DNA of 64,000 nt from Janthinobacterium sp. J1-1 (lineage in GTDB: Bacteria; Pseudomonadota; Gammaproteobacteria; Burkholderiales; Burkholderiaceae_D), in NCBI RefSeq assembly GCF_030944405.1, contig NZ_CP132339.1, positions 3,596,001-3,660,000 of the forward strand, given 5' to 3'. Positions 1 through 64,000 of the stretch are shown in pieces. The stretch's first letter is position 1. The number at the start of each line of letters is the position of its first letter. Below the pieces are notes generated by a model. The model was not told the origin of the DNA, ran no database searches, and saw nothing but the letters and a program-made list of their open reading frames with translations. The translations under genes were made by a program, and so were the position numbers.

Positions 1-1017
1 CTGGCCGATACGCTGCCGCTGCGGCTGCTGGTGTATGGCGGCCTGACCCTGGCCTGGATACTGCTGACGGCCTTCGGCTACACGCTGGTGTCGCGCGTGG
101 CGTCCATCACGCTGATCGCATTTCTGGCGGTGCTGGTCTACATGCTGTTCGACGTCATCGCCAGTTCCGGCCAGTCGTGGGCCTCGGTGCTGCAATATGG
201 CGCGCAGGTGCCGCCGCAGATGCTGCAGGCGATGGGCGCCGACAGCGACAGCGGCAAGTTCATCTTTTGCGTCAATGTGCTGATCGGTTCGGCCGGCGCG
301 CTGGCGCTGATGGACGCCGACCTGGGCCGCTATGCGCGCTCCTCGCGCGATATCGCGCTGGCGGCGCTGGCCGGCAACCTGTTCATGGACGTGGTGATGG
401 TGGCCGTCGGCGGCATCATCATGTATGCCGGCATGGACCAGCTGATCGCCCATTATGTGCGGGTCGATGGCCTGGCGCCCGAGGCGGCGCGCGCGCTGGC
501 GCTGCAAAGCCCGGACAGCGTGGCGGCCGCCTTCATCATCTTCGGCGGCGCGCTCGGCACGCTGCTGATGGTGCTGGCGCAATCGAAGGCGCAGGTGCTC
601 AATACCTACAGCGCCTCGCTGTCGCTGACCAGCCTGTTCGACGCGCTGTTCGGCTGGCGCCCGGGGCGCTTGCTGTTCGTGGTGCTGGCCAACCTGCTGG
701 CCTGTCTGATGCTGTCGGGCGCGATCCTGGAATGGGTGAACGGCTTCATTACCGTGCTGGGCGTGCTGACCACCTGCTTCTGCGGCATCATCCTGGTCGA
801 TTACTTTATCGTCGCGCCGCGCAGGACCGCCGCCGCCATCCCCGACGTGAATTGGGCCGGCGTGGCCACGCTGGTGCTGGCCTTCGTGCTGGCCCACTTC
901 GTCCTCCAGCGCTGGCTGCCGCTGGAGTTTTTCACGGCGCTGGTGGTGTGCCTGGTGGTGTATCCGCTGCTGTCGCTGAAAGGGGCGCGCAGGGCGGGCG
1001 CCGCCGTCGCCCGCTAA
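1..1017 (+). CDS. NCS1 (purine-cytosine permease type) transporter, 5' truncated
   Basis: The open frame runs in from the left edge, so the N-terminus is missing; about 338 codons remain, ending in TAA at 1015-1017. The product is almost wholly hydrophobic, with about eight predicted membrane helices. The segment QSKAQVLNTYSASLSLTSLF matches the late helices of purine-cytosine permease (CodB/NCS1) proteins, which import nucleobases or related compounds with a cation. The next gene on this strand starts 1.7 kb downstream and an opposite-strand regulator lies between, so it is not obviously part of the catabolic operon. Family is fairly secure; substrate cannot be told. Confidence 0.8.
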   Translation: MADTLPLRLLVYGGLTLAWILLTAFGYTLVSRVASITLIAFLAVLVYMLFDVIASSGQSWASVLQYGAQVPPQMLQAMGADSDSGKFIFCVNVLIGSAGALALMDADLGRYARSSRDIALAALAGNLFMDVVMVAVGGIIMYAGMDQLIAHYVRVDGLAPEAARALALQSPDSVAAAFIIFGGALGTLLMVLAQSKAQVLNTYSASLSLTSLFDALFGWRPGRLLFVVLANLLACLMLSGAILEWVNGFITVLGVLTTCFCGIILVDYFIVAPRRTAAAIPDVNWAGVATLVLAFVLAHFVLQRWLPLEFFTALVVCLVVYPLLSLKGARRAGAAVAR

Positions 1018-1179
1018 GTAATCGTCAGGAAATTATTGTGAAGTTATGACGAACAGAACCGGATGCTATGCAAGGCGTCAACTGCGACGCAGTGCGAGCA
1101 CTGCTAGCAGTTGGCAACGCCGCAGAGCGCCGGTTATGGAAGTCAGAAATCACAAGAATTTATTGGGGGTTACTTAGCT

Positions 1180-2211
1180 TCAGTGCATCAATTCGCCGGT
1201 ATGCTTGGGCAGCACGCCGAAGCGCTGGCGGTAGTAGGCTGAAAAACGGCCCAGGTGGCAGAAACCGAATTCGAACGCGGTTTCGGTCACGCTGGCGTCG
1301 GGCCGTTCCTTGAGCACGGCGTGCGCCGCGTCGAGGCGCATATTGCGCAGCAAATCCATCGGCGGCACGCCGTGATGGCGGTGGCACAGCATGTTGAGCG
1401 TGCGCACGCTGACGCCGGCCGCCATCGCCAGGTCCAGCAGCGACACGGGCGCGCACAGCTTGGCGCGCATATAGCGCTCCAGCGCATCCATGCGCTGGCC
1501 GGCGCTGGCCGTCGCCAGGCCCTGGCCCGATTCGAACGCCGCGCTGGCGTGCGGGCCCGCCGCCAGCGGCGGCGCGGACTGCCCCTGCTGGGCCAGCAGG
1601 AACAGGCCGATATTGCGTTCGAAATGGTCGATCCAGGCCGCATGCGTGGGCAGGTCCGCCGGCTGCGCCAGGATTTGCAGCAGGGACTGCATCAGCAGGC
1701 CCCATTGCATCTCCATCATGTTCGATTGCAGCAGGCCCGAATGCAGGCCCGGGTGCAGGCCGGCGTTCGCTCCACGCTGCGCGCCGGCCGGGGCCAGGTC
1801 GTGCAGCAGGGCGTGCGGCACCTTCAGGATCAGCTGCTCGGAACCTTCTTCCCACCACAGGCGCAGATTCTTTTTCGGCGCGACCACCGCCACCTTGCCT
1901 TCCGGCACGCGCACCCTGCGGCCGTCGCAGTCGAATTCGGCGCAGCCCTTGAGCGACATGTGCACCAGCGCGAAATCATCGAAGGGGCTGGGCGTGACTT
2001 CGACCTGGGCCCCATAGCGCAGCACGAACAGCTGCAAGCGGCTGATGCGGGCCTGGAACAGGGCCGTGTCGGGCGCGCCGCGCTGCCAGCGCAAATCATG
2101 GTCGGGCAGCGCGCGAGCCACATGGCCATGCGAGTCGACCCGTTCGTTGCTGTGGAAAACGCAGCGTTGATATACCTGCGCCAGATCGAGTGAACCTTTG
2201 AGCATCTGCAT
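1180..2211 (-). CDS. AraC/XylS-family transcriptional regulator
   Basis: A 343-residue protein with an N-terminal cupin-like sensor of the XylS/OruR type (about 30-190) and a C-terminal AraC double helix-turn-helix (about 240-343), including DLAMAAGVSVRTLNMLCHRH and ETAFEFGFCHLGRFSAYYRQ. The ATG at 2211 is chosen because GGAG sits 7 nt upstream; the open frame extends to 2415 but the extra residues look unlike the family. It is transcribed away from the importer and ring-hydroxylase operons. Half-sites of the XylS type (TGCN-N6-GGATA) occur before both, so it is the likely aromatic-responsive activator of both, comparable to AndR or XylS. The effector is unknown. Confidence 0.88.
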   Translation of the reverse strand: MQMLKGSLDLAQVYQRCVFHSNERVDSHGHVARALPDHDLRWQRGAPDTALFQARISRLQLFVLRYGAQVEVTPSPFDDFALVHMSLKGCAEFDCDGRRVRVPEGKVAVVAPKKNLRLWWEEGSEQLILKVPHALLHDLAPAGAQRGANAGLHPGLHSGLLQSNMMEMQWGLLMQSLLQILAQPADLPTHAAWIDHFERNIGLFLLAQQGQSAPPLAAGPHASAAFESGQGLATASAGQRMDALERYMRAKLCAPVSLLDLAMAAGVSVRTLNMLCHRHHGVPPMDLLRNMRLDAAHAVLKERPDASVTETAFEFGFCHLGRFSAYYRQRFGVLPKHTGELMH

Positions 2212-2388
2212 CGGGTCTCCAATGGAAAAGGGGGATACGGGTGAGAGGCGGAAAAGCCAGGACACATGGTCCGACGATGAGTTGTTACTGCAAGTTGCGT
2301 GCCACTTGCCGGCGATTGGTGACCGTTGGTGGCAGCGCCGCGCCATTTGCCGGATTCGGACTATCCAGCGTGGCGCAGGCGAAAAATG

Positions 2389-2404
2389 TGCCGAATACGG
2401 ATAG
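2389..2404 (+). promoter_or_regulatory. Single XylS-type half-site upstream of the regulator gene
   Basis: TGCCGAATACGGATAG fits TGCN-N6-GGATA and matches the half-site at 7279-7294 in 14 of 16 positions. It lies about 180 bp upstream of the regulator start. It could serve autoregulation or act as an auxiliary site for the importer promoter; no partner was found 32 bp away. Confidence 0.45.
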
Positions 2405-2584
2405 CGCCGGCCCAATGCGCGTGGTATGGACAGCTGCGGCGGCGCGGCCAGCCCGGCCGCCGGCCTGCGTTGCGATGGTGCGCCGGCCTGCCGCGCCCGG
2501 GCCCGATGCGCACCGTGCTGGCGCGCGCTGTCAATCCCCCGCTCGCACTAGCTCGGATGGGCTATGCGCCGGCTTGGCCTGCAT

Positions 2585-2658
2585 GGCAAGAAATGGATAG
2601 CTGCGCTTGCCAAGATTGCCAGATGCGGATAGTCGGCCACCGAAGGCCTCCGTAGACT
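2585..2658 (+). promoter_or_regulatory. Importer promoter with two XylS-type half-sites and a TAGACT -10
   Basis: Half-sites GGCA-N6-GGATA (2585-2599) and TGCC-N6-GGATA (2617-2631) are direct repeats with starts 32 bp apart. A possible -10, TAGACT, is at 2653-2658, 36 nt from the start of the proximal half-site. XylS sites at Pm have the form TGCA-N6-GGNTA with the proximal copy overlapping the -35. The same spacing recurs exactly before the ring-hydroxylase genes, which is the main support. The assignment to the adjacent regulator is inference. Confidence 0.65.
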
Positions 2659-2736
2659 TTCCTCGTACCCCGCTCCGGGGGCCGCCATGCAGTTCGCATT
2701 CAACCAACGTTACAACCATCGACCTATAGGAATAAC

Positions 2737-3858
2737 ATGACGCAAGCACCTTTCTTCAAGCATCGTTTCGTGGCCGCCGCGGTGCTGGCCGTGATCTGTG
2801 CGCCGTCGCTGGCGGCGCCCATCAAGGTGGGCCTCGCGCTCGATGTCTCCGGCCCCTTCAGCGGCCCCGGCCAGGATGCGCGCAACGGCTTTGCGCTGGC
2901 CATCAAGCAGCTGGGTGGCAAACTGGGTGGCCAGCCGGCCGAATTCCTGCAGGTCGACATGGCCGGCAATCCCGACCAGGCGCGCCAGCTGGCCGAGCGC
3001 TTTATCCAGAAGGACAAGATCGACTTCTTTACCGGCCCCAGCCAATACGCGGGCGCCAAGTGCAGTCCGTATTTTTTCGGTACCGCCTACCAGAACGACC
3101 AGTTCCATGAGGCGGCAGGCAAGTTCGCCAGCGACCGCGGCTTCAGGAAAATCATGCTGATGGCGCCCAACTATCCGGCCGGCCGCGATGGCCTGACCGG
3201 CTTCAAGCGTGCCTATGGCGCGCCGGTGGCCGACGAACTGTACGTGAAAGTGGGGCAGCTCGACTTCTCCACCGAACTGGCGCAGCTGCGCGCCGACAAG
3301 CCCGACGCCCTGTATTACTTCCTGCCGGGCGCGATGGGCATCAATTTCGTCAAGCAGTTCGTGGCCGCCGGTCTGCAGAAAGATATCAAGCTGGTCAGCA
3401 CCGGCTTTTCCGCCGACGAGGACGTGATCGGCGCGGTCGGCGCGCCGATGCTGGGCCTGTACAACACGGCGCACTGGGCGCACGACCTGGACAACGCCGC
3501 CAACCGTACCTTTGTCGCCGCCTACCGCAAGGAGTTTGGCGGGCGCGCGCCATCGATCTACGCGGCCCAGGCGTATGACGTGATCCTGTCGATCGACGCC
3601 GCCGTCAAGGCGGTGAAAGGCAATATGGCCGACCGGCCGGCCATCGTCGCGGCGCTGGAGAAAGCCGATTTCGCGTCGGTGCGCGGCCCGTTCAAGTACG
3701 CCAACAACCACTATCCGATCGAAAATTTCTACCTGCGCGTGGTCGGCAAGGATGACAAGGGCGTCATCAGTAACAAACTGTCCGGCACCGTGCTGACCGC
3801 GTATGGCGACGCCTATGCGGCGCAGTGCCCGATGCCGAGCATCGCGCGAGGCAAGTGA
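2737..3858 (+). CDS. Branched-chain-type ABC transporter substrate-binding protein
   Basis: A 373-residue periplasmic binding protein of the Leu/Ile/Val (Peripla_BP_6) class with a Sec signal peptide (cleavage near SLAA/PIKVG). The mature start IKVGLALDVSGPFSGPGQDA is typical. It should capture the substrate for the permease/ATPase genes that follow with overlapping stop/start codons, probably an aromatic acid given the operators and neighbours. Oddity: after DFFTG the sequence runs straight into PSQYAGAKCSPYFFGTAYQN. Relatives normally have about 25 residues in between (a strand and helix of lobe 1), so an in-frame deletion is likely. The start has a purine-rich stretch just upstream. Confidence 0.88.
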   Translation: MTQAPFFKHRFVAAAVLAVICAPSLAAPIKVGLALDVSGPFSGPGQDARNGFALAIKQLGGKLGGQPAEFLQVDMAGNPDQARQLAERFIQKDKIDFFTGPSQYAGAKCSPYFFGTAYQNDQFHEAAGKFASDRGFRKIMLMAPNYPAGRDGLTGFKRAYGAPVADELYVKVGQLDFSTELAQLRADKPDALYYFLPGAMGINFVKQFVAAGLQKDIKLVSTGFSADEDVIGAVGAPMLGLYNTAHWAHDLDNAANRTFVAAYRKEFGGRAPSIYAAQAYDVILSIDAAVKAVKGNMADRPAIVAALEKADFASVRGPFKYANNHYPIENFYLRVVGKDDKGVISNKLSGTVLTAYGDAYAAQCPMPSIARGK

Positions 3859-4781
3859 TGAGCCTGGTCTTTATTACGGAGCAATTATTGAACGGCATCG
3901 GCTACGGCCTGATGCTGTTCCTGCTGGCGGCCGGGCTGACGCTGGTGTTCGGCATCATGGACGTGATGAACCTGGCGCATGGCTCGCTGTTCATGGGCGG
4001 CGCCTACGTGGCGGCGCGCGCCCAGGCGCACACCGGCTCGTTCGCGCTGGCCTGCCTGCTGGCCGTGCTGGCGATGGCGCTCGTCGCCGTGCTGGTCGAG
4101 CAGCTACTGGTGCGGCGGCTGTACAAGGCAGATCACCTGGTGCAGGTGCTGGCCACCTTCGGCATGATCCTGGTGGCCGACGACGTCGTCAAGATGATCT
4201 GGGGCGCGTCGCCGATGATGATCGCGCTGCCGGAAAGCCTGTCGGGTCCGGTGCAACTGCTGCCCGGCCTGATGTACCCCTCGTTCCGCCTCTTGATCAT
4301 CGGCGCCGGGCTGCTGATCGCGCTGGGCCTGTATTTGCTGGTCAGCCATACGCGGGTCGGCATGCTGGTGCGCGCCGGCACCTCGAACCGCTGGATGGCG
4401 CAGCTGATGGGCGTGCGCGTGGCGCGGGTATTTACCAATGTGTTCGTGCTGGGCGCGATGCTGGCGGCGCTGGCCGGTGCGCTGATGGGGCCGCTGGTAG
4501 CGGTGCAGATCGGCATGGGCGAGGAAATCCTGATCCCGGCGCTGGTGGTGATCGTGATCGGCGGCATCGGTTCGGTGCGCGGCGCCTTTCTGGCCAGCCT
4601 GATGGTGGGCGTGGTCGACATTTCGGCGCGCGCCTTTTTGCCGTCCCTGCTGAAACTGGCGATGCCCGGACCGCTGGCGGCCGACCTGGGGGCGACGTTT
4701 TCCGCCCTGTCGATGTATCTGCTGATGGCGCTGGTGCTGCTGTTCAAGCCCAGCGGCCTGTTTTCGGAGCGCAGCGCATGA
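3858..4781 (+). CDS. Branched-chain-type ABC transporter permease (LivH-like)
   Basis: A 307-residue inner-membrane permease with about eight helices and the LivH-type N-terminus LLNGIGYGLMLFLLAAGLTL. The cytoplasmic loop that couples to the ATPases (around GVRVARVFTNVFVLGAMLAA) and the late motif VVIVIGGIGSVRGAFLASL are both present. The ATG at 3858 overlaps the binding-protein stop (TGATG), indicating translational coupling; an upstream in-frame ATG at 3825 lies inside the previous gene and is rejected. It forms the heterodimeric channel with the next gene. Confidence 0.92.
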   Translation: MSLVFITEQLLNGIGYGLMLFLLAAGLTLVFGIMDVMNLAHGSLFMGGAYVAARAQAHTGSFALACLLAVLAMALVAVLVEQLLVRRLYKADHLVQVLATFGMILVADDVVKMIWGASPMMIALPESLSGPVQLLPGLMYPSFRLLIIGAGLLIALGLYLLVSHTRVGMLVRAGTSNRWMAQLMGVRVARVFTNVFVLGAMLAALAGALMGPLVAVQIGMGEEILIPALVVIVIGGIGSVRGAFLASLMVGVVDISARAFLPSLLKLAMPGPLAADLGATFSALSMYLLMALVLLFKPSGLFSERSA

Positions 4782-5758
4782 AGCCGACGACTTTATCCGG
4801 GGCGCCTGCCCGCATCATGATCATTGCCGTGCTGGCGGCGCTGCTGCTGGCCTTTCCCCTGCTGGCCGCCGCCACCGGCCTCGATTACTACATCGGCGTG
4901 CTGCGCCGCATCGTCATCTTCGCCCTGCTGGCCACCAGCCTGAACCTGGTGCTTGGCTACGGCGGCCTGGTGGCGCTCGGACATGCTGGCTTTGTCGGCG
5001 TCGGCGCCTATACGGTGGTGATCCTGGCAGAACGCGGCGTCACTTCGGCGGCGCTGGTGTGGCCGCTGGCGCTGGCGGCCGGCGCGCTGGCGGCCTTGCT
5101 GGTGGGCGCCATTTCGCTGCGCACGCGCGGCGTGTATTTCATCATGATCACGCTGGCCTTCGCGCAGATGCTGTATTTCGTGTTCGCTTCGCTGCGCAAT
5201 TACGGTGGCGATGACGGCTATACGCTGGCGGCGCGGCCGGAACCGTGGCCCGGCGCGCAGCCGCTCGACGATGCCGGCCTGTACTGGCTGGTGCTGCTGC
5301 TGTGCGGCGTGCTGTTCTGGCTGTTCCGCCGCATCACCGCCTCGCGCTTCGGCCATGCCTTGAGCGGCATTCGCGACAACGAGGGCCGCATGCATGCGCT
5401 CGGCTATCCCGTCTACCGCATCCGCCTGCTGGCGTTCACGCTGGCCGGCGCGTTGGCCGGGCTCGGTGGCGCCATGCTGGCCGCCAATAACAATTTCGTG
5501 AGCCCGTCGATGATGCACTGGACCCAGTCGGCCACCTTGATGGTGATGCTGATCGTCGGCGGCGTCGGCCGCATCTGGGGCGGCGTGCTGGGCGCGCTGG
5601 TCTGGCTGGCGCTGGAAGAGTGGCTCAAGCAGCAGACCGAATACTGGCATCTGCCGCTGGGCCTGCTGTTGATCTTGATCGCGCTGTATCTGCCGCGCGG
5701 CCTGGCGGCCTTGCGCTGGCCGGCGCCGCGCCGCACCACCGGGAAGGAAACACCATGA
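4778..5758 (+). CDS. Branched-chain-type ABC transporter permease (LivM-like)
   Basis: A 326-residue second channel subunit. It has about nine helices with the LivM signatures LNLVLGYGGLVALGHAGFVG and RIRLLAFTLAGALAGLGGAM, then a conserved late segment LIVGGVGRIWGGVLGALVWL. The ATG at 4778 overlaps the previous stop in an ATGA arrangement. It pairs with the LivH-like subunit and two ATPases downstream; together with the binding protein the five genes make a complete importer. Confidence 0.92.
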   Translation: MKPTTLSGAPARIMIIAVLAALLLAFPLLAAATGLDYYIGVLRRIVIFALLATSLNLVLGYGGLVALGHAGFVGVGAYTVVILAERGVTSAALVWPLALAAGALAALLVGAISLRTRGVYFIMITLAFAQMLYFVFASLRNYGGDDGYTLAARPEPWPGAQPLDDAGLYWLVLLLCGVLFWLFRRITASRFGHALSGIRDNEGRMHALGYPVYRIRLLAFTLAGALAGLGGAMLAANNNFVSPSMMHWTQSATLMVMLIVGGVGRIWGGVLGALVWLALEEWLKQQTEYWHLPLGLLLILIALYLPRGLAALRWPAPRRTTGKETP

Positions 5759-6540
5759 GTTTGTTTGCATTGCACGGGCTGGTCAAGCGCTTCGGCGGCT
5801 TGCTGGTCACCGACCACGTCGACCTGGAGGTCGAACGGGGCGAAATCCACGCGCTGATCGGCCCGAACGGCGCCGGCAAGACTACCCTGGTCAACCTGAT
5901 TTCCGGCACCCTGGCGCCGGACCAGGGCAGGGTGGTGCTCGATGGCGCCGAGCTGACCGGCCTGCCGGCCCACCGCCGCGTGGCGGCCGGGCTGTCGCGC
6001 TGCTTCCAGATCACCAGCATCTTTCCGAAAGCGACTGTGCGCGACAACTTGAAACTGGCCATGCAGGCGCATGCCGGCCACAGTTTTCACTTGCTGGCGG
6101 CGCGCGCCGGAGAAATCGCGCTGGACCGCGAGGCCGAGGCGATGGCCGCGCGCTGCGGCCTCGATGCGGTGCTGGAGCAGGTGGCCTGCACCTTGCCGCA
6201 CGGCGTGCAGCGCACCCTGGACGTGGCGCTGGCGCTGGCGGCGCAACCCAAGCTGCTGCTGCTCGACGAGCCGATGGCCGGCATGGGGCCGCACGAGTCG
6301 GCGCGCATGCTCGCGCTGATCCAGTCCCTGCGCGGCGACATGGCGATCCTGCTGATCGAACACGACATGGACGCCGTGTTCGCGCTGGCCGACCGGATTT
6401 CGGTGCTGGTGTACGGCAAGGTGCTGATCTCGGGCGACGCCGACACCATCAGGAACGATCCGCAGGTGCAGGCCGTGTACCTGGGCGACGAGGCGGCGTC
6501 GGACGCCACCTTTGCCGCATTGGCGCAGGAGGTGGCATGA
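5755..6540 (+). CDS. Branched-chain-type ABC transporter ATPase (LivG-like)
   Basis: A 261-residue ATPase. Walker A is GPNGAGKTTLVN and Walker B LLLLDEPMAGMGP, followed by the switch His in LLIEHDMDAVF. The signature motif is atypical: HGVQRTLDVALALA replaces the usual LSGGQ-like helix start, as is common in LivG relatives (the LPHGxQR form). The ATG at 5755 overlaps the LivM-like stop (ATGA). It should energise uptake with the LivF-like partner. Confidence 0.92.
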   Translation: MSLFALHGLVKRFGGLLVTDHVDLEVERGEIHALIGPNGAGKTTLVNLISGTLAPDQGRVVLDGAELTGLPAHRRVAAGLSRCFQITSIFPKATVRDNLKLAMQAHAGHSFHLLAARAGEIALDREAEAMAARCGLDAVLEQVACTLPHGVQRTLDVALALAAQPKLLLLDEPMAGMGPHESARMLALIQSLRGDMAILLIEHDMDAVFALADRISVLVYGKVLISGDADTIRNDPQVQAVYLGDEAASDATFAALAQEVA

Positions 6541-7256
6541 GCCGCCCGGATGTCTTGTTGAGTGCGCGCGGCATCGAGGCCGGCTATGGCGCCAGCCAGG
6601 TGCTGTTCGGGGTCGACCTGGAGATCTATCCGGGCCAGGTGGTGGCGCTGCTGGGCCGCAATGGCATGGGCAAGAGCACCACCATCAAGACCCTGACCGG
6701 CACCCTGGTCACGCAGGCCGGCGAAGTGCGTTTCGGCGGCGAGCGCATCAGCGGCACGCCGGTCGACCAGATCGCCCGGCGCGGCATCGCCATCGTGCCG
6801 GAAGGGCGGCATGTGTTCCCCAACCTGACGGTGCGCGAACACCTGGTGGCGTTTGCCGACAACCGCAATGGCCAGCGCGACAGCTGGACCCTGGAGCGGC
6901 TGTATGCGCTGTTCCCGCGCCTCAAGGAGCGCGAACGCAACCTGGGCAACCAGCTGTCGGGCGGCGAACAGCAGATGCTGGCGATCGGGCGCGCGCTGTC
7001 GACCAACCCGCGCCTGCTGATCCTCGACGAGGCCACCGAGGGACTGGCGCCGGTCATCCGCGAGGAGATCTGGCGCTGCCTGGCGGCCCTGAAGGCGGCC
7101 GGCCAGACCACGCTGGTGGTCGACAAATACGTCCACCGGCTGCTGCGGCTGGCGGACCGCCACGTGATCCTCGAACGCGGCAAGGTGGCCTGGCAGGGCA
7201 CCTCGGCCCAGCTTGAAGCCGACCGCAGCCTGTGGAGCACCTACCTGGGCGTGTAG
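6537..7256 (+). CDS. Branched-chain-type ABC transporter ATPase (LivF-like)
   Basis: A 239-residue ATPase. Walker A is GRNGMGKSTTIKT, the signature is LSGGEQQMLAIGRAL and Walker B is LLILDEATEGLAP. The Q-loop region PEGRHVFPNLTVREHL is typical of LivF. The switch His is replaced: the usual VEQ/VEH stretch reads TLVVDKYVHRLLRLADRH, which is common in some relatives. It overlaps the LivG-like stop by ATGA and is the last gene of the importer operon; the ring-hydroxylase promoter follows. Confidence 0.92.
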   Translation: MSRPDVLLSARGIEAGYGASQVLFGVDLEIYPGQVVALLGRNGMGKSTTIKTLTGTLVTQAGEVRFGGERISGTPVDQIARRGIAIVPEGRHVFPNLTVREHLVAFADNRNGQRDSWTLERLYALFPRLKERERNLGNQLSGGEQQMLAIGRALSTNPRLLILDEATEGLAPVIREEIWRCLAALKAAGQTTLVVDKYVHRLLRLADRHVILERGKVAWQGTSAQLEADRSLWSTYLGV

Positions 7257-7278
7257 GGTCCAAGGCCCGGGCCGCCGC

Positions 7279-7352
7279 TGCCGAAAACGGATATCGCAGG
7301 TGCCGATACTTGCATTATCCGGATAGAGCGGCGCGGCCCGCCTCGCTAGACT
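7279..7352 (+). promoter_or_regulatory. Ring-hydroxylase promoter with two XylS-type half-sites and a TAGACT -10
   Basis: TGCC-N6-GGATA (7279-7293) and TGCA-N6-GGATA (7311-7325) are direct repeats with starts 32 bp apart. TAGACT (7347-7352) lies 36 nt after the start of the proximal repeat. All three distances equal those at the importer promoter. The proximal copy fits the XylS consensus TGCA-N6-GGNTA exactly. This sits in the 147-bp gap before the oxygenase gene and probably gives it its own regulated promoter. Confidence 0.7.
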
Positions 7353-7403
7353 GGCATCAACAGTTACCGCTGCAGTCGCAGTCCCAGTCACAGGAGAGGC
7401 CCC

Positions 7404-8666
7404 ATGTCAAACACCGAGCAGCACGCAGCGCCCAGCGTCCACCCGCTGGTGCAATTTCCCCGCACCGACGGCTCGCGCATCCCCTATAAAGTCTTCAGCT
7501 CGCAGGAAGTCCACGAGCTGGAACAGGAACGCATTTTCCGTGGCCCCGTGTGGAACTTCCTCGCACTGGAAGCGGAAATCCTGCAACCCGGCGATTTCAA
7601 GTCCACCTTTGTCGGCGACACGCCGGTGGTGGTCACGCGCACCGACGACGGCAGCCTGGCCGCCTGGGTCAACAAGTGCTCGCACCGCGGCGCCACGGTC
7701 TGCCGCGAACCGCGCGGCAACGCCAGCTCGCACAGCTGCGCCTACCACCAGTGGAGCTTCGACCAGCGCGGCAACCTGCTGGGCGTGCCGTTTCGCCGCG
7801 GCCAGAACGGCATGGCCGGCATGCCCAAGGATTTCGATCCGAAATGCCACGGCCTGCGCCAGTTGCGCGTCGACAGCTACAAGGGCCTGGTGTTCGCCAG
7901 CTTCAGCGAACTGGCCGAACCGCTGGTCGACTACCTGGGCGCCGAAATGACGCCGTGGCTGGACCGCATCTTCCACAAGCCCATCGTCTACCTGGGCTGC
8001 ACGCGCCAGTATTCGAAATCGAACTGGAAGCTGTACCTGGAAAACGTCAAGGACCCGTACCACGCCAGCCTGCTGCACCTGTTCCACACCACCTTCAATA
8101 TCTTCCGCGTCGGCATGAAGGCGCGCTCGATCGCCGACAAGCGCCACGGCCTGCACAGCATCATCACCGCCACCAAGAACCAGGAAGAGACGTCCGATGC
8201 CTACAAGCAGCAGGCGATCCGCTCGTTCGACGAAGGCTTTGCGCTGGAAGACCCGTCGGTGCTGGGCCAGATCCAGGAGTTCGAGGAAAACACCACCAAC
8301 CACATCCAGCCGATCTTCCCGCAACTGGTGGTGCAGCAGATCCACAACACCCTGGTGGCGCGCCAGCTGCTGACCAAGGGGCCGGACAACTTCGAGCTGA
8401 TCTTCCACTTCTTCGGCTACGAGGACGACACGCCGGAACTGCGCGCGCTGCGCATCAAGCAGGCCAACCTGGTGGGTCCGGCCGGCTATATCTCGATGGA
8501 GGACACCGAGGCGACCGAGATGGTCCAGCGCGGCATCCGGCGCGACCCGGACTCGTGCTCGGTGATCGAAATGTCGAAGGACAAGCCGGACCAGGAAGAC
8601 ACCCTGATCACGGAAAGCCTGATCCGCAAGTTCTGGCAGGGCTACCAAAAGCTGATGGGATTCTAA
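7404..8666 (+). CDS. Aromatic ring-hydroxylating oxygenase, large (alpha) subunit
   Basis: A 420-residue Rieske oxygenase alpha subunit. The Rieske [2Fe-2S] ligands are C92-x-H94 (KCSHRG) and C112-x2-H115 (CAYHQW). The mononuclear iron site is the ENVKDPYHASLLH segment, with D217, H220 and H225; a late acidic stretch SMEDTEATE should supply the third ligand. Length and motif spacing fit the NagG (salicylate 5-hydroxylase) / AndAc (anthranilate 1,2-dioxygenase) subfamily, so the substrate is probably an ortho-substituted benzoate, but this is inference. It starts with ATG after GGAGAGG and leads an operon with the small subunit and a fused electron-transfer protein. Confidence 0.9.
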   Translation: MSNTEQHAAPSVHPLVQFPRTDGSRIPYKVFSSQEVHELEQERIFRGPVWNFLALEAEILQPGDFKSTFVGDTPVVVTRTDDGSLAAWVNKCSHRGATVCREPRGNASSHSCAYHQWSFDQRGNLLGVPFRRGQNGMAGMPKDFDPKCHGLRQLRVDSYKGLVFASFSELAEPLVDYLGAEMTPWLDRIFHKPIVYLGCTRQYSKSNWKLYLENVKDPYHASLLHLFHTTFNIFRVGMKARSIADKRHGLHSIITATKNQEETSDAYKQQAIRSFDEGFALEDPSVLGQIQEFEENTTNHIQPIFPQLVVQQIHNTLVARQLLTKGPDNFELIFHFFGYEDDTPELRALRIKQANLVGPAGYISMEDTEATEMVQRGIRRDPDSCSVIEMSKDKPDQEDTLITESLIRKFWQGYQKLMGF

Positions 8667-8677
8667 GGAAAATGAAC

Positions 8678-9151
8678 ATGGAACAGATGATTTTGTGGTT
8701 CGAACTGAACCAGCTGCAGCAAAACTATATCAGCGCGCTCGACAACGACCGCCTGGAAGCGTGGCCGAATTTCTTCACCGAAGACTGCCTGTACGAGATC
8801 ATCCCGCGCGAGAACGAGGACGCGGGCCTGCCGATCGGCGTGATGTATTGCGACAGCCAGCGCATGCTGCGCGACCGCGTGCTGTCGCTGCGCCACGCGA
8901 ATATCTACGAGGTGCACAGCTACCGCCACCTGACCTCGGGCCTGCGGATCACCGCCATCGACGCCGACACGGCCGAGACGGAATCGAGCTATGTGGTGAT
9001 CCAGACGCTGCAGGACGGCGAGTCGTTTGTCTACCAGGCGGGCCGCTACCTGGACCGCGTGGTGAGAACCAGGGACGGCTGGCGCTATGCCAGCAAACGC
9101 GTGATTTTCGATACCTCGCGCGTGGCCACCTTGCTGGCGACGCCGATCTGA
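8678..9151 (+). CDS. Aromatic ring-hydroxylating oxygenase, small (beta) subunit
   Basis: A 157-residue beta subunit with the SnoaL/NTF2-like fold of ring-hydroxylating oxygenases. Recognisable parts are the N-terminal helix ELNQLQQNYISALDNDRLEA, FFTEDCLYEIIPRENED and the C-terminal GWRYASKRVIFDTSRVATLL. It supports the alpha-subunit trimer and has no cofactor. The ATG at 8678 is chosen over 8672 because AAGGAA (8665-8670) is 7 nt from it. It begins 11 nt after the large subunit and is followed 15 nt later by the reductase. Confidence 0.88.
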   Translation: MEQMILWFELNQLQQNYISALDNDRLEAWPNFFTEDCLYEIIPRENEDAGLPIGVMYCDSQRMLRDRVLSLRHANIYEVHSYRHLTSGLRITAIDADTAETESSYVVIQTLQDGESFVYQAGRYLDRVVRTRDGWRYASKRVIFDTSRVATLLATPI

Positions 9152-9166
9152 GGCCGGGAGACTGAC

Positions 9167-10279
9167 ATGAGCAACTGGCACGATGTCGGCGCGGCCGATG
9201 ATATCTCCGACGACACGCCGCTGGCGGCCCAGGCCGGCGGCCAGCCGCTGGCCCTGTTCCGCCTCGGCGACGAAGTGTTTGCCCTGCGCGACAAATGCAG
9301 CCATGGCAACGCGCGCCTGTCCGACGGCTATATGGAAGACGGCTGCGTCGAATGCCCGCTGCACCAGGGCCTGATCGACATCCGCAGCGGCGCGCCGCGC
9401 TCGGCGCCGATCACCGAGGCGGTGCGCAGTTTTCCGGTGCGGGTGGTGGCGGGGCGGGTCGAGGTAAAGGTGGAGGAGGCCGGCCAGGCGGCGGTGGTGG
9501 ACTCCGTCGGCGGCTGCCATGGCGCCTGCGCCGCGCAAGCCATGCCGGCCAGCCGCCTTGTTTCGGCCCGCGTCGCCAGCATCGACAAGGTCGGCGCCGA
9601 CGTGGTGGTGCTGCGCCTGCAGCAGGACGAACATGCTCCGCTCGACTACCTGGCCGGCCAGTATCTGGACGTGCTGCTGGCCGACGGCGTGCGGCGCAGC
9701 TATTCGATGGCGAGCGTGGGCGGCGGCGACCAGCTGGAACTGCATATCCGCCACCTGCCCGGCGGGCGTTTCACCGACCAGGTATTCGGCACGCTGCAAG
9801 CGGGCGAGCGCCTGCGGCTGGAAGGCCCGGCCGGCGATTTTTACCTGCGTGCCGGCAGCGCGCCGGCGCTGCTGCTGGCCAGCGGCACCGGTTTTGCGCC
9901 GATCAAGGCCCTGATGGAGGCGGCCATCGCGGCCGGTGGCGCGCGGCCGATGCGGCTGTACTGGGGCGGGCGCAAGCCGGCCGACCTGTATCACGACGCG
10001 CTGTGCCGTGGCTGGGCCGCGACCTTGCCGTGGTTCGACTACGTGCCGGTGATCTCCGAACCGGCGCCCGGCGACGGCTGGAACGGCCGCACCGGCTTTG
10101 TTCACGAGGCGGTGCTGCAGGATCACGCCGACCTGTCGGCGCATGAAGTGTATGCCTGCGGCGCGCCGCTGATGGTGGCGGCGGCGCAGCGCGACTTCAT
10201 GGCGCTGCGCGCGCTGCCGGCCGAACGCTTCTTTGCCGACGCCTTCTTGTCGCAGGCCGATTTGCGCCAGCGCGCTTGA
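9167..10279 (+). CDS. Fused Rieske ferredoxin / FAD-NAD(P)H reductase of the ring hydroxylase
   Basis: A 370-residue two-part protein. Residues 1-105 are a Rieske-type ferredoxin with C44-x-H46 (KCSHGN) and C63-x2-H66 (CPLHQG). After a linker rich in Gly and Ala (about 106-130), residues 131-365 form a ferredoxin-NADP reductase-type module with the flavin motif RRSYSMAS and the nucleotide motifs LLASGTGFAPIK and YACGAPLMV. No plant-type CxxxxCxxC cluster is present. It should carry electrons from NAD(P)H through FAD to its own Rieske centre and then to the oxygenase, replacing the separate ferredoxin and reductase (AndAb/AndAa-type) of classical three-component systems. The fusion is seen directly; the electron path is inference. 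Confidence 0.88.
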   Translation: MSNWHDVGAADDISDDTPLAAQAGGQPLALFRLGDEVFALRDKCSHGNARLSDGYMEDGCVECPLHQGLIDIRSGAPRSAPITEAVRSFPVRVVAGRVEVKVEEAGQAAVVDSVGGCHGACAAQAMPASRLVSARVASIDKVGADVVVLRLQQDEHAPLDYLAGQYLDVLLADGVRRSYSMASVGGGDQLELHIRHLPGGRFTDQVFGTLQAGERLRLEGPAGDFYLRAGSAPALLLASGTGFAPIKALMEAAIAAGGARPMRLYWGGRKPADLYHDALCRGWAATLPWFDYVPVISEPAPGDGWNGRTGFVHEAVLQDHADLSAHEVYACGAPLMVAAAQRDFMALRALPAERFFADAFLSQADLRQRA

Positions 10280-10319
10280 GGGCAACCACGTCACATTGAC
10301 AATCTCTATGGAGCACAGC

Positions 10320-11555
10320 ATGGCACACTATATCGATATCCCGGCCAAGGACGGCACGGGCAGTTTCAAGGGCTACCTGGCGCTGCCGGCCGGCGGCAGC
10401 GGCCCCGGCCTGGTGGTGGGGCAGGAAATTTTCGGCGTCAACCAGAACATGCGCGAAGTGGCCGACATGTATGCCGAGGAGGGCTATGTGGCGCTGGTGC
10501 CGGACCTGTTCTGGCGCATGCAGCCCGGCGTCGACCTGGGCTACACCGAAGAGGACTTCCAGCTGGCGTTCGGTTTTTACGGCCAGTTCGACGTCGACCT
10601 GGCGGTGGACGATATCGCGGCGTCCATCGAGGCGCTGCGCATGCTGCCGCAAGTGCCCGGCCCCGGCATCGGCTATGTCGGCTACTGCGTCGGCGGCAAG
10701 CTGGCCTACCTGGGGGCCGCGCGCACCGATGTCGCTTGCTCGGTCGGCTATTACGGCATGGGCATCGAGGCCATGCTGGACGAAGCGGTTAATATCCGTG
10801 GCAAGCTGGTGCTGCATTTCGCCGAAAATGATGCCTATTGCGACGCCGCCGCGCGCGCGCGGATCATGCCGGTGCTGGCCGCGCTGCCGCAGGCCGAGCA
10901 GTATGTCTATCCGGGCGCCGACCATGCGTTCGCCCGCGTCGGCGGCATGCATTTCGACAAATCGTCGGCCCTGATGGCGCACGGGCGCACCATCGCCGCG
11001 CTGAAATCGGTGATCGGTCCTCACTTCAACCTGTCGGACCTGTGGGAACAGCATGTGTACCACGAGTTCGTCACGCGCGACGTGCCGGCGACCATGGCGA
11101 CCATGGTGGCCGAGCCATATGTGAACCATATCCCGACCCTGACCGGCGGCGTGGGCTCGCAGCAGCTGGCGCGCTTTTACCGCAACCATTTCGTGCATGC
11201 CAATCCGGACGACATGCGCATGATCCCGATCTCGCGCACGGTCGGCGCGCTGCAGGTGGTCGACGAATTCATCATGTGCTTTACCCACACGCGCGAGATC
11301 GACTGGATGCTGCCGAACGTGGCGCCGACCGGAAAGTATGTGGAAATTGCGATGATCGGCATTATCAACTTCCGTGGCGACAAGCTCTACCACGAGCATA
11401 TCTACTGGGACCAGGCCAGCGTGCTGGTGCAGATCGGCCTGCTGGACCCGGCGCTGCTGCCTGTGGCCGGCATCGAATCGGCGCGCAAGCTGCTGGACGA
11501 AACGATACCGTCGAACCGGATGATGGCGCGCTGGGCCGGCAGCGAAGGAAAATAG
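10320..11555 (+). CDS. Dienelactone hydrolase fused to an NTF2/SnoaL-like domain
   Basis: A 411-residue protein. Residues 1-240 are an alpha/beta hydrolase of the dienelactone hydrolase (carboxymethylenebutenolidase) family with triad C123 (GYCVGG), D171 (ENDAYC) and H202 (GADHAFAR). These numbers coincide with those known for the Pseudomonas enzyme. Residues about 255-405 form a polyketide-cyclase/NTF2-like cone. The ATG at 10320 has GGAG 6 nt upstream; an in-frame ATG at 10308 is less well placed. It is last in the ring-hydroxylase operon, 40 nt after the reductase, so it probably handles a lactone or ring-cleavage product of that pathway. Confidence 0.87.
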   Translation: MAHYIDIPAKDGTGSFKGYLALPAGGSGPGLVVGQEIFGVNQNMREVADMYAEEGYVALVPDLFWRMQPGVDLGYTEEDFQLAFGFYGQFDVDLAVDDIAASIEALRMLPQVPGPGIGYVGYCVGGKLAYLGAARTDVACSVGYYGMGIEAMLDEAVNIRGKLVLHFAENDAYCDAAARARIMPVLAALPQAEQYVYPGADHAFARVGGMHFDKSSALMAHGRTIAALKSVIGPHFNLSDLWEQHVYHEFVTRDVPATMATMVAEPYVNHIPTLTGGVGSQQLARFYRNHFVHANPDDMRMIPISRTVGALQVVDEFIMCFTHTREIDWMLPNVAPTGKYVEIAMIGIINFRGDKLYHEHIYWDQASVLVQIGLLDPALLPVAGIESARKLLDETIPSNRMMARWAGSEGK

Positions 11556-11655
11556 TCGCCCGTTCCCGCGATTTGAGGCCAGCACGATAGTGTCCAGGGT
11601 TTTTCTTCGCGACACAATGCGCTATAGTATTCCCCATCGTTATTTGGGGTGGACT

Positions 11656-12399
11656 ATGGCAACGCGCAGAAACTTTCTACAACACGGCATGGGCCTGGCC
11701 GCCATCGGCCTGGTGGCCACGCCGCTGATCGGCTGCGCTTCGCGCACGGAAAAACCGGCCATGGCTTCGGCCGGCGCCAAGCCGCGCATGCCGAAGACCG
11801 GCGTGCCGCCGCAGCAGCTGGCCAGCGTCGATCGTTCCATCACCACGCCGCGCGGCGCGCCGATCACGGAAATGGCACCGCCGCCCGATATTTTCGATGC
11901 GCAGATCCTCGACCTGGAATTCTGGCTCAAGCCGCGCACGCTGGAAGTGGTGCGCCCGGCCAGCAACGAGAAGGCCAAGCTGCTGTACTGGAAAGATGGC
12001 GAAGTCATCGATTCGGCCTACCAGGAGCTGTGCCATCTGCTGCGCGACGTCAACGGCAAGAAGACGGCGCCCATCGATCCGAAACTGTTTGAAACGCTGT
12101 GGGGCACGCAGGCCTTTATCGCCCGCTACGGCATCGAGCAGCCGCTGGAGATCCTGTCCGGCTACCGCACGCCCGAATCGAACAGCCGCCTGCGCGAAGC
12201 GGGCGTGCCCGCCGCGCGCCAGTCGCTGCATATTTCAGGCAAGGCGGCCGATATCCGCGTGGCGAATCTGAACTCCGAAGTGCTCGGTTCGCTGGTGCGC
12301 AGCTTCAAGCAGGGCGGCGTGGGCTTCTATTACCGCGCCGGCCCGCGCGGCGGCTGGATCCATGCCGATACGGGCCTGCAGCGCACCTGGAAAGGCTGA
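11656..12399 (+). CDS. Tat-exported DUF882 (YcbK/M15-like) peptidase lipoprotein
   Basis: A 247-residue protein with a twin-arginine signal (MATRRNFLQHG) leading to a lipobox-like PLIGC, so it is probably exported folded and lipid-anchored. Residues about 80-247 match the DUF882/peptidase M15 fold. Zn-site motifs are SLHISGKAADIR and WIHADTG, with ILSGYRTPESN before them. Relatives cleave peptidoglycan cross-links or bind murein. The ATG at 11656 is preferred to an upstream in-frame one at 11590 because the Tat signal begins there. It stands alone between the catabolic operon and a LysR gene. Confidence 0.87.
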   Translation: MATRRNFLQHGMGLAAIGLVATPLIGCASRTEKPAMASAGAKPRMPKTGVPPQQLASVDRSITTPRGAPITEMAPPPDIFDAQILDLEFWLKPRTLEVVRPASNEKAKLLYWKDGEVIDSAYQELCHLLRDVNGKKTAPIDPKLFETLWGTQAFIARYGIEQPLEILSGYRTPESNSRLREAGVPAARQSLHISGKAADIRVANLNSEVLGSLVRSFKQGGVGFYYRAGPRGGWIHADTGLQRTWKG

Positions 12400-12430
12400 T
12401 GGCTGGCGCGGCGCGACCGGCGCATGCGCG

Positions 12431-13312
12431 ATGAAACTGTCCAGCCACAATATCGAACTGTTCCTGGCCGTGGTCGATGGCGGCTCGTTTTCCAGCGCCG
12501 CGCGCGCCCTGCGGCGCTCGCCGTCGGCCGTCAGCATGGCGGTCGCCCATCTCGAAGCCGAACTCGGCATTACCTTGTTCGACCGCGGCGCGCGCATGGC
12601 CGTGCCGACCCCGGCCGCGGTGGCGCTGCTGCCGCACGCGCGCCTGGTGGCCGAGCAGCTCAAGCAACTCCACCTGCATGTGCAGCAACTGTCGCAGGGC
12701 CTGGAAAGCCGCATCTCGCTGGGCATCGCTGCCGAACTCGACCATGCTCCCTTCCTGCGCGCGGTGCAAGCCCTGTCGCAGCGCCACCCGCTGCTCGATA
12801 TCGAAGTGCTGACCGCGCCGCAGGACGATGTGCTGGACCTGCTGCACCGGGGCCGCATCAGCGCCTGCATGGCCTTTGGCGGCGGGCGCATCAATCACGA
12901 AGAACAATTCCAGCTGGTGGGCAGCGACGCGCTGCTGGCGATAATTTCTACGCAGCATCCGCCTGCCGAGGCGGGGCGCGCCGTGTACATCGAGGAACTG
13001 GTCAACCTGCGCCAGATCATCGTCGCCAGCCGCGAGCTGGAACTGGCCGACGCGCGTCCGGTGGTGGGCTTGTCGCACTGGCGCACCGACAGCCTGCCGA
13101 TGGCGCTGGCGATGGTGGAGGCCGGCCTGGGCTGGGGTAACTTCGCGCAAGCGGCGATCGCGCCCTCGCTGGCGGCGGGCCGCGTGCGCCGCCTGGCGTT
13201 CAAGAACACCGGCAACGGCCTGGCGCTGCCGATCCACCTGGTGTGGATGAAGGACCGGCCGCTCGGTGTTGCGGCACGCACCTTTCTTCAGTTGCTGGCC
13301 GAAGCGCCCTGA
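12431..13312 (+). CDS. LysR-family transcriptional regulator
   Basis: A 293-residue regulator with an N-terminal winged helix-turn-helix (FLAVVDGGSFSSAARALRRS through LGITLFDRG) and a LysR substrate-binding domain from about residue 90. It starts at the ATG at 12431, 31 nt after the DUF882 gene. It runs toward the PACE efflux gene and overlaps its 3' end by 25 bp on the other strand. PACE pumps are often controlled by a LysR protein, usually encoded divergently; here the pair is convergent, so the link is only suggestive. Confidence 0.85.
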   Translation: MKLSSHNIELFLAVVDGGSFSSAARALRRSPSAVSMAVAHLEAELGITLFDRGARMAVPTPAAVALLPHARLVAEQLKQLHLHVQQLSQGLESRISLGIAAELDHAPFLRAVQALSQRHPLLDIEVLTAPQDDVLDLLHRGRISACMAFGGGRINHEEQFQLVGSDALLAIISTQHPPAEAGRAVYIEELVNLRQIIVASRELELADARPVVGLSHWRTDSLPMALAMVEAGLGWGNFAQAAIAPSLAAGRVRRLAFKNTGNGLALPIHLVWMKDRPLGVAARTFLQLLAEAP

Positions 13313-13755
13313 ATCGGACTGCTGTCTTCCTTGGGCTGCTGCGCCGACAGCGGCACGCCGAACAGGCCGTCGAACACATAATTGAAGACAAAGCTGTAGC
13401 AGGGAATGATCAGCATCAGCGCGAAGTCGAGCACGAAGGCGTCCCACAGGCTGATATCGAGCCACCAGGCGATCAGCGGAATCAGGTACACCACCAGGGT
13501 GATCTGGAAGCCGATGGCATGACAGACGCGGCGCCACACGGTGCGCGTGCGCGACACCTGCCGGATCTCCCAGTATTCGAAGGAGGTGTTGTACAGCAGA
13601 TTCCAGATCACGGCGATGCTGGTGATCATCAGGGCCAGCGGCCCGGTGCTGGTGGGCGACTCGCCCGACAATAAGGTGAGCCACAGGGTGGAAATGGTCA
13701 TGCCGATGATTTCAAAGGCGGTGACGTAGACGATTTTGCGTTGGATGCCTTGCAT
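13288..13755 (-). CDS. PACE-family (AceI-like) efflux transporter
   Basis: A 155-residue membrane protein built of two tandem bacterial transmembrane pair units (four helices), the hallmark of proteobacterial antimicrobial compound efflux proteins such as AceI. Visible marks are RKIVYVTAFEIIGM, IWNLLYNTSFEYWE, RVCHAIGFQ and the second-repeat VFNYVFDGLFG. The Glu in helix 1 (FEIIG), essential for transport in AceI, is present. It probably exports biocides such as chlorhexidine or polyamines using the proton gradient. Its C-terminus overlaps the convergent LysR gene. Confidence 0.87.
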   Translation of the reverse strand: MQGIQRKIVYVTAFEIIGMTISTLWLTLLSGESPTSTGPLALMITSIAVIWNLLYNTSFEYWEIRQVSRTRTVWRRVCHAIGFQITLVVYLIPLIAWWLDISLWDAFVLDFALMLIIPCYSFVFNYVFDGLFGVPLSAQQPKEDSSPIQGASASN

Positions 13756-13920
13756 GTGCTGCCCGTAATAATGAACTGGCCAGCATGATAGGTCAGGCGT
13801 GCTGATATTTAAAGTTGATAGCTGTCAGTTTTACTGATGCTTGTCCAGGCTGGCGTGAACAGCGGATAATGATGGCTGGCGGACAAACGGTTTCGCCGCA
13901 TCACCGCAAAGAAGGCAACC

Positions 13921-14403
13921 ATGCAAGGCGCATCAGATAACGCAGCAAACAACGCAGCAGAGAACGCAGCAGACCACCAAACCGACGGCACGGCCGCCGA
14001 CGAGATCCTGGCGCGTCCCCGTTTCCGGCCCCGTCCGTGGGAGCACCTGGAAACGCCGTACGACGTGGAAGTGTGGATCGAGGAGCACAACCGCAGCATG
14101 CAGGACAATATCGGCGCGCAGGAAACCGGGGTCGGCATCCGCTTCACCCTGGCCGAAGGGGGCGACATCTACATGCAGACCAGTGCCGACGGCGCCGTCG
14201 TGCTCGACGTGACGCCCGATGCGGCCTGGGTGGCACCCCTGATCAGCGCGGCCACCGGCTGTGAAACACCGGCCTCGTCATTGTGGATCTTGCCCGACGA
14301 TAAATTGATTCAATTGATCGTGGGCCTGTCGAGCCTGGTGGCCAGCACTTTGCTGGTGGTGGGGCATGATTTTGGCTTGCGCCGGCGTGGCATGGGCCGA
14401 TGA
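13921..14403 (+). CDS. Hypothetical protein with Asn-Ala-Ala repeats
   Basis: A 160-residue protein I do not recognise. The N-terminus carries three NAA units encoded by a 12-bp tandem repeat. An Arg/Pro-rich stretch (RPRFRPRPWEHL) follows, then a mixed alpha/beta middle (about 50-120) and a hydrophobic helix near the C-terminus (LIQLIVGLSSLVASTLLVVG) ending in basic residues. That could be a tail anchor. A Shine-Dalgarno-like AAGG precedes the ATG by 5 nt and codon use is like its neighbours, so it is probably real. No functional context. Confidence 0.55.
   Translation: MQGASDNAANNAAENAADHQTDGTAADEILARPRFRPRPWEHLETPYDVEVWIEEHNRSMQDNIGAQETGVGIRFTLAEGGDIYMQTSADGAVVLDVTPDAAWVAPLISAATGCETPASSLWILPDDKLIQLIVGLSSLVASTLLVVGHDFGLRRRGMGR
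13939..13974 (+). repeat. Three 12-bp in-frame tandem repeats
   Basis: AACGCAGCAAAC, AACGCAGCAGAG and AACGCAGCAGAC follow each other at the start of the hypothetical gene and encode N-A-A-N, N-A-A-E and N-A-A-D. Slippage here would change length without breaking the frame. Confidence 0.8.
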
Positions 14404-14442
14404 ATGACGCTGTCGCCATCAGCGGCGGGTTTGTCGCCTATG

Positions 14443-15552
14443 TCAGGCCACATTTCCACCGCGCAGGAGGTCGCGCCACAAACGTAGCCTCCGGCTGATG
14501 GTTTGCCTGATATCAAAAATCAGGCTGCCGCCTAGTATCTGCTGCAACTGCTTGGCCTGTTTCTGCCGAAAGCGGGTTCTTTCCAGGGTTGCAGCGCTAT
14601 CGCGCGTGCTGAGCAGGGCGCCCGCCTTGGGCATCGCCTCCAGCACTTCTTTCCAAGGATGAAACAAGGCATCAAGCAGAGTCGCCTTGATCTCCCTGCG
14701 CAAGCGTATTCCTTGTAGCAGCGGCAATTGATACGTATCTTTGGCGATACCGATATGAATATGACACAGGGCGATATCGAAAAAAAGCTTGCTGTTGCTG
14801 TTCAGGCCCGATGTTGCAAAGTGCTGGCGCGCTGGTAATAATGCTGTGGATAATTCACGAAACGATTTCAAACTGGGCGTTTTGCTGATGCTGCCATCGC
14901 GTTGCCGATAATTAATCAGGCAGTGCGGAAGGTAATACAAGTTACTGCAGCTATCCAGCAATTGCGGTATGGCCGTCACATCCTCATACACCCGGCCCTC
15001 TGGGAAAACAGGTAATGTTTGTTGCGAATAAATTTCCCGACGGAAAATTTTCGACCACACGAACATATGACATTCATTGAAATAGGTGCTGAGTATTTTT
15101 TCCTTATCGGTAGTCAATACATGTGGTGCAAAACTGCTGGTCACGCGTTTGTTTTTTGATTCTTTATTGGGGTACCAGAATTGCAGGTCACAAGCAATGA
15201 CATCAGGATGCTTTTCTTTGATTACATTTTCAAGTTCATTCAACGATTGAGGCAGCAACAGGTCGTCGCTGTCGACAAAGACAATATATTCTCCACGCGC
15301 CAAGGCCAGGCCGTGGTTTCTCGCCGCGGCGACTCCCTGGTTGGTCTGCTCTGCAATATTAATGTGCAAATCGGGATGGGTATTTCGCAGGCCGTGCAGT
15401 ATGGCCAGGGTCTGGTCGCTTGAGCCGTCATCGATAATAATCAATTCATGCGAGCCATTCATCTGCGAAGTAATCGCAGTAATGGTCGCCTCTATATATT
15501 TTTGAACGTTGTAGGCAGGTACTATGATACTGAGTAAATAAGTGTGACTCAT
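14443..15552 (-). CDS. Family 2 glycosyltransferase
   Basis: A 369-residue GT-A type transferase. The N-terminus LLSIIVPAYNVQKYIEATI, then IIIDDGSSDQT and YIVFVDSDDLL, give the nucleotide-sugar and metal (DxD) sites; RVYEDVTAIPQLL fits the acceptor-side acid. It should move a sugar to a glycan or lipid acceptor at the cytoplasmic face. The gene is visibly AT-richer than its neighbours, which suggests acquisition. It lies 62 bp downstream of the flg operon on the same strand and could decorate flagellin or another surface glycan, but the target is not shown. Confidence 0.85.
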   Translation of the reverse strand: MSHTYLLSIIVPAYNVQKYIEATITAITSQMNGSHELIIIDDGSSDQTLAILHGLRNTHPDLHINIAEQTNQGVAAARNHGLALARGEYIVFVDSDDLLLPQSLNELENVIKEKHPDVIACDLQFWYPNKESKNKRVTSSFAPHVLTTDKEKILSTYFNECHMFVWSKIFRREIYSQQTLPVFPEGRVYEDVTAIPQLLDSCSNLYYLPHCLINYRQRDGSISKTPSLKSFRELSTALLPARQHFATSGLNSNSKLFFDIALCHIHIGIAKDTYQLPLLQGIRLRREIKATLLDALFHPWKEVLEAMPKAGALLSTRDSAATLERTRFRQKQAKQLQQILGGSLIFDIRQTISRRLRLWRDLLRGGNVA

Positions 15553-15614
15553 GAGATTGCAGTTATAATTTTTTATTATTTAAAATCAAATCAAGAGCTG
15601 CGATCATTGATTGA

Positions 15615-16655
15615 TTAACGCAGGCCCAGCAGCGAAATCACGCGTTCGCGGCTGATGCCGACGAGCGCGGAACTGATCGCCAGCAGCGACTCATAGCCCG
15701 GCTTGTTGGCCTTGTCGGTAAAGCTTTGCGCCACCGTATCCATGCCGACATCGACCGGCTGGGCCTGGGCGCTTTCGACGCGGGCCGTGGCCTGCGCCAG
15801 CGCCAGGCTGACCGAGGCGCGCGACTGCTGGATATGCGCCAGCGCCTGCACTACCTCGTGCAGCGTGGCGCGCAGCGCTTCGGTGTCGCCCGTGTCCCAT
15901 TGCTCCGGCACGATGACGGCCGGTTCCGGGTCGGTCCTGACGCGGTTCATCTGGCCAGTGGGAAAACGGATGCCACTGCCGCGCACCGCCAGGCTGTCGC
16001 GCACATTGGCCCACGACGCTTCCGGGGTGCTGAACACCACCTGGCCATCGTCGCCCTGGCGCACGCGGATATTCGACGGCATCAGGGCGCGGTCGAAGCG
16101 GGCGATGATCTCTTCGTCCGACAGGCCCGGTTCGATATTCACCGAGCGCAGCGCCTGGTTGGCGCCGCCGACGGAAAACGCCAGCACTTCCTGCGAACCT
16201 TCCTGCAGGCTGGCCATGGTCAGGCCACGGATGGTAAAGCTTTGCTGCGCCGTTTGCGGGCTGCTGTAGCCAAGCTGGGCGTCGAGCGAGCCGCCCGAGG
16301 CGCTGCTGCGGTCGCGCCAGGTGCTGCTGAACTGGCGCACGCGCGCTTCGACCTGGCCATCGCGGCCTGCACGCGCGGCCAGCTTGGCCGCCAGCTCGCT
16401 TTTCAGCGCCTGCAGCTGGCTGCTGCTGCGTTCGAGGTAATCGAGGGTTTGCTGTGCATTCGAAATCTCGCCCTGCAACTGATGATCCCAATTGCTCAGC
16501 CCGCGCTTGAGCGTGGAGGTCGCCCCCCTGGGCGCGGCGGCGTCGGCGCGCGTGCTGGCGCCGTCAACGCTGCCCGAGGCGCCATCGACGCCGCGCGCCG
16601 TGCCGCTGCCTTTGCCGGCAATGCCTGAAGAAGTGGGTAGCTGAGCGATTTGCAT
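15615..16655 (-). CDS. Unknown protein at the end of the flg operon (hook-associated candidate)
   Basis: A 346-residue protein whose start follows the flgL stop by 4 nt, so it is cotranscribed. It has a Gly/Ala/Ser-rich N-terminus (1-50), a probable coiled coil (about 55-100, NAQQTLDYLERSSSQLQALK) and a globular middle with LAFSVGGANQALRSVNIEPG and LSDEEIIARFDRAL. A second helical part (LHEVVQALAHIQQSRASVSL) and a helix-rich end follow. Filament and hook-associated proteins share this helix-core-helix layout. By position it matches the extra gene after flgL in Flag-2 loci (lafW of E. coli). I do not recognise the sequence beyond that. Confidence 0.6.
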   Translation of the reverse strand: MQIAQLPTSSGIAGKGSGTARGVDGASGSVDGASTRADAAAPRGATSTLKRGLSNWDHQLQGEISNAQQTLDYLERSSSQLQALKSELAAKLAARAGRDGQVEARVRQFSSTWRDRSSASGGSLDAQLGYSSPQTAQQSFTIRGLTMASLQEGSQEVLAFSVGGANQALRSVNIEPGLSDEEIIARFDRALMPSNIRVRQGDDGQVVFSTPEASWANVRDSLAVRGSGIRFPTGQMNRVRTDPEPAVIVPEQWDTGDTEALRATLHEVVQALAHIQQSRASVSLALAQATARVESAQAQPVDVGMDTVAQSFTDKANKPGYESLLAISSALVGISRERVISLLGLR

Positions 16656-16659
16656 GGGA

Positions 16660-17571
16660 TCAGAGGAGGTCGAACAGGGAGAGTGAGCCCACTTTGCTGT
16701 AGGCTTTGTAGGTGGCTTCCAGCGCGGTCTGGTAGCCGGTCAGGTCGATCGCCGCCGCGCCGATGTCGGCCTTTTTCAAATCGAGCAGGGCGGTGTTGTT
16801 CGACAGCGAAACATTGTCCAGGTTGTTATCGAGCGTGGACAGGATGTTTTGCGCGCCGCCGAAGATGGCGATCTTGCCGGACAGCAGTTCCATGCCCTCA
16901 TCGGTGCCGTCGAGCGCGGTGGTGACGACCGCGCGCACGGCCGGATCGGCGGGATTGAGGCCGGGCGCGCTCAGGGTCTCGATGGTCTGGTCGATCTTGT
17001 TAAGCCAGCTTTCCAGCTTGCTGACGTCGACATTGGCCGCCTGCGTGATGCCGTTGCCGACCACCACGGTCTGGGTTTCCGTATTGCCGGTGTAGCTATA
17101 GCGCGAGCCGGCCGGTGCGCTGGCGTCATAGGTGATCGCCGGCGCGTCGGTGGCGGTGCCGGAAAACATGTAGCGGCCTTCCTGGTCCTTCAGGTTGGAC
17201 GTGTAGACCACGCTGTCGCGCATGGCGCGCAGCGATTCGGTCATCGCCTTCAGGTCGGACGGCGCATTGCTGCCATCGGCGGCCCACACCAGCAGGTCGC
17301 GCGCCTGGCCCATGTCGGTCACCATGCTCGACAGGTAATTTTCGTTTTTCAGCAGACGCGTCTGGACCGAGGAGATATTGTCCTTGTACTGCGTGATCAT
17401 GGCCTGTTCGCGCGTCAGGCGCGAAATACGCACATTGCCGATCGGATCGTCCGACGGCAACTGGATGCGCAGGCCCGACGACATCTGCTGCGTCAGGTAA
17501 TTGATGCGTTCCTGGTTCTGCTGGATCGATACATTGATCATTGTTTGATACTGGCTGCTCGCTACACGCAT
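16660..17571 (-). CDS. flgL: Flagellar hook-filament junction protein FlgL (lateral system)
   Basis: A 303-residue HAP3. The N-terminal flagellin-like helix RINYLTQQMSSGLRIQLPSD and the C-terminal helix (VSLSNNTALLDLKKADIGAA, ending YKAYSKVGSLSLFDLL) are typical, with a short central part. It is secreted and forms the second ring between hook and filament on top of FlgK. It begins 12 nt after flgK and is followed 4 nt later by the unknown gene. Confidence 0.93.
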   Translation of the reverse strand: MRVASSQYQTMINVSIQQNQERINYLTQQMSSGLRIQLPSDDPIGNVRISRLTREQAMITQYKDNISSVQTRLLKNENYLSSMVTDMGQARDLLVWAADGSNAPSDLKAMTESLRAMRDSVVYTSNLKDQEGRYMFSGTATDAPAITYDASAPAGSRYSYTGNTETQTVVVGNGITQAANVDVSKLESWLNKIDQTIETLSAPGLNPADPAVRAVVTTALDGTDEGMELLSGKIAIFGGAQNILSTLDNNLDNVSLSNNTALLDLKKADIGAAAIDLTGYQTALEATYKAYSKVGSLSLFDLL

Positions 17572-17583
17572 GATCTCTGCTCC

Positions 17584-18948
17584 TTAACCCATCATTGCCA
17601 AAGTGGCGTCAAACAAGGTGTTGGCGACTGAAATGACTTTCATGTTCGCCTGGTACATATTCTGGAATTCCACCAGGTTCATCGCTTCTTCGTCCTTGTT
17701 CACGGCGCTGGTGGCGTTCCAGTCGTTGACCGCCTGCGTGCGCACCGTGTCGGCCGTTTTCAGCAAGGCCTGGTTCTGCTGGCTGGCAATGCCCAGCTTG
17801 CCCACCAGCTGGGTATCGGCGTCGCTGATCAGCACTTCGCCCACCCAGCTGACAGTGATCGGCTTGTTCTTGATGTCGATCAGGCTTTGCAGGTTCTTGC
17901 TGTCGCCGGCGGCGCCGCCGGCGCTGGCCAGCGCCAGGTCGGCCGCCGTAAAATTCTTCTTGATTGACATTACGCCGTCGGTGTACTCGAACAGGTTGGG
18001 ACCGGCGGTGCCGGCCATGGTCTGGCCCTGGTTCAGCTGATTGTTGATATTGTCGGTCAGCGTCTTGCCCAGGTCGCGCAGCGACTGCTGCAGCGGCTGC
18101 AGGGTATTTTGCTCGAATTCGCCCAGGCCGCCGATCTGGCCGCCGATGGCGATACTGTCGAGCTTGAAGGTCGAGTTGGCGAACTTCAGCGTGATGCTTT
18201 GTTCGCCAACCGCGTTCTCGCTGCTGGTCAGCGTGCTCGACATGTTGCCGATCACCAGCGGCTGGCCGCTCTTCAATGAAATATTCATCGAACCGTCCGG
18301 CTGGCTGTTGACTTCGATCGCCATCTGCGCAGCCAGGCCGTCGATCAGCTGGTCGCGGGCATCGATCAGCGCCGAGACGTTGGTGCCGGCCGCAGTCGAG
18401 GTCGAAATGCGCTGGTTCAGCGCGGCGATGTTCTGCAGCGCGGTATTGGCTTGAGGCATCATCGCGGCGCGCTGCTGGTGCAGCGACAGCACCTGGTTGT
18501 TCATCACGTTGTTGATGCTGTTGAAATGCTGGGCCATGGCGTCGGCCGAAGTGACGATCTGCTGGCGCAGCGGGGTCGAGGTCGGATCGACGGCGGCCGC
18601 ATTCAGGGCCGTGAAAAAGCCGTCGATGCCGTTGCTGATGCTGGACTTTTCATCGCCCATCACGCGTTCGAGCTGGGTCAGGTAAGGCTGGGCCTGCGAG
18701 CGCAAGCCCTGGTCCGACGCGGCGCGCCACATCTGCTGGCTTTTGTAGGCGTCGCTGAAACGCATCAGGGCGCCCACTTCCACGCCGTTGCCGGCCGACC
18801 GCACGCCAGCGCCGGAAGAGAGCGATGTCAGCAGCACGCCCTGGCGCGTATAGCCCGGGGTCTGCAGGTTGGCGATATTCTGGCTGGCTGCACCAAGCGC
18901 CGCTTGCGCGGCGATGCTGCCCGACAGGGCATTGCTGATCATGCTCAT
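17584..18948 (-). CDS. flgK: Flagellar hook-associated protein FlgK (lateral system)
   Basis: A 454-residue HAP1. The rod-hook type N-terminus IAAQAALGAASQNIANLQTP and the C-terminal NLVEFQNMYQANMKVISVAN are diagnostic, and the N-terminal coiled region follows (LRSQAQPYLTQLERVMGDEK). It caps the hook and joins it to FlgL. Shorter than enterobacterial FlgK (about 550), as in many lateral systems. The 54-bp gap to flgJ contains a TAAAGTGT that resembles a sigma-28 -35, but no matching -10 at the right distance. Confidence 0.93.
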   Translation of the reverse strand: MSMISNALSGSIAAQAALGAASQNIANLQTPGYTRQGVLLTSLSSGAGVRSAGNGVEVGALMRFSDAYKSQQMWRAASDQGLRSQAQPYLTQLERVMGDEKSSISNGIDGFFTALNAAAVDPTSTPLRQQIVTSADAMAQHFNSINNVMNNQVLSLHQQRAAMMPQANTALQNIAALNQRISTSTAAGTNVSALIDARDQLIDGLAAQMAIEVNSQPDGSMNISLKSGQPLVIGNMSSTLTSSENAVGEQSITLKFANSTFKLDSIAIGGQIGGLGEFEQNTLQPLQQSLRDLGKTLTDNINNQLNQGQTMAGTAGPNLFEYTDGVMSIKKNFTAADLALASAGGAAGDSKNLQSLIDIKNKPITVSWVGEVLISDADTQLVGKLGIASQQNQALLKTADTVRTQAVNDWNATSAVNKDEEAMNLVEFQNMYQANMKVISVANTLFDATLAMMG

Positions 18949-19002
18949 GGCATTTCTTTCGTGATAAGGGGCGATGTCGCTACCTCAACTACAGGCGACA
19001 CT

Positions 19003-19395
19003 TTATGTTGACTTATTAAGTCCGGCTGCAACTTTGTCCGATGTGACATCGATCCTCGGGGCTGGCGCCGCTGCGGCCGGCAGCAGCTGGCGCAAGATGG
19101 CGTCGGCGATGCCGAACGCGCGCTGGCCGGCCATCTTGTCGGCCACCAGGTTGTCGGCCAGCTCCTGCATGTCGCTGTTGACGGGGTCCTTGTAGACGCT
19201 GTCTTCGCCGGCCATCTCGCGCGTGCCCGAGCGCATCTGGCGCAGCATGTGCGAGATGAAGAAGGCTTCGAACTTGACCGCCGCCTCGGTGGCCTTGGCC
19301 GCATAGCGCGGATCGGTGGGCGCCGCCGCGGCGGGCGACTGGTCGTCCAGCGCCGAAGGCAGGGCGCCGCTGCTGTTGTCGATGGAGAAATTCAT
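19003..19395 (-). CDS. flgJ: Rod-binding protein FlgJ, rod domain only
   Basis: A 130-residue protein with only the FlgJ N-terminal rod-capping domain: ATEAAVKFEAFFISHMLRQM then DSVYKDPVNSDMQELADNLV and RAFGIADAILRQL. The muramidase half found in enterobacterial FlgJ (about 310 residues) is absent; a separate muramidase gene sits at 26479-27225 in the same locus. The ATG at 19395 overlaps the flgI stop by one base. It should cap the growing rod in the periplasm. Confidence 0.9.
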   Translation of the reverse strand: MNFSIDNSSGALPSALDDQSPAAAAPTDPRYAAKATEAAVKFEAFFISHMLRQMRSGTREMAGEDSVYKDPVNSDMQELADNLVADKMAGQRAFGIADAILRQLLPAAAAPAPRIDVTSDKVAAGLNKST

Positions 19396-20507
19396 CAGAT
19401 CACCACCAGTTCGCCTTCGATGGCGCCGGCCTGGTCCAGCGCCTGCAGGATCGCCATGATATCGTCGGGCGAGGCGCCCAGGCTGTTGACCACGTCGATG
19501 ATGGCCTGCAGCTTGGCGCCTTCCGGCCATTTGAACATCTTGCCGTTGCCCTGGTCGACCGTCACCTTCGATTGCGGCGTGACGGTGGTCTGGCCGGCAC
19601 CGAACGGCGCCGGCTGGCTGACCGCCGAACTCTCGGAAATGACCACTTTCAGCGAACCGTGGGTGACGGCCGCCGCTTTCACGCGCAGGCCTTCGGCGAT
19701 GACCACCGTGCCGGTACGCGAATTGAAGACCACCTTGGGCATGTCGGTGCCGACGTCGACGCTGAGCGCCTGCAGCTTGGCCATGAAGGCCACGCGCTGG
19801 GTCGGGTTTTCGGGGGCGATCACTTCCACGCTGGTGGCGTCGCTGGTGGTGGCGACGGCGCCGAAACGGCGGTTGACGGCTTCGACGATATTGGTCGCCG
19901 TCTCGAAATGGGGATGGCGCAAATTGAGCGTGACGGTCGGCTTGGTGGAAAAGTCGCTGAGGATCTCGCGTTCGATATTGGCGCCGTTCGGGATGCGTCC
20001 CGAGGTCGGCGTATTGACCGTGACCGACGAGCCGCTCTGGCCGCTGGCGCTCAGGCCGCCGACCACCACGTTGCCTTGCGCCAGGGCGTAGGTTTCGTTG
20101 TCGGCCGCGCGCAGCTGCGTCAGCAGCAAGGTGCCGCCACGCAGGCTTTTCGCGTCGCCCAGCGAGGACACCGTGACGTCGATCGCCTGGCCGCGGCGGT
20201 AGCCGGGCGGAAACACGGCGCTGACCATCACGGTGGCGACGTTCTTGCTTTTCGATTCGGCGCCGTCGGGCAGCTTGACGCCGAACTGCTTGAGCATGTT
20301 GACCACCGACTGGCTGGAAAACTTCACCTGGGTGGTGTCGCCGCTGCCGTTCAGGCCGACCACCAGGCCGTAACCGACCAGCGGATTGTCACGCACGCCT
20401 TCGATGCTGACCAGGTTGCGCAGTACTTGCGCCGCCGTGGCGGGCAGCGACATGCTGCAAAAGGCGGCCAGCAGCAAGGTGGCGGGCAGGGCGGAACGAA
20501 ATCTCAT
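19395..20507 (-). CDS. flgI: Flagellar P-ring protein FlgI
   Basis: A 370-residue periplasmic protein with a signal peptide ([20 protein letters not shown]). The family start [20 protein letters not shown] and the end [20 protein letters not shown] match closely. Monomers form the bushing ring in the peptidoglycan layer. It starts 9 nt after flgH and its stop overlaps flgJ, so the ring genes are coupled to the rod cap. Confidence 0.95.
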
Positions 20508-20516
20508 GATGTGACC

Positions 20517-21191
20517 TTAAAACGGCATCCATGGACCGACGAAAAAGCGCGTCAGCCAGCCCGGGGTATTGGCTTCGGCCAGGGTGCCCTGGCCGGAATA
20601 GGCGATACGCGCATTGGCGATGCGCAAGGACGATACCTGGTTGTTCGAATCGATGTCGGCCGCGCGCAGGTAGCCGCGCAGGCGCACGAATTCCTCGCCC
20701 TGGTTCAGGGTCAGGGTCTTTTCGCCCTGCACCCGCAGCAGCCCGTTCGGCAGCACTTCCTGCACGATCACGGTGATCGCGCCCGACAGCGCATTTTGCT
20801 GCGTGCTGGTCGAGTCGCCGGCGAAATTGCGGTCGGCCGACAGGTCGATGCCGGTCTTGGGGAAGGTCTTGCCCAGGATGTTGGCCGCCTGCACGCCCAC
20901 CGAGGAACCCTTGTTGAAGGAGGTGCCGGCCTTCTTGCTGGCCTGGGTGGTTTCCTGCAGCGCCACGGTGACCACGTCGCCGACGCGGAAGGCGCGGCTG
21001 TCGGAGGTCAGCGACATGCCGGCATCGGGGTTGAACACGCCGCCGGCCACGCCGCCGCGGCCACTGCCGCGCTGCGCCACCAGCGGCTCTTCCGAAAACG
21101 TCGGCGCCACCGGCGCGGCCGGACGGCTGGCGCAGCCGGCCAGCAGCACAGCCGCCAGCAGCACCGCGATGGCTTGCCTGGTCGCTTGCAT
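20517..21191 (-). CDS. flgH: Flagellar L-ring lipoprotein FlgH
   Basis: A 224-residue outer-membrane lipoprotein with lipobox LLAGC at residues 16-20. Family segments SDSRAFRVGDVVTVALQETT, LPNGLLRVQGEKTLTLNQGE and RLRGYLRAADIDSNNQVSSL are present. It forms the outer ring around the rod with FlgI. The start codon overlaps the flgG stop by one base. Confidence 0.95.
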   Translation of the reverse strand: MQATRQAIAVLLAAVLLAGCASRPAAPVAPTFSEEPLVAQRGSGRGGVAGGVFNPDAGMSLTSDSRAFRVGDVVTVALQETTQASKKAGTSFNKGSSVGVQAANILGKTFPKTGIDLSADRNFAGDSTSTQQNALSGAITVIVQEVLPNGLLRVQGEKTLTLNQGEEFVRLRGYLRAADIDSNNQVSSLRIANARIAYSGQGTLAEANTPGWLTRFFVGPWMPF

Positions 21192-21979
21192 CAGCGTGCC
21201 GCTTGCGCCAGGTATTGCAGCATATTGTCGGCCGCCGACAGCACCTTGGTGTTCATTTCATAGGTACGCTGGGCCGCGATCATGTCGACCATTTCTTCGA
21301 CCACCTGCACATTCGAGCCTTCCAGCGCGAATTGCTTGAGCTTGCCCAGGGCGCCTTCGCCGGGATTGCCTTCGGTCGGCGCGCCGCTGGCGGCGGTTTC
21401 CTGGAACAGGTTTTCGCCCAGGGCCAGCAGGCCGGTCGGGTTGATGAAGCTGCTCAGGGTCAGCTGGCCCAGCTGGGTGCCGGCCACATTGCCGGGCACC
21501 GTCGCCGAGACCATGCCGTTTTCACCGATGGTGATGCCGGTGGCGTTGTTGGGCACGGTGATCTGCGGCACCAGCGGCAAGCCCTGGGCGTTGACCATCA
21601 CGCCATTTTCATTGATGCCCAGCTGGCCGGCGCGCGTGTAGGCCGCTTCGCCGTTCGGGCGCAGCACCTGCAAAAAGCCGTTGCCGGTGATGGCGACGTC
21701 GAATTCGCGGCTGGTGGTTTGCAGGCTGCCGGTGGTAAACACCTTTTGCGTGCCGACCATGTGGGTACCGTTGCCGAGCTGTACGCCCGACGGCGACAGG
21801 GTATTGTCGGCACGCTGCGCGCCCGGCTGCTGGTCGACCTGGTAGAACAGGTCTTCGAACACTACGCGGTCGCGCTTGAAACCGACCGTGTTGACGTTGG
21901 CCAGGTTGTTGGCGATGGCTTGCAGCTTGGCGTCTTGCGCCTGCACACCGGTCTTGCTGATCCACATTGCTGGATTCAT
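21191..21979 (-). CDS. flgG: Distal rod protein FlgG
   Basis: A 262-residue rod protein. The N-terminal KTGVQAQDAKLQAIANNLAN and NTVGFKRDRVVFEDLFYQ, and the C-terminal QFALEGSNVQVVEEMVDMIA and MNTKVLSAADNMLQYLAQ, are diagnostic of FlgG, including its longer N-terminal D0/Dc segment compared with FlgF. It forms the distal rod passing through the P and L rings. Lies 33 nt after flgF. Confidence 0.95.
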   Translation of the reverse strand: MNPAMWISKTGVQAQDAKLQAIANNLANVNTVGFKRDRVVFEDLFYQVDQQPGAQRADNTLSPSGVQLGNGTHMVGTQKVFTTGSLQTTSREFDVAITGNGFLQVLRPNGEAAYTRAGQLGINENGVMVNAQGLPLVPQITVPNNATGITIGENGMVSATVPGNVAGTQLGQLTLSSFINPTGLLALGENLFQETAASGAPTEGNPGEGALGKLKQFALEGSNVQVVEEMVDMIAAQRTYEMNTKVLSAADNMLQYLAQAAR

Positions 21980-22012
21980 GATTTACTCCTTGAATTTGGT
22001 TGGCGTGCGGGC

Positions 22013-22741
22013 TCAGGCGCCAAGCAGGCGGTTGCCCGATTCAGTCATGGAATCGCTGGCCTTGAATATTTTCATCTGCACTTCAAAACTGCGGTTCAGG
22101 CTCATGGTGGCGATCATTTCCTCGACCGCCGACACGTTGCTGCCTTCGATATGGCGGCCGCGCACCTGCACGTTCGGATCGGCCTGCAGGTTGGCGCCGC
22201 CACGCGTGACGATCAGCCCGGCTTCGTTCTTGGTCAGCTCGCCCGTTTCGGAGTTGACCAGCTTGAGCTTGTCGACCACCTGCATCTGCGCCGTGCCCGG
22301 GACCTGGATCGAAATCGAACCGTCGACGCCGATCGAGACGCTGGTGTGCTCGGGCAGGGTGATCGGGCCACCTTCGCCCAGCACCGGCCGGCCGTTGATG
22401 GTTAGCGCGCCCGTTTCATCGAGGTTCATGGCGCCGGCGCGCGTGTAGGCTTCGCCGTTTTGCCATTGCACCGTCAGAAAGCCGTTGCCGGTGATCGCCA
22501 CGTCGAGATCGCGGCCGGTTTCCTTGACGGTGCCGGTGCGCGTGTTGATGGCGCTCGACTGCGTCTGCGCCATGTGGCGATCGTCGTAGCCGTAGCCGTT
22601 TTGCAGCGGCTGCGCGGTCGACACCTCCAGGTTGGCACGAAAGCCGCCCGTTTCGATGTTGGCCAGGTTGTTGGCGTGTACCTGTTGTGCCCGCAGGGCA
22701 CGGTCGGCGCCGCTCATGGCGGTGTAAATCAGCGCATCCAT
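22013..22741 (-). CDS. flgF: Proximal rod protein FlgF
   Basis: A 242-residue rod protein with the N-terminus MDALIYTAMSGADRALRAQQ, the N-terminal rod motif ANNLANIETGGFRANLE and the C-terminal VSAVEEMIATMSLNRSFEVQ. Lengths and order (flgE-flgF-flgG) fit. It belongs to the proximal rod below FlgG. Confidence 0.94.
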   Translation of the reverse strand: MDALIYTAMSGADRALRAQQVHANNLANIETGGFRANLEVSTAQPLQNGYGYDDRHMAQTQSSAINTRTGTVKETGRDLDVAITGNGFLTVQWQNGEAYTRAGAMNLDETGALTINGRPVLGEGGPITLPEHTSVSIGVDGSISIQVPGTAQMQVVDKLKLVNSETGELTKNEAGLIVTRGGANLQADPNVQVRGRHIEGSNVSAVEEMIATMSLNRSFEVQMKIFKASDSMTESGNRLLGA

Positions 22742-22767
22742 GGTTGTTTACCTTTGCGTGTCAAAGA

Positions 22768-24057
22768 TTACAACGCTTGCATCAGCGATTGCAGCATGGC
22801 GTTCTCGGTCGACAGCACTTTCGAGTTGGCCTGGTAGTTGCGCTGCGAGGTCATCAGGCCCACCAGTTCGGTGGTGATGTCGACGTTCGACTGTTCCAGC
22901 GAGCTGGTGGCCAGCTTGCCGGCCATGCCCACGCCAGGACGCTCGTACAGCGGCGCGCCGGAAGCGGTCGAGGCGGTCCAGCTGGTGTTGTCGGCGGCGG
23001 TCAGGGCGCCTTCGTCGGCAAAGTTGGCCAGCGCGATGGTGCCGACATTCTTGGTTTCGCCATTGGTATATTTCGCCATGATCGAGCCGTCCGACGCCAG
23101 CTCCACGCCGGTGTAGGTGCCCGAGGCGTAGCCGTCCGACTTGTTGGTCGAGGTGGTCGTTTCGCCGGCGTACAGGGTGGTGTCCGAGTAGTTCAGGTTG
23201 AACGCCAGCGCGGCCGCGCCGGAGTTGGCGATCGGGTCGCCCATCTTGACCGCGTCGAAAGTCGGTTTCCAGTCGGCGCCCCTCACTGCCGGTGCCACCG
23301 GTTCATTGTTCGGCGCGGCGCCGTTGACTTTCGCCAGCTGGCCATCGGTGCCGAACAGCAACGTACTTACCATTTCTTTCGCTGGCGTCGCCAGTGGCTG
23401 CTGCATCATAGGCTTGTCGTCGAGCGTGTAGTGCACTTCGACCGTGCTGGCATCGGTCTTGACGAAATACTGGCTCAGCGTGTGCTTGGCGCCCAGCGAA
23501 TCGTACAGCACCGATACCTTGGCGCTGTTGTAGGTCTGGATGTCGGTCTTGTCGAACTTGGTGCCGTCCTTGATGGTCCACTCGGACGACAGGTTGGCGA
23601 CGTAGGACAGGTTTTCGGTCGCCTGCGCGGGGATCTGGCCGGTCGGGATTTTCATGTCGCCCATCGGACCTAGCGTGGTGCTGCCTTTGGCGGCAGGCGC
23701 GTAGCCCTGCACCATCTTGCCGTTCGAATCGGTCAGGTAGCCGCTGCTCGAGGCGCTGAAAATGCCGACGCGGCTGTAGCTCAGGGTGTTTTGCGCATCG
23801 CGGCTGACAAAGTAGCCACGGCCATCGATGGCGGCGTCCAGGGTGCGGCCGGTGTTCAGCACGCCGCCGTTGACGCTCATGCTTTGCGTGGTTGAACCGA
23901 TTTCGACACCGGTGGCGCGGTCGCCTGCGTACATCGACGAGAAGTTGGCGCGGCTGCTGCGGAAACCGTAGGTGCCGGCGTTGGCGATATTGTTACTCGA
24001 GGCGGTCAGTTGCTCGTTGATGGCCTGGATGCCGGACAGTGCGATGTCGAAACTCAT
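22768..24057 (-). CDS. flgE: Flagellar hook protein FlgE
   Basis: A 429-residue hook subunit. It has the rod-hook N-terminus SFDIALSGIQAINEQLTASS with NIANAGTYGFRSSRANFSSM, a long Thr/Ser/Ala-rich central D1/D2 region, and the C-terminal ESLEQSNVDITTELV-like stretch (SSLEQSNVDITTELVGLM) with MTSQRNYQANSKVLSTENAM. It polymerises into the curved universal joint under control of FliK. About 26 nt precede flgF and 64 nt follow flgD. Confidence 0.94.
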   Translation of the reverse strand: MSFDIALSGIQAINEQLTASSNNIANAGTYGFRSSRANFSSMYAGDRATGVEIGSTTQSMSVNGGVLNTGRTLDAAIDGRGYFVSRDAQNTLSYSRVGIFSASSSGYLTDSNGKMVQGYAPAAKGSTTLGPMGDMKIPTGQIPAQATENLSYVANLSSEWTIKDGTKFDKTDIQTYNSAKVSVLYDSLGAKHTLSQYFVKTDASTVEVHYTLDDKPMMQQPLATPAKEMVSTLLFGTDGQLAKVNGAAPNNEPVAPAVRGADWKPTFDAVKMGDPIANSGAAALAFNLNYSDTTLYAGETTTSTNKSDGYASGTYTGVELASDGSIMAKYTNGETKNVGTIALANFADEGALTAADNTSWTASTASGAPLYERPGVGMAGKLATSSLEQSNVDITTELVGLMTSQRNYQANSKVLSTENAMLQSLMQAL

Positions 24058-24121
24058 GGTGAACTTCCTTTAGTGAAGGACGGGATTATTGGGCAAAAAG
24101 CAAATGGGCGCTACGGGCGGA

Positions 24122-24772
24122 TCAGGAGGTCTTGCCGTTGAAGCCGGTGATCGCGCCAGGGCTGACTTCACCGAGGTTGGCGACGTTGAGGATCATGCTG
24201 CCGGTGGCCGACAGGCGAACACTGCTCAGCTTGCCGGCGATATCGACCGACGGCTTCTCGCCGCTGCTGGTGGTCACCGCCATCGTATAGGTGCCGGCTG
24301 GCAGGCCCAGCTTTTCCGGGTCGATGGTAAACGGCACGTTACCGGCCGATTTGGCGCCCAGTTCGATCGTGTATTCCTTGTCGAACGCATCTTTCAAGGT
24401 CAGGGTGGTCTTGCTGCTGTTGGACGACAGGGCGATGCTGCCGCTGACCTTGCCGCTTTCGAGCTGTACCGTGCTGCTGTTGACCATGACTTCCGAGCCC
24501 ACCTGAGCGCCCAGGGCCAGCACCTGCATGCTCTGCAGTACGCTGGCGTTGGCGCTGGTCAGGGTCGACAGGTTTTGCATCGCTTCGGTCTGCGCCTGCT
24601 GCGTCAACTGGTTGACGAACTGGCTGGGGTCGGTTGGCGCCAGTGGGTCCTGGTTGCGGATCTGCGCCACCAGCAGCTTGGTGAACATGTCCTGCGTGGC
24701 GTTGTTTTGCGAGGCGACGGCGTTGCTGGTCGTGCCACCGCTGGTGCTGTTTGTAAAGAGGCTCGTTTCCAT
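24122..24772 (-). CDS. flgD: Hook-capping protein FlgD
   Basis: A 216-residue hook scaffolding protein. The conserved N-terminal region is MFTKLLVAQIRNQDPLAPTD followed by PSQFVNQLTQQAQTEAMQNL; the C-terminal half has the FlgD Ig-like/tudor part (LPAGTYTMAVTTSSGEK). It caps the hook during growth and is replaced by FlgK. It begins 4 nt after the flgC stop. Confidence 0.93.
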   Translation of the reverse strand: METSLFTNSTSGGTTSNAVASQNNATQDMFTKLLVAQIRNQDPLAPTDPSQFVNQLTQQAQTEAMQNLSTLTSANASVLQSMQVLALGAQVGSEVMVNSSTVQLESGKVSGSIALSSNSSKTTLTLKDAFDKEYTIELGAKSAGNVPFTIDPEKLGLPAGTYTMAVTTSSGEKPSVDIAGKLSSVRLSATGSMILNVANLGEVSPGAITGFNGKTS

Positions 24773-24775
24773 GGA

Positions 24776-25180
24776 TTACGCTTCACCTAATTTGAGGAGG
24801 GATTGTTGCATCGACTTGATGCGGCCCAGGACTTCCACATTGGTTTCAAAGGCGCGCGAGGCCGACATCATGTCGGTCATCTCGGCCACCTGGTTGACAT
24901 TCGGGTAGAACACCATGCCGTCGGCATTGGCCATCGGGTGGCCCGGTTCGTACACCTTGCGCAACGGTTCGTCGCTTTGCACCACGTCCATCACTTGCAC
25001 GCGGCCACCGGCGCCGCCATCCATCACCGCCGTAAACACCGGTTTGCGCGCGCGGTAGGTCTCGCCTTCGGAACCGGCCACGGAATCGGCATTGGCCAGG
25101 TTGCTGGCGATGGTATTCAAGCGCACGGTCTGCGCCGCCATCGCCGAACCGGCGATCTTGGAAATATCCTGGAAGCTCAT
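24776..25180 (-). CDS. flgC: Proximal rod protein FlgC
   Basis: A 134-residue rod protein with the N-terminal MAAQTVRLNTIASNLANADS and the C-terminal PNVNQVAEMTDMMSASRAFE and VEVLGRIKSMQQSLLKLGEA. Residue length equals that of E. coli FlgC. It lies 16 nt after flgB. Confidence 0.95.
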   Translation of the reverse strand: MSFQDISKIAGSAMAAQTVRLNTIASNLANADSVAGSEGETYRARKPVFTAVMDGGAGGRVQVMDVVQSDEPLRKVYEPGHPMANADGMVFYPNVNQVAEMTDMMSASRAFETNVEVLGRIKSMQQSLLKLGEA

Positions 25181-25195
25181 GCTTGTCCTCGTTGC

Positions 25196-25558
25196 TTATT
25201 GTCCCGAGATGGCCTTGGCCAGCCCTTTGAGTTTCATGTTGACGAAGGTCAGGCTGGTCTGGAAGTCGGTGGCGTTCTGCGAGAAGGCGGCCTGTTCCAC
25301 GCCGATCTCGACGGTGTTGCCATCGCGGCTGGGGTGGTAGGGCACGCGGTACAGCGAACTGGCGTCGTCGTCGGTCGACAGCAGGCCGGCCTCGTTGTCT
25401 TGCAGTTGCTGCAAGGCGCTGCCGAAATCCATGTCCCTGGCCTGGAAGCCCGGCGTGTTTTCGTTGGCGATATTGGCCGCCAGCACACGCGTGCGGTCGG
25501 CACGCAAGGCCAGCACATCGGCGTGCACACCCAGTGCGTCCTTGAAATTAATCCCCAT
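25196..25558 (-). CDS. flgB: Proximal rod protein FlgB
   Basis: A 120-residue rod protein. ALRADRTRVLAANIANENTP and the C-terminal ATDFQTSLTFVNMKLKGLAK are family marks. The ATG at 25558 has AGGA 5 nt upstream; the ATG two codons earlier (25564) overlaps that ribosome site. It is the first gene of the flg operon, which continues to the unknown gene after flgL. Confidence 0.93.
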   Translation of the reverse strand: MGINFKDALGVHADVLALRADRTRVLAANIANENTPGFQARDMDFGSALQQLQDNEAGLLSTDDDASSLYRVPYHPSRDGNTVEIGVEQAAFSQNATDFQTSLTFVNMKLKGLAKAISGQ

Positions 25559-25708
25559 GGTCATCCTTTGTGTTGAATTTGATCGTACTGCTGCGGTTTG
25601 GGCTGGAAATCTGGATGCAGGAGTAAAATGCCTGCCTGGTCATGTTGACGCATGGTAAGGTCATGCTGCTTCAAGATTCTTGATTAGGATTAGCAAATAA
25701 GGTTAGTA
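25559..25708. promoter_or_regulatory. Divergent flgA/flgB promoter region
   Basis: These 150 bp must hold the start signals for flgA (plus strand) and flgBCDEFGHIJKL (minus strand). The region is AT-richer than the flanks. I found no convincing sigma-54 (GG-N10-GC) or sigma-28 pair. The flgA ribosome site AAGG lies about 6 nt before its ATG. Confidence 0.5.
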
Positions 25709-26470
25709 ATGATTTATTCGGACCATCATGTCGCGGCACCGCACAAGGCAGGAGCATTTCGCACGCTGCTCCCCGGCCTGTTTTTAATGACCAGCCTCTA
25801 TAGTAGTGCAGGACGGGCCGAATTGCCAGCCGACAATATATTTTTGCAAGTGCAGCAATTGGCCCAGGAGCAGCTGGCGCAGCAGGCCGCCTCTGCCGGG
25901 CTGCTGGAACCGCTGTTCCAGGTGACTGTTGTAAAAACCACGCGTGTCATGCCCGCGTGCCCGGTGCGGGTCGCGCTCGAGGCCCTCGACAGCCGTTCGC
26001 CGCAGCGCATGCGCTTTGTCGCCAGCTGCCCGGGAGCGGCGGGCTGGCGCTATGAAATACTGGCGCGCGCCAGCATCAGCGCCAAGGTCGCGGTGACCGG
26101 CGTGCCGGTCACCGCCAACACGCCGCTGCAGGCCGGCGACGTGGCCCTGGAGCGGCGCGACGTGACGATGGTGGCCGACAGCATCGCTTCGCTGCCGGCG
26201 GTGGTGGGACAGTCGAGCCGGCGCAGCCTGCGCGCCGGCGAGGTGTTGCGGGAAAGCCAGCTGGCGTCGCCGGTGCTGGTGCGGCGCGGCAGTACCGTCA
26301 ACATCGTTGCGCGAAAGGAACAGGTACAGGTCAGTACGGCGGGAGTGGCGATGGATCCGGGCGCGCAGGGCGAGATCATCCGCGTGCGCAACGCCGCCAG
26401 CGGCACCGTGATCCGCGCCGTGGTGACGGAGGCGGGCACGGTGGCGCCGGCGGACTTGCTGGGACGCTGA
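25709..26470 (+). CDS. flgA: Flagellar P-ring assembly chaperone FlgA
   Basis: A 253-residue periplasmic chaperone with an N-terminal signal-like segment (about 18-36, ending near SSAGRA/ELPA). The C-terminal SAF-like domain has VPVTANTPLQAGDVALERRD, RRSLRAGEVLRESQLASPVL and VRRGSTVNIVARKEQVQVST, ending in the family core IRVRNAASGTVIRAVV. It helps FlgI polymerise into the P ring. It is divergent from flgB and its 3' end faces the muramidase gene 8 bp away. Confidence 0.93.
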   Translation: MIYSDHHVAAPHKAGAFRTLLPGLFLMTSLYSSAGRAELPADNIFLQVQQLAQEQLAQQAASAGLLEPLFQVTVVKTTRVMPACPVRVALEALDSRSPQRMRFVASCPGAAGWRYEILARASISAKVAVTGVPVTANTPLQAGDVALERRDVTMVADSIASLPAVVGQSSRRSLRAGEVLRESQLASPVLVRRGSTVNIVARKEQVQVSTAGVAMDPGAQGEIIRVRNAASGTVIRAVVTEAGTVAPADLLGR

Positions 26471-26478
26471 TCAGTCGA

Positions 26479-27225
26479 TCAGTCGGCTGCGGCAGTGCGT
26501 TGCAGGCGCGCTGCCAGCTGGCTCAGCTTGGCCGCGTAGTTGGGGTCGGTGGCATAGCCGCCGCGCGCCAGGCCTTGCGCAAACGCGCTGGCGTCGGCGC
26601 CCGTATTGAGCGCGGCGCGGTAGCGCGGGTTGTCGAGCAGCACTTGCGCATAATCGCGAAAGGCGCTGGCCTGGTCCGGATAGCTGCGAAAGCGCTCGGT
26701 CTTTTTCAGCGCCGTGCCGCTGTCGCCCGCGTATTCGGTGGTCAGGGCGTTGGTCACTTCCCCCTGCCATTTGGCGCCGGCCTTGATGCCGAACAGATTG
26801 TGCGTATCGGCCGTGCCCTGGCGCAGCGGACGCTGGCCCCAGCCCGATTCCAGCGCGGCGTGGGCGGCGACGATTTCCGGCGCCACGCCCAGGCGCGCGC
26901 CGGTTTCCTCGGTCCACGGCTTGATCGACGATAAAAACTGCTGCTGCACTTCGCCGATCTCGCCCCCTTGGCTGATCGCACCGAGCACATTGGCTGGCGC
27001 GCTGTTGGCCGACCAGGCCCTGCCCTCGGGACTGAGCATGCTGGCGTTGCCGCCACCGTGCTCGATAAATGTCGCCACTTCGCCCTGCACCTGCTGGAAC
27101 ACGCTGCTGAAGCTGGCGGTGGAGGCGGTGGCGCGCACATTGCTCTGGATGGCGGTGGTGGCGCTGGTCGGCAAGGTGGCCGCCAATGGGCGGGCATTGC
27201 TTGCAAAAAAATCAGCTTGGCGCAT
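26479..27225 (-). CDS. Flagellar peptidoglycan hydrolase (GH73, FlgJ C-terminal domain equivalent)
   Basis: A 248-residue protein. After a Ser/Thr/Ala-rich N-terminus (1-70), a glucosaminidase/muramidase domain of family GH73 occupies about 95-248. It has FLSSIKPWTEETGARLGVAP, AAHAALESGWGQRPLR with the catalytic Glu, HNLFGIKAG and FRSYPDQASAFRDYAQVLLD. The ATG at 27225 is chosen because GAGGA is 8 nt upstream; it overlaps flgN by 14 bp. It likely opens a gap in the wall for the rod. It is the enzymatic half that the locus's short FlgJ lacks; no signal peptide is obvious, so export is probably through the flagellar apparatus. Confidence 0.87.
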   Translation of the reverse strand: MRQADFFASNARPLAATLPTSATTAIQSNVRATASTASFSSVFQQVQGEVATFIEHGGGNASMLSPEGRAWSANSAPANVLGAISQGGEIGEVQQQFLSSIKPWTEETGARLGVAPEIVAAHAALESGWGQRPLRQGTADTHNLFGIKAGAKWQGEVTNALTTEYAGDSGTALKKTERFRSYPDQASAFRDYAQVLLDNPRYRAALNTGADASAFAQGLARGGYATDPNYAAKLSQLAARLQRTAAAD

Positions 27226-27652
27226 AGATATGTTCCTCGCCATGCAGCACGCGCTGCATGGTCGTGTATTGTTCCGTTAACAGCTGGCTGTTGCGGGTGT
27301 TCAAGCGCTTGCATTCAAGCACCATCTGTTCCAGTTCTTCCCAGTTGGCGACGGCTTTGCCACGCGCGTCCGCCTGCAGCAGCGCAAACAGCTGTGTCAT
27401 GTCGGCCTTGGGGCCGAGCAGGGCGGTGACCAGGCTCATGCGCTGGCGGCGGCGGCCATCGAGCGGCTCGACCGCGGCGACGATCTGTTCGGCCAATACT
27501 TTCAATTGCCCGGTCTGGTGGCGCAGGGTGGCCTGGAATTGTTCTTCCAGCAAAGCCAGCAGTTCGGCATAACCGTGGCGGTCATCGGTGATGCCCTGCA
27601 GTACCCGCTGCACGGCTTCCTGGCGCGTGAGGCCCTTGCGTGGCGCGGTCAT
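27212..27652 (-). CDS. flgN: Flagellar export chaperone FlgN
   Basis: A 146-residue, mostly helical protein of the FlgN family: YAELLALLEEQFQATLRHQT and the C-terminal LEECKRLNTRNSQLL-like stretch (LECKRLNTRNSQLLTEQY). It should keep FlgK and FlgL soluble and deliver them to the export gate. The ATG at 27652 overlaps the flgM stop (ATGA), consistent with the usual flgM-flgN pairing. Confidence 0.87.
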   Translation of the reverse strand: MTAPRKGLTRQEAVQRVLQGITDDRHGYAELLALLEEQFQATLRHQTGQLKVLAEQIVAAVEPLDGRRRQRMSLVTALLGPKADMTQLFALLQADARGKAVANWEELEQMVLECKRLNTRNSQLLTEQYTTMQRVLHGEEHIYAPS

Positions 27653-27939
27653 GCGTCGCTGCCGTGAAAGCGCTGGATCAGGCCGGCAATCTTGGACGGG
27701 TCGAACGGCAGCTCGCCCCTGGCCAGCGCATCGCGCAACATGGCCACTTTTTCATGGTCGACATCGGGCATGGCGCGCAGCGCCGCCATGGCCGGCTGCA
27801 ACACGGCCGACTGCAGTTCCGCGCCGGCCGACGAACCGCCGGCGGCCGCCGCGGCGCCGGCATTCTCGGCGATCGCCTCGGCGGGCGCCACGGCGGAGTT
27901 GCGCAGCGTGGCGCCGGCGGCTCCCGAGGAGATTTTCAT
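27649..27939 (-). CDS. flgM: Anti-sigma-28 factor FlgM
   Basis: A 96-residue protein with an unstructured Ala/Gly-rich N-terminal half. The C-terminal sigma-binding part DHEKVAMLRDALARGELPFD then PSKIAGLIQRF is typical of FlgM. The ATG at 27939 has AAGGGA 6 nt upstream and lies just after motB. It should hold the locus's FliA inactive until hook completion and then leave by the export channel. Unusually it is encoded in the same run of genes as fliA, motA and motB. Confidence 0.85.
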   Translation of the reverse strand: MKISSGAAGATLRNSAVAPAEAIAENAGAAAAAGGSSAGAELQSAVLQPAMAALRAMPDVDHEKVAMLRDALARGELPFDPSKIAGLIQRFHGSDA

Positions 27940-27955
27940 ACGTTGTCCCTTGCCT

Positions 27956-28957
27956 TTAATTTGCATGTTCGGCCTGTTCTTTCTTCGCGGGCAAACCCAG
28001 CTTGTCACGCAGGCGTTGCAGCGTGGCCGAATCGGGCGCGCCCACTTCCAGTTCCTGGCCCTGCGACCCCTGGCCCGCCATGCCGAACATGGAGGCGATG
28101 CTGTCGGCCTGGCCACGCGTCAATATTAACAGCTCGATGCGGCGGTTGATGCCTGCGCCGGCATTTTTCGTGTCCAGCGGCGCGCGGTCGGCCATGCCGA
28201 CCACCTGCAACACGCTTTCCGGGTTCATGCTGCCGGCCAGCAGTTGCGCGCGCGCCGACATGGCGCGGTTGGCCGACAGGGTCCAGTTGGAATAGCCATC
28301 ATAGCCGGTATTGGCGTATTGCATCGAATCGGTATGGCCGACGATCAGCATCTGGTTTTCCATCTGCGCAAAGATCGGCCCCATTTCGCGCAGCAGCTTG
28401 CGGAACCGGTCGGTCGGCACGGCGCTGCCGCGCACAAACATGCCTTGCTTGTCGGTGTCGTGCAGCATCACGCGCAAGCCGTGCGGCGTGACCACCGACT
28501 GCAGGTTGCTCTTCAGGCCGGCTTCGTCGCTGAGCTTGTCGAGTGCGCGCGACAGCGCCATCAGGTCTTCCGGCGTCTGGTAGCTCATCTTCGGCTTGGC
28601 GTCGGCGGACTCCAGCTTGCCGTCTTTCTGCTTGCTGCCTTCCGTGCGGGTGTCGCCCATGCCGTCGCGCGGCATCGGGAAACGGTCGATCAGGCTGCCG
28701 CGCGGGCCGCCTTTCTGCTCCGGCATCACGCCTTGCCCTTCGCCTTGCCGGCTGCCCGCCAGCGCGTCCATCATGATTTCCTTCATCGCCTGCTGTTCGC
28801 GCGCGGCGATCAGCCACAGCACCAGGAACAGCGACAGCAAGGCCAGGCAGAAGTCGGCGAACGCGACTTTCCAGGCGCCGCCGTGGCCATCGTCATCGTG
28901 CTTTTTCCCGGCACGCTTGATGATGGCCTGGTCATGTTTCTCATGCGGCTTTAGCAC
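27956..28957 (-). CDS. motB: Flagellar stator protein MotB (LafU type)
   Basis: A 333-residue stator subunit. A basic His/Lys-rich N-terminus precedes a single membrane helix with the proton-carrying Asp (AWKVAFADFCLALLSLFLVL). A C-terminal OmpA-like peptidoglycan-binding domain follows (MLIVGHTDSMQYANTGYDGY, NWTLSANRAMSARAQLLAGS, NRRIELLIL). I place the start at GTG 28957: GGGGAGG is 5 nt upstream, the N-terminus then matches MotB, and it overlaps the motA stop. In-frame ATG codons up to 29038 would reach far into motA. It anchors the stator to the wall. Confidence 0.9.
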   Translation of the reverse strand: MLKPHEKHDQAIIKRAGKKHDDDGHGGAWKVAFADFCLALLSLFLVLWLIAAREQQAMKEIMMDALAGSRQGEGQGVMPEQKGGPRGSLIDRFPMPRDGMGDTRTEGSKQKDGKLESADAKPKMSYQTPEDLMALSRALDKLSDEAGLKSNLQSVVTPHGLRVMLHDTDKQGMFVRGSAVPTDRFRKLLREMGPIFAQMENQMLIVGHTDSMQYANTGYDGYSNWTLSANRAMSARAQLLAGSMNPESVLQVVGMADRAPLDTKNAGAGINRRIELLILTRGQADSIASMFGMAGQGSQGQELEVGAPDSATLQRLRDKLGLPAKKEQAEHAN

Positions 28958-29855
28958 GGCGGCCTCCCCGGCCTTGGCCTTGCTCAGGTTCTTCGCCGCC
29001 ACTTTCCAGCGCATTGATCCAGCTTTCCAGCTGGGCAAAGCTCGGCTTGATATTGAGCTGCACCAGGCGCCGGCCCGAGTCGATCGCCAGCAGTGGCGGC
29101 TTGCCCGCGACGTGGGTCACCAGCACCACTTTCACGCATTCCATGGTCGAACCTTCTTCGCCGACCAGTTGCTTCATCATGTTGCACATCGGATCGAGCA
29201 CGCCGTAGCAGAAGAAAATGCCGATAAAGGTACCGACCATGGCGGCGCCCACTTTCGACGAGATTTCCGCCGCATCGGCGCCGTCGGCCACCGAATTCAT
29301 GGCCATCACGATACCGAGCACGGCTGCCAGGATGCCGAAGCCGGGCATGGCTTCGGCAATCTTGTGCAGGGACTTCGAGGGCTGCAGCAATTCATCGTGG
29401 ATCGCTTCGAGTTCCTGCTCCAGCACGCCTTCGAGTTCATGCGCGTTGATCTTGCCCATTGCCATCAGACGGAAGTTATCGACGATAAAGGCCAGCAGTT
29501 TCGGCTCTTCCAGCACCAGTGGATAGCGCTGGAACAGCGGGCTTTCGCGCGGCGCTTCGACGTGGGCGTCGAGCGCCTTCAGGCCTCCGGCCGCCGTTTG
29601 CAGCAATTCATACATCAGCAGCAGCAACTGGCGCTGGAATTCCGAGCCCTGTTTCTTGTGCGTGACGACCTTGCGCATCTGGTGCAGCATTTCACCGAGC
29701 ACATGCTTGGGATTGCCCAGCACCAGGGCGCCGACGGCGGCGCCGATAATGATGACCAACTCGACCGGATGCCAGATCGCTTGGACGGTACCGCCCATCA
29801 GGGCAAAGCCTCCGAATACGCATCCCATCACGATTAAGATACCGATAATTACCAT
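28941..29855 (-). CDS. motA: Flagellar stator protein MotA (LafT type)
   Basis: A 304-residue four-helix stator subunit. It has GILIVMGCVFGGFALMGGTV, the second helix with ELVIIIGAAVGALVLGNP, a large cytoplasmic loop with conserved charges (RYPLVLEEPKLLAFIVDNFR), and the last helices MPGFGILAAVLGIVMAMNS and GAAMVGTFIGIFFCYGVLDP. It drives rotation by proton flow together with MotB, with which it overlaps by 17 bp. The position after the sigma-28 gene corresponds to lafS-lafT-lafU in lateral systems. Confidence 0.93.
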   Translation of the reverse strand: MVIIGILIVMGCVFGGFALMGGTVQAIWHPVELVIIIGAAVGALVLGNPKHVLGEMLHQMRKVVTHKKQGSEFQRQLLLLMYELLQTAAGGLKALDAHVEAPRESPLFQRYPLVLEEPKLLAFIVDNFRLMAMGKINAHELEGVLEQELEAIHDELLQPSKSLHKIAEAMPGFGILAAVLGIVMAMNSVADGADAAEISSKVGAAMVGTFIGIFFCYGVLDPMCNMMKQLVGEEGSTMECVKVVLVTHVAGKPPLLAIDSGRRLVQLNIKPSFAQLESWINALESGGEEPEQGQGRGGRRAKAA

Positions 29856-29906
29856 GTCAACTGCCTTTCTGCTTGTGCTGCATCAATTTATGGGTGGAGC
29901 TCGATC

Positions 29907-30662
29907 TTACTTATCCTGCAGCATGGCTTTCATTTTGCCCAGTGCCATCTTGTTCAACTGGCATACGCGCGCGTCGCTCAGGTCCAGCACGGCGGCGATT
30001 TCCTTGTAGCTCAGTTCGAACTCGTAATACATCTGCACCACGCGCTGTTCACGCTCGTCGAGCGCGCGCAGGGCCTGCTCCAGGCTGCGCCGCACCATCA
30101 ATTGCTCTTCCGGGCTCGGTGCGCTGTCGGCCTGGCCCAGGCTTTCCTGCAAAATATCGTCAAAGCTGGCGATCAGCTCGGCGTTTTCGGCCAGCTGGTA
30201 TTCCTGGTACGCTTGCGGCGTCAGCTTCAGCGCCGCCATGATTTCCGCTTCCTGCGGCTCGCGGCCCAGGCGCCGGGTCAGTGCGCGCACACTGTCGCGC
30301 AGGCGGTGGCTTTCCTGGCGCACCGCGCGCGGGCGCCAGTCCTGGCGCCGCAGCTCATCGAGGATGGCGCCGCGGATGCGCAGGCTGGCGTAGCTGCCGA
30401 AGGACTGGTCCGGCACGCCGTAGCGGCGCAGCGCTTCGAGCAGGCCCATCAGGCCGATCTGCTCCATGTCGTCGCGGTCGATGGCGCCCGATACCTGCGA
30501 ATTGAGCTGGCGTACGATGCGCTTGACCAGCGGCGCGTAAGCGACCAGGTGGCGCTGTTCCTCCTCCACGCTGAGCACGGCCGCGGCAGCGCCGGCGGCG
30601 GCATATTCGCCGGCGCCGTAGGCTTCCTGGTATTGCTCGGCATAAGCCACGGTATCTCCCAT
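29907..30662 (-). CDS. fliA: Flagellar sigma-28 factor FliA (LafS type)
   Basis: A 251-residue sigma factor. Region 2 is HLVAYAPLVKRIVRQLNSQV with DRDDMEQIGLMGLLEALRRY and FGSYASLRIRGAILDELRRQ; region 3 contains RLGREPQEAEIMAALKLTP; region 4 is YYEFELSYKEIAAVLDLSDA with RVCQLNKMALGKMKAML. It should direct late genes such as flagellin and stators. Lies 52 bp before motA and 28 bp after fliL. Confidence 0.94.
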   Translation of the reverse strand: MGDTVAYAEQYQEAYGAGEYAAAGAAAAVLSVEEEQRHLVAYAPLVKRIVRQLNSQVSGAIDRDDMEQIGLMGLLEALRRYGVPDQSFGSYASLRIRGAILDELRRQDWRPRAVRQESHRLRDSVRALTRRLGREPQEAEIMAALKLTPQAYQEYQLAENAELIASFDDILQESLGQADSAPSPEEQLMVRRSLEQALRALDEREQRVVQMYYEFELSYKEIAAVLDLSDARVCQLNKMALGKMKAMLQDK

Positions 30663-30689
30663 CAGTCGTACTGGCCTGCTGGCGTCGGC

Positions 30690-31166
30690 TTATTCAATGA
30701 TCAGCTTGCCTACCATGACTTCACTGAACGGCTTTTCCATCTGCTCGCGTTCATAGCTGACAGTGAAAGCCTTGTTGATCTGCTCGGCGTACTGCTCCAC
30801 CGTCATGGCTTGCGCCTTGTCCATCGAAAAGCTGGACAGGGTGCTGACGGCGATCGAGCGCATCAGCGGCAAATGGGATTTCGCCAGCTTTTCATTCTCT
30901 TCGGTGGTGGCGATCACCAGGTCGGCCGACAGATAATGCGTATCGGTTTCGCCGGGACCGTGGCGCAGCATCACGATGACCTTGTCGAGCGTGAGGAATT
31001 TGCGCGCCTTCTTGCCGGTCGCCGGCGGCGGCGCCGGCTTGGCGTCGGCAACCTCGCCGTGACCGGCCACCGGCTTGGCCAGGTACCACATGGCGCCGCC
31101 CGCGGCACCGGCGGCCAGCAGGGCCACCAGCACGAAGCCGCCGATCAGTTTTACTTTTGTATTCAT
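30690..31166 (-). CDS. fliL: Flagellar basal body-associated protein FliL (LafF type)
   Basis: A 158-residue single-pass membrane protein: N-terminal helix KLIGGFVLVALLAAGAAGGA, a Pro/Ala-rich linker and a periplasmic FliL domain (FLTLDKVIVMLRHG, HYLSADLVIATTEEN, FSEVMVGKLIIE). It surrounds or stabilises stators and matters under load, especially in swarming. The ATG overlaps the fliK stop by one base. Confidence 0.87.
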   Translation of the reverse strand: MNTKVKLIGGFVLVALLAAGAAGGAMWYLAKPVAGHGEVADAKPAPPPATGKKARKFLTLDKVIVMLRHGPGETDTHYLSADLVIATTEENEKLAKSHLPLMRSIAVSTLSSFSMDKAQAMTVEQYAEQINKAFTVSYEREQMEKPFSEVMVGKLIIE

Positions 31167-33040
31167 CAGTTGTATTCCCGCTCATGCATGGCAAAGGTTG
31201 AGCCGTATCGTGTATCGGCAGGCGTGCCGTCGGACAGCGCGCGTCCCGGTTCGGCCTCGTCCTGCTGGCGTCCTGGCTGACGCTGGCCACGGCCATCGCC
31301 CTCGGCAAACGCCTGCGCGGCCGGGCTGCGCGGCGCGGCGCTGATAGTCACGGCCACCTCGGTGTACTGGCGCTGCGCCAGGTCGGTACGCATGGTTTCG
31401 CCGATGCCTTGCAACTGGCGCAACACTTCCGTGTTCGAGGCGGACAGGTTCACCTGCAGCGTGCCGGCCGTGTGGCGGATCGAAATGTCGATCCGGCCCA
31501 GCATCGGCGGATCGAGGCGGATCACCGCATGCTCGCTGTTGCGGCCGATCTGCGTCTGCAGGCGCTCGCCCAGCGCCTCGCGCAGCGGCTCCTGCCATTG
31601 CTGGGCAGGGCCGTTGAGCTTGATCGTGTCGGCGCCTGGCGTCGGCAGCGTACTGGCCGCAGCCGGCGCCGTCAGGCCCAGGCCTGCGGCAGGCGTCACT
31701 GCGGCTGTGGTGGAGGCAACGTTGCGTTCGGCGTCCAGGCTGCCGGCAACGGGGGCGGCAAACGATGGGCCGACCGTGCCTGCCTTTGCCGGCATGGCGG
31801 CAGTGTCGACCGGACCGGGATGCGGACGAAGCGCCGGCCGGACATCGACGGTGGTGTCGGCGGCAATGGTATTGCTGGCAGGGATATTGCTCACAGGCAT
31901 GGATGGCAACACGGCAGCGGCTGGCGTGCCTGGCGCGGCGGCGGTGGCGGGTTCGAATGCCGCAGCAGTTCCATCGGACCTGGCCGACTGGACACGTGGC
32001 ACAAGGCCTGGAACAGCCGGTGCCACGGCAGGGGGAGCGGGCAGGATGGCGCTTGCGGCCAGGTCGTCCGTGCCAGTGGCGGGCGCCGCTGGCACGCTGC
32101 CAGGCGCAAACGTTGCAATGGCAGCCGGCGTGATGGCCGGAATGAATGTTGCCGCAACAGCAGGCTGCACGGCAGCAACCGGCGCTGGCGCTTCCGCGGC
32201 GGCCGGCATGGCTTTGCCGCGCACGGCAGGCGCTGCGGTTTTTGTTTCGCCAGGCGGCACAGGCATGGCCGCCGCCAGTGGCTCGCCCAGCCGGGGCGCT
32301 GGCACCAGGGTGCCCAGTTGCGCATTGAATTGCATGGCGACCGGCCGCACCGCCAGCTGCGTGGTGGTGATCGCGGCCATGTCGCGCGGTGCGCCGGCAA
32401 TCGCGGCGCGCGCGGTTTCCGGTGTCGCCGCCGCCGGGGCGGCGAGAGGCGTTGCCGTGCCGGGCGCCGTGGGCGCCGTGGGTGCCGTTGGCGCCGCTGC
32501 CACAGCTGGAGCAGCAGGAATTGATATCGCAACGGTGGCCGGCGTGGCGCTGACTGGCGTGATGGTGACAGGTGTGGCTGCAACCGGCACTGTGCCGGCT
32601 TCGGTCGCGATGACAGGGGCGGGTGCCGCCATGTCGTTGCCGCGGCTGCCGTCCATGTCGTGCCGCGGCGGTATCGCTGGTGGTGCCGCCGTCACCTGCG
32701 CAGACAGCCATGGCGCGGCCATGGACGGCAACGGGGTTGCTTGCGGCAACGCCGGCACGTCATCGGCTGGCGGTTGTTCGGGCTCGTCCGTCTTCGCGGG
32801 TGCCTCGGCGACCGGCCTGGCGGCATGCACGGCGTCGCCGAGGGCGTCCGCAAACAGCGGCATGGCAGGGGCGGGACGAATGCCGGCCAGCACAGGCGGT
32901 TGCGCTGTCACGGCCACACTTGCATCAATGGCGGCAGTGCCGCCAGTCGTGGGGGGGCTGCCGACAGTCACCGCTGCCATCGTGCCGAACAAATCGGCTG
33001 CGTTAAAACTCGCAGCCTTGAAATTGACTAAAGTATTCAT
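31166..33040 (-). CDS. fliK: Flagellar hook-length control protein FliK (LafE type)
   Basis: A 624-residue protein. Residues about 1-480 are low-complexity Ala/Pro/Thr/Val sequence. The C-terminal Flg_hook domain is clear: QWQEPLREALGERLQTQIGR, then AVIRLDPPMLGRIDISIRHT and LQVNLSASNTEVLRQLQGIG. It acts as a secreted molecular ruler and switches export specificity through FlhB. The start overlaps the FliT-like gene by 4 bp. The long repetitive middle also yields long open frames on the other strand, which are shadows. Confidence 0.88.
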   Translation of the reverse strand: MNTLVNFKAASFNAADLFGTMAAVTVGSPPTTGGTAAIDASVAVTAQPPVLAGIRPAPAMPLFADALGDAVHAARPVAEAPAKTDEPEQPPADDVPALPQATPLPSMAAPWLSAQVTAAPPAIPPRHDMDGSRGNDMAAPAPVIATEAGTVPVAATPVTITPVSATPATVAISIPAAPAVAAAPTAPTAPTAPGTATPLAAPAAATPETARAAIAGAPRDMAAITTTQLAVRPVAMQFNAQLGTLVPAPRLGEPLAAAMPVPPGETKTAAPAVRGKAMPAAAEAPAPVAAVQPAVAATFIPAITPAAIATFAPGSVPAAPATGTDDLAASAILPAPPAVAPAVPGLVPRVQSARSDGTAAAFEPATAAAPGTPAAAVLPSMPVSNIPASNTIAADTTVDVRPALRPHPGPVDTAAMPAKAGTVGPSFAAPVAGSLDAERNVASTTAAVTPAAGLGLTAPAAASTLPTPGADTIKLNGPAQQWQEPLREALGERLQTQIGRNSEHAVIRLDPPMLGRIDISIRHTAGTLQVNLSASNTEVLRQLQGIGETMRTDLAQRQYTEVAVTISAAPRSPAAQAFAEGDGRGQRQPGRQQDEAEPGRALSDGTPADTRYGSTFAMHEREYN

Positions 33041-33354
33041 GCTTGATTTCCATCTTGATACATGTCGCTTTCCAGCGCGTAGGCGACCCAGCCTTCCTGC
33101 TTGGAATGGATCTCGCCCAAGTGCAGGCCCAGCCTGTGCTTTTCATCGGAGCACAATTGAAACGCGCTTGCATGCGCCGCGCGCAGCGTGCGCAGCGCCA
33201 CCTGCTCGTTCGCGCTCACGCCGCCCCGTTCGGACAGCAGCGCAAGCTGGCGCGCCAGGCGCTGGTCCAGCACATCGAGCGCGGCCCAGTCCCGCTTGCC
33301 GGCAGCGGCCTGGATCTCGCGCGCGAACTGCAGCAGCAAGGCGCTGTTATCCAT
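33037..33354 (-). CDS. FliT-like flagellar export chaperone
   Basis: A 105-residue, largely helical protein (LLLQFAREIQAAAGKRDWAA, DVLDQRLARQLALLSER, LRAAHASAFQLCSDEKHRLG). It sits directly after fliS with an 8-bp overlap, where lateral systems have the fliT-like lafD. Sequence similarity to FliT is weak, so the call rests on size, helix content and position. It would guard FliD before export. The ATG at 33354 follows an AGG by 6 nt; the open frame has a GTG five codons earlier. Confidence 0.65.
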   Translation of the reverse strand: MDNSALLLQFAREIQAAAGKRDWAALDVLDQRLARQLALLSERGGVSANEQVALRTLRAAHASAFQLCSDEKHRLGLHLGEIHSKQEGWVAYALESDMYQDGNQA

Positions 33355-33736
33355 GCTTGGCCTGGACACCCAGCCAACCCTGCTTGATGGTGGTGAGCAA
33401 AGTCGTCACTTCATCGATCAGCGTGGGGTCCAGGTTGATGCCGGCCAAGTAAAGGCGGCCGGTGCAATACTCATACAGGCGACCCAGGTTGGCGACCACC
33501 TCGCCACCTTGTTCGAAATCGAGCGAGCTCGACAGTCCGTTGATGATCTCCGTACATTTGTTCAGGCTGACAGCCTTTTGTTCGTAGCGTTTGCCGACGA
33601 TATGCGCGCGCGCGCGCGCCAGTTCTTCCAGCAAGCCGTCGGTGAGCAGCAAGACCAGTTCGACTGGCGTGGCGCGCGAGGTTTGCGCATCCAGGTTGAC
33701 GGCGTGGTAATCACTGTAGGCATCGTGGTTCATCAT
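33347..33736 (-). CDS. fliS: Flagellin export chaperone FliS
   Basis: A 129-residue helical chaperone with the FliS pattern: a Tyr/Asp-rich start (MMNHDAYSDYHAVNLDAQTS), ATPVELVLLLTDGLLEELAR, and NGLSSSLDFEQGGEVVANLG with LGRLYEYCTGRLYLAG. It binds the flagellin C-terminus to prevent polymerisation in the cytoplasm. A second ATG lies one codon in. 45 bp separate it from fliD. Confidence 0.92.
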   Translation of the reverse strand: MMNHDAYSDYHAVNLDAQTSRATPVELVLLLTDGLLEELARARAHIVGKRYEQKAVSLNKCTEIINGLSSSLDFEQGGEVVANLGRLYEYCTGRLYLAGINLDPTLIDEVTTLLTTIKQGWLGVQAKHG

Positions 33737-33781
33737 TTTCTTTCACTATAAAATGCTGAGACTGGCAACGGGCGCCAGCCT

Positions 33782-35194
33782 CTATTTTGTCTTGTCGTTG
33801 CCGAACAGGGCATCGAACATGTTGGTGGTTTGGGCCATTCGTTCCTGCAAGATTTGCAGTTCCGTAAATTGCGCCTTGTAGCGGTTGTACATGGTCGTGT
33901 AATCGGTTTCGAACTTGGCCTGCCGTTCTGTCAGCGTTTTTTGCAGCTTGGCCACCGAGGTTTCGCGCTGCGCCAGCTGGCCGTTGCTTGATGTCCATAT
34001 TTCAACAAACTTGTCGAGCTTGCCGGCGATGCCGCTGGGCGCGCTGGCCGAGTTGTTGCCGATAGCCTTGTCGAGGCCGGTCGGATTGGCTTTGACTGCC
34101 GCTGCCAGCTTGGTCGTGTCGAGGGCCAGGGTGCCGTTGCGCTGCGCCGTGATGCCAAACGTGGCCAGCGCGCCGCTGGCTGTTTCGCGCAGGGTACGCA
34201 CCAGCTGGTCGCGCAGGACGCGCACGCCGCTGTCGGTGGAAAACGCGCCGGCGGCCTTGCTGGAGGCCGGATCGCCGGGATCGGTCAGCCCATCGAGTAC
34301 GGCTTTCAGTTTGTTGTAGGCGTCGACAAAGCTTTGCGCATTGGTGGCGGTGGCCGAGGTGTCGAGCGCCACCGTCAGCGTGATCGGCGCGTCGCCATCG
34401 GCCTGCGCCTTGGTAAACGTCATCTTCACGCCATCGATATTGCTGAAGGTGTTAGACGACTGCTTGACGCGGTTGCTGAGGTCGCTTGTGTCAGCCGGCT
34501 TGCCGCCAATCCAGATGACAGCGTCCTGCGCCTCGACCAGCTGTTTTGGCTTGACCGCCAGGGCGGTCTTCAGATCGCCATCGGCCATCGCGCTGCCGTC
34601 GATCGAGAGCGCGCCTTCTTCGCCACTGACGTTCGAGGTCAGTACCAGCTGCGGCACGCCGCCGATGGTGATCACGGAGGCGGTCACGCGCGAATTGTTT
34701 TTCGGTTCCGCATTGATGGCGGCGGCGATTTCCTTGGCCGACAGCGTCTGGTCGCCATCGCTGTTGGCCGTGCTCAGGTCGACCGTGAAATCCGTATTGT
34801 TCGCCAGCTTGATCTTCAGGGTGCCGTCGCCGCTGGCAGGTATGGCATTGCCGCCGATGCTGCCCAGCGAAATCTGGTTGCTGGTGGCCACTTTTTCGAC
34901 GAACAGCGAATACGTGCCGGCCGCCGCCGTGGCGGTGGCGGTGGCGCTGCCGACGGCGGTATTGCTGAGGGTGGCGCCCTGCGCGACCATGGTCTTGCCG
35001 TTGGTCAGCGAAAGCAGGCTGGACGTGAAATTGTTCAGCGCCATCTTCATGCTGGTCAGGCCAGCCGAGGTGGCCGTGGCCGCCTTGGTCTGTTCCGTGA
35101 TGCGCGCCTGCAGGTCGGCCGTATACTTGTCGGTCAGCGCCTGCGCCGATGCGGTCGGATCGTAGGTATTCGATGCGTTGGTGGTGATGGCCAT
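33782..35194 (-). CDS. fliD: Filament cap protein FliD
   Basis: A 470-residue HAP2. The N-terminal region has TDKYTADLQARITEQTKAAT and FTSSLLSLTNGKTMVAQGAT, followed by the family's central domains (SSNTFSNIDGVKMTFTKAQA, FVDAYNKLKAVLDGLTDPGD). The C-terminal coiled coil is QTLTERQAKFETDYTTMYNR-like, ending with LQERMAQTTNMFDALFG. It caps the filament and guides flagellin insertion. It heads a tight run of genes down to the muramidase and may have its own late promoter in the 86 bp upstream. Confidence 0.92.
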   Translation of the reverse strand: MAITTNASNTYDPTASAQALTDKYTADLQARITEQTKAATATSAGLTSMKMALNNFTSSLLSLTNGKTMVAQGATLSNTAVGSATATATAAAGTYSLFVEKVATSNQISLGSIGGNAIPASGDGTLKIKLANNTDFTVDLSTANSDGDQTLSAKEIAAAINAEPKNNSRVTASVITIGGVPQLVLTSNVSGEEGALSIDGSAMADGDLKTALAVKPKQLVEAQDAVIWIGGKPADTSDLSNRVKQSSNTFSNIDGVKMTFTKAQADGDAPITLTVALDTSATATNAQSFVDAYNKLKAVLDGLTDPGDPASSKAAGAFSTDSGVRVLRDQLVRTLRETASGALATFGITAQRNGTLALDTTKLAAAVKANPTGLDKAIGNNSASAPSGIAGKLDKFVEIWTSSNGQLAQRETSVAKLQKTLTERQAKFETDYTTMYNRYKAQFTELQILQERMAQTTNMFDALFGNDKTK

Positions 35195-35280
35195 GTCAGA
35201 CTCCTAAAATTAGCATGCAGGATATACGCAATGACAAGGCGACCAAATATCGACAGTTGTGAAATTATTTCTGTAAAACA

Positions 35281-35721
35281 TCATTTTACCTGCCCGCGGA
35301 ACCAGAATTGCGTTGCCAGTTCATCTTGGCGCTTGGCATCCATCCGCTGTTGTTCGGTTGCAACGATACGCTGTTTTTGTGTCAGCACCTGGTCCAGCAC
35401 CTCGCGCTTGGCCCATGCCGTGTTGAGCGCCCGCTGCGAGACGGCCATGTTGGCCTCGTGCAGGTGCAGGTCGGTGCGGTGCTGCTGCGCCATCTCCATC
35501 ACCGATTGCTTGAAGTTGCCGCAGTTGACCGACAGCGCCAGGTGCAGGGCGCCGCTGGGGCCGCTGTCGGTGTACAGGCTGGTCAGGCGTTCGAGGTTCT
35601 TCTGGTAGCGGTCGCGCACGGCTGTCTGCGCCGCCATTTCGGTTTGCAGGCGCTCCACTTCGGTGCTGCGCAGGCCGACCAGGGTCGTCAGGTTGCGGAT
35701 GGTATGCGAGTTGCTCATCAA
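35281..35721 (-). CDS. fliJ: Flagellar export protein FliJ
   Basis: A 146-residue, almost entirely coiled-coil protein (LRSTEVERLQTEMAAQTAVR, RYQKNLERLTSLYTDSG, LTQKQRIVATEQQRMDAKRQ). This matches FliJ, the rotor-like stalk inside the FliI hexamer. It starts 5 bp after the fliI stop, the usual place, and is the last gene of the fliE-J operon. Confidence 0.88.
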   Translation of the reverse strand: MMSNSHTIRNLTTLVGLRSTEVERLQTEMAAQTAVRDRYQKNLERLTSLYTDSGPSGALHLALSVNCGNFKQSVMEMAQQHRTDLHLHEANMAVSQRALNTAWAKREVLDQVLTQKQRIVATEQQRMDAKRQDELATQFWFRGQVK

Positions 35722-35726
35722 TGTGC

Positions 35727-37037
35727 CTAGGACATGATTTGTTCAAGTTGGGTAATGCAGGGCCCCATCGGCGCTTCTTCCTTGGTGCCCTGGCACAGGA
35801 ACGCTTCGATCTGCGGATGCAGCTGCACCGCGCGGTCGGTGATCGGATCGGCGCCCGGCACATACGCGCCCAGCGGGATCAGGTCGCGCACGCGCGCATG
35901 GCGCGCCATGGCCGCCTTCAGTCCGCGCGCCGCCTGCATGTGGCCAGGCTGGATGACTTGCGCCATGCAGCGGCTGATGGAGGCGGCCACGTCGATGGCG
36001 GGGTAGTGGCCCCGCTCGGCCAGTTCGCGCGTCAGCACGATATGGCCGTCGAGAATCGCGCGCGCCGTGTCGACCACCGGATCCTGCTGGTCGTCGCCTT
36101 CGGCCAGCACGGTGTAGATGGCGCTCATGCTGCCGTCGACGTGGGCGCCGTTGCCGGCGCTTTCCACCAGTTGCGGCAGATTCGAAAATACCGACGGCGG
36201 ATAGCCGCGCGTGGCCGGCGGCTCGCCCAGGGCCAGCGCCACTTCGCGCAAGGCCATGGCATAGCGCGTCAGCGAATCGACCAGCAGCAGCACGTGCTGG
36301 CCCTGGTCGCGGAAATGCGCGGCGATCGAGTGGCACAGCTCGGTGGCCATGATGCGCATCAGCGGCGACTCATCGGCCGGGGCGATCACCAGCACGGCCT
36401 TTTTCAAGCCTTCCGCGCCGAGCGACTTTTCGACGAATTCGCGCACCTCGCGGCCGCGCTCGCCGATCAGGCCGACCACCACCACGTCGGCCACGGTCTG
36501 GCGCGTGATCAGGCCCAGCAGCACGCTTTTTCCCACTCCGGAGCCGGCCATCAGGCCCACGCGCTGGCCCTTGCCCAGGGTCAGCATGCTGTTGATGGCG
36601 CGCACGCCGACGTCGAGCGGTTCGACCACCGGCTGCTTCTTCAGGGGATTTATCTTCGGCGGCGAGACGTCGAGGATATGCTCGCCGCCAAGGCGGCCCA
36701 GGTCGTCGATCGGCTCGCCCAGGCCGTTGATCATGCGGCCCAGCCAAGACGGCCCGATCTGCAGGCTGGCCTTGTCGGGCAGGGGCAGCACGCGCGCGCC
36801 GGTGGTGAGGCCGGCGGCTTTCTTGAACGGCATCAGGTAGGAGACTTTTTCGCGAAAGCCGACCACTTGCGCGTCCAGCCATTCGCCGCTGACAGTTTCG
36901 ATCTGGCAACGCTGGCCCGTGTGCAGCTTGCAGCCGGCGCTTTCCAGCAGCAGGCCGGAAGCGCCCACCAGGCGCCCGGTGGGCGTGGCCACCGGGATAT
37001 CGCCGATCTCGAAACTGCGCAGCGTGTCGGCGATCAT
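35727..37037 (-). CDS. fliI: Flagellum-specific ATPase FliI
   Basis: A 436-residue ATPase related to the F1 beta subunit. Walker A is GLMAGSGVGKSVLLG, Walker B is LLLVDSLTRYAMALR, and GLIGERGREVREFVE and RGYPPSVFSNLPQLVE are present. It drives unfolding and entry of export substrates together with FliH and FliJ. Overlaps fliH by 4 bp. Confidence 0.95.
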   Translation of the reverse strand: MIADTLRSFEIGDIPVATPTGRLVGASGLLLESAGCKLHTGQRCQIETVSGEWLDAQVVGFREKVSYLMPFKKAAGLTTGARVLPLPDKASLQIGPSWLGRMINGLGEPIDDLGRLGGEHILDVSPPKINPLKKQPVVEPLDVGVRAINSMLTLGKGQRVGLMAGSGVGKSVLLGLITRQTVADVVVVGLIGERGREVREFVEKSLGAEGLKKAVLVIAPADESPLMRIMATELCHSIAAHFRDQGQHVLLLVDSLTRYAMALREVALALGEPPATRGYPPSVFSNLPQLVESAGNGAHVDGSMSAIYTVLAEGDDQQDPVVDTARAILDGHIVLTRELAERGHYPAIDVAASISRCMAQVIQPGHMQAARGLKAAMARHARVRDLIPLGAYVPGADPITDRAVQLHPQIEAFLCQGTKEEAPMGPCITQLEQIMS

Positions 37038-37723
37038 GCAGGCGCGCCCTGGTCGGCGTGTTCGGCGGCCAGCGCCAGGTGGCTGCTGACCTGGTCCATG
37101 CAGGCGGCCAGGCGCTGATGGCAGCCGGCGTCGACTTCATTGTCGCCGGCCTTGATGCGGCATTCGCCGGCGTCAAGGCGCGCATCGGCGATCAGGTTCC
37201 AGCGCTTGGCGCGCTTCGGATCGAGTTCGCTGATGCGTTTCAATTCTTCGGGATTGAGGTAGACGTCGATTTCCTCGCGCGTCGGCGGCATCGAGGCCAG
37301 GGTCTCGTCGACCAGGGCCAGCAACTGCACCGGCTGCAGCGCCAGTTCGGCGCGGATCACCTGGCGTGCCACCTTGGCCACCAGGTCGACCACTTCCTTG
37401 CGCTGGGCGGCGCGGTAGTCGGCCCGTACTTTCTTCAGGTCGCGCAGGATCGCGTCGACCGGGCGCGCCAGCTTGTCGAGCGCCACTAGGGTTTCATTGC
37501 GGCCTTCTTCGCGGCCCTGGACCACGCCGTCGTTGCGGCCCGAGTCGTAGCCATCCTGCTGGCCGCGCACCAGGCCCACTTCATAGCCGTCGCGCTGGCC
37601 TTGCTCGAAGCCTTCCGAGACGGACGCCTGCCACTGGCCGTCGGTATCTTCGGAGCTCGAACGCTGGCCGGCGGCGATGAATTGCGACAGCGGCGGAAAC
37701 CGGTAGGTGCGGAAAGGCTTCAT
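37034..37723 (-). CDS. fliH: Flagellar export ATPase regulator FliH
   Basis: A 229-residue protein. The N-terminus has the Gly-rich spaced repeat typical of FliH (GFEQGQRDGYEVGLVRGQQD, then GYDSGRNDGVVQGREEGR). The C-terminal domain carries KVARQVIRAELALQPVQLLA, EIDVYLNPEELKRI and DAGECRIKAGDNEVDAG. It restrains FliI and docks it at the C-ring. The ATG at 37723 overlaps the fliG stop by 4 bp. Confidence 0.9.
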   Translation of the reverse strand: MKPFRTYRFPPLSQFIAAGQRSSSEDTDGQWQASVSEGFEQGQRDGYEVGLVRGQQDGYDSGRNDGVVQGREEGRNETLVALDKLARPVDAILRDLKKVRADYRAAQRKEVVDLVAKVARQVIRAELALQPVQLLALVDETLASMPPTREEIDVYLNPEELKRISELDPKRAKRWNLIADARLDAGECRIKAGDNEVDAGCHQRLAACMDQVSSHLALAAEHADQGAPA

Positions 37724-38760
37724 TCGATCACCGCCTCGGCAAACAGTTGAACTTCGATTTCGCCGGCGTCGGCCAGTCCCTTGACGGTGGCCATGATTTC
37801 CTGGCGCGTCTGTTCGATGCGCGACATCGGCACCGGACCCGAGCGGCGCATCATGTCCTCGAAGCTTTGCGCCTGGCGGCGCGGCATGGTTTTCAGCACC
37901 GCGTCGCGGATAGCCGGCTCGGCGCCCTTGAGGGCGATGGCCCACTGTTCCATCGGCACGTCTTCCAGGATGCGCGTGAGCGTGACATCGCTTTGCGTGG
38001 CCAGGATCAGGAAGTCGTACATGCTCAGTTCGATTTCCGAGACCACTTCCGGATCATGCGCGCGCAGCAATTCCACCAGCGCGGCGCGGTTGCCCGGCAT
38101 GCGGTTGAGGATTTCGGCGGTCTGGCGAATGCCTTCCACGCTGGTGCTCTGGGTGTCGAGCGTGCCCAGACAGCGGCCCACCAGTTCGTCCAGTTCGACC
38201 AGCAGGTCGCGGTCGATTTCGTCCAGGCGCGCCAGGTTCAGCAGCACCAGGTCGCGCCCTTCCACCGGCAGCGCGTCGAGGATCTGGCCGGCCAGCGCCG
38301 GCGGCAAAAAGGCCAGGAACACGGCCTGCATCTGCACGTGTTCGTTGACGATGTATTCGGCCAGCCACTTCGGCGAGGCCCATTGCAGGCGCGCCATTTT
38401 CGGCCGGATCGCATCGCCGTAGATATTGTTCAGCACGCTATTCGCGATATCGCTGCCCAGCGCCAGGTCGAGCGAGCGCTTGAGGTAGCTGCGCGAGGCG
38501 CCATGCACGCCGCTTTGCTGGCGGTAGTCGTCGAAAAAGGTCTGCATGGCGGTCTTCACGGCTTCGACCTTGATGCCGCTCATGCGCGACATCACCTGCG
38601 TCACTTCCAGCAACTCTTCGCGCGACAGGCAGCGCAGCACGGCGGCCGCCTGTTCTTCGCCTATGCTCAGCAGCACGATGGCCGCCTGCTCGACCGGCGT
38701 CAGGCGGGTGTTTTCATCGTCCTGTTCGTCAGGGAAATTATTGTTGTTGAGTTCGGCCAT
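37720..38760 (-). CDS. fliG: Flagellar motor switch protein FliG
   Basis: A 346-residue rotor protein with N-terminal (LTPVEQAAIVLLSIGEEQAA), middle (YIVNEHVQMQAVFLAFLPPA) and C-terminal torque domains. In the latter, LKGAE, then MPRRQAQSFEDMMRRSGPV, keeps the charged residues equivalent to E. coli K264, R281, D289 and R297, so it should be able to engage a stator. The ATG at 38760 lies inside the end of fliF (23-bp overlap); this fits the family's N-terminus better than the longer frame. Confidence 0.93.
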   Translation of the reverse strand: MAELNNNNFPDEQDDENTRLTPVEQAAIVLLSIGEEQAAAVLRCLSREELLEVTQVMSRMSGIKVEAVKTAMQTFFDDYRQQSGVHGASRSYLKRSLDLALGSDIANSVLNNIYGDAIRPKMARLQWASPKWLAEYIVNEHVQMQAVFLAFLPPALAGQILDALPVEGRDLVLLNLARLDEIDRDLLVELDELVGRCLGTLDTQSTSVEGIRQTAEILNRMPGNRAALVELLRAHDPEVVSEIELSMYDFLILATQSDVTLTRILEDVPMEQWAIALKGAEPAIRDAVLKTMPRRQAQSFEDMMRRSGPVPMSRIEQTRQEIMATVKGLADAGEIEVQLFAEAVIE

Positions 38761-40474
38761 TTTTCTGCATCCATTGTTTGACGACTTCGGCGACACGTTC
38801 CGGTTCTTTTTCCGCCAGCACTTTCAAGTGGTCGACCATCACGTCGACGGCCGAACCGGGCGGTGGCAGGTTGTAGTTTTCCAGCAGCGGCACCACCGGC
38901 ATGTTGCCGCCGGCAGCCGCCGCGCCTTCGAGTGCCGGCGCGCCGGGTGCGGCGCCCAGCGCCGGCACGGCCGCTGCGCTGCCCGCCGTGCCGGTAGCGG
39001 CGGCGGGCAGGCCGTTGCCGGGCAGCGCCAGGGCGGGATCGAGCTGCTTCAGTTCCGGTGGCGCCAGGCGGCTGGTCAGCAGGCGCAGCAGCGGCCGCAG
39101 GACCAGGAAATAACCGAGCACGGCGCCCAGTGCGTACAGCAGCCAGCTGCTGAAGTCGACCACAGTATCGCGTTCTTCCCACCATTGCGCCACTGGCTGT
39201 TTGGCAGGGAAGGGCAGGGTGGTCAGGCTCAGGCTGTCGCCGCGCTGGGCATTGATGCCCAGGCCGCTGCGCAGCATTTTTTCGATATTCGCCAGTTCGG
39301 CCGGCGTCCAGCCGGCCTTGGCGTCGGGCGCGGCGGCGCTGTTGAGCACGACGGCCACGCTGAGTTTTTCCAGTCGGCCACGGCTGCGCTTGATCTGCGT
39401 GATGCTGCGGTCATAGGCGTACTGGCGGGTGGTGGCATTCTTGCGGGCGGTGCCGTCGTCGGCCGGTTTCGGTGCGCCGCCATCGGCGCCCGCTTCACCG
39501 GCCGGGGCCGGCACTGCGGCGGCCGGCGGCCGGTTCGACAGGCTGCCCGGAATGCCGGCCACGGTGCGGTTGCGCTCCTGCTCCTCGCGCATCGCCTCGC
39601 TGGTCACTTTCGGCGCTTCGCCGTATTTTTCCAGGGTTTCCTCGACCCGGTCATTGTCGACCGCGGCCGTCACGCTGAGCTTGAAATTGTCTTCGCCGAG
39701 GACCGGGCCGAGCAGGCCGGTGATATTGCGGCGGATTTCATCCTGGTAGCGCTTGGCGCCTTCGTTGCCGGCGGCCGAGGCGTCGAAGCCGTCGGCCAGG
39801 TCGATATGCGAGGACAGCAGGTTGCCGCCCTGGTCGACCAGGCTGACGCGGGTCGGCGCCAGGCTGGCCACGCTGCCGGCCACCATGTTGATCACGGCGG
39901 CGATCTGTTCCGGCGCCAGGGTGCGGCCCGGTTTCACCGCCACCACGATCGAGGCCGACGACTTGTCGCCATCGCTGGCGACGAACGAGGTCGACTTGGC
40001 GATCGACAGGTGCACGCGCGCCGAGGCGATCGCATCCATGGTCATGATGCTTTGCGCCAGCTCGCCTTCCAGGCCGCGCCGGAAGCGCACGTCCTGCACG
40101 AATTGCGACACGCCCAGCGGGTCGTTCTTGTCCATCAGCTCCAGGCCGGCCGGCAGTTGCGCCGTCACGCCTTTCGAGGCCAGCAGCATGCGCACCTTGC
40201 CCAGCATGGCGTCGGGCACCAGCACCTGGCCGCTATCCGGATGCAGGCGGTACGGAATGTGTTCGGCGTCCAGGGTCGCCATCATGTCGGTGACCGCCAC
40301 TTTTTCGCGCGCGCCGAACACCGGCTTGTAGTTGGCCTGGTCGCGCCAGAAATACATCATCACCATGGCTGTAATGCCGATGGCCAGGACAACGATGGGA
40401 ACCAGGTTTTTCAGCAGGGCGGGTGGAACGGCGGGCTGGGCGCCAAGGCGCCAGCGCGCAAATGCGGACTTCAT
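38738..40474 (-). CDS. fliF: Flagellar MS-ring protein FliF
   Basis: A 578-residue inner-membrane ring protein. The first helix is LKNLVPIVVLAIGITAMVMM. The ring-building domains contain YRLHPDSGQVLVPDAMLGKV, ELMDKNDPLGVSQFVQDVRF, ASARVHLSIAKSTSFV and SLAPTRVSLVDQGGNLLSS. The second helix is LLYALGAVLGYFLVLRPLLR and the cytoplasmic tail that binds FliG ends MVDHLKVLAEKEPERVAEVV. I use ATG 40474; an in-frame GTG at 40486 is also possible and neither has a strong ribosome site. Confidence 0.92.
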   Translation of the reverse strand: MKSAFARWRLGAQPAVPPALLKNLVPIVVLAIGITAMVMMYFWRDQANYKPVFGAREKVAVTDMMATLDAEHIPYRLHPDSGQVLVPDAMLGKVRMLLASKGVTAQLPAGLELMDKNDPLGVSQFVQDVRFRRGLEGELAQSIMTMDAIASARVHLSIAKSTSFVASDGDKSSASIVVAVKPGRTLAPEQIAAVINMVAGSVASLAPTRVSLVDQGGNLLSSHIDLADGFDASAAGNEGAKRYQDEIRRNITGLLGPVLGEDNFKLSVTAAVDNDRVEETLEKYGEAPKVTSEAMREEQERNRTVAGIPGSLSNRPPAAAVPAPAGEAGADGGAPKPADDGTARKNATTRQYAYDRSITQIKRSRGRLEKLSVAVVLNSAAAPDAKAGWTPAELANIEKMLRSGLGINAQRGDSLSLTTLPFPAKQPVAQWWEERDTVVDFSSWLLYALGAVLGYFLVLRPLLRLLTSRLAPPELKQLDPALALPGNGLPAAATGTAGSAAAVPALGAAPGAPALEGAAAAGGNMPVVPLLENYNLPPPGSAVDVMVDHLKVLAEKEPERVAEVVKQWMQKNGRTQQQ

Positions 40475-40530
40475 GGGGGTAATCACGTGGAATGACTTTC
40501 GCTTGGAGGCTGGGCGTGGGGGTAAGCGTA

Positions 40531-40869
40531 TTACAGAGGCAGTTTGATCAATTCATCGACGGCGCCCATGACCTTGTTGCGTACCTGCATCAACATGGAA
40601 AAGGACAGGCTCGCTTCCTGGCTGGCCAGCATGGCGCCGACCAGGTCGTCGCTCTTGCCGCTGTCGACATCGCTGACCTTTTGCGCGGCCATGCGTTCAT
40701 CGGTGTTGATCTTGCTGAAGGCATCCTGCATGCTTTGCGCAAAGGAAAAGCCTGACGGTTCCTGCGCGCCAAAGTTGGCGGCCGGCGCGATGCTGGCTCC
40801 CAGCGCGCGCGCATCGTTGCCCAGTGCTGCCAGGTCGGCCTTGATCAGACCTGCGAGTTCATTGCTCAT
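40531..40869 (-). CDS. fliE: Flagellar hook-basal body protein FliE
   Basis: A 112-residue protein with the FliE C-terminus MLASQEASLSFSMLMQVRNK and VMGAVDELIKLPL, and GFSFAQSMQDAFSKINTDE before it. It joins the MS ring to the rod. The ATG at 40869 has GAGGG 5-6 nt upstream; the frame is open to 40905 without support. First gene of fliEFGHIJ, divergent from fliM. Confidence 0.92.
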   Translation of the reverse strand: MSNELAGLIKADLAALGNDARALGASIAPAANFGAQEPSGFSFAQSMQDAFSKINTDERMAAQKVSDVDSGKSDDLVGAMLASQEASLSFSMLMQVRNKVMGAVDELIKLPL

Positions 40870-41438
40870 CTTGCCCTCTACTTTCAAAATGCGGTGCGGT
40901 ATCAATCAGAATTACTGGTGTTGCCATGTCGCCTGGCCCGGTGTTATCGGACCCATCAGTTTTATCAGTTGCCACGCCACGCACTGCGAGAACGATTTTC
41001 AAGCAAACTCACACTGTCGTATGCAATATGTCTGCAGGCCATGACAATAATAGTCAGCCGATAAAAACGGCATTTGACGGCAATATCAAACAAAATCAAA
41101 TTGTCATCAAAGCGGAAATCGGCGAGGTGGAATGGCGTGCTGCAAAGCGATATTTTATGGTCGCAAGCTTACCTCGCGGCAACTATAAAGTAAAGGACGG
41201 ATTGCCCTCGCCAATATTGACTCATGGCAATATGTATCGATTTACTGTATTGTTCAGCACCGTGGAGAACTAAGATAATCCGAAAGGCGCAATCGTTTGC
41301 TCGTGCATTGCGTTGCAGCATAGCGAGCGCTTGCCTTTTCTGTTCCGATTCCGCCGGTAATGGCGAGTGACGCTGTATATCCGCTGTATGCAAGACCGGA
41401 CGATCCCGTATAATTTGTTCTGCCATCGCAATACCGAC
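40870..41438. other. 569-bp divergent region between fliE and fliM operons
   Basis: The spacer separates the two structural operons. In E. coli and Vibrio-type lateral loci the sigma-54 activator gene lafK lies here; it is absent. The region is AT-richer than its surroundings and holds one small plus-strand frame (listed separately). On the minus strand TCCGATAA near 40948-40955 resembles a sigma-28 -10, but the TAAA upstream is too close (9 bp instead of 15). No sigma-54 signature was found. Confidence 0.5.
41028..41273 (+). CDS. Possible small hypothetical protein between fliE and fliM
   Basis: An 81-residue frame from ATG 41028 (open from 40926). The sequence is polar and looks protein-like (RYFMVASLPRGNYKVKDGLP, ILTHGNMYRFTVLFSTVEN), but no family is recognised. 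There is no clear ribosome site and base composition is AT-rich, unlike the flagellar genes. It could be a recent acquisition in the place usually taken by lafK, or chance. Confidence 0.3.
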   Translation: MSAGHDNNSQPIKTAFDGNIKQNQIVIKAEIGEVEWRAAKRYFMVASLPRGNYKVKDGLPSPILTHGNMYRFTVLFSTVEN

Positions 41439-42320
41439 ATGACCCACATGATAACTACCAAGACAGATCAAACTTTGCGCCATCAAGTCCTCGATTCCTG
41501 TCTGCTTGGGCGTCCTGTCCACTTGTTGCACGTCTTCGGCGCCCAGTTGCGCGACGACCTGGCAAGCGGACTGCGCCTGCCGATGAGCCGCCGCTACTGG
41601 GGTAATTTCCAGATCGACGACGTCAGCCTGTCGCGCGTGGACAACGAAGACAACAGCAACCGCTGGCTCGCCTTTGCCTCGCCGGCCGGCCAGGCCGGCT
41701 TTTCGCTGGACCGCCAGATCCTGCTGCACGTACTGAATTATCGCTACGGCCGCGCCGGCACGAAGAGCGTGGCGGCCGATCCGGCCACCGTGCGCGTGAC
41801 GGCCACCGAAGAGCGCCTGGCTGTGGTGCTGGGACAACAATTGATTGCCAGCCTGTTTGCGCGCATCCACAATAACCTGCAGGCGGTCGGCAAGGCGAGC
41901 AGCATCGATCCGGCGGCAGTGCTGGCGGTGCAGCCCGGCGTGCGCCCCGCGCGCGGCAGCTGGATCGTCACCATCTCGCTCAGCGATGCAGAAGCCGGCC
42001 TGGCCGGACAAATCTGGTTTTCTCTCGACAAGCCATTGATGGCCGACGTGTTGCGTGGCCTGCTGCCCGAACGCGCGCAGGCGAAAAAGGCGCTGCGCAG
42101 CGTGCGCCCGCTCGCTTCGCGCTTGCAGGTGACGCTGGAAGGGCGCCTGGTCAGCAAGCAGGTGCAACTGGGCGCCTTGTTCGACCTGCGGGTGGGCGAC
42201 GTGATTCCCGTCAGCCTCAGCCGCACCGATGTGATGCTCGACGATTCACGGCTGTTTACGGCCGCCGTTTCCGAACACAAGGGCAAGCTCTGTCTAACCT
42301 CATTTGAAGATGTTGAATAA
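41439..42320 (+). CDS. fliM: Flagellar motor switch protein FliM, short lateral type
   Basis: A protein of about 293 residues. The C-terminal SpoA/FliN-like domain is clear (VRPLASRLQVTLEGRLVSKQ, LGALFDLRVGDVIPVSLSRT). The middle part aligns only loosely with FliM (SRRYWGNFQIDDVSLSR, EERLAVVLGQQLIASLFARI). The N-terminus has no EIDALL-type CheY-binding peptide and the usual GGxG of the middle domain is not seen. Start uncertain: ATG 41439 or 41448, neither with a good ribosome site. It leads fliM-N-P-Q-R-flhB-flhA, which supports the name. It should form the C ring with FliG and FliN. Confidence 0.75.
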   Translation: MTHMITTKTDQTLRHQVLDSCLLGRPVHLLHVFGAQLRDDLASGLRLPMSRRYWGNFQIDDVSLSRVDNEDNSNRWLAFASPAGQAGFSLDRQILLHVLNYRYGRAGTKSVAADPATVRVTATEERLAVVLGQQLIASLFARIHNNLQAVGKASSIDPAAVLAVQPGVRPARGSWIVTISLSDAEAGLAGQIWFSLDKPLMADVLRGLLPERAQAKKALRSVRPLASRLQVTLEGRLVSKQVQLGALFDLRVGDVIPVSLSRTDVMLDDSRLFTAAVSEHKGKLCLTSFEDVE

Positions 42321-42321
42321 T

Positions 42322-42696
42322 ATGAATATTACCGATACCAACCAGAGCGAAACCTTGCTGGAAGACCTGGGCGATGACATGATCATCGACCAGGGCGATG
42401 TGAACGGCGTGAGCGACGTGACCAGCACGCGCGCGCGGCGCGACATTCCGCAGATGATGCGCAAGATTCCCGTCACCCTGACCCTGGAAGTGGGCTCGGC
42501 CCGCATCTCGCTCGAAGAGCTGATGGCGATCGGCCCGGACAGTGTGATCGAACTCGACATGCTGGCCGGCGAACCGCTGGTGATCAAGGTCAACGGCACG
42601 CCGATCGGCCGTGCCGAGGTGGTGGTGGCCGGTGAAAACTACGGCCTGAAGGTAATCGATCTCGATGGCCTCAATCTCGATCTGATGACAGCATGA
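42322..42696 (+). CDS. fliN: Flagellar motor switch protein FliN
   Basis: A 124-residue protein with an acidic variable N-terminus and a C-terminal SpoA domain: MMRKIPVTLTLEVGSARISL, LMAIGPDSVIELDMLAGEPL, IKVNGTPIGRAEVVVAGENY. It builds the lower C ring and docks FliH. The ATG at 42322 follows the fliM stop by one base; an upstream ATG at 42310 overlaps fliM. The stop overlaps fliP by 4 bp. Confidence 0.92.
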   Translation: MNITDTNQSETLLEDLGDDMIIDQGDVNGVSDVTSTRARRDIPQMMRKIPVTLTLEVGSARISLEELMAIGPDSVIELDMLAGEPLVIKVNGTPIGRAEVVVAGENYGLKVIDLDGLNLDLMTA

Positions 42697-43463
42697 AGCT
42701 GGCGGTAACCGGCTGGCGCCGCCACCGCGGCGCGCTGGCCGCGGCGGCCGCCGTGCCCTTGCTGATGCTGGCGTGCGCCAGCGCCGGCGCACAGGATCTG
42801 CTGGCCGGCGTGGTGCCTGGCGCAAAGACCGACCTGTCGGTCAAGATGCAGATCCTGGTCATCATGACCTTGCTGGGCCTGTTGCCCTTGATGGTCATGA
42901 TGATGACCAGTTTCACCCGTTTCGTGATCGTGCTGTCCCTGCTGCGCCAGGCCCTGGGCCTGCAGCAGGGCTTGCCCAACCGTATCGTCACCGGCATCGC
43001 CCTGATCTTGACCCTGCTGGTGATGCGCCCGATCGGCGAACAGGTGTGGAAAGAGGCGTTCGTGCCGTACGACCGCGACCAGATCGGCCTGCAGCAGGCC
43101 CTGAAAACGGCCGAAGTGCCGATCACCCGCTTCATGCTGGCGCAGACGAGCAAGGCGGCGCTGGCGCAGATCGCCCACCTGGCCGGCGAGCCGTCGACCA
43201 TGCGCCCGCAGGATCACAGTTTTACCGTCAAGCTGGCCGCCTTCGTGCTGTCGGAATTGAAGACCGCCTTCCAGATCGGCTGCATGCTGTTCATTCCCTT
43301 CCTGATCATCGATCTGGTGGTGGCCTCGGTGCTGATGGCGATGGGCATGATGATGCTCTCGCCGCTGGTCATCTCGTTGCCGTTCAAGCTGCTGCTGTTC
43401 GTGCTGGTCGATGGCTGGACCCTGACTGTCAACACGCTGGTCACCAGCATACAGGCCTATTAA
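42693..43463 (+). CDS. fliP: Flagellar export gate protein FliP
   Basis: A 256-residue export gate subunit with a cleavable signal peptide (about 1-33) and four helices. Family marks are ILVIMTLLGLLPLMVMMMTS, FTRFVIVLSLLRQALGLQQG, FVLSELKTAFQIGCMLFIPF and MGMMMLSPLVISLPFKLLLF. With FliQ and FliR it forms the helical channel. No fliO is encoded beside it, as in other Flag-2 loci. Confidence 0.95.
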   Translation: MKLAVTGWRRHRGALAAAAAVPLLMLACASAGAQDLLAGVVPGAKTDLSVKMQILVIMTLLGLLPLMVMMMTSFTRFVIVLSLLRQALGLQQGLPNRIVTGIALILTLLVMRPIGEQVWKEAFVPYDRDQIGLQQALKTAEVPITRFMLAQTSKAALAQIAHLAGEPSTMRPQDHSFTVKLAAFVLSELKTAFQIGCMLFIPFLIIDLVVASVLMAMGMMMLSPLVISLPFKLLLFVLVDGWTLTVNTLVTSIQAY

Positions 43464-43736
43464 ATGCTGACGCCGGAAGTTGCCGTTGACCTGGTCATCG
43501 AAGCGCTGCACATTGTCATGCTGCTGGTCGTGGTGCTGGTCGTCCCCGGTTTGCTGATGGGGCTGGTCGTGGCCTTGGTGCAGGCCGCCACGCAGATCAA
43601 TGAGCAGACGCTGAGCTTTTTGCCCAGGCTGCTGGTCACCCTGCTGGCGCTGATCCTGGCCGGGCGCTGGATGTCGGGCTATCTGATGGATTATTGCGTG
43701 TCGATTTTTCAGCGCGCCGCCACCCTGGTCGGCTAG
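43464..43736 (+). CDS. fliQ: Flagellar export gate protein FliQ
   Basis: A 90-residue two-helix protein: LHIVMLLVVVLVVPGLLMGL, LVQAATQINEQTLSFLPRLL and the end of helix 2. Directly abuts fliP with no intervening base and is followed 11 bp later by fliR. Confidence 0.94.
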   Translation: MLTPEVAVDLVIEALHIVMLLVVVLVVPGLLMGLVVALVQAATQINEQTLSFLPRLLVTLLALILAGRWMSGYLMDYCVSIFQRAATLVG

Positions 43737-43747
43737 CGGGCGGGCGC

Positions 43748-44548
43748 ATGAACGAGATTTTCAACCAGGTGCTGCCGTTCCTGCTGGCTGTATGGTGGCC
43801 GTTCTGCCGCATCCTGGCCATGCTCAGCGCCTCGCCCGTGATCGGCGACGTCACCGTGCCGGTCACCGTGCGCATCCTGTTGTCGCTGATCCTGGCGATC
43901 CTGATGCTGCCGGTGATGCAGGCCTCGGGCGCGTCGCGTGAACTCTTGAGCATCGATCCGTTTTCGCTGTACGCCATCGTCGCCACCCTGGAGCAGGCCG
44001 TGATCGGCTTTATCCTGGGCCTGGCGTTTCACTTCGCCATGTCGGTGATGTCGGTGCTGGGTTTCCTGGTGTCGAGCCAGGTGGGTTTTTCGATGGCCGT
44101 CATGAACGACCCGCTCAACGGCACCTCGTCGGACGTGATTTCGGGGCTGCTCACCATCATGTGCATGATCGTGTTTTTCGCCATCGACGGCCACCTGGTG
44201 CTGACCGGCGTGATCGGCGCCAGCTTCAAGGCCTGGCCGGTGGGGCAGGGCTATGGACCGATGCTGCTGCAGACGGTGGCCTACAACGTCTCGTGGATCT
44301 TTGCCGCCGCCATGCTGCTGGCCCTGCCGATCGTGTTTTCCACCATGGTGGTACAACTGGGTTTCGGTTTCCTGAACCGCGTGGCGCCGTCGCTGAACCT
44401 GTTTTCGCTGGGCTTTTCCATGATTACCGTGTTTGGCCTGCTGATGCTGGCGCAGATCGTGAAATTCATTCCCGAGCACTATATCGCCATGACCAACCGC
44501 GTGCTCGACATGATTCAACAACAGATGCGGGTGGCCCATGGCGGATAG
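43748..44548 (+). CDS. fliR: Flagellar export gate protein FliR
   Basis: A 266-residue multi-helix gate subunit. Marks are WWPFCRILAMLSASPVIGDV, EQAVIGFILGLAFHFAMSVM, SSQVGFSMAVMNDPLNGTSS and FGFLNRVAPSLNLFSLGFSM. The ATG at 43748 lies 11 bp after fliQ. Its end overlaps flhB by 11 bp. Confidence 0.94.
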   Translation: MNEIFNQVLPFLLAVWWPFCRILAMLSASPVIGDVTVPVTVRILLSLILAILMLPVMQASGASRELLSIDPFSLYAIVATLEQAVIGFILGLAFHFAMSVMSVLGFLVSSQVGFSMAVMNDPLNGTSSDVISGLLTIMCMIVFFAIDGHLVLTGVIGASFKAWPVGQGYGPMLLQTVAYNVSWIFAAAMLLALPIVFSTMVVQLGFGFLNRVAPSLNLFSLGFSMITVFGLLMLAQIVKFIPEHYIAMTNRVLDMIQQQMRVAHGG

Positions 44549-45677
44549 CAGCACCGGCGACAAGACCGAAAAGGCGTCACAGCAGAAGCTGAAGAAGTCG
44601 CGCCAGGAAGGGCAGGTGGTGCGCTCGCGCGATCTGTCGACGGCGCTCGGCATCCTGATCAGCATGAAGCTGTTCGTGTACCTGCTGCCGGGCTACCTGG
44701 AAAGCTTTCGCGAGCTGTTCGCGATGTCCTTCATGCCGCTCGACAGTACGGGCGCGCTCGACAATGCCATGTCGACCGCGTTCACCACCTCGGTCGGCCT
44801 GTTGATCAAGATGATCCTGCCGCTGTTCTGCGTGCCGTTTTTTGTCGTGCTGGGCTCCCTGGTCCCGGGCGGCTGGGTGATCAGCACCAAGAACTGGATG
44901 CCGAAAATGGAGCGCCTGAGTCCGGCGAAAAACCTGGGACGGCTGGTGAGCCCCAAGCATGGCTTCGAGTTCGGCATCTCGATCGCCAAGGCCGTGGTGC
45001 TGGGCATGGTGCTGGTGCATGTCAGCCGCTCCAGCCTGGCGCAATACGTGGACCTGCAGCACCGGCCATTGCAGCAGGCCATGCTCGACGGCTCGGCGCT
45101 GATGCTCGACGGCCTGATGGCGCTCATTTCCGTGTTTATCCTGTTCGCCATCATCGACGTGCCGGCGCAGGCGTTCTTCTTTGCCAAGAATCAGCGCATG
45201 AGCAAGCAGGATGTGAAGGAAGAGCACAAGAGCAGCGAAGGGCGGCCCGAAGTGCGTCAGCGCATCCGCCAGTTGCAGCAGCAGCTGGGCCGGCGCAGCG
45301 TGCGCAAGACGGTGCCCGACGCCGACGTGGTGATCGTCAATCCGGAGCATTATGCGGTGGCCCTCAAGTACGACCAGGACCGTGCCGAGGCGCCGTTCGT
45401 GGTGGCCAAGGGCGTCGATGAAATGGCGCTGTATATCCGGCAAGTGGCAAAAGAGCACAATATTGAAACACTCGAGCTGCCGCCGCTGGCGCGCGCCATC
45501 TATAACACCAGCCAGGTGCAGCAGCAGATTCCCGTGCAGCTGTACCAGGCCGTATCGCAGGTGCTGAACTACATCCTGCAACTGAAAGCATTCCGGTCGG
45601 GGCAGCGCGCTGCCCAGCCCCTGTTACCCACCGAGATGGCAGTGCCATCGAATCTGAGCGAGGTTGTACCGTCATGA
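44538..45677 (+). CDS. flhB: Flagellar export specificity switch protein FlhB
   Basis: A 379-residue protein: a basic N-terminus (DKTEKASQQKLKKSRQEGQV), four membrane helices, and a cytoplasmic domain with KQDVKEEHKSSEGRPEVRQR. The autocleavage loop is VIVNPEHYAVALKY, so the usual NPTH motif reads NPEH here. Cleavage between Asn and Pro could still occur, but the Thr is conserved in most relatives. It switches export from hook to filament substrates together with FliK. Overlaps flhA by 4 bp. Confidence 0.93.
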   Translation: MADSSTGDKTEKASQQKLKKSRQEGQVVRSRDLSTALGILISMKLFVYLLPGYLESFRELFAMSFMPLDSTGALDNAMSTAFTTSVGLLIKMILPLFCVPFFVVLGSLVPGGWVISTKNWMPKMERLSPAKNLGRLVSPKHGFEFGISIAKAVVLGMVLVHVSRSSLAQYVDLQHRPLQQAMLDGSALMLDGLMALISVFILFAIIDVPAQAFFFAKNQRMSKQDVKEEHKSSEGRPEVRQRIRQLQQQLGRRSVRKTVPDADVVIVNPEHYAVALKYDQDRAEAPFVVAKGVDEMALYIRQVAKEHNIETLELPPLARAIYNTSQVQQQIPVQLYQAVSQVLNYILQLKAFRSGQRAAQPLLPTEMAVPSNLSEVVPS

Positions 45678-47764
45678 ATTTCCTGAACCGACTGGTTGCC
45701 GAGATGCGCCGCCACAAGTTCGCCACACCGATGTTCCTGTTGGTGATCCTGGCAATGATCATCTTGCCGCTGCCGCCGGTGCTGCTCGATATCCTGTTCA
45801 CCTTCAATATCGTGCTGGCCCTGATCGTCATCCTGGTCAGCGTCTCGGCCAAGCGGCCGCTCGATTTCTCGGTCTTCCCGACGGTGATCCTGGCCACCAC
45901 CATGCTGAGGCTGACCCTGAACGTGGCCTCGACGCGGGTGGTGCTGCTGCATGGCCATACGGGCGCGGACGCGGCCGGTAAAGTGATCGAAGCGTTCGGT
46001 AACGTGGTGATCGGCGGCAACTTCGTGGTCGGTATCGTGGTCTTCGTGATTTTGATGATCATCAACTTCGCGGTGGTGACCAAGGGCGCGGAGCGGATTT
46101 CCGAAGTGTCGGCGCGCTTTACGCTGGACGCCTTGCCGGGCAAGCAGATGGCGATCGACGCCGACCTGAACGCCGGCCTGATCAACCAGGAAAAAGCCCA
46201 GATCCGCCGCAAGGACGTGGCCGCCGAAGCGGACTTCTATGGCGCCATGGACGGCGCCTCGAAATTCGTGCGCGGCGACGCCGTCGCCAGTATCTTGATT
46301 CTGATCATCAACATGGTCGGCGGCGTGGCGATCGGCTCGCTGATGCACGACCTGTCGTTCGGCGACGCTTTCCGCCAGTACGCCTTGCTGACCATCGGCG
46401 ATGGCCTGGTGGCGCAGATCCCGGCGCTGCTGTTGTCGGCCGCGGCCGCCATCCTGGTCACCCGCATCAGCGATTCGGGCGACTTCGAGCAGCAGGTGGC
46501 GGGCCAGGTCCTGACCTCGCCGACCGTGATCTTCAGCGCGTCCGGCATGATGGTGGCGCTGGCCCTGATCCCGGGCATGCCGTGGTTCATGTTCATGACG
46601 TTTGCGGCGGTGCTTGCGTTTGTTGCCTGGCGCCTCACGCAGCAGCGCATCAAGGCACCCGATAACTCCGGCATGGCGGCCATCGAAGCGGCCTTGCTCG
46701 GCGACAAGCCAGCCGAGCTGGAATGGCAACAGTTGCCGGCCGTACAGCCGCTGATGGTGATGCTCGGCTACAAGCTGGTTGGCATGGTCGACAAGACCCA
46801 GGGCGAGCCGCTCAACAAGCGCGTCAAGGGCGTGCGCCAGAGCCTGTCCGAAGCGATGGGCCTGCTGCTGCCGCAGATCGGCGTGCGCGACGACCTGGCG
46901 CTGAAACCCTCGCAATACACCATCATGCTGTCCGGTACGGTGGTGGCCCAGGCCGAAGTGCAGGCCGACCGCCTGATGGCGATCCCGTCGCCCAATGTGT
47001 ATGGCCAGCTCGACGGCATTCCCGGCATCGAGCCGGCCTACGGCATGCCCGTCACCTGGATCGAACCGGGCGCCAAGGCGCATGCGCTGGGCATGGGCTA
47101 CCAGGTGATCGAGGCGCCCAGCGTTATCGCCACCCACCTGTCGAAGATGATCCGCGAGTACCTGCCGGAACTGTTCCGCCATGAAGACGTCTCGAACATG
47201 ATGGAACGCCTGACGGCGCTGTCGCCGAAACTGGCGGCTTCGCTCGACAAGGCGCTGACGCACACCCAGCTGCTGCGGGTATTTCGCGTGCTGCTGGCCG
47301 AGAATGTGTCCTTGAAGGATATTGTGCCGATCGCCACCACCTTGCTCGACAGTTCGGAGACGACCAAGGATCCGATCCTGCTGGCGGCCGAAGTGCGCTG
47401 CGCGCTGCGGCGCCAGATCGTCGGCGGCCTGTTCGGCCAGAAGATGGAAATGCAGGCGTTCAACCTGGGCGGCGAGCTGGAAAACATGCTGCTGGGTTCC
47501 TTGAACCAGGCGCGCCAGTCCGGCAAGGTGACACTGGACAACTACCCGATCGACCCGCATCTGCTGTCGCAGCTGCAGGTGAACATGCCGGTCGCGCGCG
47601 AACAGATGAAGCAGCAGGCCACGCCGCCGCTGCTGCTGGTGCTGCCGCAGATCCGTCCGCTGCTGGCGCGCTATGCGCGCCTGTTCGCGCCGGGCCTGCA
47701 CGTGCTGTCGTATAACGAGATCCCGGAAAACCGCGAAGTGAGCATCATCGGCACCGTAGGATAA
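45674..47764 (+). CDS. flhA: Flagellar export gate protein FlhA
   Basis: A 696-residue gate protein. The N-terminal membrane half has eight helices and the FHIPEP-family motif region (RISEVSARFTLDALPGKQMA, IDADLNAGLINQEKAQIRRK, DFYGAMDGASKFVRGDAVAS). The C-terminal cytoplasmic half has the PALLLSAAAAILVTRISDS-like junction and the chaperone-docking domain (TWIEPGAKAHALGMGYQVIE, LLRVFRVLLAENVSLKDIVP). It is the last gene of the plus-strand operon; the next gene is convergent, 1 bp away. Confidence 0.95.
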   Translation: MNFLNRLVAEMRRHKFATPMFLLVILAMIILPLPPVLLDILFTFNIVLALIVILVSVSAKRPLDFSVFPTVILATTMLRLTLNVASTRVVLLHGHTGADAAGKVIEAFGNVVIGGNFVVGIVVFVILMIINFAVVTKGAERISEVSARFTLDALPGKQMAIDADLNAGLINQEKAQIRRKDVAAEADFYGAMDGASKFVRGDAVASILILIINMVGGVAIGSLMHDLSFGDAFRQYALLTIGDGLVAQIPALLLSAAAAILVTRISDSGDFEQQVAGQVLTSPTVIFSASGMMVALALIPGMPWFMFMTFAAVLAFVAWRLTQQRIKAPDNSGMAAIEAALLGDKPAELEWQQLPAVQPLMVMLGYKLVGMVDKTQGEPLNKRVKGVRQSLSEAMGLLLPQIGVRDDLALKPSQYTIMLSGTVVAQAEVQADRLMAIPSPNVYGQLDGIPGIEPAYGMPVTWIEPGAKAHALGMGYQVIEAPSVIATHLSKMIREYLPELFRHEDVSNMMERLTALSPKLAASLDKALTHTQLLRVFRVLLAENVSLKDIVPIATTLLDSSETTKDPILLAAEVRCALRRQIVGGLFGQKMEMQAFNLGGELENMLLGSLNQARQSGKVTLDNYPIDPHLLSQLQVNMPVAREQMKQQATPPLLLVLPQIRPLLARYARLFAPGLHVLSYNEIPENREVSIIGTVG

Positions 47765-47765
47765 G

Positions 47766-48824
47766 TCAATCCTGCTCGTCGATGGGCGTGAGTAGTGCCG
47801 GTTCCGGCGCATCGGCCGGCAGCACGATTTCTTCCAGCGTGGCGTCGCCCCAGTAGTCCTTCGGCGCCGCCACTTCCTTTGACATGATCACCGGCTCTTC
47901 CGGCACCGCCGGCGCAGCTTCCGGCCCGGCCGGATCCTGCGCCACTTCCGCTGGCGGGCGCGTCAGCAGCAACGCCACCCCGGCCATCGCCTGGAACAGC
48001 GGCTGCGACAGCGCGCTGGCGGCTGCCTGCATCGGATAGCCGGCGTGCGCCGGCTGCGCATGCAGCACGCGGTTCAAGCGGCAGCGCAGCAGCCGCAGGC
48101 CGGCCTGGCGCACGCAATCGGCGATCTCGGCCAGCATGCGGCGCAAGTGCGCCAGGACCAGTTCGTCATCGGACGCCAGTTCCAGCAGCACGCCATCGTT
48201 GGCCGGCTCCATCTGGATCACCACCCGCCCCACGCCATCGATCAGCAGTTCGACCCGCAGCGCCACCTTGCCGTTGCGCTTGCGCGGCGCGGCGTCCTCT
48301 TCGTTGCCGGGCAGCACGCGCAGCAGCAGGCGCTGGCCGCCCCAGCCGTAGACGGCAAAGCGCCACGCTTCGGTGTCGAGCGGCAAGGAGGCGCGCGCCA
48401 CCGGCTGCGGCTCGGTCATGAACAGGGTGCCTGGCAGGTGCTGGCCGCGCGCGTGTTCCTGCAGCGCCGCATATTGTTCGCCGTAGGTTTTCACCATCAC
48501 GCGCCAGGAGGCGGCCAGCTGCGCCGCATCGGGCGGCTGCCACACCAGCTGGCGCGTAAAGAATAATTGATTGACCTGCATCGCGCTGCTGTCGCGCGCG
48601 GTGGCGCCCAGTCCCGGGTCGCCGGGATTCGGCTTGATCAGGGATGCCAGGCCATCTTGCGCCTGCGCCAGCTGTGCCGGCAGATCGGGCGCCGGCGCCA
48701 TGAAGGGGCCGACGGGCACCAGCGGCTGCACCACGCCGGGCGTCAGCGGCGTGGCCGCACTGACGTCCAGGCGCTGCGTAATCAGGGGCAGGGCATTGCC
48801 TGCGGAGATGCGGTCTATCGCCAT
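47766..48824 (-). CDS. FliK C-terminal-like protein of unknown function
   Basis: A 352-residue protein between flagellin and flhA. The N-terminal third is Pro/Ala-rich and the middle has LFFTRQLVWQPPDAAQLAAS and RFAVYGWGGQRLLLRVLPGN. Residues about 190-265 (VALRVELLIDGVGRVVIQME, then LASDDELVLAHLRRMLAEIA and RQAGLRLLRCRL) resemble the Flg_hook domain of FliK. The Pro/Ala-rich tail is acidic. ATG 48824 follows GGGAAG; the frame extends to 48860, into the flagellin terminator. It may be a second hook-length or export-control factor; the locus already has a FliK. Weak similarity, so tentative. Confidence 0.55.
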   Translation of the reverse strand: MAIDRISAGNALPLITQRLDVSAATPLTPGVVQPLVPVGPFMAPAPDLPAQLAQAQDGLASLIKPNPGDPGLGATARDSSAMQVNQLFFTRQLVWQPPDAAQLAASWRVMVKTYGEQYAALQEHARGQHLPGTLFMTEPQPVARASLPLDTEAWRFAVYGWGGQRLLLRVLPGNEEDAAPRKRNGKVALRVELLIDGVGRVVIQMEPANDGVLLELASDDELVLAHLRRMLAEIADCVRQAGLRLLRCRLNRVLHAQPAHAGYPMQAAASALSQPLFQAMAGVALLLTRPPAEVAQDPAGPEAAPAVPEEPVIMSKEVAAPKDYWGDATLEEIVLPADAPEPALLTPIDEQD

Positions 48825-48847
48825 TGCTGTTCTTCCCGCCTGGGAGG

Positions 48848-48878
48848 AAAAAAAAGCCAACTGCTTGCGCAGTTGGCT
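48848..48878 (-). terminator. Rho-independent terminator after flagellin
   Basis: A perfect 10-bp stem (AGCCAACTGC / GCAGTTGGCT, arms 48855-48864 and 48869-48878) with a 4-nt loop is followed on the minus strand by eight T (48848-48855). It lies about 40 bp past the flagellin stop and separates that transcript from the FliK-like gene. Confidence 0.88.
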
Positions 48879-48886
48879 CTGGTCTG

Positions 48887-48907
48887 CCTGACCTGAGCCA
48901 GGTCAGG
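48887..48907 (-). terminator. Second hairpin directly after flagellin
   Basis: CCTGACCT and AGGTCAGG pair around GAGCC (9 bp with the flanking G-C). It has no T tract, so it may protect the abundant flagellin mRNA 3' end rather than terminate. Confidence 0.6.
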
Positions 48908-48919
48908 AGAATAATACTA

Positions 48920-50083
48920 TTATTGCAGCAGGGACATGACCATCGAGGACATGCTGTTGCTTTGTTTCAGCATGGCGGTACCAGCTTGCAGCAGCATTTG
49001 CGACGCGGTCATGTTCGAGCTTTCGGTCGCGAAGTCGGTATCCATGATGCGGCCAGCAGCGCCGGCGGTGTTGGTGCTGACGTTCGACAGATTGCTGTAG
49101 ACTTTATCAAGACGGTTACCAGCAGCACCCAGTGCCGAACGCGAGGTGCCGACCGAGTCAATCGCCGCTTGCAGCTTGTCGATGGCAGCCGATGCCGTGG
49201 AGGCCGTAGTCAGTTCGGCACCTGGGGCGTTCGATGCGGCGCCGAAGGTATTGAAGTTGGCGGTAGCGGCCTTGATGGCGCCTTGCATCGAGGTCAGTTG
49301 CGCCGACAGGTCAAAGCTCATCGTTTCGCTGGTCGAAGCGCCGATCTGGAATTGCAGATTGGCCGAGAATTTGCCGTCATTGGCCGCGTTGCTGTTTTGT
49401 GCGGCGGTATTGTATGCAGCCGAGGCTGCGGCAGTTGCCCGGGCCAGTTTGTCGGCTTTGTCGGCGTTCAATTTATCGTTCGTTGCGGTGACTACGGCAG
49501 CTGCATTGGTCGCGTTTGGCGTGCCGTTGTTCAGGGTCACTGCTGCTGCCAACTTGGTACCAGCTGTGGCGGCAAGGTCGGCAGTGCCTGTAGTTGCGGT
49601 GGTAACAACCAGGCCATCAGCGGTAGCTTTGTTCAGCGCATCTTGCTTTTCGCCTGTCGTTGCTGCTTTGGACATCAGCTTGGCGCCAGCGAACGAAGTA
49701 TTGCCCAGAACGTTGCTCAGTTCGTTGGTCAGCGTGTCGAATTCAGCTTGCATGGCTTTTTGATCGTCAGTGGTCGACGAACCGTCGGCAGCTTGGGTCG
49801 CCAGGTCTTTCATGCGTACCAGGATGTTGACGGTTTCGTTCAGCGCGCCGTCGGCAGTCTGGATCATCGAGGTCGCGTTTTGGGTGTTGCGCATGGCCAT
49901 CGCCATACCGCTGGTTTGGGCTTTCAGGCGGGTTGCAATTTGCAGGCCGGCAGCGTCGTCCATTGCCGTGTTGATGCGGTAACCGGTGGACAGGCGCGTC
50001 ATCGACGTCGACAGCGATTGTTGGGTTTTCGAGATCGAATTTTGTGCAGACAAGGCCGCTGCGTTAGTGTGAAGGCTCAGCAT
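48920..50083 (-). CDS. fliC: Flagellin (lateral type)
   Basis: A 387-residue filament subunit. N-terminal D0/D1: MLSLHTNAAALSAQNSISKT, MTRLSTGYRINTAMDDAAGL, MIQTADGALNETVNILVRMK. C-terminal D1/D0: GTSRSALGAAGNRLDKVYSN, TDFATESSNMTASQMLLQAG, SNSMSSMVMSLLQ. The centre is Ala/Thr/Ser-rich and shorter than in enterobacterial flagellin. No Cys is present. Two hairpins follow the stop, and glycosyltransferase-like genes read toward it from upstream, so the Thr/Ser-rich centre could be glycosylated. Confidence 0.95.
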   Translation of the reverse strand: MLSLHTNAAALSAQNSISKTQQSLSTSMTRLSTGYRINTAMDDAAGLQIATRLKAQTSGMAMAMRNTQNATSMIQTADGALNETVNILVRMKDLATQAADGSSTTDDQKAMQAEFDTLTNELSNVLGNTSFAGAKLMSKAATTGEKQDALNKATADGLVVTTATTGTADLAATAGTKLAAAVTLNNGTPNATNAAAVVTATNDKLNADKADKLARATAAASAAYNTAAQNSNAANDGKFSANLQFQIGASTSETMSFDLSAQLTSMQGAIKAATANFNTFGAASNAPGAELTTASTASAAIDKLQAAIDSVGTSRSALGAAGNRLDKVYSNLSNVSTNTAGAAGRIMDTDFATESSNMTASQMLLQAGTAMLKQSNSMSSMVMSLLQ

Positions 50084-50248
50084 GAAAGATACTCCAGTTG
50101 TTTGGTTACGGTACGGAGCAGCATTTTTGCGCTCTCAATAGTACAAGACGACCATTGCTTCGAAAAAATTAAATTCTTAAAGGAAATTTTTTAAAATAAT
50201 TTTCATTCGGTGCCTGTGTTTGCCGCGACTTTGCAGCTGGGGTAATCT

Positions 50249-50275
50249 TTATCTTAGGATCAACTGCAGACTTGA
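50249..50275 (-). promoter_or_regulatory. Candidate sigma-28 promoter of flagellin
   Basis: Read on the minus strand: TCAAGTCT, 11 bp, TAAGATAA. Compared with TAAAGTTT-N11-GCCGATAA this gives 6/8 and 5/8 matches with exact spacing. It would leave a leader of about 160 nt in the AT-rich 219-bp gap before flagellin. Only moderately convincing, as the -10 lacks the GCC. Confidence 0.35.
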
Positions 50276-50302
50276 TGGCGCTGATAATTGTGTCACTGAT
50301 AA

Positions 50303-53161
50303 TTATTTTTCAGCGTTTTCATTCTGCAATGCCTGCGCCAGCGGACCTTGAAAATGACTCGTAGCATCGGTTGTCAGGCCGAGCGCATGCTGTGCTCTGG
50401 CAAGATTTTCTTGCGCGTCAGCGAATTCCGGTTCGAGTTCCAGTGCATGTCTGTAACAGTCAACTGCTTCTTTGTAATTGTCCTTAGCCTGCCATTCGTT
50501 GCCAAGATTGTTCCACGCCTGAGCGTCGCCGGGAGCCAGTTGTACTGCCTGCAGCAGCGTTTGCAAAGCATCCTTGCCTTGAAGTTGCAGCGCAGTACCC
50601 AGCACGCTCCAGGCAAAACCTGATGCTGGATAACGTGTTACCAGCGCTTGCGCCGCTGTTTCCAGTTCCCCGTGGCGGCCAGCTTCAAACAGGGCAATCA
50701 GCTGTTCTTCCTCTGCGGAGCTTGGGGTATGGTCATCGTTGCCGGACAACTGGCGCACGCGTTGTTGCAGTGCCTGCATTTGTATGTTGTCATGTCCCTG
50801 TTCGATGGCAGCGGTGATGGCGGTCAATGCTTGCTGCAATTGCCCTGCTTTCAACAAACCGTTTGCGTAGGAGTAATGAAAGTGGCCTTCGGTGCTGGCA
50901 GACTGCAGTGCCTTGTCAAAATAAGGCAAGGCTGCCTCGTGGTAGCCCAACTGGCCGGCCAGCAAACCCATATTGTGGTTGGCAATGGCGTGGTCAGACT
51001 GCACATGTAGAATTGCCAGATACAGCGTTTCAGCTTCTTCCAGTCGGCCTGCCTGATGATGCTCGAGTGCCAGAGGCAAGGCAACGTCCACATTGACCTC
51101 ATGTAAGGCCTTATGGCTGCGGGCGCGCCCGATCAAGGCGCTTTGCTCAGGTTCGGACTCAAAAGAAATCGGCGGCAGGCCGTTACACCAGCGCTGCCAG
51201 ATGGTGCGCAGTGCATGATCGAGGCCGGCTGCGATCAGTGCCGGCTGCCCGATAGCGCTGTTGCTCAGGCGCGCACGCGCCTGTTTGCGTATCGCGGCCA
51301 GGTGTGCCACGTCGGCTGCGAGCCTGACACCTTTCTCAATGAAGTCTGTTTCATCGCTGGCAACGAAGTCGTGCAAGTCTGCTTGCGACATAATGGTGGC
51401 GCCCACCCGACATGGCAGGCTCGGGCCTGTCATGGTCAGGGTAGGCACGCCCATCCACAACGCGTACAGCGTGGTTGTGCCGCCAGTGTATGGCGAGGTA
51501 TCAAGACAGATATCTACCTGTTCATGGAGCTTGAGGTAATCTGCCATATGGGTATGGCGATGGAAGTCGATCCGTTCGTCGGCAATACCTTCCGCAACGA
51601 ACCAGCCGCGCAAGGACGCAGTAATATGTTCGTCGGTCATGCCTGCCATGACCATACGTGCGGCAGGCAATGCCAGCAATAATTTCGACCAGCGGGCAAC
51701 GACTTGTTGACTGATCTTACTTGGGCGGTTGAAACTGCCAAAAGTGATATGGTCGTTGCACAGTGCTGGCGGAGAGCTTATTGCTGGCGCAACGGCGGGC
51801 GGTAGAAAGGGTGCGCTGGCCGGCAGGCGCAGCAGTTTTTCGGTAAATTGTGCGTCAAGCAGGCCCGGCGGCGAATAATAGCGGTCGCTGAAATAGTAAT
51901 CCATCGCCTGCAGTCCGGTCGTCATCGGGTAGCCGATCCAGCTGGCCTGCAAAGGGGCTGGCTTGGCGGCAAAAACTGGCAGTCGGTTGCCGCCGGTATG
52001 TCCGGACAGGTCGATCAGGATATCGATGCCGTCGCCGATGATCAGTTGAATGAATTTTTCATCGCTCATTTTTTCCACTTGCTGCCACATATTGACCAGC
52101 TTTTTCAACTGTCGGCTTGACTCATCGTCATGCAGACTGTTGGCATAGACGATCAGTTCAAGCCCGGTGGCATGGCGAAGATGTTCAAATACCGGCGTAA
52201 TGAAACTTGCGACAACATGGTTGTACAGATCGGCGGAGACAAAGCCGATGCGCAGGCGGCGCTCGGGATCGCGCACGTTTGCGTGTTGCGGCCAGTTGGC
52301 GCGTTGTGGCGCTTCAAATTGTTCTGCGTAGCGCAGATGCTCGGAAAAAACCGCAGAAGGCGCTAATTGTTCGCTATGGGCAAGGGAAAACAGCAGATTG
52401 CTGTGGATGTATTTCCAGTCCGGATTGGTCTCTAGTGCCAGACGGCATTGCGTTATCACATCATCATTGCGCCCCTGTCTGAAAAGTATGGAAGTGATAT
52501 TTGTGCGTGCCTGCAAATGTGCAGGGTTCAGCGCGATGGCGCGCCTGGTGTAGTCCAGTGCCTCGTCAAAGTTGCCCAGTCCCAGCATGCACACGCCCAT
52601 ATTGCACACGGCATCGGTAAAGTTTGGTTCCAGTTCCAGCGCGCGAAGAAAACTCTGCTTTGCCAGTTCTATCTGTCCCTGATTTTGCAGAATTGATCCG
52701 ATATTGTTGTGAGCAGTGGCGCTCTCCGGCGTCAATTCCAGCATTTTTTGATAGGCAAGCAGGGCATCGTCCAGTGCACCCATTGCCTGTAAAGCCGAGC
52801 CAAGGCCGCAGAATACCGCCGCGTCTTCGGTGGCGAGCAGCGATGCGGCGCGGTAGTGAGCCGCCGACTCATCGTATCGATCAAGGCCTAGCAGCAGCGC
52901 TGCATAGTCTTTCAGTGCATCGATATGGTCGGGCTTGAGCTCGATTGCCCGTCGAAAGGCCGCCTCGGCATCATTAAATTTATCACTGAGGTATAAGGCA
53001 TTGCCGATGGCGTAATGAACCTGTGCGTCTCTCGGTAACGTTGACTGCATCTTGCGATAATCGGCAATAGCCGCCGCGATGACCTTGTCAGCCTTGCTGT
53101 TGGCGCGGCTTGCGTTGGCGGGGACCGCGTTACGTGCCGATGGTGGAGTGGATGATTCCAT
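50303..53161 (-). CDS. TPR protein with O-GlcNAc-transferase-like (family 41) domain and C-terminal TPRs
   Basis: A 952-residue cytoplasmic protein. Residues about 25-260 are TPR repeats. Residues about 295-665 are a family 41 glycosyltransferase-like domain with RLRIGFVSADLYNHVVASFI, ILIDLSGHTGGNRLPVF, ITFGSFNRPSKISQQVVARW and CLDTSPYTGGTTTLYALWMG. A further TPR array (about 695-945) follows. Relatives add GlcNAc or another sugar to Ser/Thr of proteins. It lies directly upstream of flagellin, so flagellin is a plausible acceptor. The C-terminal TPR block resembles the N-terminus of the second such protein in this locus, suggesting an exchange between the two copies. Confidence 0.88.
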   Translation of the reverse strand: MESSTPPSARNAVPANASRANSKADKVIAAAIADYRKMQSTLPRDAQVHYAIGNALYLSDKFNDAEAAFRRAIELKPDHIDALKDYAALLLGLDRYDESAAHYRAASLLATEDAAVFCGLGSALQAMGALDDALLAYQKMLELTPESATAHNNIGSILQNQGQIELAKQSFLRALELEPNFTDAVCNMGVCMLGLGNFDEALDYTRRAIALNPAHLQARTNITSILFRQGRNDDVITQCRLALETNPDWKYIHSNLLFSLAHSEQLAPSAVFSEHLRYAEQFEAPQRANWPQHANVRDPERRLRIGFVSADLYNHVVASFITPVFEHLRHATGLELIVYANSLHDDESSRQLKKLVNMWQQVEKMSDEKFIQLIIGDGIDILIDLSGHTGGNRLPVFAAKPAPLQASWIGYPMTTGLQAMDYYFSDRYYSPPGLLDAQFTEKLLRLPASAPFLPPAVAPAISSPPALCNDHITFGSFNRPSKISQQVVARWSKLLLALPAARMVMAGMTDEHITASLRGWFVAEGIADERIDFHRHTHMADYLKLHEQVDICLDTSPYTGGTTTLYALWMGVPTLTMTGPSLPCRVGATIMSQADLHDFVASDETDFIEKGVRLAADVAHLAAIRKQARARLSNSAIGQPALIAAGLDHALRTIWQRWCNGLPPISFESEPEQSALIGRARSHKALHEVNVDVALPLALEHHQAGRLEEAETLYLAILHVQSDHAIANHNMGLLAGQLGYHEAALPYFDKALQSASTEGHFHYSYANGLLKAGQLQQALTAITAAIEQGHDNIQMQALQQRVRQLSGNDDHTPSSAEEEQLIALFEAGRHGELETAAQALVTRYPASGFAWSVLGTALQLQGKDALQTLLQAVQLAPGDAQAWNNLGNEWQAKDNYKEAVDCYRHALELEPEFADAQENLARAQHALGLTTDATSHFQGPLAQALQNENAEK

Positions 53162-53174
53162 ATGTGTCCAGACC

Positions 53175-54272
53175 TCAGTGCAACTGCAGGAACAGCGCCG
53201 TACCCATCACGAATACACAGCTGAGACGGTTTTTATTTTCATTCAAGAATTCATCCCCCACCCGTTGCGGCCCGTCGCCATATGGCCAGACGTAATCATC
53301 AATGATGATCCAGCCCCCCTTGGTGACATGGCTGCTCCATACCACGACATCATCGCGTACCGCGTCGTAGCTGTGATTGCCGTCGACATGCAATATGGCT
53401 ATCTTTCCACAATAGGCAGTGGTGCCAAAGGAGGAAGTGGTCACTTCGTGGTTTGTGCCGTAATGTTGTGCAGCATGCGTCGAGGGCAATCGCAAATAGT
53501 TAACGTTGCCGTTGCTGTAGGGTAGCAAGCTCATTTCAAAAACGCGCAAAATTTCGTCACTGTTGATTTCTTTGACATAAGTGTCGACCAATCCGGCTTT
53601 GTCATTCTGCACGAGGTACTCGTTTTTCCATGGATCGACGCAGAGGGTGTTGCCTATGTCATACAGGCGAGCAAGGCGGGACAAAACGAAGGCCGACTTG
53701 CCATAAGCGCTGCCAATTTCGACAATGTCGCCCTGCACACTGTGACGGGCGATTTCGCACAACGCTCCGATTTTTTCATCGTCGCACATCCCGGGGATAA
53801 TACTGGCGTGACGGAACAGTGTACTGAGTTCAAGTTCAGTAGCCGAAGGCTTTTGCGGCACGCCAGACGCCAGCGACAGGGAGCGTTCCAGCAGATACTG
53901 GCTAAGCCGCGTTGCGGCGTGGTAGCCGCTGACTTCTTCCTGCGTAGGCGAGCCGTTGACCAGCGGCGTGCTTGGCGCAATCACTTTGAGCACACGGTTC
54001 AGATAGGACCAGGCGACCAGGTTCGGCGTGTAGATGCCTGCAATGTCGTGTTCCGCAATCAATGCGACCAAGGCATCGTTGAAAGCGGGATCGGTAATGT
54101 ACGGTAAGGCTGCCCAGGCTGGGTACCTGGCTTTTGCCACATCGTAGGCAACTGACGACGAACCGAGGACCGGCTGGCCATTGCGCAGGCACTGTTCCAG
54201 GTATTCGATGGAACGGGGCATTCCGGCCGGAAAAATAAGGATGGGTTTGCCTGTACTGGCTACTTGGGTCAT
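53175..54272 (-). CDS. Class I methyltransferase with an N-terminal extra domain
   Basis: A 365-residue protein. Residues about 150-365 form a SAM methyltransferase (GDIVEIGSAYGKSAFVLSRL, LHVDGNHSYDAVRDDVVVW, GGWIIIDDYVWPYG). That fits the family of bacterial sugar or small-molecule O-methyltransferases. Residues 1-110 (PILIFPAGMPRSIEYLEQCL, YITDPAFNDALVALIAEHDI) look like the Rossmann-like front domain of ATP-grasp enzymes, without the ATP-grasp core. The ATG at 54272 is preferred; five codons earlier there is only TTG. It sits between the aminotransferase and a glycosyltransferase and could methylate an amino sugar. Confidence 0.7.
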   Translation of the reverse strand: MTQVASTGKPILIFPAGMPRSIEYLEQCLRNGQPVLGSSSVAYDVAKARYPAWAALPYITDPAFNDALVALIAEHDIAGIYTPNLVAWSYLNRVLKVIAPSTPLVNGSPTQEEVSGYHAATRLSQYLLERSLSLASGVPQKPSATELELSTLFRHASIIPGMCDDEKIGALCEIARHSVQGDIVEIGSAYGKSAFVLSRLARLYDIGNTLCVDPWKNEYLVQNDKAGLVDTYVKEINSDEILRVFEMSLLPYSNGNVNYLRLPSTHAAQHYGTNHEVTTSSFGTTAYCGKIAILHVDGNHSYDAVRDDVVVWSSHVTKGGWIIIDDYVWPYGDGPQRVGDEFLNENKNRLSCVFVMGTALFLQLH

Positions 54273-54330
54273 AGTAATTTTTGCCAAAGAAGAAGAGGTG
54301 ATGATCGAGGATGAACGGTCCGCATTGAGG

Positions 54331-55452
54331 CTAGACGTCTTTGATGACGTTCAGAATATTCTCTAGCTGGATATCTGACAAGTCGGGGTAGATTGGCAGG
54401 CAAATAACCTGGGAGGCCATGCGGGACGCCTCCGGCAGGTTACTGCTGGTAGCTGACGGCATTCCACGATACATGGGGAACTCACTGATGAGTGGATAGA
54501 AATAGCGCCGAGCATATATGTCGGCGTCACGCAGTTTCTGGAACAGTGCGTCGCGGCTGATGCGATAGCCCGGTTGAACCAGGATCGGGAAATAGGAATG
54601 ATTGGTCACTGCTCCTGAGGGTGCGGAGGGACAAACGATGCCGGCAACGGTACTAAGGCCGGCGCGGTACTGTGCATCGATTGCCGCGCGCTTTTGTAGG
54701 GCGCTGTCGATATTTTGCAATTGCAGCAACCCGAATGCCGCACTGATTTCGTTCATTTTTCCATTGATCCCGGGTGCCACCACCGTCACCTCGTCGACAA
54801 TTCCAAAGTTTTTCAGATGGTCGATATGTCGCTTGGTCTTCTCGTTGGGAGAGACAATTGCCCCGCCTTCGAATGTGTTGAACACTTTGGTCGCATGGAA
54901 GCTCAGAACAGACAAATCTCCCTGATTCAGTACGCTGTTGCCGTCGTACTGCACGCCAAACGCATGCGCTGCGTCATAGATGACCTTCAGTCCATAGTTG
55001 CTGGCGATTCTTTCGATGCGGCTCACATCACATGGATGTCCATAGCAATGTACTGGCATGATGGCGGTGGTGTGCGGCGTGATGGCCGCCTCGATCCTCG
55101 CGGGGTCGATATTAAATCCGCCAGGCTCAATATCGACAAAAACTGGTTTGACACCGTTCCATAACAACGAATGGGCAGTGGCCACAAAAGAGTAGGGTGT
55201 AGTGATGACTTCTCCGGCGATGCGCAATGACTGTAACGCTGTCATCAATGCCAAAGTGCCGTTGGCAAACAGTGAAATATGTTTCACACCCAGATACTCT
55301 GCTAGTGCCGATTCTAATTCTTGATGGAATGGACCACAATTCGTCAATATTTTATTGCTCCAAATTTTCTCAAGATAGGGTAAAAACTCTTTAAGCGGCG
55401 GCAATGTTGGTTGAGTAACATAAATGGATTTTTCTCGCGTTTTATGTGTCAT
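54331..55452 (-). CDS. DegT/DnrJ/EryC1-family sugar aminotransferase
   Basis: A 373-residue PLP enzyme of the nucleotide-sugar aminotransferase family. It has NGTLALMTALQSL, ITTPYSFVATAHSLLWNGVK, IYDAAHAFGV and the PLP lysine in LSVLSFHATKVFNTFEGGAI, plus GINGKMNEISAAFGLLQLQ. The substrate is probably a dTDP- or UDP-linked keto sugar (FdtB, VioA or QdtB-like). The ATG overlaps the acetyltransferase stop (ATGA), so the two steps are coupled: amination then acetylation. Confidence 0.88.
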   Translation of the reverse strand: MTHKTREKSIYVTQPTLPPLKEFLPYLEKIWSNKILTNCGPFHQELESALAEYLGVKHISLFANGTLALMTALQSLRIAGEVITTPYSFVATAHSLLWNGVKPVFVDIEPGGFNIDPARIEAAITPHTTAIMPVHCYGHPCDVSRIERIASNYGLKVIYDAAHAFGVQYDGNSVLNQGDLSVLSFHATKVFNTFEGGAIVSPNEKTKRHIDHLKNFGIVDEVTVVAPGINGKMNEISAAFGLLQLQNIDSALQKRAAIDAQYRAGLSTVAGIVCPSAPSGAVTNHSYFPILVQPGYRISRDALFQKLRDADIYARRYFYPLISEFPMYRGMPSATSSNLPEASRMASQVICLPIYPDLSDIQLENILNVIKDV

Positions 55453-56033
55453 ATCAAATTTGCTAATAATTTTGATTCAGCAAGCAACAAACTTCTGTTG
55501 CGACTTTTAATCAGTCTTGCCGGTCTACCTGCATAGATTCCCCAAGCAGCTAGCGACTTATTGACAAGAGTCAGGGCGCCGATGGCGACGCCTTCGTCAA
55601 GAAGCACGTTGGGTAGAACCACGCTGCCAGAACCAATGATGACGTGCCGACCCAGATGCACAGGACCGCTTGTGCAATTGGTAAACTCTTCCGGTACGGT
55701 GGGATTGGTCATGCTTTTGCCACTATAATCGTCGGTCTTGCTGTACAGGTGGACGCCTTGCGATAAGCCAGAGAAATCGCTCAGCGTAATGCCGGCGCTG
55801 CCGGAGAGGAAGCAGTAGCCACCGATATGCACATAGTTACCTATGCGAATATGGCCAGCTGCAGCCACAAGTGTGCTGTAGCCGTCAATGCGCACATTGT
55901 TGCCGATTTCGATATTTTCGATACCGATAACTATGCAGTTTTTAGCTATGCGCACATTGCTGCCGAGGCAGCGAAAACCGGCATGCTGTAAATCATCTTC
56001 AGTGTAATAACCTGGGTCGAAAAGTTTTGACAT
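55449..56033 (-). CDS. Hexapeptide-repeat acyltransferase (sugar N-acetyltransferase type)
   Basis: A 194-residue left-handed beta-helix protein: hexad repeats in FRCLGSNVRIAKNCIVIGIE, IEIGNNVRIDGYSTLVAAAG, IRIGNYVHIGGYCFLSGSAG and HVIIGSGSVVLPNVLLDEGV. The C-terminal YAGRPARLIKSR and the loop with YSKTDDYSGKSMTNPTVP match FdtC/WbtB-like acetyltransferases, which acylate amino sugars. AAGGGT lies 7 nt before the ATG. Confidence 0.87.
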   Translation of the reverse strand: MSKLFDPGYYTEDDLQHAGFRCLGSNVRIAKNCIVIGIENIEIGNNVRIDGYSTLVAAAGHIRIGNYVHIGGYCFLSGSAGITLSDFSGLSQGVHLYSKTDDYSGKSMTNPTVPEEFTNCTSGPVHLGRHVIIGSGSVVLPNVLLDEGVAIGALTLVNKSLAAWGIYAGRPARLIKSRNRSLLLAESKLLANLI

Positions 56034-56047
56034 GGTTACCCTTCATG

Positions 56048-56392
56048 TACTTGAAATTGATATCCAGCGCTCTGCACAGGACAGGCAGGCTGGGAGACTT
56101 TGTCAGCATCCAGGCAATGGTTGGCAGAAAGCCATCCAATATTTGCGTATGCTGTGTCATGAAATAAACTGAATCGTGATCTATATCACTGGAGTCAAAA
56201 AAAAAGGAGAGGGAGCGCAAATTCAAGGTCGCCCGCCGTTTCGTCGGGAGCTGAAATGTGGCGCTGAGTGATGCAGGTCTTGTCGACAATTTTTTGTGCT
56301 GGCCAATCAGGAAAAATTTGCGCAAGGACGCTATTGTCGAGAGTTGCCACAGGTAAATGATATGCAATGGCAGCGATTCTTACGTTGTGCAT
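56048..56392 (-). pseudogene. Frameshifted and truncated ketoacyl-ACP synthase III (FabH-like) remnant
   Basis: From ATG 56392 (AGGGG 6 nt upstream) the frame reads as the N-terminus of a KAS III-like enzyme: RIAAIAYHLPVATLDNSVLA, IFPDWPAQKIVDKTCITQRH, ISAPDETAGDLEFALPLLFF, stop. A run of nine T on the minus strand (56197-56205) causes the break: with eight T it would continue into DSSDIDHDSVYFMTQHTQIL and DGFLPTIAWMLTKSPSLPVL. The match stops at about ALDIN, immediately before the acetyltransferase ribosome site, so the last two thirds including the active-site Cys are deleted. Such synthase genes often stand beside amino-sugar acyltransferase genes. Confidence 0.75.
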
Positions 56393-56402
56393 GATCATCC
56401 CC

Positions 56403-59072
56403 TCACTCCTCAGCCGTTTGTTCAATTATCGCTTGTCCATCGACAGCGAACGAGATCGGGGGCAATCCTGCGCACCAGCGTTGCCACATATGACGCAGGG
56501 CGACTTCCAGCCTCCGTGCAATCTCGTCCGGGCGCCCGTTGGCTGCGTTGCGCATCCGTTCGCGCATTTCCAGGCGCATCCCGGCAAGCCGGCCGGGATC
56601 GCTGGCGTGCGCCACTCCCTTGGACAGGAAGTCTTCTTCGCCGTGGGCGATGAAATCGTGCAATCCCGCATGCGACAGGATGGCGGCGCTGACGTAGCCT
56701 GGCAGGGTGGGGCCGACCATGGTCAGAGTGGGCACGCCCATCCACAAGGCGTGAAAGCCGGTGGTGCCGCTGGTGTACGGGTAGGTGTCGAGGCAGAGAT
56801 CGACCTGGCTGTGCAATGCCAGATAATCGTGGAGATTGGTGTAGCCATGAAACGTCAGCCGGCTCGCGGCGATGCCCTCGCGGGCAAACCACGAGCGCAG
56901 CCTGTCGCTGGTCTGCTTGTTGGGCATCGCCGCCAGTAGCATGTTTGCCTCGGGCACCATGCGCAGCAAGGCGGACCAGCGGGCGATGACTTCGCGGCTC
57001 AGTTTGCCGGCCCGGTTGAAACTACCGAACGTGATGTGACCGTTCGCGATCGAGGGCGCCGGACTGATGGGCGGCGCCTCGGGCGACGGCAGGAAGGGTG
57101 CGCAAGCGGGCAAGCGCAGCAGCTTCTCCGTGAACTGATCATCAAGGGTGCCGGGCGGGGAATAATAGCGATCTGTGAGGAAATAATCCATCGCCTGCAA
57201 GCCGGTGGTGCCTGGATAGCCGATCCAGGTCAGCTGCAGCGGCGCCGGCTTGCGCGCAAAGGTTGGCAGGCGGTTGAAGCCGGTATGGCCGGACAGGTCG
57301 ATCAGAACGTCGATCTTGTCGCTCATGATTAACTGTGCCAGCTCCTCATGGGTCAATTTTTCGACTTGACGCCAGATGCTGAACAGACTGTGCAAATGCC
57401 GGCTGACCATATCATCATGGAAGCTGTTGGCGTATGCCACCATTTCCAGATGTGGCGAATCGGCAAGGTGCTCCAGCATGGGTGTAATGAAACTGGCCAC
57501 GGCGTGGTTGTACAGGTCTGCCGAAACGATGCCAACCCGAAGGCGCCGTTCTGGGTCCCGCACATTGCTGTGTTGCGGCCAGGATGCGCGCAGCGGAGCT
57601 TCGAATTGCTCAGCGTAGCGCAAGTGTTCAGCAAACAGGTCTGCGGCCTTCACGTTCGGGCTATGTGTGAGGTTGAACAGCAGGTTGCTGTGTTGTTCAT
57701 TCCAGTCCGGATGAACCTTGAGCACAGTGCGGATGTGACTGATCGCGTCGTCGATGCGACCCAGTCTGACCAGGGTGGAACCGATGTTGACATGCGCCCG
57801 GCGGTTGTCCGGCTCCAGCTTGACCACCGTTTCAAAGCTCCTCAGTGCGTCACTCAAGCGCGCCGCTTCCATCAGGCAAGTCGCCAGGTTGAAATGTGTG
57901 GAAGCGACTTTGGGACCCAGTTTCACGGCGCGCCGGGAGCTCGCCAAAGCTGCCTCCGGCTGGCCCATGGCATTCAGGATGGCAGCGATATTATTATGGC
58001 TGATCGGATTCTCGGGCGCGATGGCCAGCACTTGCTGAAACGAAGCCAGCGCCTGATCCAGTTGGCCGTCGTCCTGCAACGCCATGCCCAAATTGTTTAT
58101 CGTATCGATATTGCCAGGTTCCAGCAACAGCGCCGCCCGGTAGACGGCAATCGCCACTTCTTTGCGGCGGGTTTCGCGCAGCAGATCGGCGTAGTGCAGC
58201 ATCGGCGCGGCAACCGTTGGGTTCATTTCGATGGCGTGCCGGTATGCCGCTTCAGCCGCTTCGGTCTGGCCCCGTGCATGCAGGCTGCGAGCCAGCCCAT
58301 GGTGATGCGCAGCAATTGCCGTGGTGTGTCCGGTAGCGGCGCGATAGCTGGCTTCCGCCTGCTGGTGGCGGCCTAGCCTGAATAACACATTGCCCAGCCC
58401 ACCGTGGGCCATGGCATTGGCAGGATCAGCCAGCAACGCCGCGCCATAACGTTCGATGGCTTGCTCGGGCCGGTTCAGTTCCACGCTGACGTCGGCCAGC
58501 TTGCGGTGCAGCTCGGAAGCATCTGGTGCCAGCGCCAAGGCTTCCCGGTAACTCGCCTCTGCAAGCTGGAATTGCCGCTGCGCGTAGTGGATATCACCCT
58601 TGCCCAAATACGCCACGGCCAGCTTTGGTTCCATCTCCAGCGCACCGCGATAGCACTCCCCGGCTTCCTTCAAATGGCCCTGCGCCTGCAGCACATCGCC
58701 CAAGCGGCTCAATGCCTCGGCAAAGCCGGGCGCAATCTCCAGCGCGCGCATGAAGCTGGCCAGCGCCAGGTCAAGCTGGCCGCTGGCCAGATAGGCATTG
58801 CCCAGATGCAGCTGTGATTCGGCATCGTCCGGCGCCAGTTCGACGGTTTTCAGCAGGGCGGGCAGGGGGTCCTGACCTTGCGCTTGCAAAGCCACCGCCA
58901 GCACGCTCCAGGCGAAGGCCGACGCCGGATGGCGATCGAGCAGCGCGCGCGTGGCGCTTTCCAGTTGTACCGCATCGCCGCGCTCGTACAGCGCCACGAG
59001 TTGATCGAGGTCCTGTTGCGAGGGTTGTTGCTCGGCACTGAATGGGACTGCGGCAATATCGTTGGCGTGCAT
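56403..59072 (-). CDS. TPR protein with C-terminal O-GlcNAc-transferase-like (family 41) domain
   Basis: An 889-residue protein. Residues about 15-465 contain roughly a dozen TPR units (GNAYLASGQLDLALASFMRA, LGDVLQAQGHLKEAGECYRG, NNLGMALQDDGQLDQALASF and others). The C-terminal family 41 domain has RRLRVGIVSADLYNHAVASF, DVLIDLSGHTGFNRLPTFAR, ITFGSFNRAGKLSREVIARW and CLDTYPYTSGTTGFHALWMG. The ATG at 59072 is used; the frame above it starts with TTG. It begins the run of glycosylation genes reading toward flagellin and closely resembles the catalytic part of the 952-residue protein, indicating duplication. Confidence 0.9.
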   Translation of the reverse strand: MHANDIAAVPFSAEQQPSQQDLDQLVALYERGDAVQLESATRALLDRHPASAFAWSVLAVALQAQGQDPLPALLKTVELAPDDAESQLHLGNAYLASGQLDLALASFMRALEIAPGFAEALSRLGDVLQAQGHLKEAGECYRGALEMEPKLAVAYLGKGDIHYAQRQFQLAEASYREALALAPDASELHRKLADVSVELNRPEQAIERYGAALLADPANAMAHGGLGNVLFRLGRHQQAEASYRAATGHTTAIAAHHHGLARSLHARGQTEAAEAAYRHAIEMNPTVAAPMLHYADLLRETRRKEVAIAVYRAALLLEPGNIDTINNLGMALQDDGQLDQALASFQQVLAIAPENPISHNNIAAILNAMGQPEAALASSRRAVKLGPKVASTHFNLATCLMEAARLSDALRSFETVVKLEPDNRRAHVNIGSTLVRLGRIDDAISHIRTVLKVHPDWNEQHSNLLFNLTHSPNVKAADLFAEHLRYAEQFEAPLRASWPQHSNVRDPERRLRVGIVSADLYNHAVASFITPMLEHLADSPHLEMVAYANSFHDDMVSRHLHSLFSIWRQVEKLTHEELAQLIMSDKIDVLIDLSGHTGFNRLPTFARKPAPLQLTWIGYPGTTGLQAMDYFLTDRYYSPPGTLDDQFTEKLLRLPACAPFLPSPEAPPISPAPSIANGHITFGSFNRAGKLSREVIARWSALLRMVPEANMLLAAMPNKQTSDRLRSWFAREGIAASRLTFHGYTNLHDYLALHSQVDLCLDTYPYTSGTTGFHALWMGVPTLTMVGPTLPGYVSAAILSHAGLHDFIAHGEEDFLSKGVAHASDPGRLAGMRLEMRERMRNAANGRPDEIARRLEVALRHMWQRWCAGLPPISFAVDGQAIIEQTAEE

Positions 59073-59165
59073 GACTGGGCGATGGAATGGGGCGAGTGTC
59101 AATTGTAACTGTTGGCAGTGCAATCGAGAAACTGTTCTGCAGAAGTCTGATCACGGGCCACAACG

Positions 59166-59200
59166 AAAAATGGCGTGGAGACCATCAGGTGTCCACGCCA
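59166..59200 (-). terminator. Rho-independent terminator of the ETF-QO gene
   Basis: Arms TGGCGTGGA (59171-59179) and TCCACGCCA (59192-59200) form a 9-bp stem with a 12-nt loop. On the minus strand they are followed by five T (59166-59170). It lies 28 bp past the ETF-QO stop and isolates the glycosylation genes downstream. Confidence 0.8.
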
Positions 59201-59227
59201 TGTTACCGCAGCTTGCTGCGACAGTGC

Positions 59228-60904
59228 TTACATATTCGGATAATTCGGCCCGCCGCCGCCCTCCGGCGTGACCCAGACGATATTTTGCGTCGGATCCTTG
59301 ATGTCGCAGGTTTTACAGTGCACGCAGTTCTGTGCATTGATCTGCAGGCGTTCGGCGCCGTCGTCGTTTTTGACGAATTCGTAGACCCCGGCCGGACAGT
59401 AGCGCGCCTCCGGACCCGCATACGTGGCCAGGTTGACGTCGACCGGCACGCTGGCGTTTTTCAGGGTCAGGTGGATAGGCTGGTCTTCCGCGTGGTTGGT
59501 GTTCGAGATGAACACCGACGACATCTTGTCGAAGGTCAGCTTGCCGTCCGGTTTCGGATACACGATCTTTTTCGACTGTGCCGCCGGTTTCAGGCATTCG
59601 TGGTCGCCATGCGTGTGGTGCAGGGTCCACGGCGCCTTGCCGCGGAAGATGATCTGGTCGATGCCCGTCATCAGGCTGCCCAGGTACAGGCCTTTCGACA
59701 GCCATGGCTTGACGTTGCGCGCCACGTGCAGCTCTTCATGCAGCCAGGATTGTTCAAACGCGACCGGATAGCTGGCCAGTTCGTCGTGCTGGCGCTGCTC
59801 GCCCAGTGCGCCAAACGCCGCTTCGGCCGCCAGCATGCCGCTCTTGATGGCGGCGTGGCTGCCCTTGATGCGGCTCATGTTCAGGAAGCCCGCATCGCAG
59901 CCGATCAGCGCGCCGCCGGCAAACACCAGTTTCGGCAGCGACTGCAGGCCGCCGGCCGTGATCGCGCGCGCGCCGTACGAGATGCGCTTGCCGCCTTCGA
60001 AGAACTTGCGGATTTCCGGATGGGTTTTATAGCGCTGGAATTCCTCGTATGGCGACAAATACGGGTTTTCGTAGTTCAGGCCGACCACATAGCCGACCAT
60101 CACCTGGTTGTTTTCCAGGTGATACAGGAACGAGCCGCCGTAGGTTTTCGCATCCAGCGGCCAGCCGGTCGAGTGGATCACCAGGCCCGGCTGGTGCTGG
60201 GCGGGGTCGATTTCCCACAGTTCCTTGATGCCGATGCCGTACGATTGCGGGTCCTTGCCGGCGTTCAGGTTATACCTGGCCATCAGCTGCTTGCCCAGGT
60301 GGCCGCGCGCGCCTTCGGCGAACAGGGTGTACTTGGCGTGCAATTCCATGCCCAGCTGGAAGTCGGGGCCAGGTTCACCGTCGCGCTTGACGCCCATGTT
60401 GCCGGTCGCCACGCCTTTGACGGAACCGTCTTCATTGTACAAAATCTCGGCGGCCGGGAAGCCCGGGAAGATTTCCACTCCCAGGTTTTCCGCCTGCTGG
60501 CCCAGCCAGCGCACCACATTGCCCAGCGAGACGATGTAGTTGCCGTGGTTCTCGAAGCAGGCCGGCACGGCGAAGTTCGGCGTCTTGATGGCCTTGGTTT
60601 CGGTCAGGAACAGGATGCGGTCTTCGGTCACGGCCGTGTTCAATGGCGCGCCCAGTTCCTTCCAGTTCGGGATCAGTTCGGTCAGGGCCTTCGGATCCAT
60701 GATGGCGCCCGACAGGATATGGGCGCCCAGTTCGCCGCCTTTTTCCAGCACGCAGACCGACACTTCCTGGCTTTTTTCGGCGGCCAGCTGTTTCAGGCGG
60801 ATGGCGGCGGCCAGGCCGGCCGGGCCACCGCCGACGATCACCACGTCATACTCCATGGCCTCGCGCGGTCCGTACTGTTCGATTAAATTATTTGGCTGTG
60901 TCAT
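59228..60904 (-). CDS. Electron transfer flavoprotein-ubiquinone oxidoreductase
   Basis: A 558-residue inner-membrane flavo-iron-sulfur protein that passes electrons from ETF (fatty and amino acid oxidation) to ubiquinone. The FAD motif is VVIVGGGPAGLAAAIRLKQL; GELGAHILSGAIMDPKALTE follows. The 4Fe-4S ligands lie in ARYCPAGVYEF and NCVHCKTCDIKDPTQNIVW near the end, and the C-terminus GGGGPNYPNM is typical. Single gene with its own terminator. The start is the first ATG, with another at residue 17. Confidence 0.95.
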   Translation of the reverse strand: MTQPNNLIEQYGPREAMEYDVVIVGGGPAGLAAAIRLKQLAAEKSQEVSVCVLEKGGELGAHILSGAIMDPKALTELIPNWKELGAPLNTAVTEDRILFLTETKAIKTPNFAVPACFENHGNYIVSLGNVVRWLGQQAENLGVEIFPGFPAAEILYNEDGSVKGVATGNMGVKRDGEPGPDFQLGMELHAKYTLFAEGARGHLGKQLMARYNLNAGKDPQSYGIGIKELWEIDPAQHQPGLVIHSTGWPLDAKTYGGSFLYHLENNQVMVGYVVGLNYENPYLSPYEEFQRYKTHPEIRKFFEGGKRISYGARAITAGGLQSLPKLVFAGGALIGCDAGFLNMSRIKGSHAAIKSGMLAAEAAFGALGEQRQHDELASYPVAFEQSWLHEELHVARNVKPWLSKGLYLGSLMTGIDQIIFRGKAPWTLHHTHGDHECLKPAAQSKKIVYPKPDGKLTFDKMSSVFISNTNHAEDQPIHLTLKNASVPVDVNLATYAGPEARYCPAGVYEFVKNDDGAERLQINAQNCVHCKTCDIKDPTQNIVWVTPEGGGGPNYPNM

Positions 60905-61153
60905 GGTCTCGTTTTATGGTTACTGAATTCGGTGAGCGGGAATCGCGGATAAATTTAAGCACGAGTGTGCTTGTTTTTGGCGCGGATTGCAACTTTGGCG
61001 CCATTTTGCGTGACAATGCCCCTCGCCGCAATCTAAATCCGGGCATTTTGTGTAATGATGGCGTTTACTTTAGCCCAGCCGTGGCCGGCAGGAACTTGTC
61101 CGGTTGACCATGCCAGCGATAAAGTGTTATTCAAAACAAAACAGGAGTAGCCC

Positions 61154-61930
61154 GTGGGCATAGAAGTCAATTTCGAGGGCAAGATCGCCCTGATTACCGG
61201 CGCCTCCAGCGGCCTCGGTGCGCGCTTTGCGAAAGTGCTGGCGCAGGCCGGCGCCCAGGTCGTGCTGGCCTCGCGCCGCACCGAGCGCCTGAAGGAACTG
61301 CGCGCCGAGATCGAGGCCGACGGCGGCGCCGCCCACGTGGTGGCGCTCGACGTGACCGACTTTGCCAGCATCAAGTCGGCCATCGCCCACGCGGAAACGG
61401 AGGCGGGGCCGATCGATATCCTGGTCAACAATTCCGGCGTGTCGACCACCCAGCGCCTGGTCGACGTCACGCCGGAAGATTACTCGTTCGTGATGGACAC
61501 CAATTTGCGCGGTTCCTTCTTCGTGGCCCAGCAAACGGCCAAGCGCATGATCGCGCGCGCCAAGGGCGACCCGAAGAAACAGCACCGCATCATCAATATC
61601 GCCTCGATGGCGGGCCTGCAGGTGCTGCCGCAGATCGGCGTGTATTGCATGAGCAAGGCCGGCATGGTGCACATGACGCGCGCCATGGCGGCGGAATGGG
61701 GCAAGTATGGCATCAACACCAACGCCATTTGCCCGGGCTATATTTCTACCGAGATCAACGAGGATTATTTTGCCACCGAGCAGGGCCAGAAGCTGATCCA
61801 GATGCTGCCCAATAAACGGCCGGGCAAGCCGGAAGATCTCGATGGCTTGCTGTTATTGCTCGCTGGCGAGGATTCGCACTTCATCAATGGCGCGATCATC
61901 TCGGCCGACGGCGGCATGACGGCTTTTTAA
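61154..61930 (+). CDS. Short-chain dehydrogenase/reductase
   Basis: A 258-residue classical SDR. The NAD(P) motif is LITGASSGLGARFAKVL, followed by DILVNNSGVS, the catalytic Ser in INIASMAGLQ and YCMSKAGM with the Tyr-x3-Lys pair. The Arg-rich segment ASRRTERL after strand 2 favours NADP(H). It starts with GTG at 61154, with AGGAG 7 nt upstream. Substrate unknown; relatives reduce 3-oxoacyl or similar carbonyl compounds. It is convergent with the next gene and their stop codons overlap in TTAA. Confidence 0.88.
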   Translation: MGIEVNFEGKIALITGASSGLGARFAKVLAQAGAQVVLASRRTERLKELRAEIEADGGAAHVVALDVTDFASIKSAIAHAETEAGPIDILVNNSGVSTTQRLVDVTPEDYSFVMDTNLRGSFFVAQQTAKRMIARAKGDPKKQHRIINIASMAGLQVLPQIGVYCMSKAGMVHMTRAMAAEWGKYGINTNAICPGYISTEINEDYFATEQGQKLIQMLPNKRPGKPEDLDGLLLLLAGEDSHFINGAIISADGGMTAF

Positions 61931-62493
61931 GGTTGCCAGCGCAGTCCCACCAGCTTGTGCACCAGTTCCGATGAGGTCGAGGCGGCAAACTTGCGCATCA
62001 GCTTGGCGCGGTGCATTTCCACCGTGCGCGGGCTGAGATCGATCTGGCGGGCGATCAGCTTGCTGGTCTTGCCCTCCACCAGCAGCGCGGCGATTTCACG
62101 CTCGCGCGGCGTCAGCTGCGCCGTTACGGGGCGTTGTTCGCTGACATCCTCGAAGGTCCAGATGCCGGCCCCCAGCGGCTGGCCCGGCAGCATGGCGTGG
62201 CCCGTCACATGGCACCAGAACAGTTCGTCATCGTTGCGGCGCATGATGCGCTCGTCCGAGTAGCGCCCTTTGGCGTTCATGATGGGAATGATGCGCTCAC
62301 CGGTGCGCAGGAATTCATCGTGGGTAGGGTAGAGTACTTCGAAGGACTGGCCATCGAGCTGGGCGCGCGTGTAGCCGAACATGGCCGCCAGCGCTTCGTT
62401 GCAGCTGCGCATGATGCGGTTCTCCGACATGCACATGCCGACCGGCGCGTGCAGGAAGATGCTTTCGTAGTCGACGGCGGGCGCGGCATTCAT
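61927..62493 (-). CDS. PAS-LuxR transcriptional regulator
   Basis: A 188-residue protein with one PAS domain (about 5-120: SIFLHAPVGMCMSENRIMRS, NEALAAMFGYTRAQLDGQSF, DDELFWCHVTGHAML) and a C-terminal LuxR/FixJ-type helix-turn-helix (LTPREREIAALLVEGKTSKL, IARQIDLSPRTVEMHRAKLM). It is divergent from the CoA-transferase genes, 169 bp apart, and may control them in response to a small molecule or redox signal; this is inference. Confidence 0.87.
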   Translation of the reverse strand: MNAAPAVDYESIFLHAPVGMCMSENRIMRSCNEALAAMFGYTRAQLDGQSFEVLYPTHDEFLRTGERIIPIMNAKGRYSDERIMRRNDDELFWCHVTGHAMLPGQPLGAGIWTFEDVSEQRPVTAQLTPREREIAALLVEGKTSKLIARQIDLSPRTVEMHRAKLMRKFAASTSSELVHKLVGLRWQP

Positions 62494-62662
62494 CTGACGG
62501 GGATCACTCTCACAGGGGGAAGCATGGCACGGCGCCGGTAGTTCTACGGTATTGTACTTTCGACCGGCGTATTTTATGCTGAGTCGCTGCAGGCGTCACA
62601 GACGCATGCCAAGATGCGGCAAAGAATTTCACAAAAAACTCAAACACACCAGAGGGACACCC

Positions 62663-63364
62663 ATGAACAAAGTTTATCCTGACGCCGCTGCGGCGTTGGC
62701 AGGCATCGTCCAGGACGGCCAGACCATTGCCGTCGGCGGCTTCGGCCTGTGCGGCATACCCGAAGCCCTGATCGAAGCCCTGCGCGATTCCGGCGTGACC
62801 GGCTTGACCGCCATTTCCAACAATGCCGGCGTCGACGGCTTCGGCCTGGGCCAGCTGCTCACCACGCGCCAGATCAAGAAGATGATCGCCTCCTACGTGG
62901 GCGAAAACAAGGAATTCGCGCGCCAGTACCTGGCCGGCGAACTGGAACTGGAATTCACGCCGCAGGGTACCCTGGCGGAAAAACTGCGCGCCGGCGGCGC
63001 CGGCATCCCGGCCTTCTTCACCAAGACCGGCGTCGGCACCATCGTCGCCGACGGCAAGGAACTGCGTGAATTCGACGGCGAGCAATACGTGATGGAGCGC
63101 AGCCTGGTGGCCGATGTGTCGCTGGTGAAAGCCTACATGGCCGACCGCGCCGGCAACCTGGTGTACCGCAAGACGGCGCGCAACTTCAACCCGAACGTGG
63201 CGATGGCCGGCAAGATCACCATCGTCGAAGTGGAAAAACTGGTCGAAGTGGGCGAGATCGATCCGGACGACGTGCATACGCCGAGCATCTTCGTGCACCG
63301 CATCGTCGTCAACGCGACCCCGGAAAAACGCATCGAGCAGCGCACCGTGCGCACCGAAGCATAA
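62663..63364 (+). CDS. scoA: 3-oxoacid CoA-transferase subunit A
   Basis: A 233-residue family I CoA-transferase alpha subunit. It has [20 protein letters not shown], the CoA-site region [19 protein letters not shown] and [20 protein letters not shown], then [20 protein letters not shown] and [13 protein letters not shown]. With subunit B it moves CoA from succinyl-CoA to acetoacetate or 3-oxoadipate. Both activities share this fold; ScoA/B is the more likely given the sequence and absence of protocatechuate genes. The ATG has AGAGGGAC about 6 nt upstream. Confidence 0.9.
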
Positions 63365-63384
63365 AAAAGACAACGGAGATAGAC

Positions 63385-64000
63385 ATGGCTTGGACTCGTG
63401 ATGAAATGGCGGCGCGTGCCGCGAAAGAATTGCAGGATGGTTTTTATGTGAACCTGGGCATCGGCTTGCCGACCCTGGTGGCCAATTATGTGCCTGAGAA
63501 TATCGAAGTGTTCCTGCAGTCGGAAAACGGCTTGCTGGGCATCGGCCCGTTTCCCACCGACGAGGAGGTCGATGCCGACCTGATCAACGCCGGCAAGCAG
63601 ACCGTCACGGCCTTGCCGGGCGCGGCCTACTTCAGCTCGGCCGATTCCTTCGGCATGATCCGTGGCGGCAAGATCAACCTGGCCATCCTCGGCGCCATGC
63701 AGGTGTCGGAAAAAGGCGACCTGGCGAACTGGATGATTCCAGGCAAGATGGTCAAGGGCATGGGCGGCGCGATGGACCTGGTGGCCGGCGTCAAGCGCGT
63801 GGTGGTGCTGATGGAACACGTGGCCACCGCCAAGGATGGCACGACGTCGCACAAGCTGCTGAAACAGTGCGACCTGCCGCTGACGGGCGTGGGCGTGGTC
63901 GACGTCATCATCAGCGACCTGGGCGTGATCGACGTGACGGAAAACGGCCTGAAACTGGTCGAGCTGGCGCCCGGCGTGACCAAGGAGCAAATCCAGGCCG
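63385..64000 (+). CDS. scoB: 3-oxoacid CoA-transferase subunit B, 3' truncated by the window
   Basis: The first 205 residues of the beta subunit. The catalytic Glu is E47 in [54 protein letters not shown] and [20 protein letters not shown] are typical. It starts 20 bp after subunit A with GGAG 10 nt upstream; the window ends shortly before the expected C-terminus (about 215 residues). Confidence 0.92.

Follow-up and report, generated by a model that had tools for sequence, protein, structure and literature searches.

How might a bacterium switch on the uptake of an aromatic compound and the hydroxylation of its ring together? In the 64-kb stretch of the Janthinobacterium sp. J1-1 genome analyzed here (the window), genes for an ABC importer and for a ring hydroxylase lie behind promoters of the same geometry. 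This raises the question of which protein would bind there, and how it would span half-sites that start 32 bp apart.

Promoters and genes of the locus

A preliminary description had claimed that both promoters carry XylS-type half-sites with starts 32 bp apart and a TAGACT 36 bp past the proximal start. We could confirm both distances at both promoters (starts at 2585/2617 and 7279/7311; Table 1), with a gap of 17 bp between the half-sites in each case. The proposed half-site type also held, as all four sites fit [TG]GC[AC]-N6-GGATA and one is an exact TGCA-N6-GGATA. Inspection of the hexamers at the -35 position revealed no -35 consensus at either promoter: the importer promoter has TAGTCG (2630-2635), 17 bp upstream of the -10 box, and the dioxygenase promoter has TAGAGC (7324-7329), each overlapping the half-site by 2 bp. 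For a possible third pair, which was absent from the preliminary description, TATGGA lies 36 bp past the start at 2389, and comparative support was nil.

Table 1. Positions of the predicted promoter elements and genes in the window
Feature	Position	Strand	Remarks
Regulator, AraC/XylS family, 343 aa, presumed activator/binder of both operators	1180..2211	-	Pfam AraC_binding_2 and HTH_18
Possible third pair, weak	2348..2403	+	Starts 2348 and 2389 (spacing 41 bp); two core mismatches
Distal half-site, importer promoter	2585..2599	+	GGCA-AGAAAT-GGATA; read directly and by script
Proximal half-site, importer promoter	2617..2631	+	TGCC-AGATGC-GGATA; 32 bp past distal start
Predicted -10 box, importer promoter	2653..2658	+	TAGACT; 36 bp past proximal start
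Periplasmic substrate-binding protein, branched-chain-amino-acid/urea-type ABC importer	2737..3858	+	Pfam Peripla_BP_6; NCBIfam below cut-offs
ABC importer permease 1	3858..4781 (searched as 3861-4781)	+	UrtB/LivH-like, below cut-offs
ABC importer permease 2	4778..5758	+	UrtC/LivM-like, below cut-offs
ABC importer ATPase 1	5755..6540	+	UrtD/LivG-like, below cut-offs
ABC importer ATPase 2	6537..7256	+	UrtE/LivF-like, below cut-offs
Distal half-site, dioxygenase promoter	7279..7293	+	TGCC-GAAAAC-GGATA; read directly and by script
Proximal half-site, dioxygenase promoter	7311..7325	+	TGCA-TTATCC-GGATA; 32 bp past distal start
Predicted -10 box, dioxygenase promoter	7347..7352	+	TAGACT; 36 bp past proximal start
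andAc, anthranilate 1,2-dioxygenase large subunit	7404..8666	+	NF041684, 813.3 bits (cut-off 750)
andAd, small subunit	8678..9151 (start could be 8672)	+	NF041685, 274.2 bits (cut-off 230)
AndAb-type Rieske ferredoxin fused to FAD/NAD reductase	9167..10279	+	NF041683, 162.5 bits (cut-off 150)
Dienelactone-hydrolase-family protein, SnoaL-like C-terminal part	10308..11555 (start unsure; searched as 10329-11555)	+	Pfam DLH; SnoaL under cut-off

Judged by profile scores, the ring hydroxylase is anthranilate 1,2-dioxygenase, with AndAc, AndAd, and AndAb all above their NCBIfam cut-offs. In the fused ferredoxin-reductase, the NF041683 match covers residues 3-102, and the FAD and NAD domains occupy residues 134-341. 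The originally suggested link between aromatic uptake and ring hydroxylation could thereby be sharpened on the side of the enzyme, whereas for the importer it is gene order only that points to anthranilate as the substrate. The last gene of the presumed operon encodes a dienelactone-hydrolase-family protein that shares 72% identity across 404 residues with a pCAR1 gene, which itself adjoins a regulator of the same clade as that of the window. An assignment of this protein to an indole pathway was dropped, as the literature consulted gave it no support. Elsewhere, 20-bp pairs precede dienelactone-hydrolase genes at 4 of the 8 loci tested, with none in L056, L071, L098, and L111.

Operator spacing and a proposed mode of activation

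We consider it quite probable that a XylS-like dimeric activator reaches across three helical turns to co-induce anthranilate uptake and ring hydroxylation. Binding by the window regulator, its dimerization, the inducer, and the start sites are predicted here from half-sites, spacings, conservation, gene families, and co-occurrence, all read from sequence. Both promoters would be class-II-type targets of the activator encoded at 1180-2211 on the minus strand. Its dimer, presumably loaded with anthranilate or a close relative, would set one subunit on the proximal half-site, whose last 2 bp lie within the -35 position, and would hold RNA polymerase at the -10 box located 36 bp past the start of that site, just as XylS is arranged at Pm. 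To contact the distal half-site, the other subunit would have to span about three helical turns (32 bp) in the upstream direction, where Pm requires two (21 bp). With an operator of this kind shared by both operons, the importer and the anthranilate dioxygenase would be turned on together.

A motif scan of related genomes, as had been proposed, found the arrangement to recur upstream of andAc. After near-identical upstream regions had been removed (reducing the set from 89 to 42), 35 of the 42 nonredundant regions had a pair spaced at 29-32 bp in which no more than 1 of the 14 core positions deviated, compared to 0.0 expected from shuffles. The spacing itself goes with the type of nearby regulator. 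When the best pair was scored with up to 2 of 14 mismatches and a bonus for a -10-like box, it was 32 bp in all 21 readable promoters, the two of the window among them, where a window-type regulator occurs and AndR is absent, although a single bacterial family supplies most of this set and some genomes may duplicate other loci, so that the counts are not independent; eight genomes were labelled window type because the regulator was found in the same genomes. At loci with AndR, the spacing was 29-31 bp in 58 of 61 cases and 41 bp in 2. Both regulator types are present in L091 and L099, and the spacing at andAc there is 29 bp. In L167 and L099, the pairs found close to the regulator of the window type are spaced at 31 and 33 bp, without a -10-like box at 36 bp, and L170 has additional 20- and 22-bp pairs. 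L034 has kept andAc, with an upstream region rearranged beside an insertion sequence, and was dropped as the nearest comparison for that reason.

Activation might instead proceed via the proximal half-site only, with the distal one having a role of its own, such as looping or negative control, at a distance governed by something other than dimer contact. Such a view would account for the rigid position of the proximal site: in 57 of 59 distinct promoters, a -10-like box, xAxxxT, is placed at exactly 36 bp from its start (pairs picked blind to the -10 box, with no bonus, after removal of repeated proximal stretches and of loci lacking any pair with one mismatch or fewer), whereas the distal spacing differs by clade (29-32 and 41 bp) and, in 20 window-type promoters, TGC is conserved less strictly at the distal site than at the proximal one. 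Nevertheless, we regard it as unlikely, because the distal site is retained on the same strand in most promoters, and because XylS is described as a dimer filling both repeats one after the other. Moreover, pairs tend to be spaced by nearly whole numbers of helical turns (20, 29-32, and 41 bp; at andAc, 29-32 and 41 bp), which suggests protein contact. Within the 17-bp spacer, a search for further conserved sequence yielded a single column with moderate conservation (position 28, with A in 14 of 20).

The candidate regulator and the rarity of the operator pairs

If a dimer does span both half-sites, the adjacent gene is its most plausible source. Both AraC_binding_2 and HTH_18 scored above their gathering scores in its product, making it a member of the AraC/XylS family, while its best NCBIfam match, AndR (NF041686), reached 117.6 bits, under the cut-off of 350. 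It is 25-31% identical to AndR of Burkholderia and relatives and 24% identical to XylS over 317 residues, and is not a XylS orthologue; in the tree, XylS falls outside the 15-row clade of the window regulator, on a long branch whose placement is unsure. The segment HLGRF of recognition helix 2 is common to the window regulator and XylS; against this, the residue matching XylS N246, a box-A contact, is M in the window regulator. The linker comprises 55 residues (mostly 52-58 in window-type regulators), compared to 39 in XylS. AndR has a linker of XylS length, yet its operator spacing is about 30 bp, so that the spacing cannot be a matter of linker length only.

We also considered that another AraC/XylS-family protein of the genome binds these operators and that the adjacent regulator controls something else only. 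There are 33 matches to the AndR profile in the J1-1 genome at E values up to 1e-3, and Burkholderiales loci have a different regulator, AndR, near andAc with a similar operator. However, the adjacent gene leads these matches by a wide margin (116 bits, versus 55.4 for the next), no match to the AndR query was found in the J1-1 genome at an E value of 1e-20, and the spacing tracks the clade of the nearby regulator. In addition, orthologues of the window regulator (E up to 1e-60) are present in exactly those 9 of the 195 genomes of the family in which AndAc exceeds 836 bits. Binding by another protein is accordingly rather improbable, and the adjacent AraC/XylS protein, named at the outset as the obvious binder, would remain the best candidate.

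Within the window, pairs of [TG]GC[AC]-N6-GGATA at 15-60 bp occur exactly at these two promoters on either strand. Only 1 of 300 first-order Markov windows contained any such pair, and none contained two equally spaced pairs or TAGACT at +36. In the 6.95-Mb genome, the exact GC-N7-GGATA pair at 32 bp is found only in these two places, a one-mismatch search adds one, and spacings of 17-45 bp yield just two further exact pairs, at 24 and 42 bp. Genome G186 has a second exact pair. That the pairs reflect chance or a post-hoc pattern in a GC-rich window is extremely improbable, even though the motif was picked after the sequence had been viewed and one-mismatch pairs occur in 32 of 40 genus genomes, with the regulator absent from 39 of the 40: exact pairs are scarce, with 2 in this genome and 1 across the other 39 of the genus; tens of further genomes have the motif at this promoter too; and Markov windows, shuffles, whole-genome searches, and conservation all back the low chance first claimed for the equal distances. 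Because of these same genus counts, one-mismatch pairs were dropped as an extra regulon class, and only pairs that precede relevant genes and have a -10-like box at 36 bp were retained as extra operators.

Operators retained in this way, with 32-bp spacing, lie ahead of porin genes at five Herbaspirillum loci (L036, L037, L039, L040, and L042) and ahead of chemoreceptor genes at two (L036 and L039), as well as ahead of an ABC permease in G597 that is 65% identical to that of the window. In Collimonas (L035), genes for muconate cycloisomerase, 3-oxoadipate enol-lactonase, 3-oxoadipyl-CoA thiolase, and a CoA-transferase adjoin the regulator and andAc; these genes make up the route downstream of catechol.

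Possible regulator exchange and comparison with known systems

Tentatively, two distantly related AraC/XylS-type activators may have been swapped at the andAc promoter, each keeping the half-site and the 36-bp distance to the -10 box but rephasing the distal site to a clade-specific spacing. This would be 32 bp for the window type and 29-31 bp for AndR, in steps near whole turns (20-21, about 30-32, and 41 bp). If so, operator spacing would be an address telling which regulator is used. The XylS/Pm expression system, which is in wide use, has repeats spaced at 21 bp. The loci studied here combine its half-site with spacings of about 30, 32, and 41 bp, which go with the regulator clade, while the distance to the -10 box stays the same. 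How AraC/XylS dimers measure distance (linker length versus DNA bending) thus becomes testable. A spacing rule could serve the sequence-based prediction of regulons for anthranilate uptake, porins, chemoreceptors, and dioxygenases, and orthogonal XylS-like expression parts could result.

Among AraC-family dimers more generally, AraC at araBAD has half-sites about two turns apart and tolerates extra helical turns, and RhaS/RhaR half-sites are about three turns apart and inverted; both systems differ from the present one in ligands and half-sites. MekR and MtlR are AraC/XylS-type dimers on direct repeats, with 6- and 7-bp gaps between 15-bp half-sites, i.e., 21-22 bp from start to start (PMC4514859), unlike the 17-bp gap and 32 bp at the window promoters. 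We found no description of a 32-bp spacing in the open-access literature searched.

The Pm promoter of TOL plasmid pWW0 has two direct repeats of TGCA-N6-GGNTA on the coding strand and, as measured on pWW0, a -10 box, TAGGCT, 36 bp past the proximal start. The proximal Pm repeat is described as overlapping the -35 region by 2 bp (PMC4225500), so that this overlap and the 36-bp distance are common to Pm and the window promoters, in terms of sequence positions only. In contrast, the Pm repeats measure 21 bp apart (6-bp gap), and the 32-bp spacing is indeed unusual for XylS-type repeats, as had been suspected.

AntR at Pant of Pseudomonas fluorescens likewise exerts AraC/XylS-type activation of an anthranilate dioxygenase operon, and the authors of that work likewise found no XylS-type site at Pant (PMC1360089); antABC of pCAR1 and P. 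fluorescens is, however, a different dioxygenase type. Pant of pCAR1 was rejected as a further example, with no clear pair or distal site upstream of antA. Regulators of the same clade (pA81/pC1-1, pNK84, a Pandoraea plasmid, and the second AraC gene of pCAR1) are 42-46% identical to that of the window. Upstream of its own andAc, pNK84 has a weaker pair, spaced at 32 bp and followed by TAGACT at 36 bp. Unlike in the window, four plasmids carry the regulator in chlorocatechol clusters; no pair was found near the chlorocatechol-cluster copies of pA81, pC1-1, and Pandoraea, and the pCAR1 stretch with the second AraC gene has only two matches, both inside transposase genes.

AndR/andAc of Burkholderia and relatives differs from the window in its spacing of 29-31 bp (41 bp in two loci) versus 32 bp, and a full-length match to the fused ferredoxin-reductase is present in only 3 of 63 AndR loci. 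It nevertheless shares the dioxygenase family, the promoter position, the direct TGC/CGC-N6-GGATA half-sites, and the -10-like box at 36 bp.

Operator geometry at the importer and dioxygenase promoters

Reading the sequence confirmed that the importer and dioxygenase operons are each preceded by two direct half-sites of the form (T/G)GC(A/C)-N6-GGATA, with the positions, the equal 32-bp spacings and the TAGACT 36 bp after the proximal start that the preliminary description had claimed. Its claim that such a coincidence is improbable was also borne out. Of 300 sequences generated from the window by a first-order Markov model, 1 had the motif pair at 15 to 60 bp; two equally spaced pairs, and TAGACT at +36, appeared in none of the 300. 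Across the complete 6,951,453-base genome, exact GC-N7-GGATA pairs at 32 bp were found at these two sites only, and spacings of 17 to 45 bp added just two others (24 and 42 bp). The two-promoter finding is real and was rightly described. We consider it highly probable that a XylS-like dimeric activator, acting at a three-turn operator, co-induces anthranilate uptake and ring hydroxylation. The operator is predicted from sequence to be of the XylS type in three-turn form; our searches of open-access literature gave no description of this form, and an earlier one may exist.

Features of the window and of andAc loci fetched from relatives (L numbers)
Feature	Sequence	Position	Spacing (bp)	Box after proximal start
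Regulator gene (-)	Window	1180-2211
Possible third operator, half-sites	Window	2348 / 2389 (2348-2430)	41	TATGGA, 36 bp after 2389
Importer-promoter half-sites	Window	2585 / 2617	32	TAGACT at 2653, 36 bp
Importer operon (+)	Window	2737-7256
Dioxygenase-promoter half-sites	Window	7279 / 7311	32	TAGACT at 7347, 36 bp
Dioxygenase operon (+)	Window	7404-11555
Ferredoxin-reductase fusion	Window	9167-10279
Dienelactone-hydrolase/SnoaL-like protein	Window	10308-11555
Insertion sequence and andAc	L034 (Janthinobacterium sp. PC23-8)	1-10030
3-Oxoadipate-route genes	L035 (Collimonas humicola)	716-9699
Pair divergent from regulator	L167 (Burkholderia stagnalis YJ-2)	7854	31
AndR-type operator	L097 (Burkholderia)	9819	41
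AndR-type operator	L102 (Burkholderia)	9819	41
Exact or near-exact pair	L046	6773	20
Exact or near-exact pair	L047	6762	20
Exact or near-exact pair	L050	6775	20
Exact or near-exact pair	L093	15501	20

A possible third operator lies 5' of the importer, its first half-site carrying two mismatches and its second being perfect; its spacing recurs in L097 and L102, where the AndR-type operators are about one helical turn longer than those of their relatives.

Since AndAc (813.3 bits, cut-off 750), AndAd (274.2, cut-off 230) and the AndAb ferredoxin (162.5, cut-off 150) all exceed their NCBIfam cut-offs, the hydroxylase is predicted to be an AndA-type anthranilate 1,2-dioxygenase. The ferredoxin is fused to an FAD/NAD reductase, and a dienelactone-hydrolase-family protein is encoded next. 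Full-length matches to the fusion occurred in 10 of the 11 andAc loci that have a window-type regulator but lack AndR (L036, the one left over, ends early) and in just 3 of 63 with AndR. The hydrolase-family protein is 72% identical to that of a pCAR1 gene, which adjoins a regulator of the window-type clade. The importer, of the branched-chain-amino-acid/urea ABC type, reaches no curated cut-off, and relatives of its substrate-binding protein lie inside 19 of the 80 best fetched andAc loci (7 with window-type regulator, 12 with AndR), pointing to anthranilate or a closely related aromatic acid as its likely substrate. In L035, genes above cut-off for muconate cycloisomerase, 3-oxoadipate enol-lactonase, 3-oxoadipyl-CoA thiolase and a 3-oxoacid CoA-transferase subunit adjoin the orthologous regulator and andAc, a neighborhood that fits a route from anthranilate to catechol and onward.

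Spacing at andAc and the candidate regulator

The motif scan of related genomes proposed in the preliminary description was run on the 300 bases upstream of andAc in the best 80 of 226 loci and in 8 further high-scoring genomes. After removal of near-duplicates (89 sequences, window included, reduced to 42), a pair at 29 to 32 bp with at most one mismatch in 14 core bases was present in 35 of 42 upstream regions, compared with an average of 0.0 in 20 shuffles of each. Allowing up to two core mismatches in the full set, the spacing was 32 bp in all 21 readable promoters having a window-type regulator without AndR: both window promoters, 10 of the 80 loci, the 8 further genomes and plasmid pNK84 (two core mismatches). 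These counts are not independent, because the window-type set is mostly Oxalobacteraceae and some further genomes may share species with fetched loci. L034, from the same set, has no pair upstream of andAc because a rearrangement next to an insertion sequence has altered this region. There the insertion sequence abuts andAc, the regulator gene is present as fragments only, and the fetched stretch holds no importer-gene relatives. The 61 AndR-only loci gave 30 bp (45 loci), 29 bp (8), 31 bp (5) and 41 bp (2), with L109 unclear. L091 and L099, which have both regulators with AndR near andAc, showed 29 bp; among six loci with neither type, a pair was lacking in five, and L100, which has a short AndR-like frame, gave 30 bp.

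The window regulator carries AraC_binding_2 and HTH_18 domains, is 24% identical to XylS, and has AndR as its best NCBIfam match (117.6 bits, below the cut-off of 350). Its orthologues (E up to 1e-60) occur in exactly the 9 of 195 family genomes with AndAc above 836 bits, and none of the 39 remaining genomes of the genus has one; nine more family genomes have AndAc matches of 342 to 402 bits only. An AndR query (E 1e-20) found no match in this genome or in five of the nine other genomes with a window-type regulator; in the remaining four it retrieved the window-type regulator itself (G117 and G186, 28-29%), a 131-residue stretch (G116, 40%) or proteins 29-33% identical (G597). In a tree of 42 regulators, the window-type (15 rows, 100/99) and AndR (22 rows, 99/97) clades were separate, with XylS on a long branch of unsure placement. 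The second recognition-helix segment, HLGRF, is common to XylS, the window type and most aligned AndR proteins, and the first differs, a pattern that would be in line with a conserved GGATA and a looser TGC box. Of the 15 window-type proteins, 13 have an interdomain stretch of 52-58 residues and two have shorter ones of 44 and 45, versus 38-46 in 26 of 27 other regulators, XylS included, and 51 in one. The long linker may contribute to the longer reach; it is not the whole answer, since AndR, whose stretch has some 40 residues, spans about 30 bp.

Reach of the proposed regulon

The proposed link between uptake and ring hydroxylation held as a recurring theme rather than a strict rule. In Herbaspirillum, a 32-bp pair, followed at 36 by a TAxxAT box, precedes porin genes in L036, L037, L039, L040 and L042, the only loci among L035-L044 (10 loci) with porin relatives (the L040 match is in two pieces), and chemoreceptor genes of the methyl-accepting type in L036 and L039; one porin and one chemoreceptor underwent the domain check behind these labels. 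In G597, from another family of the same order, the regulator is 51% identical to the window's, and an ABC permease gene (65% identical to its window counterpart) is preceded by a 32-bp pair with one mismatch and the box AAGAAT. On the other side, L167 and L099 show pairs close to their window-type regulators with spacings of 31 and 33 bp, and these lack a -10-like box at 36. In L170 there are additional pairs of 20 and 22 bp, and no pair lies near the regulator copies on pA81, pC1-1 and a Pandoraea plasmid. The 31- and 33-bp pairs slightly lowered our confidence in the overall explanation. By eye, the L167 pair stands 5' of a frame resembling an MFS transporter.

Comparison with the Pm promoter

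The suggestion that 32 bp is unusual relative to Pm, the XylS promoter of TOL plasmid pWW0, proved correct, as the Pm repeats are 21 bp apart. Pm also has TAGGCT 36 bp after its proximal repeat. With pairs picked on half-site matches alone, 57 of 59 distinct promoters carried a hexamer with A2 and T6 at a distance of exactly 36 bp downstream of the proximal start; no other offset within 28-44 exceeded 5, and offset 27 reached 18. This conserved distance suggests that the proximal site and polymerase hold one rigid register and that the distal site alone moves. At the -35 position stand TAGTCG (importer) and TAGAGC (dioxygenase), each of which overlaps a half-site by 2 bp, and a consensus scan of 2200-7500 recognized no sigma-70 promoter at either. 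At Pm, it is reportedly essential that the -35 box be overlapped by 2 bp (PMC4225500).

Half-sites 20 bp apart, an apparent two-turn version, precede dienelactone-hydrolase-family genes in four of eight loci tested (three Methylophilus and one Burkholderiales assembly), with other regulators nearby. Taken with the 21 bp of Pm, spacings of 20, 29-32 and 41 bp seem to us to advance in increments close to one helical turn.
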